From Lysobacter soli (GTDB lineage Bacteria; Pseudomonadota; Gammaproteobacteria; Xanthomonadales; Xanthomonadaceae), in contig NZ_QTJR01000004.1 in the NCBI RefSeq assembly GCF_003382285.1, positions 248,001-312,000 on the forward strand: a stretch of 64,000 bases of DNA. Reading direction: 5' to 3'. Both the position numbers and the translations under genes were made by a program. Below, one piece after another: positions 1 to 64,000 of this stretch. Each line of letters starts with the position of its first letter. Position 1 is the first letter of the stretch. The notes beneath the pieces are model-generated. The model was not told the origin of the DNA. It was given only the letters and a program-made list of their open reading frames with translations, and ran no database searches.

Positions 1-2505
1 CTTGTTGCCGTCGACGTCGACGGCCTCGTAGTCGTTGACGTAGGTGGACTGCAGCGACGCGCTCAGGCGGCCCCAGCTGAAGTCGCTCGACGACCAGTTG
101 ACCTTGAAGTCGACGCCATCGGTTTCGATGCGGCCCAGGTTGTCGAGGAAGTTCTCGGGCGGATTGAGGTTGCCACCGGCGCCGCGGGTGAACGGCGTGC
201 AGTTGACCGAGCCGACGCCGCCTTCGCGCAGGCAGGTTTCCAGCAGCGCCTGGATGTCGCGGGCCTGGATCGCGTCGTCGATCTTGTGGTGGTAGTAGCT
301 CACCTCGAAGTCCAGGCGCTGCGACCAGTCCAGCCCGCTCGCCCAGCTCGGCGCGTACACCACGCCGAAGGTGTAGCTGTCGGACTCTTCCGGCTGCAGG
401 TCCGGATTACCACCGGTGAAGGTGGTGATCTGCGTGTTGGCCTGCTCGAAGTTCGGCGGCGCGCCCTGCGCCGCGCAACCCGCCGCGAAGGACGGATCCG
501 CCGGGCCCGGGCTGCCGGTCGAACCGCAGGGGTCGACCAGCGTGGCGCCGAACTGCGTCAGGCCGTACAGCTCGCCCAGGTTCGGCGCGCGGAAGCCCTG
601 CGAGTACGTACCGCGGACCACGATGTCCTCGATCGGCTGCCAGCGGAAGCCGGCCTTGCCGGTCGTCGTGCTGCCGAAGGTGGAGTAGTCGGAGTAGCGG
701 ATCGCCGCCTGCAGGTCCAGGGTCGACAGCACCGGGAACTGGAATTCGGCGTACACCTCGTCCACGTCGTACGAGGCCGACACCGGCGCGGCGAAGGAGT
801 CCTGCGACTCGCCGCTCTGGCGCAGCGGATCGGGGTTGAAGTCGCCGCGGTAACGGCGGTGTTCCACGCCCGTCGCGAAGCCGGCGGTGCGATCGCCGAT
901 GTTGAACATGTCGCCGGTGACGTTCGCCGAGTACAGGTCGAGCACCTGTTCGGAGGAGTCGATCTGGCGCGTGCGGATGTAGTCGATCATCGCCTGCGTC
1001 ATCGGACGGCCCTGGCCGCCGAAGATGTCGAGCGGCACGCAGCCCGCGACCTGCGCGCACACCGCCGGATCACCCAGCGCCAGCTTCATCTTGGCGACGT
1101 TGTAGCCGTTGAGGAATTCCTGCGTCGCCTTGTTGTCGGCGTGCGCGTAGTTGAAATCCCAACCGAAGCTGCTCGTGCCCAGCGTGAAGGTGCCATCCAG
1201 GCCGACGTTGAAGTACAGCGTGTCGACGTCCTGGTTGAAGATGCGCGGACCCACTTCGACCGGACGACGCGTCGCGACGAGGAAGTTCGAGTTGGCATCA
1301 AGCGTGTAGCCGAACGGGTTGTACGGGTTGTCGGCGTGGATGCTGATGGTGTCGGCGATGCCGCCCGTACCCGCGCCCGGGCCGACGAAGATCGGTTCCG
1401 GCGCCGCCTGGTTGGTCGAGGTGCGGTTGTTGTACAGGCCCTTGACGTGCAGGCGGGTGTTCTCAGTCACGTCGTAATAGACGCTGGCGAAGATCGCCTT
1501 GCGCTTCTGCGGCGTCAGCAGCAGGTTGTACGGCGCGAAGTTGAAGCGGTCGCTGCCGTCGAACGAGTTGTACGTACCACCGTTCGGGTTGTTCGGATCG
1601 AACACCGGCGTGGTGGTGCCGTTGTTGAGGGTGATGTCGTACCAGTTCTCGGTGTCGTCATCGCAACCGCCCACACCGGTGGTCGGGCGCGTCGGATCGC
1701 AGAAGAAGAAGCGGCCCTGCGGGATGCCCGAGCTGCCGCCGCGCACGCCGGTGCCAGGCGTCGGATAGCGCGACTGTTCCCACGAACCGGAGCTGATTTC
1801 CTGCTGCTCGAAGTAGCTGGCGGTGAACACCGCCGACCAGCGATCGCCGCTGCCGCCGAGCGTCAGGCTGGCCTCGGTGGTATCGCCACCGTCCTCGTAC
1901 TCGCCGTAGTAGGCGTGCACTTCGGCGCCGTCGAAATTGCGGCGGGTGATGATGTTGATCACGCCGGCGATGGCGTCGGAGCCGTAGATCGCCGAGGCGC
2001 CGTCTTCCAGCACTTCGACACGTTCGACGATGGCCAGCGGGATGGTGTTGAGGTCGGCGCTGCCGCTCACGCCCGAGGCGGAGGATTCATTGACCCAGCG
2101 GACGCCATCGACCAGCACGAGCGTGCGCTGCGAGCCGAGGTTGCGCAGGTCGACCTGCGCCGAACCCGCGCCGATGCCGCCGCCGTCCGGCGGATAGCCG
2201 AAGTTGCCGGAGGAGTTGAACTTGGCGTTCAGCGCCTTGCCGCTGGAGGTCATCTGCTGGAGCAGATCGCCCACGGTCTGCAGGCCGGTCTGGTCGATCT
2301 TGGCCTTGTCGAGCACGAACACGGGCTGGGCCGTGACGGCGTTGGTCTGCTTGATGCGCGAACCCGTCACCGTGACGGTGTCGAGCGTGGTGGCCGAACC
2401 CTGCGGGGCCGGCGTGGCGTCCTGCGCGGCCGCGAGGCCCGGCAGGGTCAACAACAAGGAAAGCTGGATCGCTCGCGTGAGCGATTGACGGCGCATGGCT
2501 CTCAT
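1..2505 (-). CDS. TonB-dependent outer-membrane receptor (3' end outside window)
   Basis: Outer-membrane gated porin that uses TonB energy to import an unknown ligand. 835 codons are visible and the frame is open to the window edge, so the last barrel strands are missing. The start at 2505 has a purine-rich ribosome site (GGGAGAG) a few bases upstream; a second ATG at 2496 is too far from it. The N-terminus is a signal peptide ending near AAA-QD, followed by a TonB-box-like stretch ([10 protein letters not shown]). The plug has the usual landmarks: [16 protein letters not shown], then [26 protein letters not shown]. The barrel is rich in aromatic and glycine residues and carries loop cysteine pairs. 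No transport partner lies alongside, so the substrate (siderophore, sugar or peptide) cannot be assigned. The fimbrial operon lies upstream on the same strand after a 222-bp gap. Confidence 0.93.
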
Positions 2506-2727
2506 TACTCTCTCCCTCGAATGAATGAACAGCAGCAACGGCCGCCTCCCCTGCCCGGGCGGCACCCCAGAGTTGTAAACAATTCGTGAATCGGCCACAA
2601 GCGGCAAAGCGTTGACCAACGATCGGCACAGTCTGGCCGTCACCTTTGCCTGATGAGCCGGCCTGGCCGCCAAAGCTTGCGGGCCGACCGCCCCCGCCTG
2701 CCCGCGGATCGCCCCGCCCGCGACCCT
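2506..2727. other. Gap between fimbrial adhesin and TonB receptor
   Basis: No gene is seen. Reading toward the receptor on the minus strand, a weak promoter-like pair can be made out: TTGTGG, 17 bases, then TACAAC. It overlaps a small inverted repeat (TTGTAAACAA, near 2572-2581). It may carry the receptor promoter and an operator, but the match is poor and this is inference. Confidence 0.3.
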
Positions 2728-3708
2728 TTACTCGTAAAACAGGGAGAACGTCGCCACTGCGGTCAGTGCGCCGCCCCGCACCGGCATCGCCGTGGCGTAG
2801 TACGCGCCGGTGAGGGGGATCCCGACCGCCTGGCCCGCGCTCGTCGTGCGCAGATACGACAGCCTGGATCCGAGGGGCACTATCGAGCTGCCGCTCCTGA
2901 TCTGTACCCCGACGCCGGTTGCCTGCCCGGCGCCGGACGCCCCCGCTATCACGCCCGTGGACGCTGGAATGCCCGAGGGTGGCGTGGCGTCGATGCGGTA
3001 GGAAACCGCGACGTCGGCGTCGCAGGACAGATCGATGCTGAAGTCCCGCGAGGCCGGCGTGGTACCCACGGAGGTGAATGCCGAAGCCGCGATGTCGGGC
3101 AGCGCCACGGCGATATCGTCGTTGAGGAGCCGACAGCCGGTGCTGACGATGTTCACCAAGGTCTTGTTGAAGGTGACCTGGTTGGCGAGGACGCCGCCGT
3201 AAAGGACCGTGGCGGTGGGGCTGGGCGTGCTCATGGTGCCGGAGCTCATCGGACCGGTCACGAGATACTCGACGCGGAACAACCCCCAGGGCAGGAATTT
3301 CGACGGCGTTGGACTGTTGAGCGTCTGCGACCAGCGCGGCCAGCGCATGGGAATGCCGCCGCCGGGCGGCGACGTGTTGTCGTAGGTGATCCGGATGCCA
3401 AGCCCCGGAACGCCGCTTTCATAGACATCGGTCATGCCTGCCACGGCGGTCATCGCCGATACGAATCCCATCGTCCACGAATAGGAACCCGTGCAGGTCA
3501 CGTCGGCGCGCGTTCCGTCGCTGATCCAGCCGGAGTTGTAGATCACGGTACCCACCGGCGTGTTGCGTTTCGCAGTGAGGCTGGCCGGCAGCGTAAGGCG
3601 GCTGTTCGTGCTGGCGTAGCCGGTGCAAGCGGCTCGTGCGAGCGGCACCTGCATCAGCCACAGGCAACCGACTGCCACGAGTGCCATCGCGATTCGAATC
3701 GTCTTCAT
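2728..3708 (-). CDS. Fimbrial tip adhesin-like protein
   Basis: 326-residue exported protein, last gene of the chaperone-usher operon and so the expected tip adhesin. The ATG at 3708 follows GAGG at good spacing and starts a signal peptide (MKTIRIAMALVAVG...ARA-AC). The first ~170 mature residues resemble the receptor-binding lectin half of two-domain adhesins (CTGYASTNSRLTLPASL, several Trp, paired Cys). The second half is pilin-like: a Cys pair (STGCRLL and LSCDADV), an alternating hydrophobic C-terminal strand (AVATFSLFYE) and a penultimate aromatic residue, as expected for donor-strand exchange. The order pilin, chaperone, usher, adhesin is standard for this family. The ligand is unknown. 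The gene is 89 bp after the usher and probably cotranscribed. Confidence 0.85.
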   Translation of the reverse strand: MKTIRIAMALVAVGCLWLMQVPLARAACTGYASTNSRLTLPASLTAKRNTPVGTVIYNSGWISDGTRADVTCTGSYSWTMGFVSAMTAVAGMTDVYESGVPGLGIRITYDNTSPPGGGIPMRWPRWSQTLNSPTPSKFLPWGLFRVEYLVTGPMSSGTMSTPSPTATVLYGGVLANQVTFNKTLVNIVSTGCRLLNDDIAVALPDIAASAFTSVGTTPASRDFSIDLSCDADVAVSYRIDATPPSGIPASTGVIAGASGAGQATGVGVQIRSGSSIVPLGSRLSYLRTTSAGQAVGIPLTGAYYATAMPVRGGALTAVATFSLFYE

Positions 3709-3797
3709 CGTCTTACCTCGAAGGGTTGGGGCCCGGTGTCGCGACGCCTGGAGAAGGACTACGGGTTGAATGCGCCATCCGCGGGGAAGGTGTTCTG

Positions 3798-6458
3798 CTA
3801 CTGGCTCGTGGCCGCGGATCGCGGCAAGCCGCTCGCGGAGGCGTGCCCCGTGGCTCCGGCTGCCTGGCTGCAGACGGCGTCGACTACGGTCATACGCGCG
3901 GGCGTCGTACGCGACGCGCCCGAGGCGACATCGATGAGGCACACGCGATCGGGTTCTCCCCACGTCACGCGGAGCGGTCCGGCGTGCTCGCCGCGGCGGC
4001 GCACGAAGGCCTGGCCGCCCTGACCGACGAGGCCAATCTGCGTGCCATCGGCATCCTCGACCTGCGCGCCGAACGGCACGGGCTCACCGTCCTCCAGCCG
4101 CGCATGGATGAGCATCGCGCGACCCACGTTCGTGCCGAACTTCAACGGCACCACCGCGCCGGCGCGCGGCACCGTCTGCAGCCGGGACGTGTCGAGTTCC
4201 ACATCGACCGAGAGTCCGGCGGGATCGAGCACGACGTCGTTGAACCGGTACGGCGTCAGGTTGCCGGCGATCGCGTACCCGCGATGGTCGACGCGACCGA
4301 CGCCGTCGACACCCAGCCGCGCGCCTTGCGCACCTTTCGCTTCCACCACGGCGATGGTGTCGCCCAGCTGCGGCGCCAGCGTGATGCCACCTGCATGGAC
4401 CACCACGCCGCCGCTCGCAGACAGCGAGGCCTGCCGGCTTTGTGCATTGCGCGAGTACGACATGCCCAATGTGGAGAGCGCGGCGCGCCAGCCGGCATTG
4501 ATGCCGACCGAATCGGTGTCGCGATCGTTGAAGTTGCCGCTCACGCCGTAGTTGAACTGCCGACGACCACCTGCATTACCGGTCACGCCCGCCTGGACGG
4601 AGTTGCCGTCGTGGTCGTGGCCCGCGGCGAGCGTGACCTGCGGCGGCGTGCTGCGGAAGCCGGAACTTCCGAGCGGCATCGACAGGCTCAGGTTGGCCTG
4701 GTTGTCGTACCCGCGGCCCGCCATGCGCGTCCGGCTGGCATTCACGCCAAGCGACACGTTGCCGAACTGCCGGTTCCAGCCAACCTGATAGCTCGAATCC
4801 ACCGGCAGCGAGCCGCCCCAATAGTCGTTGCGCGAACCGCTCACGAACAAGGATCCGCCGCGCTCGCCCAGGCTCTGGCTCACCGTCAATTGAAAGCGGC
4901 TTCGCTGGCTTCCCGCACCGTCGCCCACGCCGCCGCGCAGCTCGCCATTGCGCACCTCGTCGTCAAGGCGGACCGCATCGTCCAGCGACAGGTAGCCACG
5001 ACTGGAATACCGGTACGCGGCAAGCGCGAAGTCGGTGTTCGTCTGCGGGATGCTCTTGCTGTAGGTCAGGCGCGCGCTGTAGCCGGAGGCGTCCTCGTCG
5101 GGAATGGCGAACTTCGTCTTTGATCCGGTCACGTCGAGCGACACGGCGCCCACCGGTGTGTTGAAGGCGGCGCCGACGAGCAGGCTGCGATAGAGCTGGC
5201 CGTCGGTGGCCTGCACGCCAGCGTACGTCGTGAGCAGGTTGCTCAGTCCGCGCTGGAACGTGCCCTCGATGAAGTTCGGTGCCTCGCCGTGGAGCGCGCC
5301 ATTGCGGACCTGCCCAGCCGCGGCCGAATAGCGCCACACGCCAGGACGCAGCAGCTGCGGCACGGCGGCGTACGGCACCGAGAACGAACGCTCGCGGCCG
5401 TCGGCCTCGATCACGGTGACTTCCAGGTCGCCGCCGTAGCCGGTCGCGTACAGATCATCGATCTCGAATGCACCCGGTGCGACGTTGGTTTCGAGGATCA
5501 CGAAGCCCGCCTGGCGAATCACCACCCGGGCATTGGTCTCGGCGATCCCGCGTACGACAGGTGCGTAGCCACGCATCGAATCCGGCCGCATGCGATCGTC
5601 GGTGGCCAGCTTGATGCCGCGCAGGGCGGTCGAGTCGAACAGCTCGCCCGAGGTGAACGTATCGCCGAGGGTGAACTGCGATTGCAGTGCGGTGACGTCG
5701 TGCTCCGCATAGCTGCGGATGTTCTGGAAATCGTCGCCTGCGCCGCTTTCCCGGCGCCAGGACGACTGGTTGCGCAGGCGCCAGCCACCCAGGTTCAACC
5801 CCATTGTGAGCCCGGCATAGACGCCGGTCGTGTGGCCGCCGCTGTCGTAATCGACCTGGTTGGCGCTGACGTTGTAGCCCAGCGTCAACGCATCCACGCC
5901 GCGTTCCCAAAGCGCCGGGTCGACCTGGCCGCGCGCGCTGCGGCGGAGTGCGACTTGCGGAATCGACAGGTCCAGGCGCAGCTGGTTCATGTCGAAGCTT
6001 GCACGCGCGTCTGCAATCACCCGCTCGACGTCGATGCACGTCTGCGAGACATCCACGCCATCGGACTTGAGGCGGGCGGCATCGACACCGAGCGCATCCA
6101 GTGCCTCGCCTGACAGGCATGGCCGCACAGCGCGATCCGCAAACGCGTGCAGTTCGATCGTGCGGCGCGCGACCCGATAGCCGTTGAGGTAGACGTCGAC
6201 CGGATATTCACCGGGTGCCACCGCGTTGGCGTGTTCGAATCGCGACAGGTCGGTCGACGTGGCGCTTTCGCCCAGGAACAGCGGGCTGAACTCGACGGCA
6301 TCCGGCGCGGGTTCGGGCGCGGGCGATGGCGAGGGATCCGGTGATGCACTTGCGGCGAACGGCACCTGCCCCAGCGCGGCCAGTACGACAACCACGATGC
6401 GCCTTCGCCTGTAGCCTCGCGCGGCTGGCGCGAGGATGCATGAATCAAATGAGTGCAT
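3798..6458 (-). CDS. Fimbrial outer-membrane usher (FimD/PapC family)
   Basis: 886-residue usher that accepts chaperone-subunit complexes and threads the growing pilus through the outer membrane. After a signal sequence (start 6458, cleavage near ASA-SP) comes the N-terminal chaperone-binding domain (FSPLFLGESATSTDLSRFEHANAVAPGEYPVDVYLNG split across ~55-95). The 24-strand barrel region contains the typical LNLGGWRLRNQSSW segment and the plug-associated GFVILETNVAPGAFEIDDL segment. The C-terminal domains carry GYAIAGNLTPYRFNDVVLD and a final cysteine pair (RVCLIDV, VDAVC). Length is normal for the family. The ribosome site is weak (GAGA). It lies 120 bp after the chaperone gene and 89 bp before the adhesin gene in one operon. 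Confidence 0.95.
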   Translation of the reverse strand: MHSFDSCILAPAARGYRRRRIVVVVLAALGQVPFAASASPDPSPSPAPEPAPDAVEFSPLFLGESATSTDLSRFEHANAVAPGEYPVDVYLNGYRVARRTIELHAFADRAVRPCLSGEALDALGVDAARLKSDGVDVSQTCIDVERVIADARASFDMNQLRLDLSIPQVALRRSARGQVDPALWERGVDALTLGYNVSANQVDYDSGGHTTGVYAGLTMGLNLGGWRLRNQSSWRRESGAGDDFQNIRSYAEHDVTALQSQFTLGDTFTSGELFDSTALRGIKLATDDRMRPDSMRGYAPVVRGIAETNARVVIRQAGFVILETNVAPGAFEIDDLYATGYGGDLEVTVIEADGRERSFSVPYAAVPQLLRPGVWRYSAAAGQVRNGALHGEAPNFIEGTFQRGLSNLLTTYAGVQATDGQLYRSLLVGAAFNTPVGAVSLDVTGSKTKFAIPDEDASGYSARLTYSKSIPQTNTDFALAAYRYSSRGYLSLDDAVRLDDEVRNGELRGGVGDGAGSQRSRFQLTVSQSLGERGGSLFVSGSRNDYWGGSLPVDSSYQVGWNRQFGNVSLGVNASRTRMAGRGYDNQANLSLSMPLGSSGFRSTPPQVTLAAGHDHDGNSVQAGVTGNAGGRRQFNYGVSGNFNDRDTDSVGINAGWRAALSTLGMSYSRNAQSRQASLSASGGVVVHAGGITLAPQLGDTIAVVEAKGAQGARLGVDGVGRVDHRGYAIAGNLTPYRFNDVVLDPAGLSVDVELDTSRLQTVPRAGAVVPLKFGTNVGRAMLIHARLEDGEPVPFGAQVEDADGTQIGLVGQGGQAFVRRRGEHAGPLRVTWGEPDRVCLIDVASGASRTTPARMTVVDAVCSQAAGATGHASASGLPRSAATSQ

Positions 6459-6578
6459 GTTTCGATCTCGCGTTGCTGACAGCCCGCGGTCGGCGTGCGC
6501 TCGCGGCGACACCCCGTGCGCGCCTCATGCGTCCGTGGCGGGTGGAAGGGTCGATTTCGAACGCCGGGCCTAGCGGCC

Positions 6579-7310
6579 TCAGTCCGTGTAGGACGCGCGG
6601 CTTTCGACGAAGCCGCCGTAGTCGTTGATGGCGGTGAGCAGCACGGTTCCGCTGCCTTTTCCGGGTTCGCCCTGCACGGGGAACGTCGCGTTGCCGAGCG
6701 CCGGACACATGCCGCCTTTGGGCATCGCTTCCCTCGTTCCGCGCTCGACGCGGACCTCCGCGAAGGAGACGTTGTAGGCGGTGGGATTGGCGCACTCCAG
6801 CGACGTGGTGCCGCCCGAACGCACGAGCCGCCACTGCAATTGCGCGATCGAATCCAGCGGCGCACCGCGCAGGCCTTGCGGGCGGTAGAAGATCTTGATG
6901 CGCGTACGCACCGCGAACTGCAGGAAGTTTTCACCGCCGTCCTGTCCCTTCGGACGCGGCGGTATTTCCAGCACGTTGAGCCAATAGACCGACTCGCGAT
7001 CCTTCGGTACATCCGCGCCGTTGAACATCAGGCGCAGCGCCTGGCCCTTTCCGGGTTCGAGGCGCGACATCGGTGGCGTCACGAGGAACGGCGCCGTGCT
7101 GTTCGCGGCGGTTTCATTCGGATCGCCCGCATCCGTCCAGACCTGGAGCAGGCGCGGACTCCGCCCGTTGTTGTCCACCTGGACCGTGATCTGCGATTCG
7201 CTGGCCGGATAGATCACGCGGGTGCCGGCGATCTGGACGTCGGCATGCGCAGGCGTCAGGCCAGCGGCCATCCACGCGAACGCGCAGCCCACTCGTGCGA
7301 GCAGTTTCAT
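6579..7310 (-). CDS. Periplasmic fimbrial chaperone (PapD/FimC family)
   Basis: 243-residue periplasmic chaperone that folds pilin subunits by donating its G1 strand and delivers them to the usher. Signal peptide MKLLARVGCAFAWMAAGLTPAHA, then two immunoglobulin-like domains. Family marks are visible: RVIYPASESQITVQVDNNG near the N-terminus, the G1 region PGKGQALRLMF, and DRESVYWLNVLEIPP. A cysteine pair (LECANPT, GGMCPAL) lies in domain 2. The start at 7310 has AGGA upstream. It sits between major pilin and usher, 68 bp after the pilin gene. Length and order fit a classical chaperone-usher system. Confidence 0.95.
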   Translation of the reverse strand: MKLLARVGCAFAWMAAGLTPAHADVQIAGTRVIYPASESQITVQVDNNGRSPRLLQVWTDAGDPNETAANSTAPFLVTPPMSRLEPGKGQALRLMFNGADVPKDRESVYWLNVLEIPPRPKGQDGGENFLQFAVRTRIKIFYRPQGLRGAPLDSIAQLQWRLVRSGGTTSLECANPTAYNVSFAEVRVERGTREAMPKGGMCPALGNATFPVQGEPGKGSGTVLLTAINDYGGFVESRASYTD

Positions 7311-7378
7311 GAACAGTTCCTGGAGTTCCCCGAAGCGGCGGGGTCGCGCGGACCCCGCCCAGATGCGTCACGCGCGAC

Positions 7379-7945
7379 TCAGTTGTAGACGACCGAGTAG
7401 TTCACGTAGGTGTTGACGTCGCCGGCGCCCGCGGCGCCGATCGCGTAGTACTGCGCGGTGTACTTGAGCGTGGCGGTGTTGCTGGCGATCGTTTCGGCCG
7501 AGCCGTCGCCGCCTGCGTTGTTTGAAAGGTCGATCGTCGCGCCGGCCTTGTTCAGCAGGCCGACGAGCACGTTGGATGCACCGCCGGTGGCGGTGTTCTT
7601 CAAGCGGCCGCCGTGCGCGGCATCGACGGTCGGCGTGCTGGTCTCGAACCACATCTTCGCGATCTTGCCGTTCGTGCAGCCCGTCTGGCCGTTGCCGCCG
7701 ACGACCACGCTGAACGGCGTGTCGCCCGCGCTCTGGCCGGACGTCGCGAGCGCCGTGGTCGAGACGCTCGGGAGCTTGACGGTGAAGTTCGACGTGCCGC
7801 CGTCGGTGTTGTCACCGCCCTTGATGGTGCAGCTGACATCCGAAATCTTTCCGGTGAAGGTGATCTTGCCGTCCGCGGCGGCGGCCGACAGCGACGTGAT
7901 GCCGATGGCCGCGAAGAGTGCGGCGGAAATCAGGTTCTTGCTCAT
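7379..7945 (-). CDS. Major fimbrial subunit (type 1 pilin family)
   Basis: 188-residue exported pilin, first gene of the fimbrial operon. Start 7945 (MSKNLISAALFAAIG); signal cleavage is expected after AAA. The mature protein starts DGKITFTGKISDVSCTI, the usual beginning of type 1 pilins, with the conserved disulfide partner in GGNGQTGCTNGK. The C-terminus VNYSVVYN has the penultimate tyrosine recognised by chaperone and usher. Gly, Ser, Thr and Ala dominate, as in shaft subunits. A longer in-frame extension to 8143 exists but would bury the signal peptide and is rejected. Being first in the operon and having the shaft-subunit form, it is probably the major subunit. Confidence 0.93.
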   Translation of the reverse strand: MSKNLISAALFAAIGITSLSAAAADGKITFTGKISDVSCTIKGGDNTDGGTSNFTVKLPSVSTTALATSGQSAGDTPFSVVVGGNGQTGCTNGKIAKMWFETSTPTVDAAHGGRLKNTATGGASNVLVGLLNKAGATIDLSNNAGGDGSAETIASNTATLKYTAQYYAIGAAGAGDVNTYVNYSVVYN

Positions 7946-8420
7946 GCGTCCATATGTCCTGTTGTTTGGAGGTATCGCCGTTCGGAGGGGAGTTGTTCGG
8001 TTGCTGCCCACTTCGCCACTCCCCGGCGACGGCGCGCATGCTGGCCCCCAGGCGCAGAGCTGGAAATCAGAGGAATCTGGCGAAACGCAACCGCGGTGAG
8101 TCGAATCGCCTACCGCTAGTTGGATGCTCATGTGCGCACTCAAAAGGCTTCATTGCGCGGCGCAGGGGATTTCCGCCGTGTCGTTCCACCGGCGGAAGAG
8201 GTGCGTAGGCCTGGCTCGCCAGCGACTGTTTCTTACTGCGGTGGCACCGTTGCTACGTAAGGCCTGATCTCGGTCGTTCGGCGTGCGCGAAGCGCAGCAT
8301 TTCACGCAGCCTTGACACGCTGCGTCCGCATAGCAGGCAGATTCAGACCAGTCTGATGGTTGCCCCTACGGGGGCCACCTAGTCTGCGGTGGAAGCACGA
8401 CCTTTCACGACGAGACCCCC
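7946..8420. promoter_or_regulatory. Divergent control region: fimbriae / BvgS-like kinase
   Basis: 475 bp without a gene between two divergent transcription units. It holds a 7-bp inverted repeat ACGCAGC (8304-8310) and GCTGCGT (8319-8325) whose 8-bp spacer contains most of a TTGACA box (8312-8317), a layout typical of an operator over a -35 element, although no good -10 follows at 16-18 bp. Further on are CAGAC-GTCTG (8344-8355) and a GC hairpin with a TACG loop (8362-8375), the latter about 45 bp before the kinase start. The function of each element is inference. Confidence 0.5.
8362..8375 (+). other. GC hairpin with UACG tetraloop upstream of kinase
   Basis: GCCCC, TACG, GGGGC: five perfect pairs closed by C-G over a UNCG-type tetraloop, which is exceptionally stable in RNA. 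No T-tract follows, so it is not a standard intrinsic terminator. If transcribed, it would sit in the leader of the sensor-kinase mRNA. Confidence 0.45.
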
Positions 8421-11400
8421 ATGAGCCTGGGCACCTCCTGGCATCGCCACCGGCTCGCGTGGCCTTGTCTGCTCCTGATCAGCCTGTTCCTGTCCGCATG
8501 GGCGCATGCGCAGCCCGCGCCCGGACGCTCGCAGGCGACTGCCGCGCTGCGCATTTCGCTCACGCCGTCCGAGCAGGCGTGGCGGCGCGCGCACCCGGTC
8601 GTACAGGTGGGCGTGTTCGCAGGCGATTTCGTGCCGTTCGAAGCGTGGCGCGGCGGCCGTCCGGAGGGTCTGGGCGTCGATTACATGCGCATGCTCGCCG
8701 CGCGCGCCGGCATGCAGCTCGAGTTCCATCCGTACACCGATTGGGAAGGGATCGCGGTCGGCGAGTCGAAGCAGGCGCCACCATACGATGTGCTGCTCGC
8801 GCAGCCGGTAATTGGCCAGCGCATGGAACGCTTCCACATGCTGCGGCCCTTCGTCTCGTCGCAGCAGATCATGCTGGTGGCGCGAAAGGGCGACGTGCAG
8901 ATCCGCAGTGCGCGCGACCTGGATTCGGCGCGCGTCACGATCGAACGCCGCTTCCTGCTGTCGGCCAAGGTGTTCGCAGAGCGCCATCCGCGCGCGACGC
9001 TCGTCTACGCCGCCGACGGCCACGAAGCGCTGGACATGCTCGCGCGCGGCCAGGCCGACGCGTACCTAGGCGTCACCTTGCCGCGCACGACCGCGCTGGT
9101 GCGACAGCGACGCGCGGACGACGTGGCGATCCTCGGGCCGCTGGACCTTCCGACGTTCGAGCTCGCACCCGCGGTCCGTCGCGATCGCAACGAACTCGCC
9201 AGCATCCTGCGCAAGGCCGAAGCGGCGATTCCCGAGCGCGAAGTCGAGCAGATGCGCCTGCGCTGGGGTGCGGGCGATGTGCCGTCGCTGGCAACGTCGC
9301 ACGCCGTCGGCCTCACGCGCACGGAGCGGGAATGGATCGCCTCGTTGCCCGTACTGCGCGTGGGCTACGAGGTCGATCGTTTCCCCTACAGCTTCCTCGC
9401 ACGCGAAAGCGGCTTCGACGGTATTGCGGCGAACTACCTTGAACTGATCCAGCGCAAGCTCGGCCTGCGCGTCGAACTGGTACCCGCCGCGGACTGGAAC
9501 AGCCTGCAGCGCATGGCGCTGGCGAACGAGATCGACCTCATCGCCGCGGGCAGCACGGGCGACATCGACGGCGACGAAATGGTGTTCAGCCGTTCGTACG
9601 AAGACTTTCCGCAGGTCATCGTCGCACGGCTGCACGGACCGGCCATCGCAAGCCCGTCCGATCTGGGTGGCCTCACGGTCGCCGTCCGCGACGAACCCGG
9701 CGTGCTGGCGTCGCTGCACGCGCTGCTTCCGCAGACGAAACTGCGCACCGTCGGCGGCAACGAAGCCGGCCTCGCGCTTGTCGCCAATGGCGGTGCCGAT
9801 GCCTACATCGGCACGCTGCCGGCCATCGACGCGCTGATCCGCAACCGCTACGCCGGCGAGTTGCGCGTCGTCGGTCCGGCCGGCTTCGATACCGAGCTCG
9901 CGTTCGGCGTGCAGCGCCAGTACGAACCGCTGATCCCGCTCATCGACCGCGTGCTGGACAGCACGGCGGAAGACCAGCGCCAGGCGATCCGCGCGCGCTG
10001 GCTCACCACCGACTACGTCTACGGCCTGCCGTGGCGCTGGGTGCTGCTGGCGACGGTCGCGGCGCTGCTCGTGCTCGGGGCGATCGGCCTGGCGTATGCG
10101 CGACTGCGGCGCGCATCGCGCCTGCAGGCCCGCGCGGAAGCCGCGCTCGCCGCGCAGCTGCACTTCCAGCAGGCGCTGCTGGAGAACATTCCCTACGCGG
10201 TGTTCGTCAAGGATCGCGAGGGCCGCTACATCACGGTGAACCGCGCGTACGAGGCGATGTTCGGCGTCGCGCGGGAACAGCTCGTCGGGCGTACCGCGCG
10301 GCAGAGCGCGCACGCCAGCGGCATCGACGACGACGTCCTCACCGGCGAGGACATGCACGTGCTGGCGACCGGACAGGGCACGCGGCGCGAACTCACCGTG
10401 CCCGCGCAGGCAGGCCGCGACGGCCTCCGCCACCTGATCGTGTGGCGCCACCCGCTCGCCGCGGCGGAGGACGGTCCGTTGCGCCTGATCGGCACGATCG
10501 TGGAGGTCACCGACATCCGCGAGGCCGAAGCCCGCGCACGCGCGTCCGAACAGCAACTGCACGACATCACGCAGGCGATGCCGGGCACGGTGTTCCAGGC
10601 TCGCGTGTCGCCGGACGGACAGCGTCGTTTCACGTATGTCGCCGGCGACACGGCGGGCATGCTCGGGCTTCCGCCGGACGAAGTGCTGCATCGCGAGTCG
10701 CTCGTGTTCGCGCGCCTTCATCCCGACGACCAGCCGCGCGTCGAGCAGGCGATCGACACGGCGGTGCGAACGCTCAGGCCCATCCCGGCCTTCGATGTCC
10801 GCATCCGCATCGGCGATGACTGGCGGTGGTTGCGAACCGAAGGCGGCACGCCGCGGCGCCTCGACGATGGCGCGGTGGAATGGAGCGGCTACTGGGTCGA
10901 CACGACCGAACTTCACGCGCAGGCGCAGGCGCTGGGCGAAGCCAAGGCGCAGGCGGAATCGGCCGTCGCCGCGAAGAGCATTTTCCTGGCCGCGATGAGC
11001 CACGAGATCCGCACGCCCATGACCGGCGTGCTCGGCCTGATGGAACTGCTCGCGCACACGCGACTGGACCATGAGCAGTCCGGCATGGCGATGATGGCGC
11101 GCGATTCCGCGCGCGCGTTGCTGCAGATCCTCGACGACATCCTGGACTACTCGCGCATCGAATCCGGGCGGCTGGCCATCAGCGACACCGACTTCGACCT
11201 GCGCGAACTCGTCGACAGCGTCGCCGGCCTGTTCGGCGTGCGCGCGAAAGAAGGCGGCGTGCGTCTGTATTCCATCGTCGACTGGCGATTGGCGACGCGC
11301 TTCCGCGGCGATGCGATGCGCATTCGCCAGATCATCGCGAACCTGCTCAGCAACGCGCTCAAGTTCACCGCGCAGGGCCACGTCGCGTTGCAGGTTCGGC

Positions 11401-12761
11401 TGCTCGCCGAATCCGACCGCGGGCAGCAGCTGCGCATCGAAGTGGTCGATACCGGCATCGGCATCGCGCGCGAGAACCTCGCACGGCTGTTCCAGCCGTT
11501 CACGCAGGCAGAGGAATCCACCACGCGCCGTTACGGCGGCACCGGGCTGGGCCTGTCGATCAGCCGCCGCCTCGCCGAAATGATGGGCGGCAGCCTGCAC
11601 CTGGAAAGCGAGCCGGGCGACGGCACGCGTGCCGTGCTTGAACTGCCGCTGGCGGTCGTCCAGCCGCTGCAGGGGCGGCCGGAATTCGAGGGACGCACGG
11701 CGGTGGTGTGCGTTGCCGACGAGTTGCGCTCGCAGGAAATCGGCAACGGCCTGAGCTCATTCGGCTTCAGCCTGATCGAAGCCGAAGCGTCGGACCTGGT
11801 CGAATTCGACGCGGGCGACATGGACCTGCTGTTCGCCGACGCCGCCATGGCGATTCCCGCCGCACTTGCGGACCGCCCGCGGGTTCTCGTCACGTCCGAC
11901 GACACCCCGAGCACGCCGGACGACGACCGCGTGCGAATGGCCGGCGATCCCCAGACCACGCGCGCACTCGCTCGCGCATGCCACGAAGCCCTGGGCCTGG
12001 TCGTGCCGGACGCAGGCGCCGCGGACTCAACGCTCGAGAGCGTGACGCACGAGGCGCGCATCCTCGTCGCCGAAGACCACCCGATCAATCGCGCGGTGAT
12101 CGGGCGGCAGCTCGACAGCCTGGGCTACGCCTACGCGATGGCGACGAATGGCGAGGAGGCGCTCGCGGAGTTGCAGCGCGCGCACTACGACCTGCTGCTC
12201 ACCGACTGCCACATGCCGGTGATGGACGGTTACGCGCTGACGCGCGCCGTACGCGCGTCGGAGACAGGCGGCACGCATCTGCCAATCGTCGGGCTGTCCG
12301 CGAGCGTCCTTCCGGAGCAGATCCAGCGTTGCCGCGATGCCGGCATGGACGACTTCCTCGGCAAGCCCATCCAGATGGATGCGCTCGCGGCCAAGCTTTC
12401 CTCGCTGCTGCTGTCGCCGGGCGCGGCGCACGCGTTGTTCGTCGGGGGCGAACCCGCGGGGCTGGATCGCCTGCGGACGATGTACGAAGACGAATCGGAC
12501 TACCGGCGCGTCCTCGGCGAACTGCTCGCGATCAGTCGCAGTGAGCTGGCCGAACTCGACGAGGCCATCGACGCGGGCGATCCCGCGCGGCAGCGCGAAC
12601 TCCTGCATCGCATCGAAGGCGCGCTGGTGCTGGTCGGCGCGCACATGGCCCCGCCGGACGACTCATCGCGCGACGTGGCGCTGCGCCGCGCGGCGATCGT
12701 CGCGACACTCGACAGCATCGCCTCGTCGCTGCGCGACGCGCCCAGCGACGCGATCGGGTGA
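8421..12761 (+). CDS. BvgS/EvgS-type hybrid sensor histidine kinase
   Basis: 1446-residue inner-membrane hybrid kinase. Order: signal peptide (cleavage near AHA-QP); two periplasmic Venus-flytrap (SBP_bac_3) domains, ~50-285 and ~295-535; one membrane helix ~538-560; PAS ~580-690; a second PAS ~710-835; HisKA with H861 in SHEIRTP; HATPase with N-box NLLSNALKF, DTGIGI and GGTGLGLSI; a receiver-like stretch without a clear acceptor ~1090-1190; a true receiver with D1262 in LLLTDCHMPVMDG and Lys in GKPIQ; and a C-terminal Hpt-like domain with H1396 in LLHRIEGALVLVGA. This is the phosphorelay layout of BvgS and EvgS. It diverges from the fimbrial operon, suggesting control of it. No BvgA-like response regulator is in the window, so its target is unproven. 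The ribosome site before ATG 8421 is weak. Confidence 0.94.
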   Translation: MSLGTSWHRHRLAWPCLLLISLFLSAWAHAQPAPGRSQATAALRISLTPSEQAWRRAHPVVQVGVFAGDFVPFEAWRGGRPEGLGVDYMRMLAARAGMQLEFHPYTDWEGIAVGESKQAPPYDVLLAQPVIGQRMERFHMLRPFVSSQQIMLVARKGDVQIRSARDLDSARVTIERRFLLSAKVFAERHPRATLVYAADGHEALDMLARGQADAYLGVTLPRTTALVRQRRADDVAILGPLDLPTFELAPAVRRDRNELASILRKAEAAIPEREVEQMRLRWGAGDVPSLATSHAVGLTRTEREWIASLPVLRVGYEVDRFPYSFLARESGFDGIAANYLELIQRKLGLRVELVPAADWNSLQRMALANEIDLIAAGSTGDIDGDEMVFSRSYEDFPQVIVARLHGPAIASPSDLGGLTVAVRDEPGVLASLHALLPQTKLRTVGGNEAGLALVANGGADAYIGTLPAIDALIRNRYAGELRVVGPAGFDTELAFGVQRQYEPLIPLIDRVLDSTAEDQRQAIRARWLTTDYVYGLPWRWVLLATVAALLVLGAIGLAYARLRRASRLQARAEAALAAQLHFQQALLENIPYAVFVKDREGRYITVNRAYEAMFGVAREQLVGRTARQSAHASGIDDDVLTGEDMHVLATGQGTRRELTVPAQAGRDGLRHLIVWRHPLAAAEDGPLRLIGTIVEVTDIREAEARARASEQQLHDITQAMPGTVFQARVSPDGQRRFTYVAGDTAGMLGLPPDEVLHRESLVFARLHPDDQPRVEQAIDTAVRTLRPIPAFDVRIRIGDDWRWLRTEGGTPRRLDDGAVEWSGYWVDTTELHAQAQALGEAKAQAESAVAAKSIFLAAMSHEIRTPMTGVLGLMELLAHTRLDHEQSGMAMMARDSARALLQILDDILDYSRIESGRLAISDTDFDLRELVDSVAGLFGVRAKEGGVRLYSIVDWRLATRFRGDAMRIRQIIANLLSNALKFTAQGHVALQVRLLAESDRGQQLRIEVVDTGIGIARENLARLFQPFTQAEESTTRRYGGTGLGLSISRRLAEMMGGSLHLESEPGDGTRAVLELPLAVVQPLQGRPEFEGRTAVVCVADELRSQEIGNGLSSFGFSLIEAEASDLVEFDAGDMDLLFADAAMAIPAALADRPRVLVTSDDTPSTPDDDRVRMAGDPQTTRALARACHEALGLVVPDAGAADSTLESVTHEARILVAEDHPINRAVIGRQLDSLGYAYAMATNGEEALAELQRAHYDLLLTDCHMPVMDGYALTRAVRASETGGTHLPIVGLSASVLPEQIQRCRDAGMDDFLGKPIQMDALAAKLSSLLLSPGAAHALFVGGEPAGLDRLRTMYEDESDYRRVLGELLAISRSELAELDEAIDAGDPARQRELLHRIEGALVLVGAHMAPPDDSSRDVALRRAAIVATLDSIASSLRDAPSDAIG

Positions 12762-12769
12762 TGCGGCCG

Positions 12770-13570
12770 TCAGCCGCTGAACAGCAGGCTGGTGCCCACC
12801 AGCACGAGGAATCCGGCGAACACGCGCTTGAGCGTGTCGCCGCGCAGGTAATGCGCCAGACGCGTGCCATACCGTGCGGCGAACACCGACGCGGCCGCCA
12901 CGCCGATCGCCGCGGGCAGGTAGACGTAGCCGACCGCATGCTGCGGCAGCGCGCCGGGCGGCGCGTGCATCGCGTAGCCGATGGCGGCCGCCAGTCCGAT
13001 CGCGACGCCGCATGCGGACGATGTGCCGACAGCCCGCACCGGCACCACCCCACGCCATACCAGCAAGGGCACCGTCATGCTCCCGCCGCCAATGCCGACC
13101 ACCGCCGACAACGCGCCGATACCGACGCCGGCGGCGGTCATCGGAACGCCGCGCGGCGCTGGCACTTCCGTGCCGCGCGCCTCGCGCGAACCGCCGAAGA
13201 TCAGCTGCGCCGCGGCGAGGAAGCAGTAACCCGCGACGATCCAGCGCAGCGCGTCGTCATCGATGTGCACCGCGATGCCGCTGCCCACCCAGCCGCCGAC
13301 GAGCAGTCCCGGCACCATCCACGCCACCGTCGGCCACAGCACGCTGCCGCGCCGCGCGTGTGCGCGTGCCGAAGCCGCGGCCGTCAGGACGATGCTTGCC
13401 AGCGAACTGGCCAGCGCGGCGTGCATCGCGGCCTCCTTGGGCACGCCCATGCCAGGCAGCAGCCACGCGAGCGCGGCCACCAGCACCAGCCCACCGCCCA
13501 CGCCCAGCAGTCCGGCGAGGATGCCGGCGATCGCGCCAAGCCCGAGGAACACGAAGAGTGACAACAACAT
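12770..13570 (-). CDS. TauE/SafE-family membrane permease
   Basis: 266-residue integral membrane protein of the sulfite exporter / anion permease family (TSUP, DUF81). About eight hydrophobic segments are visible. The family's repeated glycine motif appears in both halves: GLLGVGGGLVLV near residue 25 and AVVGIGGGSMTVPLL near residue 165. The ATG at 13570 follows GGGAG; an 18-codon upstream extension has no ribosome site. Known members export sulfite, sulfoacetate or related anions, and some are linked to sulfur metabolism; nothing nearby identifies the substrate. It converges on the kinase gene with 8 bp between the stops, so it is a separate unit. Confidence 0.88.
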   Translation of the reverse strand: MLLSLFVFLGLGAIAGILAGLLGVGGGLVLVAALAWLLPGMGVPKEAAMHAALASSLASIVLTAAASARAHARRGSVLWPTVAWMVPGLLVGGWVGSGIAVHIDDDALRWIVAGYCFLAAAQLIFGGSREARGTEVPAPRGVPMTAAGVGIGALSAVVGIGGGSMTVPLLVWRGVVPVRAVGTSSACGVAIGLAAAIGYAMHAPPGALPQHAVGYVYLPAAIGVAAASVFAARYGTRLAHYLRGDTLKRVFAGFLVLVGTSLLFSG

Positions 13571-13751
13571 GGAAGCTCCCGATTGAAACCTTGCCCTGCG
13601 AGTTCCCGCGCATCGACACGGCACGCGATGCGACAGATGCAGACATCACGCGCGTCCGGCCAGAACGTCGCACCACACACGATGCGTCATACCCGAAACG
13701 ACGCCTGACCGCAGTGCGGATCATGGAGACGGCCGCTTCACGATGCTGGGC

Positions 13752-13757
13752 TATAGT
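13752..13757 (+). promoter_or_regulatory. -10 element placing slt start at the 5' end of mRNA
   Basis: TATAGT ends seven bases before the A of the ATG at 13765. Transcription should therefore begin at or within a base or two of the start codon, giving a leaderless message. No ribosome site and no good -35 are seen, consistent with but not proof of this reading. Confidence 0.5.
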
Positions 13758-13764
13758 CCCGCCA

Positions 13765-15813
13765 ATGGTCCCCCGCCCATTCATCATCGTACTCGCTGCG
13801 TGCAGCGTGGCCCTTGCGGCATCTGCCTGTGCGCAGACGCCCGCGGCCGCGCGCGCCGTCTCCATCCCACCGTTGCCGAAGCCGCTCGCCGATCCGAAGC
13901 TCGATCGCGTGCGCACCGCATTGCAGGCCGCTGAAACCGGTCCGATCGGCGCGGCGCAGTTCTCCGACCTCGCGCAGCATCCGCTGTACGGATGGATCGA
14001 GTACGCATCGCTGCGGCGCGATATCGACAACCTGTCGCCCGCCGTCGCGCAGGGGTTCCTGTCGCGCAACCAGGGAAAGGCGGTCGCCGACGCGTTCCGC
14101 GAGACGTGGATCGCCGCGGCCGCACGACGCCAGGACTGGTCGTCCGTGCTCGCCGCGTGGAGTCCATCGATCAAGAGCACCGCGCTGCGCTGCAACGAGC
14201 TCGACGCGCGGCAGGCGCTCGGCCGCGCCGACGCGCAATGGACACGCGATGCGCAGTCGATCTGGCGCACCGGCAAGTCGCTGCCCGATGCCTGCGACGC
14301 GCCGATGACGGCGCTCGCGGCGCAGGGCGGACTCACGCCGGAGCTGCGCTGGGAACGCATCGAGCTCGCCGCCGCCGAATGGCAGCCCGGCGTGATGCGC
14401 GCCGCGGCGCGCGGTTTGCCTGCCGACCAGGCGACGCTCGCCAACGATTACGCCGCCTTCCTCGACACGCCGCACGATCGCGCGCTCAACTGGCCGAAAA
14501 CCGAGCGCAGCCGCGAGATCGCATCGCAGGGCTTGGCGAAGTACGGCAAGACCTCGCCGGCGGGCGCCGAGGCGATCCTGCCGAAGTACGCCGACGCGCT
14601 CGGCCTGAGCGAAGCGCAGCGCGGCCGCGTGCTGTACCAGATCGCGCTGTGGACCGTGGCGTCGTACGAGCCGGAATCGGCGCGTCGCCTCAACGCCGTG
14701 CCCGCCTCGGCGTACGACGAACGCCTGCACGAGTGGCGCGTGCGCGAAGCGCTGTCGCGTTCGGACTGGCCGGCGGCGCTGGCGGCGATCCAGAAGATGG
14801 GCGCCAAGCAGCGCAGCGATTCGCGCTGGATGTATTTCGAAGCGCGCTTGAACGAGATCGCCGGCCGCAAGCCCGAGGCCGAGCGGTTATTCCGCGACGC
14901 CGCGAACAAGCCCGACTTCCACGGTTTCCTGGCCGCCGACCGCCTCGACCTGCCCTACGCGCTATGCCCGTGGCTGCCGGAAACCACCTCCGCCGCGCAG
15001 CAGGCGATCGCGCGCGATCCGGCGATGGTGCGGGCGATGGGCCTGTTCCAGCTCGACCGCATCGGCTGGGCCGTGCGCGAATGGGACGACGCACTGTCGC
15101 GCTTCAACGACGAGCAGCGCCGCGTCGCGGTGGAGGTCGCGCAGGGGAACGGCTGGTTCGATCGCGCGGTGTTCTCGCTCGGGAAGAATCCCGACGAGTC
15201 GCGCCTGTACGGCCTGCGCTTCCCGCTGCACCACGAGGCGACGATCCGGCGCGAGGCAGCGAAGAACAACCTCGACCCGGCATGGGTCGCGGCGGAGATT
15301 CGCGCCGAAAGCATCTTCTACCCGCGCGCGCGCTCGTCGGCCAACGCGATGGGGCTGATGCAGATCCTGCCCGGCACCGGTTCGGGTGTCGCCAGCCGCA
15401 TCGGCCTGCCCTGGGGCGGCGCGGAGAGCCTGTACGACCCGGACACCAACATCATCCTCGGCACGGCCTACCTGCGTCAGCTGATGGACAAGTACGGCGG
15501 CCAGCCGTACCAGGTCATCGCCGGCTACAACGCGGGCCCGGCGCCGCTCGCGCGCTGGCAGTCGCAGCGGCCCGGCATGGAGCCGCCGTTCTGGATCGAG
15601 ACCATCAGCTACAAGGAAACGCGCGAGTACGTCGCGCGCGTGCTGGCCTTCAGCGTGCTGTACGACTGGCGCCTCAACGGCGACGCGCTGCGGCTGAGCA
15701 ATCGCCTGATCGGCCGCACCGATGGTGCCCGCACACGCTTCACCTGCCCGACGCCGGCCGCGGCACCGCCGGCAGCACCGGCGACACAATCCAGTTCCCG
15801 ATCACAGCGTTGA
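13765..15813 (+). CDS. slt: Soluble lytic murein transglycosylase (Slt70-like)
   Basis: 682-residue exported enzyme that cleaves the glycan strand of peptidoglycan between MurNAc and GlcNAc, leaving a 1,6-anhydro end. Signal peptide MVPRPFIIVLAACSVALAASACA; then a long alpha-helical superhelix (~40-470) as in Slt70. The C-terminal goose-lysozyme-like catalytic domain has glutamate E515 in RAESIFYPRARS, followed by NAMGLMQILP and GYNAGP. Length is close to E. coli Slt (~645). A longer frame upstream overlaps the permease gene on the other strand and lacks a ribosome site; the ATG at 13765 follows a -10 box directly. A cysteine near the signal cleavage site could make it a lipoprotein. Confidence 0.92.
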   Translation: MVPRPFIIVLAACSVALAASACAQTPAAARAVSIPPLPKPLADPKLDRVRTALQAAETGPIGAAQFSDLAQHPLYGWIEYASLRRDIDNLSPAVAQGFLSRNQGKAVADAFRETWIAAAARRQDWSSVLAAWSPSIKSTALRCNELDARQALGRADAQWTRDAQSIWRTGKSLPDACDAPMTALAAQGGLTPELRWERIELAAAEWQPGVMRAAARGLPADQATLANDYAAFLDTPHDRALNWPKTERSREIASQGLAKYGKTSPAGAEAILPKYADALGLSEAQRGRVLYQIALWTVASYEPESARRLNAVPASAYDERLHEWRVREALSRSDWPAALAAIQKMGAKQRSDSRWMYFEARLNEIAGRKPEAERLFRDAANKPDFHGFLAADRLDLPYALCPWLPETTSAAQQAIARDPAMVRAMGLFQLDRIGWAVREWDDALSRFNDEQRRVAVEVAQGNGWFDRAVFSLGKNPDESRLYGLRFPLHHEATIRREAAKNNLDPAWVAAEIRAESIFYPRARSSANAMGLMQILPGTGSGVASRIGLPWGGAESLYDPDTNIILGTAYLRQLMDKYGGQPYQVIAGYNAGPAPLARWQSQRPGMEPPFWIETISYKETREYVARVLAFSVLYDWRLNGDALRLSNRLIGRTDGARTRFTCPTPAAAPPAAPATQSSSRSQR

Positions 15814-15827
15814 AGTCCGGCGTCGCC

Positions 15828-15833
15828 TAGACT
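15828..15833 (+). promoter_or_regulatory. -10 element before the epimerase gene (probable leaderless start)
   Basis: TAGACT lies in the 26-bp gap after the slt stop codon and ends seven bases before the ATG at 15840. The geometry is the same as for slt, again implying a transcript that starts at the initiation codon. The same hexamer precedes putA. Confidence 0.45.
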
Positions 15834-15839
15834 TTCGCC

Positions 15840-16739
15840 ATGACACAACGTCACGTGGTGATCCTCGGCGGCACCGGCTTCGTCGGCCGGCACCTGGTCG
15901 CGCGCCTGTTGCAGGGCGGCGATCGCGTGACCGTGCTCAGTCGCGGCGTGGACGCCGCCAAGCGCCGCCTCAAGCCTCAAGGCGCGAGCCTGATCGAAGG
16001 CGACGTCGCCGACGCGGACTTCCTGGCCGCCGTGCTCGACGACGCCGATGCGGTGGTGAACCTCATCGGCATCCTCAACGAGAAGGGCGATCGCGGCGAC
16101 GGCTTCGAACGCGTGTTCGTCCGCATCACCGATGCGTTGATCGACGCGATGCAGCGCATGGGCGTACGCCGGCTGCTGCAGATGAGCGCGCTCAACGCGG
16201 GGCGCGGGGAAAGCCACTACCTGCAGGCGCGCGGTCGTGCCGAACAACACGTTCGCGCATCCGGGCTCGACTGGACGCTGCTGCGTCCGTCGGTGATCGC
16301 CGGCCCCGGCGACGGTCTCTTTTGCCGCTTCGACGGCCTGCTGAAGTTCGCGCCGGTGCTGCCGATCGGTCGTGCCGACGCGCGCTTCCAGCCTGTGTGG
16401 GTAGGCGACGTCGTCCAGGCCTTTGCCAAGGCGCTCGACGAGCCGCGCAGCATCGGCCAGTCCTACGACCTGGTCGGCCCCGACGTGATGACGCTGAAGC
16501 AGATCGTGAAGCTCGCCGCGCACGGTCGCGGGCGGCACCGCGTGGTGCTCGGGCTGCCAACGTCGCTCGGCAAGCTGCAGGCCGAAGTCGGCGAATGGCT
16601 GCCCGGGAAGCCGATCAGCCGCGACAACTGGCGTTCGCTGCAGTTGGATTCGGTGAGCATGGAAGACGGCCTTCGCCGCCTGAACCTCATGCCGACGCCG
16701 GTGGAACCGAAGCTGGCGGAGATCCTCGCCGGTTGCTGA
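15840..16739 (+). CDS. NAD(P)-binding epimerase-like protein (complex I NDUFA9 family)
   Basis: 299-residue atypical short-chain dehydrogenase. The Rossmann dinucleotide motif is clear near the N-terminus (G10-x-x-G13-x-x-G16 in ILGGTGFVGRHLV). It is followed by an acidic VIEGD-type segment (LIEGDVADADFL), VVNLIGILNE and LLQMSALNAG. The position where classical SDRs have YxxxK is weak (HYLQARGRAE has Y then R), typical of the NDUFA9/NmrA-like branch that binds NAD(P) without clear catalysis. Such proteins are found as an accessory subunit of mitochondrial complex I and widely in proteobacteria. The start is 26 bp after slt with its own -10 element. Confidence 0.82.
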   Translation: MTQRHVVILGGTGFVGRHLVARLLQGGDRVTVLSRGVDAAKRRLKPQGASLIEGDVADADFLAAVLDDADAVVNLIGILNEKGDRGDGFERVFVRITDALIDAMQRMGVRRLLQMSALNAGRGESHYLQARGRAEQHVRASGLDWTLLRPSVIAGPGDGLFCRFDGLLKFAPVLPIGRADARFQPVWVGDVVQAFAKALDEPRSIGQSYDLVGPDVMTLKQIVKLAAHGRGRHRVVLGLPTSLGKLQAEVGEWLPGKPISRDNWRSLQLDSVSMEDGLRRLNLMPTPVEPKLAEILAGC

Positions 16740-16809
16740 AGCGCCCGAACACGGAGCGCATCGCGCCGGTGCGCTAGCATCGCGCCTGCACCGTTCCGGA
16801 GACACGCAG

Positions 16810-17187
16810 ATGGGCCTGATCGACACCCTGCTCGGCCATGCGGGCGAGAAGCCCGTGGAGAAGATCGCCGAGGAATTCGCGCCGCTGCTCGCGCCCGGCG
16901 AAACGCTGGAGCGGGCGTTCGGGCTCATCCGCGACCTGATCGTGTTCACCGACCGCCGCATGATCCTGGTCGACAAGCAGGGCGTCACCGGCAGCAAGGT
17001 GCAGTACCTGAGCATCCCGTATCGCAGCGTGGTGATGTTCTCGGTCGAAACGGCCGGGCATTTCGACATGGATTCCGAACTGCGCATCTGGCTGTCCGGG
17101 CAATCGGCGCCGATCTCCCGCACGCTCGGCCGCGACAGCGGCGTGCGCGAGATCCTCGCCCTGCTCGCCCAGCACGCGCCGCGCTGA
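16810..17187 (+). CDS. Bacterial PH-domain protein
   Basis: 125-residue cytoplasmic protein with no signal or membrane segment. Residues ~25-120 fit the bacterial pleckstrin-homology fold (bPH/YokE type): [17 protein letters not shown], then [15 protein letters not shown], then [11 protein letters not shown] and a C-terminal helix. These proteins are widespread but functionally uncharacterised; a structural or stress role is usually guessed. The start at 16810 has GGAG upstream. It lies 13 bp before the CCA gene on the same strand and may be cotranscribed with it. Confidence 0.82.
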
Positions 17188-17200
17188 CAGGCAGCGCTGG

Positions 17201-18427
17201 ATGAAGCGATACCTCGTCGGCGGCGCCGTGCGCGACCGCCTGCTCGGCCTGCCGCACGGCGACAACGACTGGGTCGTCGTCGGCGAAACGCAGGCGTCGA
17301 TGGAAGCGGCGGGATTCCGCGCCGTCGGGCGCGACTTCCCGGTGTTCCTCGATCCCGAGAGCGGCGAGGAACACGCGCTCGCGCGCACCGAACGAAAGAG
17401 CGGCCGCGGCTATCGCGGGTTCGTGGTGGATGCCGATCCGTCGGTCACGCTGGAAGACGACCTGCAGCGTCGCGATTTCACCATCAACGCCATCGCGCAG
17501 GACGAAGACGGCGCGCTGGTCGACCCCTACGGCGGTGCGCGCGACATCGAGGCGCGCGTGTTGCGTCATGTCGGCCCTGCCTTCGCCGAGGATCCGCTGC
17601 GCGTGCTGCGCGCGGCGCGGTTCATGGCGCGCTTCGCTTCGCTGGGTTTCACCGTCGCGCCGGAAACCATGGCGCTGATGCGCGAGATGGCCGCGTCCGG
17701 CGAACTGGCCGAACTCACCGCCGAGCGCGTGTGGCAGGAAACGCGGCGCGCGCTTGCATGCCAGACGCCGTCGGCGTTCGTGCGGACGCTGCACGACGCA
17801 GGGGCGCTCGCCGTCGTGCTGCCGGAAGTGGATGCGCTGTACGGCGTGCCGCAGCGCGCGGAGTACCACCCGGAAGTCGATACCGGCGTGCATGTCGAAC
17901 TGGTCTGCGACATGGCCGCGCGCCTGGCGCCCGGCGACGACCTGATCGGCTTCGCCGCGATGACGCACGACCTCGGCAAGGCGCTGACGCCTTCGCACGT
18001 GCTGCCCAAGCACCTCGGCCATGAACACGCCGGCCTTGCTCCATTGCGCGGGCTCTGCGACCGGTTGAAGGTGCCGACCGAACATCGCCAGCTGGCCGAA
18101 GCGGTGTGCCGCGAACACCTCAACGTGCATCGATTCGACGAACTGCGCGCGAGCACGGTGTACGAACTGCTCGCGCGCTGCGACGGGTTCCGCAAGCCGG
18201 CGCGCATCGCGCAGATGGCAATCGTGTGCGAAGCCGACAAGCGCGGCCGCGCCGGCCTGCAGGACGTGCCCTATCCGCAGGGCGAAGCGCTGAAGGCAGC
18301 GCTGGCGGCGGCGTTGACGGTGCGCGCGGAGGACGTCGCGCGTGGCCTGAGCGGGCCGGAGGTCGGCGAGGCGATGAAGAAGGCGAGGATCCGGGCGATC
18401 GCGGAGGCTACGGGGAAGAAGCCCTAG
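17201..18427 (+). CDS. cca: tRNA nucleotidyltransferase / CCA-adding enzyme with HD domain
   Basis: 408-residue enzyme that builds or repairs the 3' CCA of tRNA using CTP and ATP. The class II nucleotidyltransferase head has [10 protein letters not shown] (7-16), metal-binding acidic residues in DNDW (D21, D23), and [10 protein letters not shown]. The central nucleotide-selecting segment [12 protein letters not shown] follows. The C-terminal half has an HD phosphohydrolase domain ([16 protein letters not shown]), marking the multifunctional gammaproteobacterial form with extra phosphatase activities. Length matches E. coli Cca (~412). ATG 17201 is the natural start. Confidence 0.96.
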
Positions 18428-18510
18428 ATCACCACGGTGGGCGCCAGCTTTCGCTGCTATGGCGGCGGAGACTGGGTTGGCCGTTGTTGGAGTGCCCATG
18501 CGGTACGGGC

Positions 18511-18539
18511 CTGGGTCCCGGCTTTCGCCGGGATGACGG
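18511..18539 (+). repeat. REP-like palindromic repeat
   Basis: Core CCCGGCTTTCGCCGGG with flanking CTGGGT and ATGACGG. It is the same family as the pair at 32891-32994 (shared ATGACGG end and CCCGCNTTCGCGGG-like stem). Such repeats are dispersed by RAYT-type transposases; none is in the window. Confidence 0.7.
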
Positions 18540-18606
18540 GGCTTTCAACGGTGCTTTCGACGTTGCTTGTACCGCCCGCGTCGACACGCCGAGCCTCCCA
18601 AAGAAA

Positions 18607-18640
18607 AACGCCGGCCGACTCCCCAGTCGCCCGGCGTTTC
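18607..18640 (-). terminator. Intrinsic terminator for the TonB-receptor gene
   Basis: Nine-base arms AAACGCCGG and CCGGCGTTT enclose a second stem CGACT/AGTCG with a CCCC loop. On the minus strand the arm runs straight into TTCTTT. It lies about 200 bp beyond the receptor stop codon. The plus side has only a short T-run, so it acts mainly on the minus strand. Confidence 0.75.
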
Positions 18641-18840
18641 CTGATCCTCTGACCGCGGCTCCCTCGCCCCCTGGCACCGGGGTCCGCGTTTCGCGCCGCC
18701 GTTTAGCGGCATCGCGACGCCACGATACGTGAAGCTTCCGTTAGGAACCGTGCGGCGATCACAGGATTCCACACGCCCATGCGCCCCGGGCCGCACCGCG
18801 CGGGCAACCGTGAACACGGTCGCACCGCGCGGCCGGTCGA

Positions 18841-21468
18841 TCAGAACTGGTAGCTCGCCTTCACGTACCACTCGCCGCCGTTGAAGCCGAACGGCGAGGA
18901 CAGCGGGTACTTCGCGCCCAGGAACGTCAGCGTGCTGTTGGTCTCGCGGTCGGGGTAGTTGTCGAAGACGTTGTTGCCGCCGACGGTCACGTGCAGCTTG
19001 TCGTCCATGAAGGCGAAGGTCGCCGACAGGTCGAACAGCCATTCCGAGCCGAACTCGCCCTGCTCGCCGAAGGTGAAGTCCTCCCAGCTGTCGTAGTAGT
19101 TCGCGCGGGCGGTGAAGTTCACGTTCCACGGCGAGCGCCAGTCGAAGGTGATGACGCTGCGGTTGTTCGGCAGCTGGTTCTCCAGGTCGGCCACGCGTTC
19201 GGCGTCGATGACCGGCGTCGTCGTGCCCGGGATCACCGCCACCGAGTCCACTTCCTGCTTGTTGTAGCTGTGGCGGAAGTCGAACACGCCGGTGCCCCAG
19301 CCGCCGAAGTCGGCGCGATAGACCGCGACGAGGTCGACGCCCTGCACCGTGCTGTCGAAGCCGTTGACGAAGTACGACACCTGACGCAGCAGTTCCGCGC
19401 CCGGCACGCCGGCGTCGATCAGCGCCTGCTGCTGCGGCGAGCCCTCGGCGACGTTGATCGTCTGCAGCGCGATGCGGTCTTCGACCTCGATGTTGTAGTA
19501 ATCCAGGGTGAGGCTGAAGACGTCGTTGGGCGACCACACGAAGCCGGCCGAGTACGACAGCGATTCCTCCGCCGTCACCGGGGTGGCGCCGAGCGCGATC
19601 GCCGCCTCGCTCGCGACCGGGAACGTGCCCAGCGGCACGAGGTTGCCCGACGAGTCGGCCGTGGTGGTCACGTCCAGCGTGTTGAGCTGGCCCGGCGTTG
19701 GCGTGCGGAAGCCGGTGTTGACGGTGGCGCGCACGGCGAAGGCGTCGGTGAAGGCGAAGCGCGTGGAGACCTTCCAGTCGAAGGTGCTGTCGAAGTTCGA
19801 CGTGTCCTCGTAGCGGCCCGCGACGCCGACGGTCCAGTCTTCGACCACGTCGGTTTCCAGGTCGAGGTACGCGGCGCGGCTGTACTGGCTGAAGTCGCCC
19901 GCCGCTTCCGGCGAGTCGCCCTGGAAGCCGTCCGAACCCACGCCGAACAACGCGCCGGTCGGGCCGTTCTCCCACGAAGCCGTGTCGCCCGCGCGGATCT
20001 TGTAGGTCTCCTCGCGCCACTCGGCGCCGAAGGCGACGTTGACGGGCGTGGCGAACACGTCGTTCTGCCACGGCCAGACGAAGTCGGCGTTGGCGCCGCG
20101 CTCGAGCTGGGTGAGATCGCCCGGCTCGAAGCTGGTCGGGCTCAGGCGGCCCAGGCTCGGATTGATCGAGCTGGTCATCTTGTAAATCATGTGGTTCTCG
20201 CCCTGGCGAAGGCTGACGTCCCAGCGCAGGCTTCCCGCGGTTTCGCCCTTCGCACCGAACACGCCTTCGTAGTCGGTGATCTCCGCGCCGAAGGTCGGCG
20301 TGTAGCCGCCCGGGAACAGCGGGTAGATCGGGTTGAGCGCGATCCAGCCCGACGGGCTCGACGCATCGGCGGTGAGGTAGTCGGCGGGATTGAGCCCGCG
20401 CGCGACGATGTCGTTCACCAGCGACTGCTCGACTGGATCGGCGACGCCGTTGCCGTCGCTGTCGACCATCAGCGTGCCGCGCGGCGTCACGCCGGGCACG
20501 CCGACGGGCGTGCGGTAGAAGAAGCTGGATTCGTACTCGGTGTCGGCGTAGCTGCCGAAGCCGTACAGGCTGACGTTCTCGTTGATCGGGTATTCGGCGT
20601 TGAAGAACGAGCGCAGGCCTTCGCCGTCCGGATCGCCCCAGCGCTGGCCCAAACCTTCGAACGGCACCAGGTTCGTGCCGACGGCCGCGCCGACGTCCGC
20701 CGCGTCCGCCCGCGGGATGCCGCGCGAGGTGTGGTCGGAATCGAAGTACTCCACCGTCATGTTGAAGAAGCCGCCATCGCCGAGTTCGGCGCCCGCGTTG
20801 AACGAGGTGCGCCAGCGGTCGCCGTCGCCCTCGTAGGTCGAACCGTACTGGCCGTCGATGCGGACGCCGTCGGAATAGTCGTTGAGCAGCACGTTGATCA
20901 CGCCGGCGATGGCGTCGGAGCCGTACTGCGCGGACGAGCCGTCGCGCAGCACTTCCACGCGCTGGATCGCGGCGGAGGGAATCAGGCTGTAGTCGACCGC
21001 CTGCGAGCCCTGGTTCACGGTGCCGAACGGTTCGACCTGCAGGTTCACCAGCGCCGAGCGATGCCGGCGCTTGCCGTTGATCAGCACCAGCGTCTGGTCC
21101 GGCGGCAGGTTGCGCAGGTTGGCCGGGCGCACGAACGCGGTGCCGTCGGCGATCGGGAAGCGCTGGGTGTTGAAGGACGGCGCGATGTTGGCCAGCTGGT
21201 CGGTGAAGTCGGCCGAGGCCTGCTTCTCCAGGTCCGCCGGCCGGAAGACATCGACCGGGGACATCGATTCGGTGGGCGAGCGGCCCTGCACGCGCGTGCC
21301 GGTGACCACGAGCTTGTCGAGGTCCACGGCTTCCTGGCGGTCGGCGGGCGCCGCGGCGGGGGCCGGAGGCGTCTGCGCGGTGTCCTGTGCGAAGGCGGGC
21401 GATACGACGGTCGAGAACAGCGCGGCGAGGACGGCCGTGGTCAGGCGATGTCGGTTGGCAACGAGCAT
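18841..21468 (-). CDS. TonB-dependent outer-membrane receptor
   Basis: Complete 875-residue receptor. Signal peptide MLVANRHRLTTAVLAALFSTVVSPAFA, then a short Ala/Pro-rich stretch and a TonB-box-like LDKLVVTGTRV near residue 50. Plug landmarks are LRNLPPDQTLVLINGKRRH and [26 protein letters not shown]. The barrel ends GGEWYVKASYQF with the obligatory C-terminal Phe. The ribosome site AAGGA is well placed before 21468. About 30% of the sequence is acidic and aromatic loop material and no local transporter or regulator is present, so the ligand stays unknown. It resembles the large receptor families expanded in Xanthomonadaceae. It is not adjacent to the receptor at 1-2505 and differs clearly in sequence. 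Confidence 0.94.
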   Translation of the reverse strand: MLVANRHRLTTAVLAALFSTVVSPAFAQDTAQTPPAPAAAPADRQEAVDLDKLVVTGTRVQGRSPTESMSPVDVFRPADLEKQASADFTDQLANIAPSFNTQRFPIADGTAFVRPANLRNLPPDQTLVLINGKRRHRSALVNLQVEPFGTVNQGSQAVDYSLIPSAAIQRVEVLRDGSSAQYGSDAIAGVINVLLNDYSDGVRIDGQYGSTYEGDGDRWRTSFNAGAELGDGGFFNMTVEYFDSDHTSRGIPRADAADVGAAVGTNLVPFEGLGQRWGDPDGEGLRSFFNAEYPINENVSLYGFGSYADTEYESSFFYRTPVGVPGVTPRGTLMVDSDGNGVADPVEQSLVNDIVARGLNPADYLTADASSPSGWIALNPIYPLFPGGYTPTFGAEITDYEGVFGAKGETAGSLRWDVSLRQGENHMIYKMTSSINPSLGRLSPTSFEPGDLTQLERGANADFVWPWQNDVFATPVNVAFGAEWREETYKIRAGDTASWENGPTGALFGVGSDGFQGDSPEAAGDFSQYSRAAYLDLETDVVEDWTVGVAGRYEDTSNFDSTFDWKVSTRFAFTDAFAVRATVNTGFRTPTPGQLNTLDVTTTADSSGNLVPLGTFPVASEAAIALGATPVTAEESLSYSAGFVWSPNDVFSLTLDYYNIEVEDRIALQTINVAEGSPQQQALIDAGVPGAELLRQVSYFVNGFDSTVQGVDLVAVYRADFGGWGTGVFDFRHSYNKQEVDSVAVIPGTTTPVIDAERVADLENQLPNNRSVITFDWRSPWNVNFTARANYYDSWEDFTFGEQGEFGSEWLFDLSATFAFMDDKLHVTVGGNNVFDNYPDRETNSTLTFLGAKYPLSSPFGFNGGEWYVKASYQF

Positions 21469-21715
21469 TGGCGGTTTCCTTACTCAGGGTGGGCGGACTC
21501 CCCCTGTCGAGCCCAGCCCCGAGCTTTAACCGGCCTTTAACCTTTGCGCAATACCTACCGTCGTTTTGCCTAATCTGCTTTTATGGCGATCTTTTGTACT
21601 GCGACCGCCATCTCACCTCAGGCGGACGCTGTTCACCAGGCGCACGTCCCGGTCGCGAACATCGCGCATCGGCTTCGAAGCACCTGCGAACGGGATCGAA
21701 TGCCGCCGAAAGCCA

Positions 21716-22135
21716 CTAGCGACCTCGGATCTTCTCTTCGACCCAGACCAGCAACCCGCCGATCGCCGTCGGCCCGAGCATCAGCCCCGCCAGCACGCCG
21801 AGCGAATTGGCCAGCGCGTCGGCCGAATCGGCCATGCGGCTCACCGTCCACGCGCCCTGGGCGAGTTCCAGCGCGACCCCGAGCGCGATCAGCCCCACCG
21901 CCGCGATCGCCTGCGCCCGCCGGTGCGCGAACAGCATCACCGCCCAGGCGCTGAGGATCAGGTAGCCGACGAAGTGCTCGACCTTGTCGAACCCGTCGGG
22001 CACCTCGGGCAGGTCGTGCGCCGGCAGCAGCGAGGACGCCACCACGGCGGCGATCATCGCGATCCAGATCGCCACCCACAGCGCGGGCCAGCGGAATTCG
22101 CGCAACCAGGGGCGCCGGCTCGCCGCCGCGCTCAC
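21716..22135 (-). CDS. VanZ-like membrane protein
   Basis: 139-residue integral membrane protein with about four hydrophobic segments. It matches the VanZ-like family pattern: LLPAHDLPEVPDGFDKVEHFVGYLILS, then ALGVALELAQGAW and DALANSLGVLAGL. Despite the name, most members have no known link to teicoplanin resistance. The start is a GTG at 22135 overlapping the upstream methyltransferase stop by four bases (GTGA), so translation is probably coupled. A longer upstream frame lies wholly inside the methyltransferase gene and is rejected. Confidence 0.85.
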   Translation of the reverse strand: MSAAASRRPWLREFRWPALWVAIWIAMIAAVVASSLLPAHDLPEVPDGFDKVEHFVGYLILSAWAVMLFAHRRAQAIAAVGLIALGVALELAQGAWTVSRMADSADALANSLGVLAGLMLGPTAIGGLLVWVEEKIRGR

Positions 22136-23364
22136 AGCCGGAAGCTCAGGTCGCCGACGAGGAAGGCCGCGCCGAATTCGACGCCCTTCTCGAAACCCAT
22201 CACCTGGAAGCGCTCGCCCATCTCGCTGGGCAGCGTGAGGCGCTTCACCTCCTGCGTGCGCTTCATGCGCTCGCCTTCGTCGGTGATGCGCTCGATGCGT
22301 TCGAGCACGCCGGCCAGCCCGTTGCCGAGCAGGAAGCTTGCCTGCGAGCAGTAGCCGGCGAAGTCGAAGCCTGCCGCCACGCCGGCTTCGGCGAGCGCGG
22401 TGAAGTCGACCGACGCGGTCAGGTCCTGCAGGCCCGGCCACAGCAGGGGCTCGGCGTGCATGCGGTGGCGATAGAACGCGCGCAGCGTGCCGTCGCTGCG
22501 TTCGGGCAGGTAGAACTCGCCGCGCGAATAGCCGTAGTCGACGAACAGCATCGCGCCATTGCGCATGCCGCCAGACACCGCCTGCACCCAGTACGGCAGC
22601 TGCGGCAACGCTTCCGAGCGGTAGCCGTGCTCGAACTCGCGACCGAGCTGGCGTTCCAGATGACGCACTGCGTTGCCGAGGAACGCGTCGGCCGGACGCA
22701 GCACGCGCTTCAGCTCGCCGCCTTCGACGGCGACGTGTTCCTCGTACACCTCACCCGCCTCGATGGCGAAGCGCGGCGTCGGCAGCGCGTCGATGACTTC
22801 GTTGGCGAACAGCACGCCGTCCCACTCGTCGTCGAACGGCCCGTCGAGCCACTCGACCAGCTCGAACAGCGGCGGCACGAGGCGCTCCTGCAGGCGCTCG
22901 CGCTGGCGCTGCCGCAGCTGCGCGCTGGGCTCGAGGATGCAATAGCGATCGGGCAGCGCGTCCAGTTCCATCAAGCGCTTCAGCGCGACTTCTGCGAACG
23001 CACCGGTACCGCCGCCGAGTTCGAAGAACCGCGCCTGCGGCCCGAGTTGCTGGAACACCGGTGCGACGCTCTCGGCCACGCACGCGGCGAAGATCGGGCC
23101 GAGTTCGGGCGCGGTGACGAAATCGCCGCTTTCGCCGAACTTGCTCGCGCCCGCGCTGTAATAGCCGAGCCCCGGCGCGTACAGCGCCAGCTCCATGAAG
23201 CGCGAGAACGGAATCGCGCCGCCGTTCCCCGCGATCTGCGCACGGATCAGCTCGTCCACGCGCGCGCTGTGCGCAAGCGCATCGGCGTCGGGTGTCGGCA
23301 GGGCGCTGGCTTCGCGCTGGCGCTGTTGCGCGTCGGGACGATGCGAAGGGGAATCGGTGGACAT
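22132..23364 (-). CDS. MidA/NDUFAF7-like SAM-dependent methyltransferase
   Basis: 410-residue protein of the DUF185 (SAM_MT_28) family. The conserved blocks are visible: RFMELALYAPGLGYYSAG near residue 70, SGDFVTAPELGPIFA, the SAM-binding FFELGGGTGAFAEV, then GVLFANEVIDALP and MLFVDYGYSRGEFY. The eukaryotic homologue NDUFAF7/MidA methylates an arginine of a complex I subunit; bacterial substrates are not established. The start was set at ATG 23364; a GTG at 23406 is possible but lies at the promoter of the divergent gene. It overlaps the VanZ-like gene by four bases. Confidence 0.9.
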   Translation of the reverse strand: MSTDSPSHRPDAQQRQREASALPTPDADALAHSARVDELIRAQIAGNGGAIPFSRFMELALYAPGLGYYSAGASKFGESGDFVTAPELGPIFAACVAESVAPVFQQLGPQARFFELGGGTGAFAEVALKRLMELDALPDRYCILEPSAQLRQRQRERLQERLVPPLFELVEWLDGPFDDEWDGVLFANEVIDALPTPRFAIEAGEVYEEHVAVEGGELKRVLRPADAFLGNAVRHLERQLGREFEHGYRSEALPQLPYWVQAVSGGMRNGAMLFVDYGYSRGEFYLPERSDGTLRAFYRHRMHAEPLLWPGLQDLTASVDFTALAEAGVAAGFDFAGYCSQASFLLGNGLAGVLERIERITDEGERMKRTQEVKRLTLPSEMGERFQVMGFEKGVEFGAAFLVGDLSFRL

Positions 23365-23438
23365 GCGGCATCGCCGTGGGAACACTGGCCGCTCAGGATA
23401 CGCCACGCCCCGGAGAGACCCGTCATGGACGCATCTTC

Positions 23439-24188
23439 ATGAGCACGCCCCGCTCCGCCGCGCCCGTGGCGCTGGTGACCGGCGCCGCGCGACGGATCGG
23501 CGCCGCGATCGTGCGTCGCCTGCACGGCGCGGGCTACGACATCGCGCTGCATTACCGTGGCTCGTCGGACGAGGCGAATGCGCTGGCGGCGGAACTGGAA
23601 CGCGCGCGCGCCGGCAGCACGTTGCTGCTCCAGGCCGATCTGGCCGAGTTCGACCGCCTCCCCGAGCTGGTCGCGCAATGCGTGGGCCGCTTCGGCCGGC
23701 TCGATTCGCTGGTGAACAATGCGTCGACCTTCACGCCGACGCCGATCGGCACCGCGACGCCGGCGCAATGGGACGCGCTGTTCGCCAGCAACGCACGCGC
23801 GCCGTTCTTCCTCGCGCAGGCCGCAGCGCCGCATCTGCGTGCCGAGCGTGGCGCGATCGTGAATCTCGCCGACCTCTACGCCGAGCGTCCGCTGCGCGAA
23901 CACACGCTGTACTGCATGGCGAAGGCCGCCCTGCTGATGATGACGCGCTCGCTCGCGCTGGAACTCGGCCCCGACGTGCGCGTCAACGCGGTCTCGCCGG
24001 GCGCGATCCTCTGGCCGGAAGACCGCAGCGACACCGCCGCGCAGCAGGCGATGCTCGCGCGCACGCCGCTGGCCCGAACCGGAACGCCGGAGGAAGTCGC
24101 CGAAGCCGTGCGCTGGCTGCTGCAGGACGCGCACTACAGCACGGGGCAGGTGCTGCATCTGGATGGTGGACGATTGCTGGCGGGATGA
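23439..24188 (+). CDS. Pteridine reductase-like SDR (FolM/PTR1 type)
   Basis: 249-residue short-chain dehydrogenase. The cofactor motif is TGAARRIG (residues ~13-20), the TGxxxRxG form that marks pteridine reductases rather than the usual TGxxxGxG. NNAS is present. The catalytic tyrosine lies in LYCMAKAAL, with the YxxxK spacing kept. VNAVSPGAILWPED and the C-terminal LHLDGGRLLAG are typical. FolM reduces dihydromonapterin and weakly dihydrofolate with NADPH. The folK and folB genes lie 1-2 kb away, in keeping with a pterin role. ATG 23439 has only a weak ribosome site (GGA). Confidence 0.83.
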   Translation: MSTPRSAAPVALVTGAARRIGAAIVRRLHGAGYDIALHYRGSSDEANALAAELERARAGSTLLLQADLAEFDRLPELVAQCVGRFGRLDSLVNNASTFTPTPIGTATPAQWDALFASNARAPFFLAQAAAPHLRAERGAIVNLADLYAERPLREHTLYCMAKAALLMMTRSLALELGPDVRVNAVSPGAILWPEDRSDTAAQQAMLARTPLARTGTPEEVAEAVRWLLQDAHYSTGQVLHLDGGRLLAG

Positions 24189-24281
24189 CGGTTTTTCTGG
24201 AACTGTCGGCTCGAACAGGCCCTTCGTCACCAGCCGGGAAGAACTGACGGCGCCGGTCATGACACCGGCGCCGCCCAGAGA

Positions 24282-25106
24282 TCACTTCGCCGCGAACGCC
24301 GTCTCCAGCTGGAGCGCGCGAAACGCCGGCGGCGCCTCGCCTTCCATTGCATAGCGGTACAGCGCGGCCGCATAGATGCCGCTCAGCGCCGCCTGGTACA
24401 CGCCGAGCAGCAGCAGGCCGATCACGAACAACACCACGATCGACACCGCCAGCGCCAGGGACAGCTGCGCGGCCACGAACGCCAGCAGCGCGCCCACCAC
24501 GATGATGGCGAACGAGATCAGGCCGAACGCCATGCCGATGCCGACATTGCCGATCGCGTTCTCGCCCCACGTGCGCTTGAGCAGATTCGCGCTGCGCTTG
24601 AGCGCTTCGAACGGGCCGACTTCCTGGTGCACCAGCACCGGCACCACGAGGAACGTCGCCAGCGTCCACGCCGCGCCCAGGCCGCCGCCCACAATTCGCA
24701 TCAGCAGGTTGTCGTCGTCCTTCATGCGCTTGAGGAGCACGCCGACGGTCGCCGCGATCGCGGCGTAGCCGAGGATCGACGGCAGGCGTGCCTTCGCCGC
24801 ATTGAAGCCGTCGGCCAGCGTCGGATCGCCGCCGTCCAGGCGGATCATCGCCGCGGCCACCAGCGCGCTGTTGCAGAACACGATCACCGTGTACTGGCAG
24901 AAATAGAATAGGAACACCCAGATCACGCTCGATGCCGCGCCCTGGCTGAAAACGCGCCAGCCGATCATCGGCACCAGGAACGTCGCCAGCACCACGAGCG
25001 TGGCGACGGCGGAGACGACCGGGAACACCATCAGCTCCTTGTCCGAGCGCAGCACGGCCGCACTCGCCTTCACCAGCTCCCAACTGCGCGAGAACTTATC
25101 GAACAT
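24282..25106 (-). CDS. DUF6159-like integral membrane protein
   Basis: 274-residue polytopic membrane protein. Five to six hydrophobic segments are visible: FPVVSAVATLVVLATFLVP, VIWVFLFYFCQYTVIVF, ILGYAAIAATVGVLL, GAAWTLATFLVVPVLV, LISFAIIVVGALLAFVA and IVVLFVIGLLLLGVY. The start MFDKFSRSWELVKAS and the conserved middle EALKRSANLLKRTWGEN are typical of this uncharacterised family. ATG 25106 follows GGGGAAA. It may be the first gene of a short unit or stand alone. No function is known. Confidence 0.82.
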   Translation of the reverse strand: MFDKFSRSWELVKASAAVLRSDKELMVFPVVSAVATLVVLATFLVPMIGWRVFSQGAASSVIWVFLFYFCQYTVIVFCNSALVAAAMIRLDGGDPTLADGFNAAKARLPSILGYAAIAATVGVLLKRMKDDDNLLMRIVGGGLGAAWTLATFLVVPVLVHQEVGPFEALKRSANLLKRTWGENAIGNVGIGMAFGLISFAIIVVGALLAFVAAQLSLALAVSIVVLFVIGLLLLGVYQAALSGIYAAALYRYAMEGEAPPAFRALQLETAFAAK

Positions 25107-25214
25107 CGCAATTTCCCCAGTCCCCCATGGACCAGCGCGCATCCTCGGGCCGGTGCGGCCGCGGTGGCAAGGGGACGACGCGCGAATTCGGACGGCCGGC
25201 GCGGTCCGCGTCGC

Positions 25215-25697
25215 TCAGAGCGGCGCCGTTTCCAGCGTCGCGCCGTGTTCGGGATGGGCGGCCCACAGCTGCGCCAACGTGCGACCAGTGCCGGGCACGA
25301 CGACGTCGGGCGCGATCTCCGCCAGCGGACGCAGCACGAACGCGTGTTTCAGCTCCGGGCGCGGAATGCGCAGATTGCCCGCGCCTTCGAGCGTGAGTCC
25401 GTCGAACAGCACGATATCGATGTCGAGCGTGCGGTCGCCGTAACGCGGCCCGCTTCTGTCCCGGCCGTGCGCGTCTTCCAGCGCGTGCAGCCAGGCGTTG
25501 AGCGCGTGCGGATCGAGGTCGGACTCGATGATCGCCGCGGCGTTGTGGAAATCGGGCCCGTCGAAACCGACCGCGCGCGTGCGGTACACCGGCGACATCA
25601 CGACCTCGCCGAAACGCTCGCGCAATGCGCGCACGGCCGCACGCAGGTGCGTTACGGCATCGACGTTGCTGCCCAGGCTCAGGTAGGCGCGGCTCAT
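25215..25697 (-). CDS. folK: HPPK, 6-hydroxymethyl-7,8-dihydropterin pyrophosphokinase
   Basis: 160-residue cytosolic enzyme of folate synthesis. It transfers pyrophosphate from ATP to 6-hydroxymethyl-7,8-dihydropterin. Key family features: N-terminal YLSLGSN, the catalytic loop region SPVYRTRAVGFDGPDFHNAA, GPRYGDRTLDIDIVLFDG with the metal-binding aspartate pair, and the closing PRPELKHAFVLRPLAEIAPD. Length is the family norm. It follows folB by 19 bp on the same strand and is likely cotranscribed with it. Confidence 0.96.
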   Translation of the reverse strand: MSRAYLSLGSNVDAVTHLRAAVRALRERFGEVVMSPVYRTRAVGFDGPDFHNAAAIIESDLDPHALNAWLHALEDAHGRDRSGPRYGDRTLDIDIVLFDGLTLEGAGNLRIPRPELKHAFVLRPLAEIAPDVVVPGTGRTLAQLWAAHPEHGATLETAPL

Positions 25698-25716
25698 GCG
25701 GAACGCGGTGCCGATG

Positions 25717-26070
25717 TCAGGACGCGGAACGTTCGATCATCACGCCGACCGCGCGCGCGCCGCGCACCGCGCCAGGCTTGCTCAGCTTCAGTCGCACGCG
25801 CTGCACGCCGAACTCGGTGATCACGATCTGCGCCACGCGCTCGGCCAGTGTTTCGACGAGTTCGAAACTCGACTGCGACACGTACTCGACGATGCGGTTG
25901 CTCACCGCCTTGTAGTTGAGCGTGTCGGCAATCGCGTCGGTCGCCGCCGGAATGCGGTTGTCGAAGGCCATCTCGATGTCGAACACGAGCGGCTGACGGA
26001 TGCGGCGCTCCCAGTCGTAGATGCCGATCAGCGCCTCGATTTCGAGGCCTTCGATGAAGACGTGGTCCAT
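25717..26070 (-). CDS. folB: Dihydroneopterin aldolase
   Basis: 117-residue enzyme of folate synthesis that cleaves 7,8-dihydroneopterin to 6-hydroxymethyl-7,8-dihydropterin and glycolaldehyde, also able to epimerise. Motifs: IEGLEIEALIGIYDWERRIRQP at the N-terminus, the substrate-binding TLNYKAVSNRIVEYV region with its tyrosine, the conserved glutamate in FELVETLAERVA, and the terminal lysine segment VRLKLSKPGA. It acts one step before FolK, which is the next gene. It probably shares a promoter with folK. Confidence 0.95.
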   Translation of the reverse strand: MDHVFIEGLEIEALIGIYDWERRIRQPLVFDIEMAFDNRIPAATDAIADTLNYKAVSNRIVEYVSQSSFELVETLAERVAQIVITEFGVQRVRLKLSKPGAVRGARAVGVMIERSAS

Positions 26071-26079
26071 GGGAAGGCC

Positions 26080-26176
26080 GTGGTTCGTGATTGGGGATAC
26101 GTGATTCGAACAGCGAAAGCTTAACCCGATGCGCCGTTGCGCTCGCGAATCACCAAATCACGAACCATGAACCACG
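26080..26176. repeat. Inverted GTGGTTCGTGATT-type repeat pair
   Basis: The left arm at 26080-26110 contains GTGGTTCGTGATT and GTGATTCG; the right arm at 26145-26176 is its near-perfect inverse (AATCACGAACC, GAACCACGG). It lies between folB and tsaD and runs into the last codons of tsaD. It is the same degenerate GATTCGTGATTCGGGATT family as the pair at 38943-39083. Confidence 0.7.
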
Positions 26177-27195
26177 GCCTCGAGCGACGCCATGTCCCAG
26201 CGCGGCGTGACGCGCACCGCGAGGTCGCCATGTTGCCCGGCGGCGAGCCGAAGCGCGCCGGCGTAGGCGATCATCGCGCCGTTGTCAGTGCAGAACTGCG
26301 GGCGCGGGAAGCTCACGCGGCCGCCGCGCTTGCGCGTCATCTCGTCGAGCTTCGCGCGCAGGCGCTTGTTCGCGCCCACGCCACCGGCGACGACGAGCGT
26401 GTCGCAGCCGGCCGCATCCAGCGCGCGTTCGCACTTGATCGACAGCGTATCGACCACCGCATCCTCGAAGCCGCGCGCAATGTCGGCGCGGACCTCGTCG
26501 CCCTGGTCGCTGTCCTTCCACGCCAGCAGGACCTGCGTCTTCAGGCCGCTGAAGCTGAAATCGAGGCCGGGGCGATCGGTCATCGGCCGGGCGAACCTGA
26601 ACATGCCGGGGCGTCCCTGCTCGGCCAGCGCCGCGAGTTGGGGGCCGCCCGGGTACGGAAGGCCCATCAGCTTGGCGGTCTTGTCGAAGGCCTCGCCGGC
26701 CGCGTCATCCAGCGTTTCGCCGAGCAGCCGGTAGCGGCCGATCGCCTCCACGTGCACCAGCTGCGTGTGGCCCCCGGAGACCAGCAGCGCCACGAACGGC
26801 GGCTCCGGGCGGCCGCGCTCGGGGTCGTCCTCCAGGAGCGGCGCCAGCAGGTGGCCTTCCATGTGATGGACGCCGATGGCCGGGACGTCCAGCGCCCAGG
26901 CCATCGAGCGGGCCACGCCCGCGCCGACCAGCAGCGCACCGACGAGCCCGGGGCCGGCCGTGTAGGCCACGCCATCGAGGTCGGAGGTGGTCATGCCGGC
27001 TTCGCGCAGGGTTTCGCGGACCAGCGGCAGCAACTTGCGCACATGGTCGCGGCTGGCCAGTTCGGGTACCACGCCGCCGTATTCGGCGTGCAGGGCGATC
27101 TGGCTGTAGAGGGCGTGCGCGCGCAGGCCGGATTCGGTGTCGTAGACGGCCACACCGGTCTCGTCGCAGCTGGTTTCGATGCCGAGGACTTTCAA
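26158..27195 (-). CDS. tsaD: tRNA threonylcarbamoyladenosine transferase subunit
   Basis: 345-residue ASKHA-fold protein that, with TsaB and TsaE, moves the threonylcarbamoyl group from TC-AMP to A37 of ANN-decoding tRNAs. Essential in most bacteria. Landmarks: N-terminal [10 protein letters not shown], the metal-binding HxxxH at H111/H115 ([11 protein letters not shown]), [20 protein letters not shown] and [13 protein letters not shown]. Full length. The final five residues and the stop codon fall inside an intergenic-type repeat arm, so the native C-terminus may have been replaced by repeat-derived codons. Upstream is the divergent rpsU promoter. Confidence 0.96.
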
Positions 27196-27284
27196 GATGG
27201 ACTTCCGGGAGGGGGCGCAGGGCGGCTTCCGAGGGACCGGAAGCGTGTGGATTCAAGGACCTGCATCCAAAGTAGGGCCCTATG

Positions 27285-27314
27285 TTGCACCTTCAAGAAG
27301 GCCGCCGCTATAAT
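27285..27314 (+). promoter_or_regulatory. sigma-70 promoter of rpsU
   Basis: TTGCAC (27285-27290), an 18-bp spacer and a perfect TATAAT (27309-27314). It is the best housekeeping promoter visible in the window. It gives a leader of about 45 nt before rpsU. Confidence 0.85.
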
Positions 27315-27365
27315 GCGCGGCTCTTCCCCGGCCTGCCCGGGCCGGTTACCGAAACGAGATTACGT

Positions 27366-27581
27366 ATGCCCAGCGTCAAAGTCCGCGAAAACGAGCCTTT
27401 TGAGTTTGCTCTGCGTCGCTTCAAGCGCACCTGCGAGAAGGCCGGTGTCCTGGCCGAGACCCGCAAGCGCGAGTTCTACGAGAAGCCGACCCAGGAACGC
27501 AAGCGCAAGGCCGCAGCCGCGGTGAAGCGCCAGGCGCGCCGCGCCTCGCGCGACGTGACCAAGCGTCAGCGCCTGTACTGA
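27366..27581 (+). CDS. rpsU: 30S ribosomal protein S21
   Basis: 71-residue, very basic small-subunit protein that helps mRNA base-pair with 16S rRNA during initiation. The N-terminus [19 protein letters not shown] and the body [10 protein letters not shown] are highly conserved, and the tail is rich in Lys and Arg. It begins the macromolecular-synthesis block with a strong promoter and is closed by its own intrinsic terminator, so read-through to yeqY-type and primase genes would be limited. Confidence 0.98.
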
Positions 27582-27632
27582 TCGCCCTAGCGGGTCCGCG
27601 CACCGCGCGACCTGCTCCCGGACGCATCACAC

Positions 27633-27668
27633 AAGCCGGCCGCGCCCTGCGCTGCCGGCTTTTTGTGT
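27633..27668 (+). terminator. Intrinsic terminator after rpsU
   Basis: Arms AAGCCGGC and GCCGGCTT around a 13-base loop, followed by TTTGTGTTT. It lies 50 bp after the rpsU stop. In E. coli a comparable terminator between rpsU and dnaG lets S21 be made in excess over primase. Confidence 0.85.
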
Positions 27669-27791
27669 TTCCGGATTTCGGATTCGGACGATGACCGCCC
27701 TGTACCCGGGCCATCGCCGGATGCCCGGTCCGGCCCTCATCACCCCGATTCCGCGCGCCCGCCGCGCGATCCTCAGCCAAGGAGCAGCCCG

Positions 27792-28238
27792 ATGAGCCTC
27801 AAGCAGCGACTCACCGACGACATGAAGGCCGCGATGAAGGGCGGCGACAAGCACAGCCTCGCCGTGATCCGCCTGATCAACGCCGCCATCAAGCAGAAGG
27901 AAGTGGACGAGCGCATCGAACTGGACGACGCCGCGGTCATCGCCGTGCTCGACAAGATGGTCAAGCAGCGTCGCGACTCGGTCACCCAGTACGAAGCCGC
28001 CAGCCGCGAGGACCTGGCGCAGGTCGAGCGCGACGAGATCGTCGTGATCGAGCGCTACATCCCCGCGAAGATGGGCGAGGCCGAGATCCTGGCCGCGATC
28101 GACGCCGCCATCGCCGAAACCGGCGCCACCGGCCCGGCCGACATGGGCAAGCTCATGGGCCCGCTGAAGGCCAAGCTCGCCGGCCAGGCCGACATGGGCC
28201 AGGTGTCGGCGCTGGTGAAGAAGCGTCTGGCGAACTGA
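27792..28238 (+). CDS. yqeY: GatB/YqeY domain-containing protein
   Basis: 148-residue soluble helical protein. It matches the YqeY family, related to the tail domain of the GatB amidotransferase subunit: MSLKQRLTDDMKAAMKGGDK, LSVIRLINAAIK-like segment, YEAASREDLAQVERDEI and the C-terminal DMGQVSALVKKRLAN. The role is unclear; the GatB tail binds tRNA, so a tRNA-related function is often supposed. ATG 27792 follows a perfect AAGGAG. Its place between rpsU and dnaG is common in proteobacteria. Confidence 0.92.
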   Translation: MSLKQRLTDDMKAAMKGGDKHSLAVIRLINAAIKQKEVDERIELDDAAVIAVLDKMVKQRRDSVTQYEAASREDLAQVERDEIVVIERYIPAKMGEAEILAAIDAAIAETGATGPADMGKLMGPLKAKLAGQADMGQVSALVKKRLAN

Positions 28239-28252
28239 TTGCCGCAGCTGCG

Positions 28253-28370
28253 CCCCTCCCCCCTGCTTGCAGGGGGAGGTTAGGAGGGGGTCGAGAGGCG
28301 CGAAGCGCCGAACCTTCTCGCGAGTGGCTTCACCCCTCCCCAACCCTCCCCTGCTTTGCAGGGGAGGGAG
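28253..28370. repeat. Inverted pair of C/G-run palindromic repeats
   Basis: Each copy is a short hairpin of pyrimidine-purine runs: CCCTGCTTGCAGGG near 28261-28275 and CCCTGCTTTGCAGGG near 28349-28363. They are flanked by CCTCCCC and GGGGAGG runs in opposite orientation, about 40 bp apart. This is a BIME-like layout between yqeY and dnaG. Confidence 0.65.
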
Positions 28371-28401
28371 TTGTACGGCCGCATGGCATCCTTACCGTCC
28401 A

Positions 28402-30174
28402 ATGGCCCGCATCCCCGACGCTTTCATCGATGACCTGCTCGCGCGCACCGACCTCGTCGAGGTGATCGGCTCGCGCGTGCAGCTCAAGCGCCAGGGCAAG
28501 GAATACTCGGCGCGCTGTCCGTTCCATGACGAGCGCTCGCCGAGCTTCACCGTCTCGCCGGTGAAGGGCTTCTACCACTGCTTCGGCTGCGGCGCGCACG
28601 GCACCGCGATCAGCTTCCTGATGAACTACGACCGCCTCGAGTTCCTCGACGCGGTGGAAGAACTCGCCAAACGTCTTGGCATGGAAGTGCCGCGCGACAC
28701 GCACCAGCGCAATGCGAATCCCGACAGCCAGGATCTGTACGGCGCGCTCGATGCGGCGTCGAAGTTCTTCCAGAAACAGCTGGCAAGCAACGGCCGCGCA
28801 CTGGGCTATTTCGACAGCCGCGGCGTCGATGCCGAGACGCGCGCGCGTTTCTCGCTCGGCTATGCGCCCGATGGTTTCAACGCGCTGCGCGATGCGCTGG
28901 GCACCGACCCGCGACGCATGAAGCTGCTCGAACGCGGCGGGTTGTTCTCGAAGAACGATCGCGGCCACGTCTACGACAAGTTCCGCGATCGCGTGATGTT
29001 CCCGATCCATGACCGACGCGGTCGCACGATCGCGTTCGGCGGCCGCGTGCTCGAAAAGGAAAACGGCCCGAAGTACCTCAATTCGCCGGAAACCGAGCTC
29101 TTCCACAAGGGCCGCGAACTCTACGGACTGTGGCAGGTGCGCCAGGCGAACAGCAGGATCGAGCGCCTGATCGTCGTCGAAGGCTACATGGACGTGATCG
29201 CGCTGTTCCAGAACGGCTTCGAGACCGCGGTCGCCACGCTCGGCACCGCGACGACGCCCGACCACGCGGAGCTGCTGTTCCGCAACGCGCCCGACGTCTA
29301 CTTCTGTTTCGACGGCGATCGCGCCGGTCGCGGCGCCGCGTGGAAGGCGGTCGAATCGGTGCTGCCGCGCATGAAGGACGGCCGCCAGGCGTTCTTCCTG
29401 TTCCTGCCCGACGGCGAGGATCCGGATTCGCTGGTGCGCAACGAAGGCCGCGAGGGTTTCGAAGCGCACCTGAAGCAGGCTACGCCGCTGTCGCAGTTCT
29501 TCTTCGATTCGCTGTCCAGCGACGTCAACCTGCACACGCTCGAAGGCAAGGGCCGTCTGGCCGAACGCGCCAAGCCGCTGCTGGCGCAGATTCCCGACGG
29601 AGCATTCGGCGACCTGATGAAGCAGCGGCTCACCGAACTCACCGGCGTCGGCGCACGCGCGAGCACGCCGGAAACTCACGTTCCCGCGCAGCGCGCGCGT
29701 GCGGCCGGCAACGCGCCGCATGGCTCGAAACCGTCGCTGGTGCGCAGCGCGATCACGATGCTGATGCAGCAGCCGCAGGTGGCGCTCGCGTTGCCGGCGT
29801 CGCTGCATTTCGCCTCGCTCGACCAGCCCGGCATCGGCCTGCTGGTGGAGATCATCGAACTGGTGCACCAGCGCCCCGACATCTCCACCGGCATGGTGCT
29901 GGAGCATTTCGCCGATCGCAGCGAAGCGCCGGCGCTGACCAAACTCGCCACCGCCGGTGCGGTGGAAACCACCGCGTCGACGCCGCTGGATGCGCGCGTG
30001 CTCGACGACGCCGACCGCCGGCAGCAGGCGTTCCTGGACGCCATCGCGCGGTTGGATGCGCAGGCGCTGCAGGCGCGCATCGAATCGCTGCAGGCGCGCA
30101 TGACGTCGCTCGTCGACGCGGAAAAGCAGGAGCTGCGCGAGCTGCTGTCGCTGCGGATGTTGAGTCGCCACTGA
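28402..30174 (+). CDS. dnaG: DNA primase
   Basis: 590-residue RNA primer synthase for replication. N-terminal CHC2-type zinc finger with C39, H42, C60 and C63 (RCPFHDE and YHCFGC). The catalytic core has RGVDAETRARFSLGYAP, the Toprim glutamate E260 in IVVEGYMDVIAL, and the acidic metal site YFCFDGDRAGRGAAW. The C-terminal ~150 residues are the helicase-binding domain, poorly conserved as usual. ATG 28402 was chosen because the zinc domain starts directly after it; the longer frame runs back through a repeat. No rpoD follows, unlike the E. coli rpsU-dnaG-rpoD operon. Confidence 0.97.
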   Translation: MARIPDAFIDDLLARTDLVEVIGSRVQLKRQGKEYSARCPFHDERSPSFTVSPVKGFYHCFGCGAHGTAISFLMNYDRLEFLDAVEELAKRLGMEVPRDTHQRNANPDSQDLYGALDAASKFFQKQLASNGRALGYFDSRGVDAETRARFSLGYAPDGFNALRDALGTDPRRMKLLERGGLFSKNDRGHVYDKFRDRVMFPIHDRRGRTIAFGGRVLEKENGPKYLNSPETELFHKGRELYGLWQVRQANSRIERLIVVEGYMDVIALFQNGFETAVATLGTATTPDHAELLFRNAPDVYFCFDGDRAGRGAAWKAVESVLPRMKDGRQAFFLFLPDGEDPDSLVRNEGREGFEAHLKQATPLSQFFFDSLSSDVNLHTLEGKGRLAERAKPLLAQIPDGAFGDLMKQRLTELTGVGARASTPETHVPAQRARAAGNAPHGSKPSLVRSAITMLMQQPQVALALPASLHFASLDQPGIGLLVEIIELVHQRPDISTGMVLEHFADRSEAPALTKLATAGAVETTASTPLDARVLDDADRRQQAFLDAIARLDAQALQARIESLQARMTSLVDAEKQELRELLSLRMLSRH

Positions 30175-30271
30175 CGACGCGCGGGTGGGCGGAAGGTCAT
30201 CCGCACTTCCTGCATGGGCGATCACGATCGCGGACGGCGACAGTGGCGTCATCCTGATGGGAGCGTGTCCG

Positions 30272-30781
30272 ATGCCGTCTTCGTCCCACCTGCTGTTCAT
30301 ACCCGCGCTGGCCGGGCTGCTCTACGCCTGCGTGCAGCTGGCGCTTGAATGGTCCGGCGGCGGTGTGCAGAGCCACCACCTGCTCAACCGCGCGGACATG
30401 CCCGCCATCTCGAACTGGCTCGGGCTGCTGACGTTGCCGGCGGTTGGCCTTGCGTTCGGCTGGCGCGCGCGCCGACTGGGCGGCGTCACGCGTGCGATGT
30501 GGGCCGGCCTGATCGTCTCGTTCCTGTATGGCATGGCGATGGCGACAGGCTTCAAGCTCGGCGCCGAGGGCATCACGCAAGCGCTCTTCGCCGGGCTGTT
30601 CGGCGTGGCGATCCTGGCGCCGGTGTATCGCGCCGAATGCATCGCCGGCTTCGTCGCCGGCATGGCCTTCACCTTCGGCGGCGTGCTGCCGCTGATCGTC
30701 GCGCTGGTGTTCGCCGGGCTCTCGGCAGCGGTGCGGTTCGGCGCCCGCGCGCTCTGGCGGCGTTCACGCCGCGCGGCCTGA
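30272..30781 (+). CDS. Unrecognised small integral membrane protein
   Basis: 169-residue protein, not recognised. Five hydrophobic stretches are visible: LLFIPALAGLLYACVQLAL, WLGLLTLPAVGLAFGW, AMWAGLIVSFLYGMAMATG, ALFAGLFGVAILAPV and FVAGMAFTFGGVLPLIVALVFAGL. It ends in a basic tail (RALWRRSRRAA), consistent with a cytoplasmic C-terminus. ATG 30272 has GGGAG at correct spacing; an earlier in-frame ATG (30257) does not. It lies 97 bp after dnaG. Its function cannot be stated. Confidence 0.7.
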   Translation: MPSSSHLLFIPALAGLLYACVQLALEWSGGGVQSHHLLNRADMPAISNWLGLLTLPAVGLAFGWRARRLGGVTRAMWAGLIVSFLYGMAMATGFKLGAEGITQALFAGLFGVAILAPVYRAECIAGFVAGMAFTFGGVLPLIVALVFAGLSAAVRFGARALWRRSRRAA

Positions 30782-30862
30782 CGCCGGCCGCATTCGCGAC
30801 AGCGGCCCGGCGCGGCAAAGGCGGCGCGGGCTAAGCTCGGGCTTTCCATCCGGGGAACGCCC

Positions 30863-32851
30863 ATGTCGCCACGTGGTTCCATGCTCCTGTCCGCCCTGCT
30901 CCTCGCCTGCGCCACGCCGGCCATCGCGCAGAAGAAGACGGCCCCGCCCGCCGTGGCACGCGAACAGGTCGGCAATCGCACCAGCGAGAACATCCCCGCG
31001 ATTCCGCCCGAACTGACCGAACGCCTGAGCCGCTACCAGAACACGCGCGGCGCGACGTTCGCCGGCTGGAGCGACGACTGCCTGCTGATCAGCACGCGCT
31101 TCGCCGAGACCGCGCAGGCGCATCGCGTGTGCGCGCCGATGGGCATGCGCGAGCAGCTGACGTTCTATCCCGAACCGCTCGCGGCGATCGAGGCGGCGCC
31201 GTCGCGTTCGAACCTCGACGGCTTCGTGTTCGGCAAGGACGTCGGCGGAAACGAGTTCTGGCAGCTGCATTGGTTCGATCTGGCATCGCGCGAAACCACG
31301 CTGCTCACCGACGGCAAGGCGCGCAACCAGGGACCGCTGTTCTCGCATGACGGCAGGCAGTTCGCGTGGAGCAGCACCGCGCGCAACGGAAAGGACACCG
31401 ACGTGTGGGTGATGGATTTCGCCACGCGCAAGCCGCGCGTGCTCGTCACCGAAGGCGGGCAGTGGAACGCGATGGACTTCTCGCCCGATGGCCGCGAGCT
31501 GCTGGTGATGAAGTACGTCTCCGCCGCCGAGTCGTACCCCGGTGTGGTCGACGTGGCCAGCGGCAAGCTGACGATGTTCCCGGTCGATGGCGGCAAGGCG
31601 TCGTTGAAGGACTTCAAATACGCGCCCGACGGACGCGGCGTCTACTACATCTCCGACGAACCGGTGGACGGCAAGCCGCAGGAGTTCCTGACGCTGCGCC
31701 ATCACGATCCAAAGACCGGGAAGTTCGAGGTGCTTACCGGCTCCACGCAGTGGGACGTCGCGGATCTGGCGATCGCAGACGACGGAAAGCATCTTGCGTA
31801 CACGACGAACGAGGACGGCATCTACAAGCTGCACGTGCTCTCGCTGCCCTCGCATCGCGAGGTGAAGCTGCCGCAGTTGCCGGTCGGCGTCGTGGTGAAC
31901 CTCGGCTTCTCGCCTGACGGCAAACGCCTTGCGGTGACGCTCAACTCGGCGACCTCGCCGAGCGACGTCTACGTGATCGACCTGGCCGGCGCGAAGCTCG
32001 CGCGCTGGACGCAGAGCGAAGTCGGCGGACTGGACGCATCGAAGTTCGTCGCGCCGACGCTGGTGCATTACCCGACGTTCGACACCGTCGATGGAAAGCC
32101 GCGCGAGATCCCCGCGTTCTACTACCGCCCGGCGAACGTGCCTGCAGGAAAGAAGATTCCCGTCGTGATCAACATCCACGGCGGACCGGAAGGCCAATCG
32201 CTGCCGCTGTTCAATCCGACCGCGCAGTTCCTGGCGAATGAACTCGGCGTCGCGATGCTGCTGCCGAACGTGCGCGGTTCTGAGGGCTACGGCAAGACGT
32301 ACCTGAGCCTCGACAATGCCGCGAAACGCGAGGATTCGGTCAAGGACATCGGCGCGCTGCTGGACTGGATCGCGACGCAGTCCGACCTCGACGCTTCGCG
32401 CGTCGGCGTGTACGGCGGCAGCTACGGCGGCTACATGGTGCTCGCCTCGCTGATGCACTACAGCGATCGCATCAAGGCCGGCGTCGACATCGTGGGCATC
32501 TCGCACTTCGGCACGTTCCTGAAGAACACCGAAAGCTATCGCCGTGACCTGCGCCGCGCGGAATACGGCGACGAACGCGATCCCGCGATGGCGAAGGTGT
32601 TCGACGAGATCTCGCCGCTCAATCACGCCGACCGCATCGCATCGAGGCTGTTCGTTGCGCAGGGCAAGAACGACCCGCGCGTGCCGTACACCGAAGCCGA
32701 GCAGATCGTGAAGGCGGTGCGCGCGAACGGCCAGCCGGTCTGGTATCTGCTGTACGACGACGAAGGCCACGGCTTCAAGAAGAAGACCAACGTGGATTAC
32801 TTCAACGCGGCGACGATGCTGTTCTGGGACCAGGTGTTGCTGGGGAAGTGA
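30863..32851 (+). CDS. Secreted S9-family prolyl oligopeptidase-like peptidase
   Basis: 662-residue exported serine peptidase. Signal peptide MSPRGSMLLSALLLACATPAIA, then a beta-propeller with repeated FSPDGR/YAPDGR/DDGKHLAYT blades (~60-400), then an alpha/beta-hydrolase domain. The catalytic triad is S520 in YGGSYGGYM, D604 in GKNDPRVP and H636 in DEGHGF, with IHGGPEGQS forming the oxyanion region. This is the S9C (acylaminoacyl / dipeptidyl peptidase) type that trims short peptides. Lysobacter-like bacteria carry many such enzymes for protein scavenging. Upstream TAAGCT (near 30831) could be its -10. Confidence 0.93.
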   Translation: MSPRGSMLLSALLLACATPAIAQKKTAPPAVAREQVGNRTSENIPAIPPELTERLSRYQNTRGATFAGWSDDCLLISTRFAETAQAHRVCAPMGMREQLTFYPEPLAAIEAAPSRSNLDGFVFGKDVGGNEFWQLHWFDLASRETTLLTDGKARNQGPLFSHDGRQFAWSSTARNGKDTDVWVMDFATRKPRVLVTEGGQWNAMDFSPDGRELLVMKYVSAAESYPGVVDVASGKLTMFPVDGGKASLKDFKYAPDGRGVYYISDEPVDGKPQEFLTLRHHDPKTGKFEVLTGSTQWDVADLAIADDGKHLAYTTNEDGIYKLHVLSLPSHREVKLPQLPVGVVVNLGFSPDGKRLAVTLNSATSPSDVYVIDLAGAKLARWTQSEVGGLDASKFVAPTLVHYPTFDTVDGKPREIPAFYYRPANVPAGKKIPVVINIHGGPEGQSLPLFNPTAQFLANELGVAMLLPNVRGSEGYGKTYLSLDNAAKREDSVKDIGALLDWIATQSDLDASRVGVYGGSYGGYMVLASLMHYSDRIKAGVDIVGISHFGTFLKNTESYRRDLRRAEYGDERDPAMAKVFDEISPLNHADRIASRLFVAQGKNDPRVPYTEAEQIVKAVRANGQPVWYLLYDDEGHGFKKKTNVDYFNAATMLFWDQVLLGK

Positions 32852-32890
32852 TCGGACGCGGTCCGCAGCGGCGCGTCGTTCCCGCCCCTG

Positions 32891-32994
32891 CCGTCATCCC
32901 CGCGAAGGCGGGGATCCATGCTTGCGTGCGTCACCGTCTTCGAATGGCGGAACGGGATCGGACGCATGGATTCCCGCCTTCGCGGGAATGACGG
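32891..32994. repeat. Inverted REP pair (BIME-like)
   Basis: Copy one at 32891-32920 (CCGTCATCCCCGCGAAGGCG start) and copy two at 32966-32994 (ends GCGGGAATGACGG) are inverted with 45 bp between. Each has a CCCGC-GCGGG type stem. It is the same family as 18511-18539. Confidence 0.85.
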
Positions 32995-33101
32995 CGGATA
33001 GCTCCCACGCTGTCCGCGGCCGCTCCAAGCCGCTTCCCGTGCTCACTCCGCCACCACGCAAGCGGGCGCAAGCTCGCCTCAGCTTCGGTGGAGAGCTGAT
33101 C

Positions 33102-33665
33102 ATGCGTACCCCATTCACGTTGGCCACGGCGCTTGCCCTGGTCGCGCTGTCGTGTGCCGGCTGCAGCACGAACGCGCGCAGCGATGCGCAGGCGAGCGCG
33201 CCGCTTCCGGCGCCGGTGAACGAAAAGGCCCTGGCCGACAAGGCGCTGGAGACCTTCCTCGCGTCGCGCAGCATCCGCGAGGTCCCGGCCCGCACCGACG
33301 CGATGGCCGACCTCGACGGCGACGGCAAGAAGGATCTGCTGATGCTCCTCGACGACCAGAACTGGTGCCAGGCCGACGGCTGCACGCTGCTGGTCTTCCA
33401 CGGCGGGAAGGACGGTTACAAGCTCGTCGGCCAGTCGGTGTCGGTGCGCGCCCCGATCGCCATCGGCGCGCGGACGAGCCGCGGCTGGCACGACCTGCTG
33501 GTGAATGTCGGCAGCGGCGATGAAGCCGGCACGGTCGCGCTGGAGTTCGACGGAACGGCGTATCCGGCCGATCCGACGATGGCCGCGCTGCTCGACCCGA
33601 CGCGCCTGCCGTCGTCCACGCCGCTCATCGATGCGGAGTTGTCGCCGAGGATTGCGGCGCAGTAA
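33102..33665 (+). CDS. Putative lipoprotein with DxDGDG motif
   Basis: 187-residue exported protein not assigned to a named family. The signal sequence ends SCAG-C21, a plausible lipobox. A calcium-type acidic loop DLDGDGKKDLLMLLDD (about residues 69-84) resembles FG-GAP/EF-hand-like repeats. After it come a Cys pair (NWCQADGCTL) and a beta-rich region. ATG 33102 follows GGAG. It may be an outer-membrane or periplasmic anchored protein; role unknown. The upstream 250 bp carry a REP pair. Confidence 0.75.
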   Translation: MRTPFTLATALALVALSCAGCSTNARSDAQASAPLPAPVNEKALADKALETFLASRSIREVPARTDAMADLDGDGKKDLLMLLDDQNWCQADGCTLLVFHGGKDGYKLVGQSVSVRAPIAIGARTSRGWHDLLVNVGSGDEAGTVALEFDGTAYPADPTMAALLDPTRLPSSTPLIDAELSPRIAAQ

Positions 33666-33730
33666 GCAGCGCCTTTCGCTGCCGCGCAGCGCTTCACCGC
33701 ATTGCGAGTTCCGGCGCAGCCACTTCGTTG

Positions 33731-33766
33731 CCCCTCACCCCAACCCCTCTCCCGATGGGAGAGGGG
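33731..33766. repeat. Palindromic CCCCTCTCCC repeat
   Basis: CCCCTCACCCCAA leads into a perfect 10-bp hairpin, CCCCTCTCCC (33744-33753) and GGGAGAGGGG (33757-33766), with a GAT loop. It sits between converging genes; the lack of a T-tract argues against a classic terminator. It is a widespread intergenic repeat type. Confidence 0.65.
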
Positions 33767-33784
33767 CTTCGGGTTTCAAGCGAC

Positions 33785-35116
33785 TCAGCGCGCCATCGCG
33801 TCCTGCTTCACCACCACGCCGCCCTTCATCACGAACGGCACGCGCTCCAGCAGCGTCACGTCCTGCGTCGGGTCGCCGGCGACGGCGATGAGGTCGGCCC
33901 AGCGGTTGGCTTCGACCACGCCGACGTCTTCTCGGCCCAGCGCCTGCGAAGCGTTCACCGTCGCGGACTGGATCGCCTGCAGCGGCGTCATGCCATAGCG
34001 CACCATCACCGCGAACTGCTTCGCGTTGTCGCCGTGCGGATAGATACCGGCGTCGGTGCCGAAGACCATCTTCGCGCCGGCCGCATGCGCGCGCTTGAAG
34101 TTCTCGCGCTGGATGTCGGCGACCTCGCGATCCTTGCGCAGGTTGTCCTCGAGCACGCCGTTCTTCTTGCCTTCGGCCTGCGTGTAGTCGGTGTTGTAGA
34201 TGTCCATCGACAGCCAGGCGCCGTGCTGTTTCGCCAGGCGGATGCCTTCGTCGTCGATCAGGCTCGCGTGCTCGATCGTGTCCACGCCGGCGCGGATCGC
34301 GTCCTTGATGCCCGCCGTGCCGTGCGCATGCGCGGCGACCTTCAACCCCCACTGGTGCGCTTCGTCGGCGACGGCCTTCATCTCGGCGTAGCTCATCTGC
34401 TGCTGGCCGGGCTCGGTGTTGCGCGAGAACACGCCGCCGGTCGCGCAGATCTTGATCACCTGCGCGCCGTACTTGCGCAGCTCGCGCACGCGCTGGCGCG
34501 CCTCTTCGGGCGAATCGGCGTTGTACGGGCTCTTCTGGTTCATCGACGGCGGGAAGAAGGTCGAATCGCAATGCCCGCCGGTGGCGCCGAACGAGTACGC
34601 CGCCGTGACGATGCGCGGCCCGGTGATCTTCCCTTCGTCGATCGCCTGGCGCAGGCCGACGTCGTTCCAGGCGTCCGAGCCGACGTTGCGAATCGTCGTG
34701 AATCCGGCCAGCAAGGTGCGCTGCGCGTTGCCGACGGAGATCATCGACCAGAAGCGGTCGTTGAACTGCAGGCCCGTGTAGCCGCCGTAGGTGGGATCGG
34801 CGTCCAGGTGCGTGTGCATGTCGATCAGGCCCGGCATCAGCGTCATGCCCGGCAGGTCGATCACGCGCGCGTTCGGCGGCAATGCGGCGCCGGCACGCGC
34901 GACCTCCACGATGCGGCCGTCGCGCACGCGAACCTGCGGCCGGTCGATCATGCGGCCGCTGCGCACGTCGAGCAGGCGATCGGCGGTGACGACGACCTCG
35001 CCCGCCTGGGCGCCCGGTTCGATGAGTTGCGGTGCCTGCGCGAATGCGCCGGAGGTGGCGGCGACGAGGCCGGCGGACAACGACATCAGGGCGGAGCGGA
35101 AGCGGTTGCGCGTCAT
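33785..35116 (-). CDS. Exported amidohydrolase (prolidase-like)
   Basis: 443-residue metal-dependent hydrolase of the amidohydrolase superfamily. The signal peptide ends ...SGAFA-QAP. Metal ligands are visible: H101 and H103 (MHTHLD), the candidate carboxylated lysine K222 (VIKICATGG), H263/H265 (AHAHG), H283 (IEHAS) and D355 (FGTDAG). This pattern fits the imidazolonepropionase-like group that includes bacterial Xaa-Arg/Lys/Pro dipeptidases. With the S9 peptidase nearby, a peptide-degradation role is reasonable, but the substrate is not proven. An alternative start at Met11 exists. Confidence 0.87.
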   Translation of the reverse strand: MTRNRFRSALMSLSAGLVAATSGAFAQAPQLIEPGAQAGEVVVTADRLLDVRSGRMIDRPQVRVRDGRIVEVARAGAALPPNARVIDLPGMTLMPGLIDMHTHLDADPTYGGYTGLQFNDRFWSMISVGNAQRTLLAGFTTIRNVGSDAWNDVGLRQAIDEGKITGPRIVTAAYSFGATGGHCDSTFFPPSMNQKSPYNADSPEEARQRVRELRKYGAQVIKICATGGVFSRNTEPGQQQMSYAEMKAVADEAHQWGLKVAAHAHGTAGIKDAIRAGVDTIEHASLIDDEGIRLAKQHGAWLSMDIYNTDYTQAEGKKNGVLEDNLRKDREVADIQRENFKRAHAAGAKMVFGTDAGIYPHGDNAKQFAVMVRYGMTPLQAIQSATVNASQALGREDVGVVEANRWADLIAVAGDPTQDVTLLERVPFVMKGGVVVKQDAMAR

Positions 35117-35144
35117 TCGGCGGTCTCGTGTTTCGAAGTTCGGA

Positions 35145-36080
35145 TCAGGGTTGCGGCCGGAACTCCATCACCGGCGCCGGCTGCAGCAGCGGCATCAGCC
35201 AGTGGTCCAGCAACAGGAAGGCGAACAGCGCCATCAAATACACGATGGAATAGTTGAAGACCTTCATCGCGTACATCTCGTCCGGCGGGTTCATCAGGCG
35301 CCATGCGTAACCCAGGAACACCACGCCCAGCACGAGCGCGCCGCCGAGGTAGAACAGCCCGCTCATGCCCGCGGCCCACGGCAGGATCGTCACCACGACC
35401 AGCAGCACCGTGTAGAACAGGATCTGCCAGCGCGTGTATTCCACGCCGTGCGTGACGGGGAGCATCGGCACCATCGCGCGCGCGTAGTCGGCGCGGCGGA
35501 AGATCGCCAGCGCCCAGAAATGCGGCGGCGTCCAGACGAAGATGATCAGCACCAGCAGCAGCGCGTGCGGCCAGTCCCATTCGCCGGTCATGCCGGTGAT
35601 CGCGGCCCAGCCCAGCAGCGGCGGCGCGGCACCCGCGATCCCGCCGATGACGATGTTCTGCGGCGTCGCGCGCTTGAGGTACACGGTGTAGATCACCGCG
35701 TAGCCGATAAGCGAGGCGAAGGTGAGGATCGCGGTGATGGTGTTCACCCACACCACCAGAATGACCATGGACAGCGCGGCGAGGATCAGCGCGAACACCA
35801 GCGCCTGAGTCGGCGTGATCTGTCCTGCGACGATCGGGCGCCACGAGGTGCGTGCCATCTTCGCGTCGATGCGCGAGTCCAGCAGCTGGTTGATTGCCGC
35901 CGCACTCGACGCCGCGAGCCAGATGCCGAGGAAGCCCAGCACCGATTCGCGCAGCGGCGGCAGGCCCGGCACCGCGAGGAACATGCCCACCAGCGCGGTG
36001 AACACGATCAGCGCGACCACGCGCGGCTTGGTGAGGTCCCAGTATTGCTTGGCGGTGGCCTTCGGCATGGCGGCGGACAT
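35145..36080 (-). CDS. ctaB: Protoheme IX farnesyltransferase (heme O synthase)
   Basis: 311-residue UbiA-type prenyltransferase of the inner membrane that adds a farnesyl group to heme B, giving heme O. Motifs: [19 protein letters not shown], the Asp-rich [19 protein letters not shown] (first DxxxD), and the second site [22 protein letters not shown]. Seven to nine hydrophobic segments. The ATG at 36080 shares one base with the ctaA stop codon (TGATG), so the two heme enzymes are translationally coupled. The product is the substrate for CtaA. Also called cyoE. Confidence 0.96.
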
Positions 36081-37255
36081 CACGGCTCCGGCTGGCGCAG
36101 GCGCGCCAGCAGCGACACCAGCACGAACAGCAGCAGCACCGCACCGGCGTTGTGCATCACCGCGACCGACAGCGGCAGGCCGAGCTTCACGTTCGCGATG
36201 CCGAGGCCGATCTGCGCGAACAGCAGCAAGCCCAGCAGCGTCGCCCAGCCGCGCATGCCCGGCGTGCGGATCAGGCGCACCGCGAGCCACAGCAGGTAGA
36301 CGAACACGACCATCGCCATCATGCGGTGCGCGAGCTGGATCGCGATGCGCGCCTCGCCGTCGAGGATGCCGCCCTCGTAATCCACGCCGATGCCGCGCCA
36401 CAGGACGAACGCTTCTCGGAAGTCGTGCCGCGGCCACCACTGGCCGACGCAGGTCGGGAAATCGTTGCCGCACGCGAGCGCGGCGTAGTTGGCGCTGGTC
36501 CAGCCGCCGAGCGCGATCTGCACGCCGAGCAACACGACGCCGGCGATCACCAGACGGCGCACGAGCTGCGCTTCGGCCAGGCGCATCGGGATGTGCGTCG
36601 CGCGCCAGGCCATCCACAGGATCAGCGAGAACGTCAGCAGGCCGCCGAGCAGATGGCCCATCACGACGATGGGCTTGAGCAGCCACGTCACCGTCCACAT
36701 GCCCAGCAGCGCCTGGAAGATGATCACCGCGAGCGTGATCGACGCCACGCGCGCGAGGTCGACGTTGCTCCAGCGCAGCGCGGCGAACAGCAGGATCGCT
36801 TCGCCCGCGATGGCGAGCACGGAGGCGGCGACGTGCTCGCCGTGCATGTACAGCGGGATGCCGATGCCGACCAGCACCGACGCGGCGATCACCTGCACCA
36901 CGCCGTACTTGCGACGGCGCGCGGCGAGCAGCGCCAGGCCGAGCACGAGCACGCCGAGCATGCCGGCGATCATGCGGTGGAACTGCTCGCGCCACGCCTT
37001 GTGCACTTCGACCGGACGGATCGCGGTGGCGGCGTGGTCGACGACCTGATGCGCCGTGGTCGGCCACGCCGCGCGGCCGTAGCAGGTCGGCCAGTCGGGG
37101 CAGCTGAGGCCGGCGTTGGACAAGCGCACGAACGCGCCGAACACGATCACGCCGAACGCGAGCGCGACGGCCAGCCAAGCGAGGCGATGGAAATGTCGGT
37201 AAACCGCGGGGCGCGAGCCGGCCCGGGCTTCGGTGGGCATGGTCATGCTGCTCAT
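36080..37255 (-). CDS. ctaA: Heme A synthase (COX15/CtaA)
   Basis: 391-residue membrane enzyme that oxidises the heme O methyl group to the formyl of heme A. Eight transmembrane segments in two four-helix halves. Features: [17 protein letters not shown], the heme ligand region [22 protein letters not shown], the second Cys loop [15 protein letters not shown] and AHRMMAMVV. The internal duplication with paired Cys and His is typical. ATG 37255 has AGG upstream. It lies 34 bp after the SCO-like gene and overlaps ctaB, so it is part of the oxidase assembly operon. Confidence 0.96.
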
Positions 37256-37289
37256 CAGAACCTGTCGTTGTTCCTTCGTCGCGTGCCGG

Positions 37290-37922
37290 TCACTTCAGCT
37301 TGACCAGCCGGGCGACGTCCGTGCGCAGGCCGGACGGATCGAAGCCGGGAGCGTAGCGCAGAATCACGAAGCCGTAGGGGTCGATCACGTAGGCCGGAAC
37401 GCCGCGGCCGCTGGCGCTCACGCTCGCGTTGGTGGCCGCGACGGTCGTGTCGTCCACGCGCGGCAGGCCGGCGCGGAGCTGGGCGTCGGGTGCGAGCAGC
37501 TTCAGCGTGGACGGCTGCGGGACGCCGGCAGGCCAGGCGCAGGCGTCGGTCGGGCACAGCCACAGCACGTGCACGTCGTCCGCGTCCTTGCCGAACAGCT
37601 GCCAGACGGTCTCGATCTCGCGCGCCAGCGTGGCGCATTCGGTGCCGCAATCGGCCGGCGGCGCGACCACGATGCGCCATGTGCGCTCGCTCGCCTTCCA
37701 CGCGTAATCGCCGCCCGACAGCAGGCGCGGCGTCAGCGCGCGCACGTCGCCGGGAGGATCGAGCAGTTCGCCGACGTTCTTCGTGCCGGACGGGCGCCAG
37801 CCGGAGAAGCGCAGCGCGCCGGCGATCAGCATGCTGCCGAAGAACATCGCGAACAGCAGCAGCAACAGCGTGCGATTGCGGTTGCGATTGCGGATGTCGT
37901 TCGGGGTCGTGTCGTCGCTCAT
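37290..37922 (-). CDS. SCO-like thioredoxin-fold protein lacking the copper His
   Basis: 210-residue protein with one N-terminal membrane helix (~18-38) and a periplasmic domain. Two features recall the SCO1 fold: a CxxxC at C92/C96 (ADCGTECATLAREIE) and the C-terminal VPAYVIDPYGFVILRYAPG. SCO proteins normally place a copper-binding His shortly before the IDPxG strand; here the segment reads SASGRG with no His. A second Cys pair, C123/C128 (LCPTDAC), is unusual. It lies between SURF1 and CtaA, so an oxidase-assembly role, perhaps a thiol reductase for the Cu-A site, is inferred. Family assignment is by pattern only. Confidence 0.68.
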   Translation of the reverse strand: MSDDTTPNDIRNRNRNRTLLLLLFAMFFGSMLIAGALRFSGWRPSGTKNVGELLDPPGDVRALTPRLLSGGDYAWKASERTWRIVVAPPADCGTECATLAREIETVWQLFGKDADDVHVLWLCPTDACAWPAGVPQPSTLKLLAPDAQLRAGLPRVDDTTVAATNASVSASGRGVPAYVIDPYGFVILRYAPGFDPSGLRTDVARLVKLK

Positions 37923-37931
37923 GCGAACTCC

Positions 37932-38654
37932 TTATGGCCGACGGCGCTTGCGGAAAGTGAGGACCAGCGCCGTCGCGAGCACCGCGGCGGCGAGCGCGAA
38001 CCACTGCAGCGCGTAGCCGCGATGCTGGTCCGGCGGAAGCGTGTTGGGCAGCAGCTCCAGGTCGCGCTCGTAGCCGATGCGCAGCGCGGGATCCAGACGC
38101 AGCACGCGGGGCGCGAGCGGCACGGAGAGGCCGGTTTCGCTGGCGATGGCGGCGAGGTCGACGCGCGTCATCAGCCACGCATCGCCCTGCTTCACCAGCG
38201 CCGGGCCGAGCGCGAGGCCGGTCGACGGCGGCGGCACGAGCAGCCCGCGCAGTTCGATCGTGCCGTCGAGGTTCGGCACCTGCGGCAACTTGCGATCGCC
38301 CGACAGCGGCAGCCAACCGAGGTCGACCAGCATCGGCATGCCCTGCGCCGGCACGAAGATGCGGTAGACGCGGACGCCGGCGCGGCCGTTGCGCTGCTGG
38401 TTGTCGAGCAGCAGGGCATCGCGCGCGTCGAACGTGCCGCTTCCGACGGCCCAGTCGTAGTCGCGCGCACGGATGGGGTCGCTGGCGAGCGACAGCGGAC
38501 GCGGCGTGCGATCGGCCATCACCGCGGCGGCGGCATCGAGCATCGCCTGCTTCTCGACGGCGCGGCGCGACTGCCACAGGCCAAGGTTGGCGAACAGCGC
38601 GATCGCCACCAGCGCCGCGCTCCAGCCGACGACGAGCGTACGCGTGCGGCTCAC
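37932..38654 (-). CDS. SURF1-family cytochrome oxidase assembly protein
   Basis: 240-residue inner-membrane protein with a helix at each end and a periplasmic domain between, which is the SURF1 form. Motifs: LGLWQSRRAVEKQAMLD after the first helix, YRIFVPAQGMPMLVDLGWLPL, and the C-terminal DQHRGYALQWFALAAAVLATAL. SURF1 aids heme A insertion in subunit I. The start is uncertain: GTG 38654 has GGGGAAG upstream and puts the helix at the N-terminus; ATG 38678 would also be in frame but has no ribosome site. It ends 9 bp before the SCO-like gene. Confidence 0.88.
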   Translation of the reverse strand: MSRTRTLVVGWSAALVAIALFANLGLWQSRRAVEKQAMLDAAAAVMADRTPRPLSLASDPIRARDYDWAVGSGTFDARDALLLDNQQRNGRAGVRVYRIFVPAQGMPMLVDLGWLPLSGDRKLPQVPNLDGTIELRGLLVPPPSTGLALGPALVKQGDAWLMTRVDLAAIASETGLSVPLAPRVLRLDPALRIGYERDLELLPNTLPPDQHRGYALQWFALAAAVLATALVLTFRKRRRP

Positions 38655-38675
38655 GACTTCCCCGCCGCGCGGCGC

Positions 38676-38681
38676 CATAAT
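38676..38681 (+). promoter_or_regulatory. -10 element of the DUF2909 gene
   Basis: CATAAT, 39 bp before the start at 38721, within the divergent region shared with SURF1. No convincing -35 is seen. Confidence 0.4.
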
Positions 38682-38720
38682 GGCCGGCACGCCCCAGCCG
38701 GGGGCGCGCTCGAGGCCGCC

Positions 38721-38936
38721 ATGAACGATTCGCTCAAGACACTGCTGATCATCGCCTTCCTGATCGTCATCCTGTGGAACCTGGGCGCGGGCCTCTACTA
38801 CATGCTCGTGGACAAGGGCGAGAGCAAGCGTACGGTGAACGCGCTCACCCGTCGCATCGCGCTGTCCGTCGCGCTGATCCTGCTGGTCGTGCTCGCCAAC
38901 TACATGGGCTGGATCAAGTTCCACGGCGGGCCGTGA
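38721..38936 (+). CDS. Twin-transmembrane protein, DUF2909 family
   Basis: 71-residue protein made of two membrane helices: LLIIAFLIVILWNLGAGLYYML and IALSVALILLVVLANYMGWI, joined by a short basic loop (DKGESKRTVNALTRR). This is the DUF2909 form, regularly found beside cytochrome c oxidase assembly genes in gammaproteobacteria. A role in oxidase biogenesis is assumed, not shown. GAGG lies before the ATG. It is the only plus-strand gene in the oxidase locus. Confidence 0.88.
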   Translation: MNDSLKTLLIIAFLIVILWNLGAGLYYMLVDKGESKRTVNALTRRIALSVALILLVVLANYMGWIKFHGGP

Positions 38937-38942
38937 CGCGCC

Positions 38943-39083
38943 GGGATTCGTGATTCGGGATTCATGATTAGAGATTAGGGATTCGCAAAAGCAAAAAGGG
39001 CGACGGCAATGCCGTCGCCTTTTGCGTTGGAGATCCGGGCTGTCGTTCTTGCGAATCCCGAATCCCGAATCTCCAATCCCTGC
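38943..39083. repeat. Inverted GGGATTCGTGATTCGGGATT repeat pair
   Basis: The left arm (38943-38985) is a run of degenerate GATTCGTGATTCGGGATTC units; the right arm (39050-39083) is the inverse (GAATCCCGAATCCCGAATC). Between them is a terminator hairpin. The whole lies between two converging genes. It shares its sequence family with 26080-26176. Confidence 0.75.
38993..39024. terminator. Bidirectional intrinsic terminator
   Basis: GGCGACGGC and GCCGTCGCC stems meet over a minimal loop, with an A-run on the left (AAAAAGG) and CCTTTTGC on the right. It can stop transcription from both sides: the DUF2909 gene and the oxidase operon or its 3' neighbour. Confidence 0.8.
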
Positions 39084-39962
39084 TTACAGCACGTACACGA
39101 ACAGGAACAGGCCGAGCCAGACCACGTCGACGAAGTGCCAGTACCAGGCGACCGCTTCGAACGCGAAGTGGTTGTCCTTGGTGAAGTGGCCCTTCAGGCA
39201 GCGGAACCAGATCACCGCCAGCATGATCGTGCCGAGCGTGACGTGCGCGCCGTGGAAACCGGTGAGCATGAAGAAGGTCGAGCCGTAGATGCCCGAACCC
39301 AGCGTCAGGTTCAGCTCGGTGTAGGCGTGGATGTACTCCTCCGCCTGGAAGTACAGGAACAGCGCGCCCAGCAGCACGGTCAGGCCGAGGAAGACCAGCA
39401 GCTGCTTGCGGTGACCGGCCTTCAGCGCGTGGTGCGCGACGGTGACGGTGATGCCCGAGGTGAGCAGGATCATCGTGTTGAGCAGCGGCAGGCCCCACGC
39501 CGGGATCGTCTGGTACACGCCGCCGACATCGCCCGGCCCGTTGCTCGGCCACGCAGCCGAGAAGCCCGGCCAAAGCAGCGAGTTGGTCATCACGCCGTCG
39601 CCTTCGCCGCCGAGCCACGGCATCGCGTACTGGCGGGCGTAGAACAGCGCGCCGAAGAAGGCGCCGAAGAACATCACTTCCGAGAAGATGAACCAGATCA
39701 TCCCCATGCGGAACGAGGTGTCGACCTGCTTGTTGTAGTTGCCGCGCACCGACTCGCGCACGACGTCGCTGAACCAGCCGAACAGCACGCCGATCATCAG
39801 CGCGATGCCGACGAAGAACATCGTCTTGCCCCAGCTGACCTCGTTGAACCAGCTGGCGATGCCGAGCATGGTGGCGAACAGCGCGATCGATCCGAGGAAC
39901 GGCCAACGGCTGCTATGCGGCACGAAGTAGGTGTTGGCGTCCGGCGAGTGGGATTGGGCCAT
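39084..39962 (-). CDS. ctaE: Cytochrome c oxidase subunit III
   Basis: 292-residue integral membrane subunit with seven helices. Typical pieces: YFVPHSSRWPFLGSIALF at the N-terminus, FRMGMIWFIFSEVMFFGAFFGALFYAR, the conserved GITVTVAHHAL, GALFLYFQAEEY, GFHGAHVTLGTI and the terminal WYWHFVDVVWLGLFLFVYVL. It stabilises the catalytic subunit and carries bound lipid. It follows the Cox11 gene by 39 bp in the operon. Confidence 0.97.
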   Translation of the reverse strand: MAQSHSPDANTYFVPHSSRWPFLGSIALFATMLGIASWFNEVSWGKTMFFVGIALMIGVLFGWFSDVVRESVRGNYNKQVDTSFRMGMIWFIFSEVMFFGAFFGALFYARQYAMPWLGGEGDGVMTNSLLWPGFSAAWPSNGPGDVGGVYQTIPAWGLPLLNTMILLTSGITVTVAHHALKAGHRKQLLVFLGLTVLLGALFLYFQAEEYIHAYTELNLTLGSGIYGSTFFMLTGFHGAHVTLGTIMLAVIWFRCLKGHFTKDNHFAFEAVAWYWHFVDVVWLGLFLFVYVL

Positions 39963-40001
39963 GTCGGCGTTCCAGTCAGTGATGCGATTGCAAGGAAAGG
40001 G

Positions 40002-40610
40002 TCACGGTGCCGACAGCGGGACGGGCGCGGCCTGTGCCGTTCCCTGCGCCTGCGCGGTGAGCGTGTCGTTCTTGAAGAAGGTATACGACAGGGTGATGGT
40101 CTTCACGTCGGCCGGCAGGTTCGGATCGACGATGAAACGCACCGGCATGTCGCGCACTTCACCGGCCTTGAGCGTCTGGGCGGTGAAGCAGAAGCATTCG
40201 GTCTTGCTGAAGTAGCCCGACGCGCGCGCCGGGGCCACCGACGGAACGGCGCTGCCGACGACGGTGCGCTCGGAGGTGTTGCGCGCGTGGTACGTGGTTT
40301 CGTACAGCTCGCCCGGCACGACCTGCATCGTGACCTGGTTCGGCGAGAAGTCCCACGGCAGCTTCGAATTGACGCCGCCGTCGAACTGCACGGTGATCAC
40401 GCGCTTCGCGGCGGCGGTCGCGTCCTGGACGCCTTCCGACGCGGTGCGTTCCAGACGGATGCCGAACACCTTCTCGCACGCGATGCGGTACAGCGGCACC
40501 AGCGCGAAGGTCAGTGCGAACGCGCCGATCGCGACGACGACCATCTTCGCAAGGCCTGCGCTCTTGCGCGCCGGCGCTGCCGGTGCGGTTTCGTGCTGCA
40601 CGCCGTTCAC
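40002..40610 (-). CDS. Cytochrome c oxidase assembly factor Cox11/CtaG
   Basis: 202-residue copper chaperone for the Cu-B site of subunit I. An N-terminal membrane helix ([23 protein letters not shown]) ends in the conserved cysteine. The periplasmic beta domain has [18 protein letters not shown] and the copper-binding CFCF in [17 protein letters not shown]. The start is GTG 40610, overlapping the stop of the small gene before it by four bases (GTGA), so translation is coupled. It has the canonical position between subunits I and III. Confidence 0.95.
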
Positions 40611-40741
40611 TTGCCCACCGTGTTCATCGCGATGAACACCACGTACACCGCCACCGCGATCGCCGCCACCCACAACGCCGTGCGACGCGCGGCCTTGCGG
40701 CGCGCTGCGATTTCGTCGGGGTTGTGGGCGGGCTGGTTCAT
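40607..40741 (-). CDS. Cytochrome oxidase small assembly protein
   Basis: 44-residue protein with a basic N-terminal half ([13 protein letters not shown]) and one membrane helix ([20 protein letters not shown]). Tiny proteins of this kind between ctaD and cox11 are known in Xanthomonadaceae and pseudomonads. They are presumed helpers in oxidase assembly. ATG 40741 gives the family's usual length; an in-frame upstream start adds unsupported residues. Confidence 0.8.
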
Positions 40742-40810
40742 GGTCGGTGCCTGTACGTGTCGGAGCGGAGGATCCGGCGTTCGGCCGAACACCTCCGCAC
40801 CTTCAACGCA

Positions 40811-42427
40811 TCAATGCGTAATGTCGCCGTGTGCGAGATCGCCATCCTTGATGACCGGCGGCGTCGAGAACGTGTGGTGCGGCGCCGGGCTCGGCACGGT
40901 CCACTCCAGGCCACGCGCGGTCGGCCAGGCGCGGGCTTCTGCCTTGACGCCCACGGCCTTCGAGCGCCACAGGATGAAGGCCATCATGAACGGCGTGACG
41001 AACATGCCGAACGCGCCGATCGAGCTGACCAGGTTCCAGTCCGCGAACACGACGTTGTAGTCCGGGATGCGGCGCGGCATGCCGGCCAGGCCCAGGAAGT
41101 GCTGCGGGAAGAACAGCAGGTTGACGAAGATCATCGTCCACCAGAAGTGGAACTTCGCCGCGCCCTCGCTGTACATGCGGCCGGTCCACTTCGGCCACCA
41201 GTAGTACGTGGCGGCGATGATGGAGAACAGCGCGCCGGTCACCAGCACGTAGTGGAAGTGCGCCACCACGAAGTAGGTGTCGTGGTACTGGAAGTCCGCC
41301 GGGACGATGGCGAGCATCAGGCCCGAGAAACCACCGATGGTGAACAGGATCACGAACGCGATCGCCCACAGCATCGGCGCCTCGAACGAGATCGAGCCGC
41401 GCCACATGGTGGTCACCCAGTTGAACACCTTCACGCCCGTCGGCACGGCGATCAGCATCGTGGCGAACATGAAGTAGATCTCGCCACCGAGCGGCATGCC
41501 GACGGTGAACATGTGGTGCGCCCACACGATGAACGAGAGGAACGCGATCGACGCGGTCGCGTACACCATGGCCTGGTAGCCGAACAGCGGCTTGCGGCTG
41601 AAGGTCGGGATGATCTCCGACACGACGCCGAACGCCGGCAGGATCATGATGTAGACCTCGGGGTGGCCGAAGAACCAGAAGATGTGCTGGAACATCACCG
41701 GGTCGCCGCCGCCGGCCGCGTTGAAGAACGAGGTGGCGAAGAACTTGTCGGTCAGCAGCATCGTCACGGCGCCGGCGAGTACCGGCATCACGGCGATCAG
41801 CAGGAACGCGGTGATCAGCCACGTCCAGCAGAAGATCGGCATCTTCAGCAGGTCGATGCCCGGCGCGCGCATGTTCAGCACGGTGGCGATGACGTTGATC
41901 GCGCCCATGATCGAGCTGATGCCCATCATGTGGATGGCGAAGATCGCGAAAGCCACGTTGCTGCCGCCCTGCAGCGAGAGCGGCGGATAGAGCGTCCAGC
42001 CGCCGGCCGGGGCGCCGCCCGGCAGGAACAGCGTGAGCAGCAGCATCGTGAAGGCGAACGGCAGGATCCAGAAGGACCAGTTGTTCATGCGCGGCAGCGC
42101 CATGTCCGGCGCGCCGATCTGCAGCGGGATCATCCAGTTCGCCAGGCCCACGAAGGCCGGCATGACGCCACCGAAGATCATGACCAGCGCGTGCACGGTG
42201 GTCATCTGGTTGAAGAACATCGGTTCGACGAACTGCAGGCCCGGCTTCATCAGCTCCGCACGGATCACCACCGACATGCCTGCGCCGATGATGAACATGA
42301 TGAAGCTGAAGATCAGGTACAGCGTCCCGATGTCCTTGTGGTTGGTCGAGAAGAACCAACGCTCGATGAAGCCCTGCTTGTGGGCGTGGTCATCGTGGTG
42401 ATGGGTGTCAGCGTGCGTGACGGCCAT
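40811..42427 (-). CDS. ctaD: Cytochrome c oxidase subunit I (aa3 type)
   Basis: 538-residue catalytic subunit with twelve helices holding heme a and the heme a3-Cu-B centre. Ligand motifs: TTVHALVMIF (H79, heme a), HPEVYIMILP (the Cu-B His and cross-linked Tyr), VWAHHMFTVG (Cu-B His pair) and VVAHFHYVLV (heme a3 and heme a His). Proton-pathway residues fit the A1 type. The N-terminal His-rich stretch is a minor oddity (HHHDDHAH). GAGG precedes the ATG. It sits 23 bp after ctaC. Confidence 0.98.
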   Translation of the reverse strand: MAVTHADTHHHDDHAHKQGFIERWFFSTNHKDIGTLYLIFSFIMFIIGAGMSVVIRAELMKPGLQFVEPMFFNQMTTVHALVMIFGGVMPAFVGLANWMIPLQIGAPDMALPRMNNWSFWILPFAFTMLLLTLFLPGGAPAGGWTLYPPLSLQGGSNVAFAIFAIHMMGISSIMGAINVIATVLNMRAPGIDLLKMPIFCWTWLITAFLLIAVMPVLAGAVTMLLTDKFFATSFFNAAGGGDPVMFQHIFWFFGHPEVYIMILPAFGVVSEIIPTFSRKPLFGYQAMVYATASIAFLSFIVWAHHMFTVGMPLGGEIYFMFATMLIAVPTGVKVFNWVTTMWRGSISFEAPMLWAIAFVILFTIGGFSGLMLAIVPADFQYHDTYFVVAHFHYVLVTGALFSIIAATYYWWPKWTGRMYSEGAAKFHFWWTMIFVNLLFFPQHFLGLAGMPRRIPDYNVVFADWNLVSSIGAFGMFVTPFMMAFILWRSKAVGVKAEARAWPTARGLEWTVPSPAPHHTFSTPPVIKDGDLAHGDITH

Positions 42428-42450
42428 GGCTACCTCAGGATTCGGGACGA

Positions 42451-43389
42451 TCAGCCGGCGACCGGCGCCTGCTTTTCAGCAGTCGCGGCCGTGGCGTCGG
42501 TATTCGGGGCGGTCGCTTCCGGCTGGGCCGGAGCGGCGGGCGTGGCGGCCGGAGCCGGGGCCGGCGCGGGGGCGTTCTTCGCCTTCTGCGCTGCGAGCCA
42601 CTGCTGGTACTCGGCCTTCGGCACGGCCTTGACCACGATCGGCATGAAGCCGTGGTCCTTGCCGCACAGTTCCGCGCACTGGCCGCGGTAGATGCCCGGC
42701 TCCTTGATATCGGTCCAGGCCTCGTTGACGATGCCCGGGATCGCGTCCTGCTTCCAGCCCAGCGCCGGCACCCACCACGCGTGGATGACGTCGTCGGCGG
42801 TGATCACGAAGCGGATCTTGGTCTCGGTCGGCAGCACCAGGACGTTGTCGACGTCGAGCAGGTAGTGCGGGTGGTCGGCGTCGCGCGCATCCTTGCCCGA
42901 CTGGCGGATCTGGTCGCTCTTGCGGTCCAGGCGGCTGGTGAAGCCGACGTTCTCGCCGAGGTAGTCGTACTTCCACATCCACTGGTAGCCGGTGATCTTG
43001 ACGGTCATCTCGGCGTTGCGGGTGTCGTACATCTTGATCAGCTTGCTGGTGGCGGGGAACGCCATCAGGACCAGAAGCACGACCGGGACCACGGTCCAGA
43101 TGACTTCCAGCTTGGTGCTGTGGGTGAAGTCCTTGTCCGGCACCGCGCCCTTGGAGTGGCGGAACTTGAACATGGCGTAGGCCATGGCGCCGAACACCAG
43201 GATGCCGATGATCACGCACACCCACAGGGCGAACATGTGCGCGCTGTAGGCGTTGGCCGACTGGACGGTCACGCCCTGGCCCATGTTGAGCTGCCACCGC
43301 TTGGGATCGGCCGCCTGCGCACTGGCAAGGACCGGCAGCGCCATCGCGGCGATGCCCGCGCCCCACTGCTTGAAACGACCGGCTTTCAT
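42451..43389 (-). CDS. ctaC: Cytochrome c oxidase subunit II
   Basis: 312-residue subunit that accepts electrons from cytochrome c. Signal peptide (...VLASA-QAAD), two membrane helices (~52-75, ~95-118), then a cupredoxin domain. The Cu-A site has H203 in VIHAWWVP, C238 and C242 in GQCAELCGKDH, H246 and M249. A Pro/Ala-rich low-complexity tail of ~45 residues (APAPAPAATPAAPA) follows; no heme c domain, so it is aa3 rather than caa3. First gene of the operon, with a candidate promoter at 43546-43574. Confidence 0.97.
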   Translation of the reverse strand: MKAGRFKQWGAGIAAMALPVLASAQAADPKRWQLNMGQGVTVQSANAYSAHMFALWVCVIIGILVFGAMAYAMFKFRHSKGAVPDKDFTHSTKLEVIWTVVPVVLLVLMAFPATSKLIKMYDTRNAEMTVKITGYQWMWKYDYLGENVGFTSRLDRKSDQIRQSGKDARDADHPHYLLDVDNVLVLPTETKIRFVITADDVIHAWWVPALGWKQDAIPGIVNEAWTDIKEPGIYRGQCAELCGKDHGFMPIVVKAVPKAEYQQWLAAQKAKNAPAPAPAPAATPAAPAQPEATAPNTDATAATAEKQAPVAG

Positions 43390-43545
43390 CTGTTCGAGCC
43401 CCAGAAAGACGCTGAGTTGGATGTACTGGACTGGCTGAGCCGTTCGGCTTGGCTTGCGGGCTCATCCGCGACCGGAGGCAGCGGGCATCACAGCCCAGGA
43501 GGGACCCAAGAAAGGGAACCAAAAAACCGCCCCGCGGAACCGCTT

Positions 43546-43574
43546 AGTTTACCGACCGTGAACGCCACCAACAA
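43546..43574 (-). promoter_or_regulatory. Candidate promoter of the oxidase operon
   Basis: Read on the minus strand: TTGTTG (43574-43569), a 17-bp spacer, then TAAACT (43551-43546). The match to sigma-70 consensus is moderate. It gives a leader of about 150 nt. Confidence 0.4.
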
Positions 43575-43704
43575 CCGCAGCCGTCAAAGCTTGCGGAATA
43601 GTAGGCAAATTTCGCAATCCCGCCCGATGCGGTAACGAATCTTCCCCCTTGCATCCGCAACCTAGCAGCCCGGGCGCGCAACGCCTCCGGCGACCGGAAC
43701 GCTC

Positions 43705-43710
43705 TAGACT
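43705..43710 (+). promoter_or_regulatory. -10 element of putA
   Basis: TAGACT, 31 bp before the putA start. The same hexamer lies before the epimerase gene at 15828. No -35 is obvious. Confidence 0.4.
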
Positions 43711-43741
43711 ATCGGGCTTCCCAAGGCTGTCCCTGGCCCCG

Positions 43742-46700
43742 ATGACCATCCATTCCGCCAACGCCGTCGCCAGCGACGGCCCGCCGGCGCCGCACGCGCT
43801 GATCAGCCCCGAACTCCCGCCCCCGCCCGCCGCGCCCCGCGCCGCGATCACCGCCGGCTGGGTTCGCGACGAAGCCAGCCACGTGCGCGCCCTGCTCGAC
43901 CGCGCCCGCCTGCCCGAAGCCGACCGCATCGCCGCCCAGGCGACCGCCGCGGACCTGGTCCGCCGCGTCCGCGCGCGCGCCAAGGACCAGGGCGCGATCG
44001 AGGCCTTCATGCGCCAGTACGACCTGGGCAGCGAGGAAGGCGTGCTGCTGATGTGCGTGGCCGAGGCGCTGCTGCGCATCCCGGACCAGGAGACCGCCGA
44101 CAAGCTGATCCGCGACAAGCTCGGCGATGCGGACTGGAAGAAGCACATGGGCCAGTCGGACTCGGTGCTGGTCAACGCCTCGACCTGGGGCCTGATGCTG
44201 ACCGGCCATCTGGTCGACTTGGCCGACGAGACCAAGCGCGACGTGCACGGCGCCTTCAAGCGCCTGCTCGGCCGCGTCGGCGAGCCGGTGATCCGCCTGG
44301 CCGTGCGCCAGGCGATGAAGATCATGGGCCACCAGTTCGTCATGGGTCGCACGATCGGCGAGGCGCTCGCCCGATCGCAGAAGAACGGCAACGCCGCCTA
44401 CCGCTACTCCTTCGACATGCTCGGCGAAGGCGCGCTCACCACGAAGGACGCGCTGCGTTACCTGCAGGCCTATCGCGATGCGATCCACGCGATCGGCAAG
44501 AGCGGCGACTTCAATGGCAAGGACGTCTTCGCCGCGCCGTCGATCTCGGTGAAGCTCTCGGCGCTGCATCCGCGCTACGAGCACGCCAAGCGCGCGCGCG
44601 TGATGTCGGAACTGGTGCCGCGCGTGCTTGAGCTTGCGCAGATGGCCAGGTCCTACGGCATCGGTTTCACGGTCGATGCGGAGGAAGCCGACCGCCTGGA
44701 GCTGTCGCTCGACGTCATCGCCGCCGCGTATTCCGACACCTCGCTCGACGGCTGGGAAGGCTACGGCCTGGCGATCCAGGCGTACCAGAAGCGCGCGCCG
44801 GAGGCGATCGACTTCATCGCCGACCTCGCGCGTCGTACCGGCCGCCGCATCCCGGTGCGCCTGGTGAAGGGCGCCTACTGGGACAGCGAGGTCAAGCGCG
44901 CGCAGGTCGAAGGCCAGGCCGGCTACCCGGTGTTCACGCGCAAGCCGAACACCGACGTGAGCTACCTCGCCAACGCGCGCCGCATGCTCGAAGCGTCGGA
45001 TGCCATCTATCCGATGTTCGCCACGCACAACGCGCAGACGATCGCGACGATCCACCAGCGCGCGAAGTCGATGGGGCGCGCGAAGCACTTCGAATTCCAG
45101 AAGCTGCACGGCATGGGCGACGACCTGTACGCCGAGGTGATCCCGGCCGATCGCCTGGACGTGCCGTGCCGCGTGTACGCGCCGGTCGGTTCGCACGAGG
45201 ACCTGCTGCCGTACCTGGTGCGCCGCCTCCTCGAGAACGGCGCCAACTCCAGCTTCGTCAACCGCATCACCGACGAGGACATCGCCATCGATGACCTCGT
45301 GCAGGATCCGGTCGCCACCGTCTCCGCATTCGAATCCATCGCGCATCCGCGCATCCCGCAGCCGCTCGATCTGTACCGCAGCTTCGGCATCGACAGGACC
45401 AATTCCATGGGCATCAACCTCGCCAACGACGACCAGCTGCGCACGCTCGCCGAGCAGGTCAACGCCGCCGCTCGCAGCGAGTGGCGCGCCACGCCGCTCG
45501 TGCCGGGCGCGAACGCCGCCGGCCCCGACATCGCCGTGACCAACCCGGCCGACCGCCGCCAGGTCGTCGGGCAGTGGAAGGCCGCCGACAGCGCCACGGT
45601 CGAGAAGGCCGTGCAGAACGCCGTCGCCGCGCACGATGCGTGGAACATGACGCCGGCCGCCAGCCGCGCCGCGATCCTGGAACACGCTGCCGACCTGCTC
45701 GAACAGCGCATGCCGCAGTACATCGCGCTGTGCACGCGCGAGGCCGGCAAGTCGATCCCCGATGGCGTGGCCGAAGTGCGCGAAGCCGTCGACTTCCTGC
45801 GCTACTACGCCGCGCAGGCGCGCAAGCAGTTCGCGATCGAGCCGCTGCCGGGCCCGACCGGCGAATCCAACACGCTGCAGCTGTCCGGCCGCGGCGTGTT
45901 CGTCTGCATCAGCCCGTGGAACTTCCCGCTGGCAATTTTCCTGGGCCAGGTCGCCGCCGCGCTCGCCGCCGGCAACAGCGTGCTCGCCAAGCCCGCCGAG
46001 CAGACCAACCTGATCGGCTACTACGCGGTGAAGCTGCTGCACGAAGCCGGCGTGCCGGAAGCGGTGGTGCAGTTCCTGCCGGGCGACGGCGCCACCGTCG
46101 GCGCCGCGCTGACGAAGGATCCGCGCATCGCCGGCGTCGCGTTCACCGGTTCGACGGACACCGCGCGCGCGATCAACCGCGCGCTCGCCGCGCGCGACGC
46201 CGCCATCGGCGTGCTCATCGCCGAAACCGGCGGCCAGAACGCGCTGATCGCCGACTCGTCGTCGCTGCCGGAACAGGTGGTGAAGGACGCGATCGCCTCG
46301 GCGTTCACCTCCGCCGGCCAGCGCTGCTCGGCCGCGCGCGTGCTGTTCGTGCAGGACGACATCGCCGACAAGGTCACCACGATGCTCGCCGGCGCGATGG
46401 CCGAGCTGAAGGTCGGCGACCCGGGCCTGCTGTCCACCGACGTCGGCCCGGTGATCGACGAGGACGCGCTGAAGATGCTGCGCGACCACGCCGAGCGCAT
46501 GGACCGCGAAGCGACCAAGGTCGCCGAGGTCGCGCTCGACGCCGACGCCGCGAACGGCAGCTTCTTCGCCCCGCGCGCGTACACGCTCAAGTCGCTGGAC
46601 CAGCTGCACAAGGAGATCTTCGGGCCGGTGCTGCACGTGATCCGCTGGAAGGCCGACCAGCTCGACGCGGTGATCGACCAGATCAACGCGACCGGCTACG

Positions 46701-46963
46701 GCCTGACGCTGGGCATCCATTCGCGCATCGACGAGACCATCGAGAAGATCGCCTCGCGCATCAAGGTCGGTAACTGCTACGTCAACCGCAACCAGATCGG
46801 CGCGGTCGTCGGCGTGCAGCCCTTCGGCGGCCAGAACCTGTCGGGCACCGGCCCGAAGGCCGGTGGCCCGCACTACCTGCCGCGCTTCGCGACCGAGAAG
46901 ACGATCACCGTCAACACGACCGCCGCGGGCGGCAACGCCTCGCTGCTGACGCTGGGCGATTGA
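43742..46963 (+). CDS. putA: Bifunctional proline dehydrogenase / P5C dehydrogenase
   Basis: 1073-residue enzyme that oxidises proline to glutamate, passing electrons from FAD to quinone and using NAD for the second step. PRODH barrel residues are clear (~280-520: SVKLSALHPRYE, VRLVKGAYWDSEVKRAQ, FATHNAQT, FEFQKLHGMGDDLY). The ALDH domain has ISPWNFPLAIF, the general base E828 (IAETGGQNALI), and the catalytic C862 (AGQRCSAARVL), 34 residues apart as expected. The N-terminus has a Pro/Ala stretch, with no ribbon-helix-helix DNA-binding segment, so it is probably not autoregulatory. Electrons delivered here suit the neighbouring oxidase locus. Confidence 0.96.
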   Translation: MTIHSANAVASDGPPAPHALISPELPPPPAAPRAAITAGWVRDEASHVRALLDRARLPEADRIAAQATAADLVRRVRARAKDQGAIEAFMRQYDLGSEEGVLLMCVAEALLRIPDQETADKLIRDKLGDADWKKHMGQSDSVLVNASTWGLMLTGHLVDLADETKRDVHGAFKRLLGRVGEPVIRLAVRQAMKIMGHQFVMGRTIGEALARSQKNGNAAYRYSFDMLGEGALTTKDALRYLQAYRDAIHAIGKSGDFNGKDVFAAPSISVKLSALHPRYEHAKRARVMSELVPRVLELAQMARSYGIGFTVDAEEADRLELSLDVIAAAYSDTSLDGWEGYGLAIQAYQKRAPEAIDFIADLARRTGRRIPVRLVKGAYWDSEVKRAQVEGQAGYPVFTRKPNTDVSYLANARRMLEASDAIYPMFATHNAQTIATIHQRAKSMGRAKHFEFQKLHGMGDDLYAEVIPADRLDVPCRVYAPVGSHEDLLPYLVRRLLENGANSSFVNRITDEDIAIDDLVQDPVATVSAFESIAHPRIPQPLDLYRSFGIDRTNSMGINLANDDQLRTLAEQVNAAARSEWRATPLVPGANAAGPDIAVTNPADRRQVVGQWKAADSATVEKAVQNAVAAHDAWNMTPAASRAAILEHAADLLEQRMPQYIALCTREAGKSIPDGVAEVREAVDFLRYYAAQARKQFAIEPLPGPTGESNTLQLSGRGVFVCISPWNFPLAIFLGQVAAALAAGNSVLAKPAEQTNLIGYYAVKLLHEAGVPEAVVQFLPGDGATVGAALTKDPRIAGVAFTGSTDTARAINRALAARDAAIGVLIAETGGQNALIADSSSLPEQVVKDAIASAFTSAGQRCSAARVLFVQDDIADKVTTMLAGAMAELKVGDPGLLSTDVGPVIDEDALKMLRDHAERMDREATKVAEVALDADAANGSFFAPRAYTLKSLDQLHKEIFGPVLHVIRWKADQLDAVIDQINATGYGLTLGIHSRIDETIEKIASRIKVGNCYVNRNQIGAVVGVQPFGGQNLSGTGPKAGGPHYLPRFATEKTITVNTTAAGGNASLLTLGD

Positions 46964-47003
46964 GCCTCGCGGGCGCGCCTCTGGCCGCCCGCATCGAAAT
47001 GCG

Positions 47004-47040
47004 AAACGGCTCCGGCACACGCCGGGGCCGTTTTTGTTTG
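47004..47040 (+). terminator. Intrinsic terminator after putA
   Basis: Arms AAACGGCTCCGGC and GCCGGGGCCGTTT with one U-G pair and a 4-base loop, followed by TTGTTTG. It lies 40 bp after the stop codon. Confidence 0.88.
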
Positions 47041-47060
47041 TGGGATTGCCCCCCGCGGTT

Positions 47061-47072
47061 CGGAAAGTTCCG
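47061..47072. promoter_or_regulatory. Short inverted repeat upstream of the adhesin gene
   Basis: CGGAA-AG-TTCCG, a perfect 5-bp palindrome in the gene-free 210 bp between the putA terminator and the trimeric adhesin. It could be an operator; function is inference. Confidence 0.3.
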
Positions 47073-47250
47073 TGTGGCGCTTCCGGCATTCCTACAGGAT
47101 TTGATGGGCCTGTCGCGGCCTTTTGAACCGTCTGTGATCCGGCGAGGCCGCGTGTGATGGCGCTTTCAAGCCGAGCACGGGGGCGGAAGCAACGGTTGGG
47201 GTTCGCCCGGACGAGTCGTCCGGGTGTCCTTCCCACCAGCGAGTACCGCC

Positions 47251-50200
47251 ATGCCCCCGATGCCGACGTACGCCCGACCGCAACGCCGCCTCCTGACCTT
47301 CGCGCTCCTGTCCGCGCTCGCCACGCCCGCTTTCGCCGGCGGCAACTGCCAGCTGTACGACGACGCGAACAACCCGCTGCGCATCGACAGCACCGCAACA
47401 GGCGCAGACGCCTTCGCCTGCGGTCCCGACGCCAAGGCGTCCGGCTCCCGTTCGGTCGCCCTGGGCGACGAAACCACCGCCTCGGGCACGAACGCCATTG
47501 CAATCGGCTCGTGGATCGACCTCGACGGCGACGGCCAGGTCGATCCGGACGAGATCACGTGGGCGAAGGGCGACAACGCGACGGCCATCGGCGCGGCGTC
47601 GCAGGCCCTTGGAAACGGCGCCGTCGCCATCGGCGTTCGGGCCGTCGCCAAACCCGACAACAGCATCGCCATCGGCAACCAGTCGCAGACCCAGGCGCAG
47701 CGCACCACGACCACGACGACCACCACACAAGGTTCGCCGACCACCTCCACCACCACCGCACCGACACCGGCCAGCGGCAACCAGACCGGCAGCCTCGCCA
47801 TCGGCAACCAGGCCCGCACGAACGGCGCGAACAACATCGCCCTCGGCACCGGCGCGACCACGGAAATGGTGATCGCCGGCAGCACGACTTCGACCACCAA
47901 CGGCATCACCACGCGCGTACAGACGTCGCTTGCGGCCCCGGTGCAGAACGCCATCGCCATCGGCAACGGCGCACGCGCGAACGGCAACGGCACCATCGTG
48001 ATGGGCGCGAACGCACGCGCGGAGGCGAAGGTCGCCAGCCTGGTCATCGGCTGGGGCGGCCGCGGCGTGGTGTTCGATCCGGGTCCGGCGACCAACTCGA
48101 CCGTGATCGGTACCGGCGCCGCGTCGCAGGGCACCAGCAACGTCGTGATCGGCAACGGCGCGCAGACGATGGGCGACACGATCATGCCCATCACGGACGA
48201 CGACGGCCGTTACGTCCTCGAGCCCGGCACCGGCTACCGCACCTACGAGGCGCCGGTGCGGGACCAGTACAACACCGTCATCGGCTCCGGCGCGGCGGCC
48301 GTCTACAACTACGGCACCGCCATCGGCGCCAGCGCCATCGCGTACGGCAAGACGTCCACGGCCGTCGGCACATCGGCGTATGCCATCGCGTCCGGCTCGA
48401 CCGCGCTCGGCGGATACCTCGACTGGAACACGGCCTTCGGCGCCGCCCCGCAGCCGACGGCGGGCACGAGTTCCTACGGACGCGCCGTCGCCTCGGGACT
48501 GGGTTCGCAGGCGCTGGGGTCGGCTTCATACACGACCGCAAACTACGACACGGCGATCGGCCCAGCCGCGCTGACGAACGACCGCGATAGCGATCATCCA
48601 CCCGCGCCGGGCAGCGCGATTGGCGGTTATCGCAGCCTGGATCCGACCAACATCAACGGCGCGGTGGCGGTGGGCTTCCTGTCGCACGGCGAAGGCCACG
48701 CCAGCGTCGCGTTGGGCCTGCGCAGCCTGGCGCGCGATGCCGGCACCGTGGCGATCGGCGTCGACAGCGTCGCGTGGGGCGTCGACAGCCTTGCGCTGGG
48801 CAACGGCGCGCTGAGCACCTGGCGCAACGACATCGCTATCGGTGCAGGCGCGGAAGTCTGGGGCGGCAGTGGCACGAGCAGTACGGCGGTCGGCATGGGC
48901 GCGCACGTCGGCAACAGCGGCGGCGAAGACATTTCCAATGCGATGGCTTTCGGCAGCAACGCCGAGGCGATGTCCGACGACGCGGTCGCCTTCGGTCACG
49001 ATGCGTCCGCGGCCGGCATCGGCACGCTGGCCGTGGGCAGCTCGACACAGGCCGATGGCACCAACGCCGCCGCCATCGGCAACGGCGCGCAGGCGTTCGG
49101 CGACTACGCCACCGCGACGGGCGCCTATGCCTATGCCGGGGCCGGCAACGCCGTGGCCGTCGGCGCGAACGCCTTCGCGACCGACACCGCAAGCAGCGCG
49201 CTGGGCTTCAACGCGTTCGCCGGCGGCATCGAAAGCACCGCGGTCGGCAGCTATGCCGTCGCCGATTCCGCGGGCGCCACCGCGCTCGGCAGCGGGGCGT
49301 TGGCGCTGGCCGACGACAGCGTCGCGATCGGCGCGGGCGCCGTGGCCGATCGCGCCGGCACCGTGTCCGTCGGCTCGGCCGGCCACGAGCGCCAGATCGC
49401 CAACGTCGCCGCCGGCACGGAAGAGACCGATGCGGTCAACGTCGCGCAGCTCAACACGGCGATCGCGCAGTTCGACGACACGCTCGGTACGCTCGACGAC
49501 GCGGCGGTGAAGTACGACGACCCGGCCACACGCGACAAGGTCACGCTCGGCGGCACGACCGGTACGACGATCGCCAACCTGCACGCGGGCATCGTCGGAA
49601 CCGACGCCGTCAATGTCGAGCAGCTCAGCTCCGTGCTCGCCGGCTTCGGCGGCGGTGCGGCGTTCGACGCCAACGGGCTGATGACCGCGCCGACGTTCCA
49701 CCTGTTCGGCGCGCAGTACCACACGGTTGCGCAGGCGTTCGATGCGATCGACGCGGGAATCGCCGGCCTCGGCGATCGCCTCGCGGTCGTCGAAAACCAC
49801 CTCGGCGGTGCCCACAGCGACGTGCCCGTCGGCGCCGGCGCAGGCTTGCCGGTGGGCGAAAGCAGCGTCGCGATGAGCGCCAACGACACCGCCATCGGCA
49901 CCGGTGCATCGGTGCTGGCCGACGGCAGCACCGCGGTGGGCAGCAACGCCACGGTGGCCCTGCGCGCGGCGAATGCGGTGGCCGTCGGCGCCGACGCGAG
50001 CGTCAGCGCCGAATCGGGCACGGCCATCGGACAGGGCGCTTCAGCCACGGCCGACAATGCCGTCGCATTGGGCCACGGCGCGGTCGCTAACGAGGCCGAC
50101 ACCGTGTCGGTCGGCAACGCGCAGACGCAGCGTCGCGTCACGCAGGTCGCCGACGGCGTCAACGCGCACGACGCCACCAACGTGCAGCAGATGCAGGCCG

Positions 50201-50553
50201 GCGACGCGCAGACGCTCTCGCGCGCCAACGCGTACACCGACAGTCGCTACCAGGCGATGAGCGACGAGTTCACGCAGCTGCGCGACGACATCGGCTATCG
50301 CCTCGGCAAACAGGACGAACGCATCGACCGCCAGGGCGCGATGAGCGCGGCGATGATGAACATGTCGATCAACGCGGCGAATTCGCGCAGCCCACGCGGC
50401 CGCATCGGCGTCGGCGCCGGCTGGCAGAACGGCGAAAGCGCGCTGTCGATCGGCTACGCGAAGGCCATCGGCGACCGCGCTTCGTTCTCCATCGGCGGCG
50501 CCTTCAGCAGCGACGACAACGCCGCCGGCGTCGGCTTCGGTATCGACCTGTAA
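47251..50553 (+). CDS. Trimeric autotransporter adhesin (YadA family)
   Basis: 1100-residue type Vc surface adhesin; three chains form one stalk. Signal peptide to A29 (TPAFA-GG). A long head of YadA-type beta-roll repeats (pattern AIGxxA/AxGxxS) spans ~45-725, broken by a Thr-rich linker near 152-176. Necks are visible as TDAVNVAQL (~733), TDAVNVEQL (~790) and HDATNVQQM (~975), with a second head between the last two. A short coiled coil (~980-1030) leads to the C-terminal membrane anchor (~1045-1100: RIGVGAGWQNGESALSIGYA, ending GFGIDL). The stalk is unusually short. ATG 47251 follows GAG; an upstream GTG is less likely. Confidence 0.93.
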   Translation: MPPMPTYARPQRRLLTFALLSALATPAFAGGNCQLYDDANNPLRIDSTATGADAFACGPDAKASGSRSVALGDETTASGTNAIAIGSWIDLDGDGQVDPDEITWAKGDNATAIGAASQALGNGAVAIGVRAVAKPDNSIAIGNQSQTQAQRTTTTTTTTQGSPTTSTTTAPTPASGNQTGSLAIGNQARTNGANNIALGTGATTEMVIAGSTTSTTNGITTRVQTSLAAPVQNAIAIGNGARANGNGTIVMGANARAEAKVASLVIGWGGRGVVFDPGPATNSTVIGTGAASQGTSNVVIGNGAQTMGDTIMPITDDDGRYVLEPGTGYRTYEAPVRDQYNTVIGSGAAAVYNYGTAIGASAIAYGKTSTAVGTSAYAIASGSTALGGYLDWNTAFGAAPQPTAGTSSYGRAVASGLGSQALGSASYTTANYDTAIGPAALTNDRDSDHPPAPGSAIGGYRSLDPTNINGAVAVGFLSHGEGHASVALGLRSLARDAGTVAIGVDSVAWGVDSLALGNGALSTWRNDIAIGAGAEVWGGSGTSSTAVGMGAHVGNSGGEDISNAMAFGSNAEAMSDDAVAFGHDASAAGIGTLAVGSSTQADGTNAAAIGNGAQAFGDYATATGAYAYAGAGNAVAVGANAFATDTASSALGFNAFAGGIESTAVGSYAVADSAGATALGSGALALADDSVAIGAGAVADRAGTVSVGSAGHERQIANVAAGTEETDAVNVAQLNTAIAQFDDTLGTLDDAAVKYDDPATRDKVTLGGTTGTTIANLHAGIVGTDAVNVEQLSSVLAGFGGGAAFDANGLMTAPTFHLFGAQYHTVAQAFDAIDAGIAGLGDRLAVVENHLGGAHSDVPVGAGAGLPVGESSVAMSANDTAIGTGASVLADGSTAVGSNATVALRAANAVAVGADASVSAESGTAIGQGASATADNAVALGHGAVANEADTVSVGNAQTQRRVTQVADGVNAHDATNVQQMQAGDAQTLSRANAYTDSRYQAMSDEFTQLRDDIGYRLGKQDERIDRQGAMSAAMMNMSINAANSRSPRGRIGVGAGWQNGESALSIGYAKAIGDRASFSIGGAFSSDDNAAGVGFGIDL

Positions 50554-50622
50554 ATCCGCCCCGTATCGCAACGGCGCCCGCCCGGGCGCCGTCCTTTCGC
50601 ACGTCCATTCGAGGAATAGCGC

Positions 50623-52395
50623 ATGACGTTCCGCCGCACCTTGTTGAGCCTCCTGATCGCCGCCGCCTGCGCTCCCGCATTCGCTGGCACGGTCGATTTG
50701 GCGTCGATCGACGACGCCACCGTCTCTCCCCGCTTCATCGTGAAGTACCGCGATGGCAGCGCCGAACGCACGCAGCCGGCCGCGAGCCAGCGCGCGATGA
50801 ACGCCGCCGCCGAGCGTGCGCGTGCGCAGATGGGCGTACGCATCGCAGGCCTGCGCGGGGCCGCTGCGTTGCGCATCGATTCGCTGCGTACCACCCTGAC
50901 CGGCCGCCGCGTCGTACGCGCTTCGCAACGCCTGGACCGCACGCAGGCCGAAGCGCTGATGCGCGCCATCGCCAGCGATCCGAACGTCGAATCGGTGAGC
51001 GTCGATCGCCTGATGCGCCCGACCGCGATGCCGAACGATCCGATGCTCGCCACGCACCAGATGTGGCACTACGGCACGGGCACTGGCGGCGCGCGCGTCA
51101 CCAGCGCGTGGAATGCCGGCGCGACCGGCGCGAGCGTCGTGGTCGCGGTGCTCGACACCGGCGCGACGCATCACGTCGACCTCGAACAGAACCTGCTGCC
51201 GGGCTACGACTTCATCACCGACCACGAAGTCTCGGGGCGCGCTACCGACGATCGCGTGCCGGGCGGATGGGACCTGGGCGATTTCACCGTCGCTGACCAG
51301 TGCGGCGCAGGCTCGACCGCGAGCAGCAGCAGCTGGCACGGCACGCATGTGTCGGGAACGATCGCCGAGGTCACCAACAACGGCATTGGCGGCGCGGGCG
51401 TCGCGTATGACGCCAAGGTCGTGCCGGTGCGCGTGCTCGGCCGCTGCGGTGGCTACACCTCCGACATCAACGACGCGATCGTGTGGGCGGCCGGCGGCCA
51501 TATCGACGGCGTGCCGGACAACCCGAATCCGGCGGAGGTCATCAACATGAGCCTGGGCGGCTCGCACGCGTGCGAAGCCGACACGCAGGCGGCGATCGAC
51601 AAGGCGATATCGCTTGGCGCCACGGTCGTGGTTGCGGCGGGCAACGACAACGCCGATGTCGTCGGTCACTCGCCCGCGAGTTGCGCTCGCGTGGTGGCGG
51701 TCGGGGCCACCGGTTACAGCGGACAGCGCGCGGGTTACTCGAACTACGGCAGCGGCGTCGACGTTGCCGCGCCGGGCGGCGCGGGCGTCGAAGGCTCGCC
51801 GAACGGCTACATCTGGTCGACACACAACACCGGCGCGACCGTGCCCGAAGGCGACCACTACGTCGGCATGACCGGTACGTCGATGGCAACGCCGCACGTC
51901 TCGGGCATCGTCGCGCTGATGCAGAGCGTGGCCGCGAGGCCGCTGACACCGGCGCAGGTCGAAGGCGTGCTGGTGTCGTCGGCGCGTCCGTTCCCGACGA
52001 AGCCGGATCGCGCGATCGGCGCGGGCATCGTCGACGCGGCGGCCGCAGTGGATCGTGCCAAGCGATTCGGCCAGCCGATCCAGTCGGTGCCGCTGACCGA
52101 CAACGTCGTCGAGTCGATGCCGCCGCTGGCCGCGGGTCAAGGCGTGATCTACGCGATCGACGTTCCCGAAGGCCGGAGCCGCCTGGAGTTTACCAGTTAC
52201 AGCGGCCGCGGCACGCTCGCGGCGTACCTCAACTACGAATCCGAACCGATGCCGGCGTCGAACATCGGCGCGTCGGTACGGCCGGGCACGAACCAGGTCC
52301 TCAACGTGCCGTCGCCCGCGAAGGGGCGCTACTACATCAAGGTCGTGGCCACGGCCGACGCGGCGGGCGTGCTCGTGCGGGCAAGAACGTATTGA
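50623..52395 (+). CDS. Secreted subtilisin-like serine protease (S8)
   Basis: 590-residue exported protease. Signal peptide MTFRRTLLSLLIAAACAPAFA, then a propeptide of the I9 type (~35-130: SPRFIVKYRDG, VESVSVDRLM). The catalytic domain carries D178 (VLDTGATHH), H239 (HGTHVSGTI), N in AAGN and S420 (GTSMATPHVSG). The last ~100 residues form a PPC-like beta domain. Extra cysteines suggest disulfides. A good ribosome site (GAGGAA) lies upstream. It starts 70 bp after the adhesin gene on the same strand with no terminator seen between, so joint expression is likely. It may feed on protein or process the adhesin. Confidence 0.95.
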   Translation: MTFRRTLLSLLIAAACAPAFAGTVDLASIDDATVSPRFIVKYRDGSAERTQPAASQRAMNAAAERARAQMGVRIAGLRGAAALRIDSLRTTLTGRRVVRASQRLDRTQAEALMRAIASDPNVESVSVDRLMRPTAMPNDPMLATHQMWHYGTGTGGARVTSAWNAGATGASVVVAVLDTGATHHVDLEQNLLPGYDFITDHEVSGRATDDRVPGGWDLGDFTVADQCGAGSTASSSSWHGTHVSGTIAEVTNNGIGGAGVAYDAKVVPVRVLGRCGGYTSDINDAIVWAAGGHIDGVPDNPNPAEVINMSLGGSHACEADTQAAIDKAISLGATVVVAAGNDNADVVGHSPASCARVVAVGATGYSGQRAGYSNYGSGVDVAAPGGAGVEGSPNGYIWSTHNTGATVPEGDHYVGMTGTSMATPHVSGIVALMQSVAARPLTPAQVEGVLVSSARPFPTKPDRAIGAGIVDAAAAVDRAKRFGQPIQSVPLTDNVVESMPPLAAGQGVIYAIDVPEGRSRLEFTSYSGRGTLAAYLNYESEPMPASNIGASVRPGTNQVLNVPSPAKGRYYIKVVATADAAGVLVRARTY

Positions 52396-52573
52396 TGGAA
52401 CGGAATGGGCGCGATGCGGCCTGCATCGCGCCCGTCGCCGTTGGGCGAGACTTTTTCTTTGCGATTTGCGTCGTGCAGGCGGCGTTCAACTCGCCTTGCG
52501 GACGAAAGCCTCGCATAGCATCGGGAACGGGCCCGAGGCATCGCGCATCGGTGCATGTACAGGACACCGGCGC

Positions 52574-53296
52574 ATGCGACGCACGAGGTATCGCTTCCAG
52601 GAATTCGAGATCGATCCGCCGTCGCGCGACCTGCTCCGCGATGGCGAGCGCGTGCCGCTGCCGCCGAAATCGTTCGATTGCCTCGCCTACCTCGTCATGC
52701 ATCGCGACCGCGCGGTGGGTCGCGACGAACTGATCGCGGCCGTGTGGGGGCGCGTCGAAGTCACCGACATGGTCGTCGCGCAAACGATGCTGCGCGCCCG
52801 CAAGGCGCTGGGCGATTCGGGAGCATTGCAGCGCGCGATCCGGACCGTGCCGCGCTTCGGTTACCAGTGGATCGCGCCGGTACTGGAATTGGGTTCGGCG
52901 AGCGCATCGCCCGCGTCCGCGCAGGTGCATGCGACGCCGGCGCCGGCGTCCATCCGCCAGCGGCGACGCAGATGGCTCGGATGGTCGGGCGCACTGATGC
53001 TGGCGGGTGCGGCGGCGTTTTCGGGATGGCTGTTCGCGCGCGCCGCACCACGGCCACCACAGGGTGCGTCCGCGCAACGCGACACGAACCCGCTGCAAAG
53101 CCGCGCGGGTGTGCAGGGCTCCGCCGTCGCGCGGGACGCACCGCGTTGCGATGAAGGCGCATACGTGCGCACCGCATCGCAGGAGTGCAAGCCGGCCTCC
53201 TGCTCGATAGCGCGGTCGCGCTCCGAGCCGATCGGGTGCCTCGCCTCACCCGCCAGAATCGCGCCCGCTGCGGCGCGCACGAACCGCTTCGAATGA
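52574..53296 (+). CDS. ToxR/CadC-like membrane-bound regulator, short Cys-rich sensor tail
   Basis: 240-residue protein. Residues 5-100 form an OmpR/ToxR-type winged helix (YRFQEFEIDPPSRDLLRDGE, the recognition-helix region VAQTMLRARKAL, and TVPRFGYQWIAP). A basic stretch (RQRRRRW) precedes one membrane helix (~135-158, GALMLAGAAAFSGWLF). The remaining ~80 residues are periplasmic and hold four cysteines (C192, C205, C210, C222). Most relatives in this family of bacteria have much longer TPR or other sensor domains, so it is either a compact redox-type sensor or C-terminally shortened. It follows the adhesin-protease pair by 178 bp on the same strand. Confidence 0.82.
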   Translation: MRRTRYRFQEFEIDPPSRDLLRDGERVPLPPKSFDCLAYLVMHRDRAVGRDELIAAVWGRVEVTDMVVAQTMLRARKALGDSGALQRAIRTVPRFGYQWIAPVLELGSASASPASAQVHATPAPASIRQRRRRWLGWSGALMLAGAAAFSGWLFARAAPRPPQGASAQRDTNPLQSRAGVQGSAVARDAPRCDEGAYVRTASQECKPASCSIARSRSEPIGCLASPARIAPAAARTNRFE

Positions 53297-53306
53297 AGCA
53301 CAAAAG

Positions 53307-53328
53307 AAAAGCCCCGCCGTAGCGGGGC
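53307..53328 (-). terminator. Intrinsic terminator downstream of the FadL-type gene
   Basis: GCCCCGC (53311-53317), CGTA loop, GCGGGGC (53322-53328). On the minus strand the stem is followed by TTTTCTTTTG, a strong tail. On the plus strand only CTTTG follows. It sits between converging genes, 26 bp beyond the porin stop. Confidence 0.85.
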
Positions 53329-53353
53329 CTTTGATGCAGCATGACGCGTTGGA

Positions 53354-54706
53354 TCAGAACTTGTACTGCGCCGAGACGCCGTACAGGTTGGCCGCGCCGT
53401 CGAACGGACCGACCAGGGTCTGGAGCGAGGTTTCCGAATGCAGGTCGATCTTCGGCGAGTTCGGCTCGATGCGGGTGTAGCCGAAGTTCACTTCCAGCGC
53501 CTGCGTGGCGGCCCAGCTGGCGCCCAGCGAGTACCACATGCGGTTCGCGTCCGGCAGGCGCGGCGTGCGGGTTTCGATGTGCGTCGGGGTTTCGTCGTAC
53601 GCGACACCGCCGCGCAACGTCCACGATTCGTTGAGCTTGTACTCGGCGCCGAGCGAGGCGAACGTCGTGTCCTTCCAGTTGAACGGCTCGACCGAATCCG
53701 GATCCGGGTTCGCGAACTCGATGCGCACTTCGCGCAGCGATTCCCAACCGGTCTCGGCGTACGAGGCCATCATCGAGAAGCTGTCGGTGAAGTCGTAACG
53801 CAGGTCGACGTTCAGCACCGACGGCGTGGTCAGCTTGGCCAGCGCGGCGCCGTCCTGGAACAGCGGACGCGTGGTCGGGCTGGCGGCGAACACCGCGGCG
53901 ACGTTGCCCGGCACGGTCCAGTCGGCGGTGCCTTCCAGTTCGTAGTCGATCTCGGAGCGGTAGCTCACGCCGATGGCCAGCTTGTCGGTCGGCTTGAGGT
54001 TGGCGCCCACGGTCCAACCGAAGCCGGTGTCGTCGCCCTGGATCTCGGCGAAGCCGTCAGCGGCCTGCGGACGCGCGAACGGCAGCGGACGGGTGGCCGG
54101 GTTGGAGAACAGCAGCGAGCCGAAGTCGACCGACTTCGACAGCGTCACGTCGGCGCGCGAGTAGATGATGCCGGCGCCGACCGAAAAGCGGTCCGGCACG
54201 ATGTCCAGCGCGGCGGCCAGGGTCAGGTCGACGATCTCGACGTCGGAGGTGTGGGCGTAGTAGCGGCCGACCCAATCGTTGTCGTACTCGGTCTTCAGGC
54301 CGAACGGCGCGCTGACCATGGCGCCGAACGCCAGGCCGTTGTCGAGCTTGTGGATGACCGACAGGGCCGGCACGGCCGCGATGTCGCCGGCATCGCCGCC
54401 GTTACCGCCGGTCATCGGACGGCCGAGCGCGTCGGTGCCGGTGCCCTTGAATTCGTAGCTGAGGTCGATCGCGGTGACGTCGACCTGCATCGTGGTGCCG
54501 CTGAAACGCGCCATCGTGGCCGGGTTGTTGGCGACGACCGAGGAATCGGTCTCGTTGACGCCGGCACCAGCGAACGCCGCGCCCATGGACTTGACGCTGT
54601 TTTCCTTCAGCTGGAAACCCGAAGCCTGTGCCTGGCCGACGGCCAGCGCGCCGGCGATGCCGAAGGCGAGCGCCGACAGCTGGATGAAACGAGAAGCGTG
54701 TTGCAT
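53354..54706 (-). CDS. FadL/OmpP1-type outer-membrane transporter
   Basis: 450-residue outer-membrane beta barrel of the FadL family, which moves long-chain fatty acids or aromatic hydrocarbons. The signal peptide ends QAQA-SGF; the mature start SGFQLKENSVKSMGAAFAGAG and the NNPATMARF motif (hatch N-terminus with NPA) are diagnostic. The protein ends in Phe (SAQYKF), as outer-membrane barrels do. Length suits FadL (~420-450). ATG 54706 has GGAG about nine bases upstream; a TTG fifteen bases earlier is unlikely. No beta-oxidation gene is adjacent. Confidence 0.94.
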   Translation of the reverse strand: MQHASRFIQLSALAFGIAGALAVGQAQASGFQLKENSVKSMGAAFAGAGVNETDSSVVANNPATMARFSGTTMQVDVTAIDLSYEFKGTGTDALGRPMTGGNGGDAGDIAAVPALSVIHKLDNGLAFGAMVSAPFGLKTEYDNDWVGRYYAHTSDVEIVDLTLAAALDIVPDRFSVGAGIIYSRADVTLSKSVDFGSLLFSNPATRPLPFARPQAADGFAEIQGDDTGFGWTVGANLKPTDKLAIGVSYRSEIDYELEGTADWTVPGNVAAVFAASPTTRPLFQDGAALAKLTTPSVLNVDLRYDFTDSFSMMASYAETGWESLREVRIEFANPDPDSVEPFNWKDTTFASLGAEYKLNESWTLRGGVAYDETPTHIETRTPRLPDANRMWYSLGASWAATQALEVNFGYTRIEPNSPKIDLHSETSLQTLVGPFDGAANLYGVSAQYKF

Positions 54707-54952
54707 GCGTGTAGTCTCCAATGGAGTATTTTTTCGTCTTCTTCAGGCCGCGCCATCGACATGGCGACCCGGCCGGTCCGGTCGGTCGCCACAAATCGCC
54801 GGAAACCCCTCCCGACGTACGACGCCGTATGCACTATAACCCGGCTTTTAACCCGAGGCTAACAATAGCGGCATGCCCGTCCGCACTTGTAAAACAGGCT
54901 TTTTCGCGCGTCCGGATGCTTTTCGGATGCTGAATGGGGGAGGCCCGTTCCG

Positions 54953-55645
54953 GTGTTCGTGACGATCCCCGGCCGGGAGCGCATCCCGCTGCGCTGGGCC
55001 ACGCCCGTCCTCTTCAGCCTGCTGTGGCTGAGCTTCATCACCGTCGAGCTGATGCCCGGCGCGGAGCAGCGCCGGCTGCTGATGGAATGGGGTGCGCTTT
55101 CGGGCGGCCTGGCCTCGCCGGAGGCCTGGTGGCAGTCGATCCGCACCGGCAGCCTGTGGCGGCTGGTCACGGCGCTGTTCCTTCATGCCGACTGGGCTCA
55201 CCTGCTCGGCAACCTGGTGTTCCTGCTGATCTTCGGGCTGCCGGCGGAACGCGCGATGGGCCCGTGGCGGCTGCTGGTGCTGTTCCTGCTCGGCGGAGCG
55301 GTCGCGAACCTCGCCGCGGTGATCGCCATCGGCACGCCGGACCGGCTGATCATCGGCGCGAGCGGCGCGGTGTCGGCGCTGATCGGCGCGTATCTGGCGC
55401 TGTTCCCTGCCGCGAAGCTCGGCGTCGTGGTGCCGCTGGGATTGTTCCTGCAGTTCGTGAAGGTGCCCGCGCCGCTGCTGATCGGCGTGTGGGCGCTGCT
55501 GCAACTCGTCTTCACCTTCATCGGGCCTGCGTTCGGCGCGGTCGCCTGGTCGGCGCACCTGGCCGGCTTTGCCTTCGGTGGCGTCTTCGCGCTGATCGCC
55601 CGCGCCGGCATCGCGCGGCGCATGCGGCGCCGGCGCGGGCTCTGA
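54953..55645 (+). CDS. Rhomboid-family intramembrane serine protease
   Basis: 230-residue polytopic protease that cuts within membrane helices. Six hydrophobic segments. The catalytic dyad is S137 (GASGAVSALIG) and H202 (SAHLAGFAFGG), with the upstream HxxxxHLLGN-type block seen as HADWAHLLGNLVFL. An Arg-rich C-terminal tail follows. The start is a GTG at 54953; GGGAGG lies about ten bases upstream. Substrates are unknown. It diverges from the FadL gene. Confidence 0.9.
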   Translation: MFVTIPGRERIPLRWATPVLFSLLWLSFITVELMPGAEQRRLLMEWGALSGGLASPEAWWQSIRTGSLWRLVTALFLHADWAHLLGNLVFLLIFGLPAERAMGPWRLLVLFLLGGAVANLAAVIAIGTPDRLIIGASGAVSALIGAYLALFPAAKLGVVVPLGLFLQFVKVPAPLLIGVWALLQLVFTFIGPAFGAVAWSAHLAGFAFGGVFALIARAGIARRMRRRRGL

Positions 55646-55728
55646 CGCAGGACCGGACGCGGCTTGATTGACGCGGCGCGCGACCCCATCGTCAGCGTGC
55701 AACCCGCTCCGCCATCGCGAAATCCGAC

Positions 55729-56049
55729 ATGTCCAAGCCGCTCTACAAGGTGACCTTCCTCAACGCCGGCAAGGTGTACGAGGTCTATGCACGCAACGTC
55801 GCCTCGGGCGCGCTGTGGGGTTTCACCGAAGTGAGCGAACTGGTGTTCGACGTGCACGACGGCGTGGTGATCGATCCCACCGAAGAACGCCTGCGCGACG
55901 AGTTCGGCAACACGCGCGCGCTGCACCTGCCGATGCATAGCATCGTGCGCATCGAGGAAGTCGAGCGCAAAGGCCAGTCGGCGATCCGCGACGCGGCCAC
56001 GGGCGAGAAGGTCGTCACGCCGTTCCCGCTTCCCGGCAAGCCGCGCTGA
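55729..56049 (+). CDS. DUF1820 family protein
   Basis: 106-residue soluble protein of a conserved gammaproteobacterial family without known function. The start YKVTFLNAGKVYEVYARNV, the middle LWGFTEVSELVFD and the segment LHLPMHSIVRIEEVERKG are characteristic. No signal or membrane segment. It lies 83 bp after the rhomboid gene and 8 bp before a lipoprotein gene, so the last two are probably cotranscribed. Confidence 0.9.
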   Translation: MSKPLYKVTFLNAGKVYEVYARNVASGALWGFTEVSELVFDVHDGVVIDPTEERLRDEFGNTRALHLPMHSIVRIEEVERKGQSAIRDAATGEKVVTPFPLPGKPR

Positions 56050-56057
56050 GGCGAGCG

Positions 56058-56588
56058 ATGCGGACGATCGTGCGCGCGTGGATGGTCGCCGCGTCAATCG
56101 CAGGGATCGCGGCGTGCGAACGCGTGCCGGAGCCGTCACCGAAGGAGGCGACACCCGCTGCGACATCGAACGCCTTCAATGTCGAGATCACGCTGACGCC
56201 CGCCGCGCGTGAACGCCTCGTATCGCAGCACGAATCGCTGATCGTCAGCGCCGATTACTTCGGTGACCCGAGCGCCCAAGCGCAGGCGGAGCACGTGCCG
56301 GGCAGCGAAAACCCTTGGCTGACGCTGCATCGCACGCAGGTCGAACTCGAAGGCGCACGACTGGACGGCACGCCCGTCGCGCATTTCCCGGCGGTCTCGC
56401 TCGATGCGAAACAGCTCGCGTGGACCGACGCGCCCGACGCGCCGCAGGTCAACCTCAACGTCTATTCGGGCCGGCGTTCGTCGCCCGACAATCTGCTCGA
56501 TTGCACGATGTTCCAGGACACGCTGGCGGTCGCCTCGCGTGCACCGATCCGGCTGGCGTGCGGGTTGATTGGCGAAGCGCCGCGCTGA
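56058..56588 (+). CDS. Putative lipoprotein, unrecognised
   Basis: 176-residue exported protein. The signal ends in a good lipobox, GIAAC with C20. The mature part starts with a Pro/Ala spacer, followed by a beta-rich domain (FNVEITLTPAARERL, LIVSADYFGDP, VNLNVYSGRR) and two late cysteines (LLDCTMF, RLACGLI) likely forming a disulfide. Not recognised as a named family. It follows the DUF1820 gene by 8 bp and converges on ctpA. Confidence 0.78.
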   Translation: MRTIVRAWMVAASIAGIAACERVPEPSPKEATPAATSNAFNVEITLTPAARERLVSQHESLIVSADYFGDPSAQAQAEHVPGSENPWLTLHRTQVELEGARLDGTPVAHFPAVSLDAKQLAWTDAPDAPQVNLNVYSGRRSSPDNLLDCTMFQDTLAVASRAPIRLACGLIGEAPR

Positions 56589-56601
56589 CGCGGCGCGCGC
56601 C

Positions 56602-57936
56602 TCAGTTCTTCTTCGCCGCGGGCGTAGCCGCGCTCGCCACCGGCTTCTTGAGTTCCACCAGCGCCGCCGCGATCGGCGCATCGCCGTCGAGCACGTCGCC
56701 GGCGTTCTGGCCGGGCTGGCCTTCCTCGCCGTCCTTCTCGCCGTCGCCGCGCAGGTGGCCCGGCAGGCTGGCTTCGCTGAAGTTGCGGATGCTCTTGTCG
56801 GCGTCCTTGCCCGGCTGCAGCACGACGTCGGGCGAAATGCCCAGCGCCTGGATCGACTTGCCGCTGGGCGTGTAATAGCGCGCGGTGGTGAGCTTCACCG
56901 AATCGCCGTTGTCCAGCGGCAGCACGGTCTGCACCGAGCCCTTGCCGAAGGTGCGGCTGCCGACGATGCGCGCGCGGTTGTTGTCGCGCAGCGCACCGGC
57001 GAGGACTTCCGCCGCGCTCGCCGAACCGGCGTCGACCAGCACCACGACCGGCGCGCCGTCGAGGCGATCGCCCGGCGTCGCGCCGAACTCGGCGTCGCTG
57101 ATCGCGATGCGGCCGCGCGTGGAAACGATCTTGCCTTCGTTGAGCAGGTCGTCCGCGATCTGCACCGCCGAGGTCAACAAGCCGCCCGGATTGCTGCGCA
57201 GGTCGATGACCAGGCCGCGCAGCTTGCCGCCGCCCTGCGCCTTGAGCTTCTCGAGCTGGCTTTCGAAATCGGCCGCGGTGTCGGCCTGGAATGCGCTGAT
57301 GCGCACGTAGCCGTAACCCGGCTCGAGCATGCGGCTCTTCACGCTCGCCACGCGGATGGTTTCGCGCGTCAGCGTGACATCGAAAGGCTTGTCCTTGCCT
57401 TCGCGCACGATCGTCAGCGTGACCTTGCTGCCCGGCGCGCCGCGCAGCGGGCCGGACTGGTCGCCTTCGTCGGGCTTGAAGGGTTTGCCGTCGATGGCGG
57501 TGATGACGTCGCCCGCCTTGACGCCTGCGCGCGCGGCCGGTGTGTCGTCGATCGGCGCGATCACGCGCAGCGAGCCGTCGGGCTGGCGCATCAGCTCCAC
57601 GCCGACGCCGTCGTAGGCGCCGCGCGATTGTTCGTCGAAGCTCTCGGCGTCTTCCTTGTCGAGGTAGACGCTGTGCGGGTCCAGGTCGAACAGCAGGCCA
57701 CGGATGGCCGAATGCATCAGCTTCTGGTCCGCCACCGGTTCGACGTAGGCCTGCTTGACCGCGTTGTACACCGAGACGTAGCGGCGGATTTCGTCCAGCG
57801 GCACCTTGGCCTCGGCCGTTTCCCCGTCGGGCGACTCGATCGGCGCGCCGGCGGGCGGCGCGTCGGCCTCCTGCGCGGCGGCCGGCAGGGCGACGAAAGC
57901 GGCCAGGGCGAACGGGGCGAGGCGACGCAGGGACAT
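56602..57936 (-). CDS. ctpA: C-terminal processing peptidase (S41)
   Basis: 444-residue periplasmic serine peptidase with a PDZ domain that degrades or trims proteins at their C-termini. Signal peptide to AAA-QE. PDZ ~105-190 (GVGVELMRQPDGSLRVI, AGVKAGDVITAIDG). The catalytic pair is S307 in DAGSASAAEV and K332 in FGKGSVQT, 25 residues apart as in Tsp. The C-terminus is a charged spacer with Lys. In many bacteria such enzymes control peptidoglycan hydrolases, which suits its place after envC. The gap after envC is 134 bp. Confidence 0.95.
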   Translation of the reverse strand: MSLRRLAPFALAAFVALPAAAQEADAPPAGAPIESPDGETAEAKVPLDEIRRYVSVYNAVKQAYVEPVADQKLMHSAIRGLLFDLDPHSVYLDKEDAESFDEQSRGAYDGVGVELMRQPDGSLRVIAPIDDTPAARAGVKAGDVITAIDGKPFKPDEGDQSGPLRGAPGSKVTLTIVREGKDKPFDVTLTRETIRVASVKSRMLEPGYGYVRISAFQADTAADFESQLEKLKAQGGGKLRGLVIDLRSNPGGLLTSAVQIADDLLNEGKIVSTRGRIAISDAEFGATPGDRLDGAPVVVLVDAGSASAAEVLAGALRDNNRARIVGSRTFGKGSVQTVLPLDNGDSVKLTTARYYTPSGKSIQALGISPDVVLQPGKDADKSIRNFSEASLPGHLRGDGEKDGEEGQPGQNAGDVLDGDAPIAAALVELKKPVASAATPAAKKN

Positions 57937-58070
57937 TCGGCAACTCCGGGGTGGTGCGTGAGGCGAAGCGGGCGGCCTTCCGCCCGGCGTGCCGTGATTA
58001 TGGGCACGGCGGGGGAGCGCAATGGAAGGCTTTCGTTAATCGTTCCCGCAACCGGATCGACCGTTCAGCG

Positions 58071-59309
58071 TCAACGCCGCAGCCACGCTCCGGGATTGAC
58101 CGGAGCCCCGTTTCGACGCAGCTCGAAGTACAGCGCCGCGCGGCCATGGCCGCCGGAGGTACCCACGGTGGCGACGGAGTCGCCACGCTTCACCGCGTCG
58201 CCGACGTCCTTCAGCAGCGCGTCGTTGTGCGCATACAGGCTCATGTAGCCGTTGCCGTGGTCGACGATCAGCAGCAGGCCGTAGCCGGTCATCCATTCGG
58301 CGTAGACGACCGTCCCGTCGGCGACCGCCTTGACCGGCGTGCCGGCGGCGGCGGCGATCAGCAGGCCGTCGCTGTCGCGGCCGTCTGGCATGGTCGCGCC
58401 GAAGCCGGCGAGCAACGCACCGGACACCGGCCAGCCCAGGCCACCGACCTGCGGCGCCGGGGCGCTGGCGACGACGGCGGGCTTGCGGCGCGGCGGCGCG
58501 TCCTTGCCGGCCGAGGCGGCTTCGCGTGCTTCGCGCGCGGCGCGTTCGGCGGCGGCGCGGCGTTGCGCTTCGGCCTTCGCGGCGGCGGCGCGCAGCTTCT
58601 TCAGCAACTGCTCCAGGCCGGCCGCGTCGCGCCCGAGTTCGCGCTCGCGCGTGCTGCGATCCTCGTAACGCTTGTCGAGCTGCGCGACCAGGCTCGCGCG
58701 TTCCTTGCGGGCGCTCTGCAGCTTGCCAAGCTGCGAACGCTGCTGTTCGCGCGTGCGATCCAGTTCACTGCGACGCTGCACGATCGCCTGCTCCACCTCA
58801 TCGAGTTCGCGCAGCTGCGCGTCGAGTTCGGCGATGCGGCGCGTGCGATCGCGCTGCAGGTAACCGTAGTAGGCCAGCATGCGATTGCCGTCGGCCACGC
58901 GATCCTGCGCGAGCAGCAGCTTCAGCGGCGCGTCCTGTCCCTGCAGGTACGCGGCGCGGAGCAGCTGCGCGAGTTCCTGCCGCTGCGCCGCCATGCGCTG
59001 CTGCAGTTGCGTGCGTTGTTCCTGCAGCGCGGCGAGCGACGCCTGCTCCTTCGCCATGCGCGTTTCGATCTCGCGCAAACGGCGATTCGATTCGCCGACT
59101 TTCTCGTCGGCCTCGCGCAACTGGCGCGACGCGCTGCCGCGCTGGCCTTCGATCTTGCGGCGTTCGGCGGCGACCGACTTGAGCTCGCGCTGGATCTTCT
59201 CCAGCTTGCGTTCGGCCTCGCGACTGTTCTGCGCGAACGCGGGCGTCGCCAGCACCAGGCTGGCGACGATGAGCATCGCGCACTTCACCGCAACGACGGC
59301 GCGCCGCAT
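58071..59309 (-). CDS. envC: Murein hydrolase activator EnvC
   Basis: 412-residue periplasmic protein that activates division amidases at the septum. Signal peptide to AFA-QN; then ~220 residues of coiled coil (REAERKLEKIQRELK onward), a flexible Lys/Pro linker, and a LytM/M23 domain (~285-412). The zinc ligands of active M23 enzymes are missing: the HxxxD block reads DSDGLLIAAAAGTPV and the final HxH reads ALYFELRRNG. This is the degenerate state expected of an activator rather than a hydrolase. It begins 4 bp after gpmI, as in other gammaproteobacteria. Confidence 0.95.
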   Translation of the reverse strand: MRRAVVAVKCAMLIVASLVLATPAFAQNSREAERKLEKIQRELKSVAAERRKIEGQRGSASRQLREADEKVGESNRRLREIETRMAKEQASLAALQEQRTQLQQRMAAQRQELAQLLRAAYLQGQDAPLKLLLAQDRVADGNRMLAYYGYLQRDRTRRIAELDAQLRELDEVEQAIVQRRSELDRTREQQRSQLGKLQSARKERASLVAQLDKRYEDRSTRERELGRDAAGLEQLLKKLRAAAAKAEAQRRAAAERAAREAREAASAGKDAPPRRKPAVVASAPAPQVGGLGWPVSGALLAGFGATMPDGRDSDGLLIAAAAGTPVKAVADGTVVYAEWMTGYGLLLIVDHGNGYMSLYAHNDALLKDVGDAVKRGDSVATVGTSGGHGRAALYFELRRNGAPVNPGAWLRR

Positions 59310-59313
59310 GCGG

Positions 59314-60837
59314 TCAGCCTGCGAGCAGGCTCGTTCCGCTCATCTCCGCAGGCTTCGGCAAACCGAGCAGGTCGAGGATGGTCGGCGCCACGTCGCGCAG
59401 CGCGCCGCCGGAGCGCAGCGTCGCCGCACGCGGGCCGAGGTACACGAACGGCACGGGACCCACGGTGTGCGCGGTATGCGGCTGGCCCGTCGACGGGTCG
59501 CGCATCATTTCGAGGTTGCCGTGGTCGGCCGTGACCAGCAGCGCGCCGCCGGTGTCGCGCACGGCCTGCGCGATGGCGCCGATCGCGACGTCCACCGCTT
59601 CGGCGGCCTTCACCGCCGCGGCGATATTGCCCGTGTGGCCGACCATGTCGGGGTTGGCGATGTTGCAGATGGCGACGTCCATCTCGCCGGAGCGGATCGC
59701 GGCGGTGAGCTTCTCGGTGAGTTCGGGGCAGCTCATTTCCGGCTGCAGGTCGTAGGTCGCGACCTTCGGGCTCGGCACGAGGATGCGCGTTTCCCCGGCG
59801 TAAGGGTCTTCGCGGCCGCCGCTGAAGAAGAACGTCACGTGCGCGTACTTCTCGGTTTCGGCGATGCGCAGCTGCTTCAGGCCGTTGTCGGCGAGCACTT
59901 CACCGAGCGTGTGGCGAAGATCGTCGGGGCCGAAGGCGACCGGCGCCGGCAGCTTCGCGTCGTATTCGGTCAGGCACACGAAACGCGACAGCTTCGGCCT
60001 GCGCGCGTCGAATCCGGCGAACGTCGGCGAGACGAACGCGGCGGTGATCTGCCGCGCGCGGTCGGCGCGGAAGTTCATGAACACCACGGCATCGCCATCG
60101 GCCATCGGCAGCGAGCCTTCGATCACCGTCGGCGCGACGAACTCGTCGGTCTCGCCGCGCTCGTACGCCTGCAGCAGCGCTTCGATGGGGCCGGTGGTGA
60201 CGTGCTCGCTCTTCGCTTCGACGATCGCATCCCATGCGCGGCGCAGGCGATCCCAGCGCTGGTCACGGTCCATCGCGTAGTAGCGACCGCTGACGCTGGC
60301 CACGCGCGCGTTGCCGAGCTTGCGGCAGACGTCCTGCAGCTTGGCCAGGCTCGGTTCGGCGGACTTGGGCGGCATGTCGCGGCCGTCGAGGAACGCATGC
60401 ACGGCGACCTTCGACACGCCCGCCTCGCGCGCGAGTTCGAGCATCGCGAAGATGTGGTTCTCGTGGCTGTGCACGCCGCCGGGCGACAGCAGCCCCATGA
60501 CGTGCAGCGTGCCGCCGTGGGACTGCGCGGCGGCGCACGCGGCGCCCAGTTCGTCGTTGCCGAAGAACGTGCCGTCCTCGATGGCGGCGTCGATGCGCGT
60601 GAGGTCCTGGTAGACGATGCGGCCGGCGCCGAGGTTCATGTGGCCGACCTCGGAATTGCCCATCTGCCCGTCCGGCAGGCCGACGTGGCGGCCTTCGGTG
60701 TGGATCAGCGTGTGCGGCGCCGAGGCGACCAGCGCGTCCCAGTTCGGAAGCCGGGCCTGGGCCAGCGCGTTGTCGGTTGGGTCGTCGCGATGCCCCCAGC
60801 CGTCGAGGATCAGCAGGACCACGGGTTTGGGGCGCAT
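59314..60837 (-). CDS. gpmI: Phosphoglycerate mutase, 2,3-BPG-independent
   Basis: 507-residue glycolytic enzyme of the alkaline-phosphatase fold. It interconverts 3- and 2-phosphoglycerate with two Mn ions. D12 (LILDGWGH) and the phosphorylated serine S62 (GQMGNSEVGHMNLGAGR) are visible, as are LDGRDMPPKSA, NFRADRARQ, DMVGHTGN and TADHGN. Length is normal. ATG 60837 is chosen by homology with the M..KPVVLLILDGWG start; no strong ribosome site is present, and a GTG at 60852 is possible. It heads the gpmI-envC-ctpA cluster. Confidence 0.96.
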   Translation of the reverse strand: MRPKPVVLLILDGWGHRDDPTDNALAQARLPNWDALVASAPHTLIHTEGRHVGLPDGQMGNSEVGHMNLGAGRIVYQDLTRIDAAIEDGTFFGNDELGAACAAAQSHGGTLHVMGLLSPGGVHSHENHIFAMLELAREAGVSKVAVHAFLDGRDMPPKSAEPSLAKLQDVCRKLGNARVASVSGRYYAMDRDQRWDRLRRAWDAIVEAKSEHVTTGPIEALLQAYERGETDEFVAPTVIEGSLPMADGDAVVFMNFRADRARQITAAFVSPTFAGFDARRPKLSRFVCLTEYDAKLPAPVAFGPDDLRHTLGEVLADNGLKQLRIAETEKYAHVTFFFSGGREDPYAGETRILVPSPKVATYDLQPEMSCPELTEKLTAAIRSGEMDVAICNIANPDMVGHTGNIAAAVKAAEAVDVAIGAIAQAVRDTGGALLVTADHGNLEMMRDPSTGQPHTAHTVGPVPFVYLGPRAATLRSGGALRDVAPTILDLLGLPKPAEMSGTSLLAG

Positions 60838-60920
60838 CGGGGAGGCTGGCACGTCGGGGGATTCCAGAGTGAGGGGCCAATGGTGACTTCGGGCACGGGT
60901 CCGCGCCGGCGATGGCTGCG

Positions 60921-60926
60921 ATTGTA
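60921..60926 (-). promoter_or_regulatory. -10 element of the gpmI cluster
   Basis: TACAAT on the minus strand, about 80 bp before the gpmI start. No clear -35 stands 16-18 bp upstream. Confidence 0.45.
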
Positions 60927-61002
60927 GCGAAGCGGTGTAAACCGATTCCGCCTTCAGCGCATCCGATGCATTGAAGCCCGTCCCAACACGGAAACCGAAA
61001 CG

Positions 61003-61665
61003 ATGCGAATCCGCTCCCTCTGCGTCCTGCCGCTCGCCCTGGCGCTGTCCGCGCCGGCGTTCGCCGCCCAGGACATCGATAAAGTCAACGGCAGCATCAC
61101 CGTCGAAGCCGGCCAGACCGTCGGCGACCTGGAGACCGTCAACGGCTCCATCAAGATCGGCGCCGGCGCGCGCACCGGCAAGGCCGAAACCGTCAACGGC
61201 AGCATCACCGTCGCCGAGAACGTCGAGGCCGAAGGACTGGAAACGGTCAACGGCTCCATCCGCGTGGCGGGCAACGGCAAGCTGTCCAGCAAGCTGGAAA
61301 CCGTCAACGGCGGCATCTTCGTGGACCGGGGTGGCGACGTGCGCGGCGACATCGAAACGGTGAACGGCGCGATCGGCCTGGTCGACACCGACCTGTCCGG
61401 TGGCATCACCACGGTGAACGGCGACGTCACCGTCGGCGTGAATTCGCACGTGAAGGGCGGCATCCACTACACCAAGCCGAGCGGCTCGTGGTTCTCGTTC
61501 AACAAGCGCGACCCGAAGGTCATCATCGGGCCGAACGCGGTCGTCGAAGGCCCGCTGAACTTCGAGCGCAAGGTCGAGCTGTACGTGCACAGCACGGCGA
61601 AGGTCGGCCAGATCAGTGGCGCGACCGCGGTCCGGTTCGACGGTGCGACCCCGCCGGGGCAGTAA
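61003..61665 (+). CDS. Exported VNG-repeat beta-helix protein
   Basis: 220-residue exported protein with a signal peptide (MRIRSLCVLPLALALSAPAFA). It contains seven tandem units of 18-19 residues, each headed by VNGSI or a variant: KVNGSI, TVNGSI three times, TVNGGI, TVNGAI and TVNGDV, roughly from residue 27 to 155. The regular length and alternating hydrophobic pattern (SITVEAG, SIKIGAG, SITVAEN) indicate a right-handed beta helix. A cap region (VIIGPNAVVEGPLNFERKVELYV) resembles bactofilin and adhesin-like polymer proteins. It has no membrane anchor visible. Function is unknown. It ends just before the 21-bp array and its terminator. Confidence 0.85.
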   Translation: MRIRSLCVLPLALALSAPAFAAQDIDKVNGSITVEAGQTVGDLETVNGSIKIGAGARTGKAETVNGSITVAENVEAEGLETVNGSIRVAGNGKLSSKLETVNGGIFVDRGGDVRGDIETVNGAIGLVDTDLSGGITTVNGDVTVGVNSHVKGGIHYTKPSGSWFSFNKRDPKVIIGPNAVVEGPLNFERKVELYVHSTAKVGQISGATAVRFDGATPPGQ

Positions 61666-61706
61666 GCAGCGCAGACCTCGTAGAAAACCCTCGTCGAGTT
61701 CCAAGG

Positions 61707-61747
61707 ACTGGCGCGTCAGGCTTCGAGCCTGGCGCGCCAGTTTTTTT
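61707..61747 (+). terminator. Intrinsic terminator built from array units 1 and 2
   Basis: Left arm 61707-61722 (ACTGGCGCGTCAGGCT), TCG loop, right arm 61726-61741 with one U-G pair, then seven T residues. The stem is 16 bp. It stands 42 bp after the stop of the beta-helix gene. Confidence 0.92.
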
Positions 61748-61950
61748 GCGTGGCGCGCGAGTGTTCCGGGCTGGCGCGCCAGTCTCGGACACGGGCGTTC
61801 GGGTCTTTTTCACTCGCGCGCCAGTTCCTGAGCCTCGCGTTCCAGCCGCAAAGACTGGAGCGCCAGCCGAAATTGCTGACGATCGAGGCGGAATGACTGG
61901 CGCGCCAGCAGAAAAGACTGGCGATCCGCGCTCCGGGACTGGATCCGCGG
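61708..61950. repeat. 21-bp-period tandem array of 12-bp cores with 9-bp spacers
   Basis: Twelve cores begin at exactly 21-bp steps: 61708, 61729, 61750, 61771, 61792, 61813, 61834, 61855, 61876, 61897, 61918 and 61939. The consensus core is CTGGCGCGCCAG, a perfect palindrome, found exactly at 61729, 61771 and 61897. Even-numbered cores are near consensus as far as number 10. Cores 5 and 7 have CGTTC and cores 9 and 11 have CGATC at their centre, giving a 42-bp alternation. Spacers of 9 bp all differ (for example TTTTTTTGC, TGTTCCGGG, CCGCAAAGA, CAGAAAAGA). Not recognised as a described element. Confidence 0.9.
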
Positions 61951-62089
61951 CCCGCGGCGGGACGGTCCCGGCAAACTGCCGGACCATGCACGGTGACGAC
62001 GCGGCCGGCATGCCTAGAATGGGGTTCGCCTTCACGGCGGCCCCGCGCGGCGCGGGCTGCCGTGGGGCCTGGTCCATTCCGGAGGTCCC

Positions 62090-63847
62090 ATGTCCCGAGT
62101 TTCCCTGCTCAGCACGGCAGTGGCCGGCATCGTCGGCGCGATCGCGCTTACGGCCTGCTCCAAGCCCGCCGACGCGCCCAGCACCGCCACCCCGCAGACG
62201 CCCGCGGCAGCGCCGGCGACGGCCGACAACCATTCCTTCAACGACGCGATCAACGCCGCCGATTTCGCCCAGCACGTGAAGGTGCTGGCGTCGGACGAGT
62301 TCGAGGGTCGCGCGCCCGGCAGCGCCGGCGAAGAGAAGACCGTCCAGTACCTGGAAGCGCAGTTCAAGCGCATGGGCCTGAAGCCCGGCAACGGCGACAG
62401 CTACTTCCAGACCGTGCCGATGGTGGAAACCACGGCGGACGAGTCGACCACGCTGACCATCGACGCCAAGGGCAAGCCGCGCACGCTGAAGTTCGGCGAC
62501 GACATGGTCGTGGGCACGCGCACCGGCCGCGAGGAAGTGAAGGTCGACGGCAGCCAGCTCGTGTTCGTCGGCTACGGCGTCAACGCGCCCGAGCAGAACT
62601 GGAACGACTACGCCGGCGTCGACGTGAAGGGCAAGACGGTCGTCATGTTCGTCAACGATCCGGGCTTCCACAGCCAGGATCCGAAGCTCTTCGAAGGCAA
62701 GCGGATGACGTACTACGGCCGCTGGACGTACAAGTTCGAGGAGGCCGCCCGCCAGGGCGCCGCGGCGGCGATCATCATCCACGACACCGAGGGCGCATCC
62801 TACGGCTGGGATGTGGTCAAGAACTCGTGGTCGGGCGCGCAGTTCGACCTGCCGGCGAAGGACGATCCGGAACCGCGCCTGCCGGTGCAGGGCTGGATCA
62901 CCGGCGATGCCGCGCGCTCGCTGCTGGCCGACCTGGGCCAGAACCTCGACGAGCTCTACAAGGCCGCGAACAAGCCGGGCTTCAAGGCGATTCCGCTGGA
63001 CGGCAAGCTGTCGGTCGACCTGAAGAGCAAGACCAGCGAGAAGTCGTCGCGCAACGTCGTCGCGCTGCTGCCGGGCGCCAAGCGTCCTGACGAGGCGATC
63101 GTCTACATGGCGCATTGGGACCACCTGGGCAACCACGCCCATGAAGCCGACGAGCACGGCGGTGCCAGCGGCGGCGAGCCGCATGCCGACACGATCTACA
63201 ACGGCGCCATCGACAACGCGAGCGGCGTGGCGGGCATCCTCGAGATCGCCGAGGCCTTCAGCAAGCAGACGCCGCCGCCGGATCGCTCGCTGCTGTTCCT
63301 CGCCGTGACGCTGGAGGAATCGGGCCTGCTGGGCTCGAAGTATTACGTCGCGCATCCGACGATTCCGCTCAACAAGACCGTCGCCGTGATCAACCTCGAT
63401 GCGATGCCGGTGATCGGCAAGGCGAAGGACATGACGGTCGTCGGCTTCGGCAGCTCGGAGCTGGAAGACCTGCTCAAGACGCAGGCCGAAAGCCAGCAGC
63501 GCGTGCTGCACGCCGAGGCGACGCCGGAAGACGGCTTCTACTTCCGCTCCGATCACTTCAACTTCGCCAAGGCCGGCGTGCCGGCGCTGTACGCCAAGGG
63601 CGGCAGCGACCTGCTCGAAGGTGGCGTCGATGCGGGCCGCAAGGCCGAATCCGACTATCGCGACAACCGCTACCACAAGCCGGGCGACCAGTTCGATCCG
63701 TCGTGGAAGATGGACGGCGTGGTGCAGGACCTTGAGGCACTGTACGGCGTCGGCCGCACACTGGCCGGCGACGAGCAGTGGCCGAACTGGTACGAAGGCA
63801 ACGCCTTCCGCGGCGCGCACGACAAGCTCATGAAGTCGGCGAAGTAA
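62090..63847 (+). CDS. M28-family metallopeptidase lipoprotein
   Basis: 585-residue exported zinc aminopeptidase. A lipobox LTAC with C23 suggests anchoring in the membrane. A PA domain is inserted (~165-300: LVFVGYGVNAPEQNW, GKTVVMFVNDPG, AAAAIIIHD). Zinc and catalytic residues: H342 and D344 (MAHWDHLG), D375 (NGAIDNASG), E409/E410 (LEESGLLGS) and the late His in FYFRSDHFNFAKAGVP. It would release N-terminal residues from peptides outside the inner membrane. GGAGG precedes the ATG. Its place fits the peptidase-rich character of the window. Confidence 0.95.
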   Translation: MSRVSLLSTAVAGIVGAIALTACSKPADAPSTATPQTPAAAPATADNHSFNDAINAADFAQHVKVLASDEFEGRAPGSAGEEKTVQYLEAQFKRMGLKPGNGDSYFQTVPMVETTADESTTLTIDAKGKPRTLKFGDDMVVGTRTGREEVKVDGSQLVFVGYGVNAPEQNWNDYAGVDVKGKTVVMFVNDPGFHSQDPKLFEGKRMTYYGRWTYKFEEAARQGAAAAIIIHDTEGASYGWDVVKNSWSGAQFDLPAKDDPEPRLPVQGWITGDAARSLLADLGQNLDELYKAANKPGFKAIPLDGKLSVDLKSKTSEKSSRNVVALLPGAKRPDEAIVYMAHWDHLGNHAHEADEHGGASGGEPHADTIYNGAIDNASGVAGILEIAEAFSKQTPPPDRSLLFLAVTLEESGLLGSKYYVAHPTIPLNKTVAVINLDAMPVIGKAKDMTVVGFGSSELEDLLKTQAESQQRVLHAEATPEDGFYFRSDHFNFAKAGVPALYAKGGSDLLEGGVDAGRKAESDYRDNRYHKPGDQFDPSWKMDGVVQDLEALYGVGRTLAGDEQWPNWYEGNAFRGAHDKLMKSAK

Positions 63848-63868
63848 CGCTTCGATCGGTTCGACCGG

Positions 63869-63900
63869 CAACGGCGCCCATGCGGCGCCGTTGTCGTTTT
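63869..63900 (+). terminator. Intrinsic terminator after the M28 peptidase
   Basis: Perfect arms CAACGGCGCC (63869-63878) and GGCGCCGTTG (63884-63893) with a 5-base loop, followed by TCGTTTT. It begins 22 bp after the stop codon. Confidence 0.85.
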
Positions 63901-63939
63901 CGGCTACGCTGGCGGCTCTCCTGGCCGCATGGAACTGCC

Positions 63940-64000
63940 ATGACGCTCACCACCGCGTACGTCTGTGTCCTGATCGCCGCGTTGCTGCCGTACTTGTGGG
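63940..64000 (+). CDS. Probable MAPEG-family membrane protein (5' end only)
   Basis: Only about 20 codons are inside the window: MTLTTAYVCVLIAALLPYLW. This hydrophobic start, with Tyr-x-Cys-Val-Leu-Ile-Ala-Ala-Leu-Leu-Pro-Tyr, is what bacterial MAPEG (membrane-associated eicosanoid/glutathione metabolism) proteins look like. GGAA lies before the ATG. The assignment is tentative because the rest is missing. Confidence 0.55.
   Translation, partial: MTLTTAYVCVLIAALLPYLW

Follow-up and report, generated by a model that had tools for sequence, protein, structure and literature searches.

The window array and its neighbouring genes

The window analysed here is a 64,000-nucleotide stretch of the Lysobacter soli genome (G000, which together with its 11 congeners, G001–G011, makes up a set of 12 genus genomes). 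Two genes on the + strand frame the feature under study. The upstream one, at 61003–61665, encodes a 220-residue protein with internal repeats and without a Pfam match at E≤0.001, and its stop codon lies 43 bp 5' of a tandem repeat array. The downstream one, at 62090–63847, encodes an M28 peptidase with orthologues in all 12 genus genomes, which were used for the site comparison described below. The peptidase gene is preceded by a promoter-like site (GTGACG / TAGAAT, 61993–62020, +), whose TAGAATGG is found again in the 11 congeners that do not carry the window array.

The array itself comprises eleven 12-bp cores with 9-bp spacers at an exact 21-bp step (61708–61929, neither strand being assigned), and a weak twelfth core (CTGGATCCGCGG, 61939–61950) stands in register with it. 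Scored against CTGGCGCGCCAG, cores 1 to 12 match at 11, 12, 10, 12, 7, 11, 9, 11, 8, 12, 8 and 7 of 12 positions, respectively, the weak members being the fifth (61792) and the twelfth (61939). A chain parser that permits steps of 14 to 49 bp and favours 21 returned 11 units ending at 61929, with ten of ten steps equal to 21, and returned no array in window positions 1–60000 or in three block shuffles of that region. The sequence-only reading had described twelve cores without a single slip in spacing; the spacing is real over the ten steps that join eleven cores, but the twelfth, with its 7 of 12 matches, falls outside the parsed chain. Between units of the array the cores are identical at a mean of 8.7 of 12 positions and the spacers at 2.8 of 9, which is near-random.

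The self-match at lag 21 reaches 62 of 105 at the array, compared with window-wide maxima of 48 at lag 20 and 46 at lag 22. Coding-like repeats at 48666–49082 also score 61–62 at lag 21, and lag alone therefore does not single the array out; the repeats of this region (48650–49200) resemble coding DNA with a seven-codon period and look YadA-head-like. TRF splits the array into two stretches (61708–61783 and 61842–61923), each with a period of 21. Single cores with up to two mismatches are by themselves not rare in the window, where 30 are found against 19.5 expected, a number as high being reached in 2 of 100 shuffles.

In the MFE fold, units 1 and 2 form a terminator-like hairpin 3' of the upstream gene (61703–61747, +) with 20 pairs, 15 of them in its GC-rich part, and a 3-nt loop; the outer five pairs consume part of the T7 run at 61741–61747. 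A consensus scanner missed this hairpin and gave 61784–61803 instead, with 1.1 sites expected by chance. Units 1 and 2 are the only part of the window array in which a GC-rich hairpin is followed by a U-tract and, judging from the fold, they may terminate the upstream gene. The region 61690–61965 as a whole folds with z = −6.1 on the + strand and −5.1 on the − strand, a low fold energy that follows from its repeated palindromes.

A dispersed family in two sequence types

The window array is one copy of a dispersed, intergenic, strand-neutral family of DNA arrays in the genus. Further arrays elsewhere in the genome, which the sequence-only reading had proposed to look for, are indeed present: L. 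soli has at least eleven with a modal 21-bp step, the window array among them. R1, a 54-nt sequence-only profile built from 18 three-core stretches of this type (A-type), gave 56 matches at E≤0.1 in L. soli, mostly in five arrays (C22, which is the window array, C12, C14, C2 and C1). Within the genus it matched three of the 12 genomes at E≤1e-4 (G000, G009 and G003), and G009 holds at least 12 A-type arrays. Across 395 family genomes, with strict filters and 14 candidates scored per genome, R1 matched 11 at E≤1e-5. On reading, arrays were confirmed in eight of these (G000, G009, G003, G021, G134, G267, G315 and G295), and no array was seen at the R1 matches in G333, G136 and G081; G333 has a chain of four cores that includes an 18-bp step, which was left out of the array count. 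The arrays of G315 and G295 are irregular, with some steps of 17, 19 and 25 bp (17 and 25 add up to 42). All 36 steps in G134 equal 21; most of its cores read GTSGAGCGCSAG, or else CTSGCGCTCGAC and GTGGCGCTCGAC, and are separated by spacers like TCTTTTAGA or TCTAAAAGA. At E≤0.01, R1 matched 30 of 59 relatives, mostly with 1–3 matches near 1e-3, which we took as background.

A second sequence type (B-type) occurs 5' of the sRNA-Xcc1 gene in G004 and G011, where it reads GCTCGGCGTGCCGAGC-AAATA-GCTCCGTCATCCGAGC-TCGGA at 21 bp per unit. R2, a profile of B-type arrays, reached E≤1e-5 in nine of the 12 genus genomes, among them G001, G002 and G007, in which R1 finds nothing at E≤1e-4. Taken jointly, the two types occur in nine of the 12 genus genomes, and G006, G008 and G010 match neither profile; A-type arrays are found in other genera as well.

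Pooling 56 A-type units from G000 and 109 from G009 gave the profile GMCTSG-N4-CSAGKC followed by five A/T-richer positions, and the B-type dyad reads GCTCGG-N4-CCGAGC. The unit in the pooled profile thus consists of a dyad-symmetric site of 16 bp and a linker of 5 bp that is usually richer in A/T, which brings a dyad round to the same helix face about every 21 bp. The A-type profile nearly equals its reverse complement, although single cores are often not palindromic. In the pooled profile the spacers are compositionally constrained, with K at position 1, C at 2, G at 8 and M at 9. Core sequences are diverse (38 distinct cores in 52 interior units of G000), and core identity is about the same within as between arrays in G000 (8.5 v 8.4 of 12) and 8.4 v 7.9 in G009.

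Of the 390 interior cells at core positions 3 and 10, 387 hold G or C and three hold A or T; the 162 changes from consensus at these positions include no transitions, G and C swapping freely. By comparison, A/T occupies 32 of 390 cells at positions 4 and 9 (p = 2e-7; with the 122 distinct cores, 9e-6), and positions 1 and 12 have it in 15 of 390 (p = 0.007). Adding six units that the parser had skipped changes the count at positions 3 and 10 little, to 4 of 402. The near-absence of A/T and the lack of transitions in 162 changes speak for selection on a dyad site; against it stand the T that G003 has at core position 3 and the non-independence of the core cells, as conversion spreads variants between units.

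The modal step is 21 bp in both types. G000 and G009 together supplied 17 A-type arrays, in which 174 of 212 steps equal 21, 32 equal 22, six are double and none is 20. In 25 parsed B-type loci, 307 of 340 steps equal 21, 19 equal 22, two equal 20 and 12 take other values (L318 duplicates L182, whose steps are thus counted twice, and no chain could be parsed in L350 and L328). Array edges account for one of the two 20-bp steps and for several steps of 28, 26 and 19 bp. With L120 and L121 counted as one, a 22-bp step occurs in twelve A-type arrays and a 20-bp step in none (p = 5e-4 on equal chances of +1 and −1). In 20 further loci around R2 matches, the best self-match lag in the range 10–63 was 42, 21, 63 or 43. 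Many arrays alternate two kinds of unit, which appears as an excess of lag-2 identity and a higher-order period of 42 bp. The lag-7 match is 0.28 (G000) and 0.29 (G009) in A-type arrays, against 0.27–0.28 expected, and 0.47 in B-type arrays, against 0.29 expected; B-type arrays thus have a 7-bp sub-period and A-type arrays have none, and the 21 of the A-type is therefore not three times seven. GC content oscillates most strongly at 21 bp, with a 10.5-bp harmonic of 1.42 in B and 0.33 in A. The proposal that spacing is under selection gains from the modal 21 in both families and from the lack of 20-bp steps in the A-type, and loses from a 7-bp gap in one B-type array, described below.

A scan of a wider collection for two exact adjacent cores returned 40 stretches, mostly single pairs that are probably due to chance; one, in Pseudoxanthomonas daejeonensis (L033), is a true array. 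The same scan led to actinobacterial arrays of 21-bp units in Amycolatopsis (L021, 2750–2866; L025, 4059–4133) and Prauserella (L047, 7456–7572), whose cores resemble CTCGCGCGYSAG or CTGGCGCGCGAG and whose spacers, for example AACGTACGA or TCCCCCGCT, are almost constant. Since the scan pattern fixed the 21-bp step, the pitch of these three is no independent evidence. Two more arrays with a 21-bp step and other unit types lie in G003, near matches to the sRNA-Xcc1 region (L186, 1833–2010; L199, 1990–2160). A lag survey blind to sequence (three times 400 kb, plus the window) neither adds nor excludes more arrays. The list it gave includes known arrays, and coding DNA inflates those lags that are divisible by 3; the nine lag-21 regions inspected by eye resembled heptamer SSRs, repeats in coding sequence or proline-rich coding DNA.

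Placement between genes and turnover at orthologous sites

With a simple codon-based gene caller, 30 of 41 loci had both neighbours called within 600 bp; six of the others are far from any called gene and five are without a call. In none of the 30 loci does a called gene run across the array. The neighbours are co-directional in 15, convergent in nine and divergent in six, which represent 3 or 4 distinct sites; among these divergent loci, L131, L345 and L358 are one site and L132 and L353 another. Co-directional arrays are closer to the 3' end in 13 of 15 cases, and arrays lie at a median of 76 bp from 3' ends and of 172 bp from 5' ends, a placement that mere tolerance would give too. The neighbouring genes are unrelated, encoding a thiolase, a semialdehyde dehydrogenase and FimV, PRA isomerase, RF3, a GST, ABC transporters and the M28 peptidase. 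No shared theme emerged from a scan of 39 proteins at or near arrays, in which a LysR regulator and an HTH/WYL regulator each appeared once. An operator for a single regulator was rejected on this ground and because L. soli has no isolated exact sites beyond the arrays, all nine exact cores outside them lying within long open frames.

Some arrays lie about 220–250 bp from copies of sRNA-Xcc1 (RF02221), in G000 (L005, 3412–3500), G009 (two copies; L120, 3451–3536, and L121, 3446–3531) and G003 (L137, 2549–2634). The DNA around sRNA-Xcc1 has matches in 10 of the 12 genus genomes, often in several copies. GTAG-type palindromes (CCCGGGTAAGCGAAGCGCACCCGGG; GTAGCCCGGGTAAGCGAAGCGCACCCGGG and variants) are separate elements that adjoin several arrays and at some sRNA-Xcc1 sites occupy the array's place; they were seen at L182, L183, L184, L187, L120, L121, L123, L124, L128 and L137.

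The arrays come and go among related species, and the same intergenic sites are re-used with other sequence families. At the window site only L. soli has an array; in the other 11 genomes the flanks are recognisable and the flanking genes are 102–221 bp apart. The sequence-only reading had listed absence in close relatives as a point against function, and at this site the array is absent from 11 of 11 congeners. At the thiolase site, G000 and G009 both have arrays, made of unlike units, and seven comparable genomes have none (in three, the neighbour gene was not located). At the RF3 site, an A-type array in G009 corresponds to B-type arrays in G000 and G007, with seven genomes having the same neighbours and no array, and two having a different neighbour. 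L128 (A, G009) and L343 (B, G000) occupy one site in this manner, as do L126 (A, G009) and L356 (B, G004); arrays of the same family share a site in the pairs L119 and L357, L132 and L353, and L117 and L130. Three of the 11 L. soli arrays (L117, L343 and L345) share both flanks with an array of G009, where 0.08 would be expected for 19 G009 arrays (16 parsed, L350, which gave no chain, and two known as R2 hits alone) and an assumed 2500 intergenic regions. The match of a fourth, L005, to L120 covers the adjacent flank on one side and a block at a distance of 2.5 kb. The refilling of sites fits functional equivalence of the families, but may equally reflect ancestry or a small number of tolerant places.

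Within sites, turnover is mostly by whole units. At the sRNA-Xcc1 site, G004 and G011, which are about 98–99% identical in the surrounding sequence, differ by exactly one 42-bp double unit. L120 and L121, both in G009, are separated by gaps of 22 and 21 bp and also, in a weak unit at the edge, by one of 2 bp; their substitutions number 16 of 154 in cores, 21 of 109 in spacers and 90 of 714 in flanks, so that cores change less than spacers and not clearly less than flanks. The pitch can break by one heptad: L351 and L355, in G004 and G011, have flanks at least 99% identical and differ by a 7-bp gap within a B-type array that turns a 42-bp double step into 35. The earlier suggestion that indels between units would mark a neutral minisatellite is thus answered in part, the gaps being mostly of whole units (42, 22 and 21 bp), with the 2-bp edge gap and the 7-bp gap as the other side. 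Between different arrays the order of units is hardly conserved, the best-diagonal match being weakly above shuffles (z>3 in 5 of 272 comparisons).

The M28 peptidase gene of L. soli is 92% identical in nucleotides to those of G001, G002 and G007, which have no array at the window site. Because the window spacers match at only 2.8 of 9 positions, near chance, the array is unlikely to have been built up by simple local duplication since those species separated. The units differ more than the orthologous genes of array-less species, which is hard to square with simple decay in place; gene identity set against unit divergence is a rough yardstick, as intergenic DNA diverges faster. Of the simple alternative first offered, a decaying minisatellite, decay in place thus fits poorly, and a minisatellite of fast turnover stays alive.

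Interpretation and comparison with known systems

Our tentative preference is for fast-turnover intergenic repeats held, at the DNA level, to a half-site and a pitch, perhaps to serve a dimeric protein that binds or wraps DNA. A DNA-level constraint best accounts for the facts that two families share a step of 21, that 20-bp steps are rare, that positions 3 and 10 lack A/T almost entirely and that the arrays are neutral to strand. Their letters vary by species and the step remains mostly 21, or two helix turns, which suggests that it is the spacing that is kept and that the DNA is bound or shaped. Half-site and pitch would be held because each unit docks such a protein, possibly of a nucleoid-associated or topological class, as for BIMEs, bound in a row along one helix face. 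Amplification would proceed by ordinary repeat slippage or recombination, and insertion would be tolerated chiefly 3' of stop codons. Against this reading count the lack of exact isolated cores in L. soli, the unrelated neighbours, the three of 12 genus genomes that match neither profile, the window site that is empty in all but L. soli, the 7-bp break in pitch between G004 and G011, and the dependence between some half-site positions given below.

We regard a neutral or selfish minisatellite as a near-equal rival, likewise a little less than an even chance. Slippage and unequal recombination would add or remove DNA in steps of 21, 42 and sometimes 7 bp, conversion would homogenise the units, arrays would survive mainly 3' of stop codons and the 21-bp step would be a relic of the founding unit. 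The indels described above are of this kind, both the exact 42-bp change in unit number and the 7-bp change between G004 and G011, and the 22- and 21-bp gaps, with the 2-bp edge gap, between L120 and L121. The 42-bp higher-order period with its lag-2 identity excess, the patchy presence (11 of 395 family genomes by R1 at E≤1e-5, three of them without an array) and the position of 13 of 15 co-directional arrays nearer a 3' end also agree with it, and the GGGAATC heptamer repeats of Xanthomonas are likewise found 3' of stop codons, from the parts of that report consulted (PMC4692102). It accounts less readily for a modal step of 21 shared by A and B despite their differing internal structure, for the scarcity of 20-bp steps (none in 17 A-type arrays, 2 of 340 in B) and of A/T at positions 3 and 10, and for window units that, by the rough yardstick above, have diverged (cores 8.7 of 12, spacers 2.8 of 9) beyond orthologous genes of 92% identity.

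A stronger form of the constraint reading, which we consider rather unlikely, is that the arrays would be helically phased 'landing ladders' kept by bacteria of this family at given intergenic sites, functionally equivalent even with their sequence replaced wholesale (A for B at one site), in which the pitch rather than the sequence is heritable and a putative nucleoid or topology protein co-evolves. Should selection see the pitch, the arrays would amount to a natural experiment on DNA-level architecture, with the same site and step and different letters within one genus, and the question of bound scaffold versus tolerated junk, as it arises for REPs and heptamers, would become directly testable. 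If they are neutral, they would offer a good model of very fast turnover at nearly strict unit length.

It is improbable that the arrays are tandem transcription terminators or 3'-UTR hairpins, in which adjacent cores pair and the next spacer serves as U-tract. The hairpin of window units 1 and 2 with its T7 run, the fold z-scores of −6.1 (+) and −5.1 (−) and the tendency of arrays to lie 3' of stops are in keeping with such a role, but low fold energy follows from repeated palindromes in any case, and divergent genes flank six of the 30 arrays, at 3 or 4 distinct sites. In the gene-strand spacers of 12 arrays classed as co-directional, four-T runs and four-A runs are equally frequent (13 each); the gene-proximal half has an excess of T (159 T v 129 A) and the distal half does not (140 v 174; p = 0.011). 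Termination was thus rejected as a family-wide role, T-runs being independent of the gene strand despite the weak proximal T excess.

RNA stems were rejected as an explanation of the family, as there is no covariation of adjacent cores, of core halves or of halves across linkers. In A-type arrays no covariation was found between adjacent cores (lag 1), although lag-2 pairing is slightly raised in G009 (7.87 v 7.72, p = 0.039). No complementarity beyond permutation was found within cores or across linkers in A or B, as expected for DNA half-sites and not for a stem. The departures from independence all point away from complementarity: position 3 with position 10 in G000 (p = 0.016; 1.0 in G009) and, in G009, position 10 with the next position 3 (p = 0.002) and position 5 with position 8 (p = 0.001).

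Still less probable is the movement of a ready-made array, whether as a mobile element or through recombination between loci. The window site, whose flanks are recognisable in the 11 of 12 genomes that have no array there, the copying of one array with its flanks within G009 (L120 and L121) and the refilling of one site by another family would suit such movement. However, no target-site duplication or element ends were seen by eye in the window comparison, the weak match of unit order between arrays (5 of 272 at z>3) argues against it, and L120 and L121 may represent a duplication of the sRNA-Xcc1 locus.

Least probable of all, and very doubtful, is a TIGR-type guide-RNA array with 9-nt spacers between short repeats, as the sequence-only reading had entertained: despite the 12-bp repeat, 9-bp spacer and 42-bp alternation of two units, and a CTGG...CCAG core that includes UG and CCA, the Nop domain (PF01798) was matched in none of the 12 genus genomes (controls were positive in 4 of 14 named genomes, all archaea, and the profile may miss distant Tas), the repeats are not constant and lose UG in CTCG variants (position 3 = C), the spacers are compositionally constrained in the pooled profile, there are many arrays per genome, and no effector was found among the scanned neighbouring proteins. 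A CRISPR array, with constant repeats of 24–48 bp, unique spacers and cas genes, does not agree with the 21-bp unit and the variable cores.

The constraint reading invites comparison with plasmid iterons and tandem operator arrays, in which protein sites recur as direct repeats roughly every two helical turns. Our arrays are likewise direct repeats at about that distance, with putative sites, but unlike iterons they occur in many dispersed copies at unrelated genes, and no initiator or partition gene was found among the scanned proteins neighbouring them.

We did not recognise this family of arrays in the mostly open-access literature on bacterial repeats and TIGR arrays that we searched, and found no description of it in the parts consulted of PMC6344855, PMC12045711, PMC3733652, PMC6379681, PMC12306157 and PMC4692102. 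TIGR arrays are described, in the sections consulted, as dual repeats of 8–12 nt with 9-nt spacers (PMC12045711). The short repeats, variable 9-nt spacers and partial alternation of two units are alike, but our arrays are dispersed in many copies and are without a Nop match, and they do not have the constant repeats with box C (CCA) and box D (UG) and the free spacers of TIGR arrays.

The GGGAATC heptamer arrays of Xanthomonas, as far as the excerpts of the report go, consist of a 7-bp G-rich unit described as quadruplex-forming, lie on average 28 nt from the preceding ORF and 160 nt from the next, and for the most part occupy corresponding intergenic positions in two species, where their length and sequence vary (PMC4692102). 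Like them, as they appear in those excerpts, our arrays are dispersed, tandem, mostly intergenic, near the preceding ORF and on either strand; unlike them, A-type arrays have no 7-bp period and are built of a dyad-symmetric 16+5 unit. A heptamer origin holds at most for B, which has the 7-bp sub-period, as the lag-7 match of the A-type is at expectation. Long heptamer SSRs that resemble those of Xanthomonas, (TTCCCGA)n and (GGGAATC/GGGAAGC)n, are present in G001, separate from the arrays (C1:263929–264230, L265; C1:341964–342290, L269).

With REPs and BIMEs the arrays share, on the portions of the reports consulted, a palindromic, extragenic and repeated nature (PMC3733652, PMC6379681). Most REPs are there given a GTAG or CGTC tag, and REP dimers a variable spacing (PMC3733652, PMC6379681); the A-type unit profile has no constant tag, and the pitch is near-fixed at 21 bp. 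In Escherichia coli, BIME-2 contain gyrase cleavage sites, which are over-represented in them, and the gyrase motif shows a GC oscillation of 10.75 bp over 130 bp, again according to the sections seen (PMC6379681). Gyrase is thus a concrete candidate binder by analogy, and the fit is partial, since our arrays oscillate at 21 bp, with the 10.5-bp harmonic in B but hardly in A.
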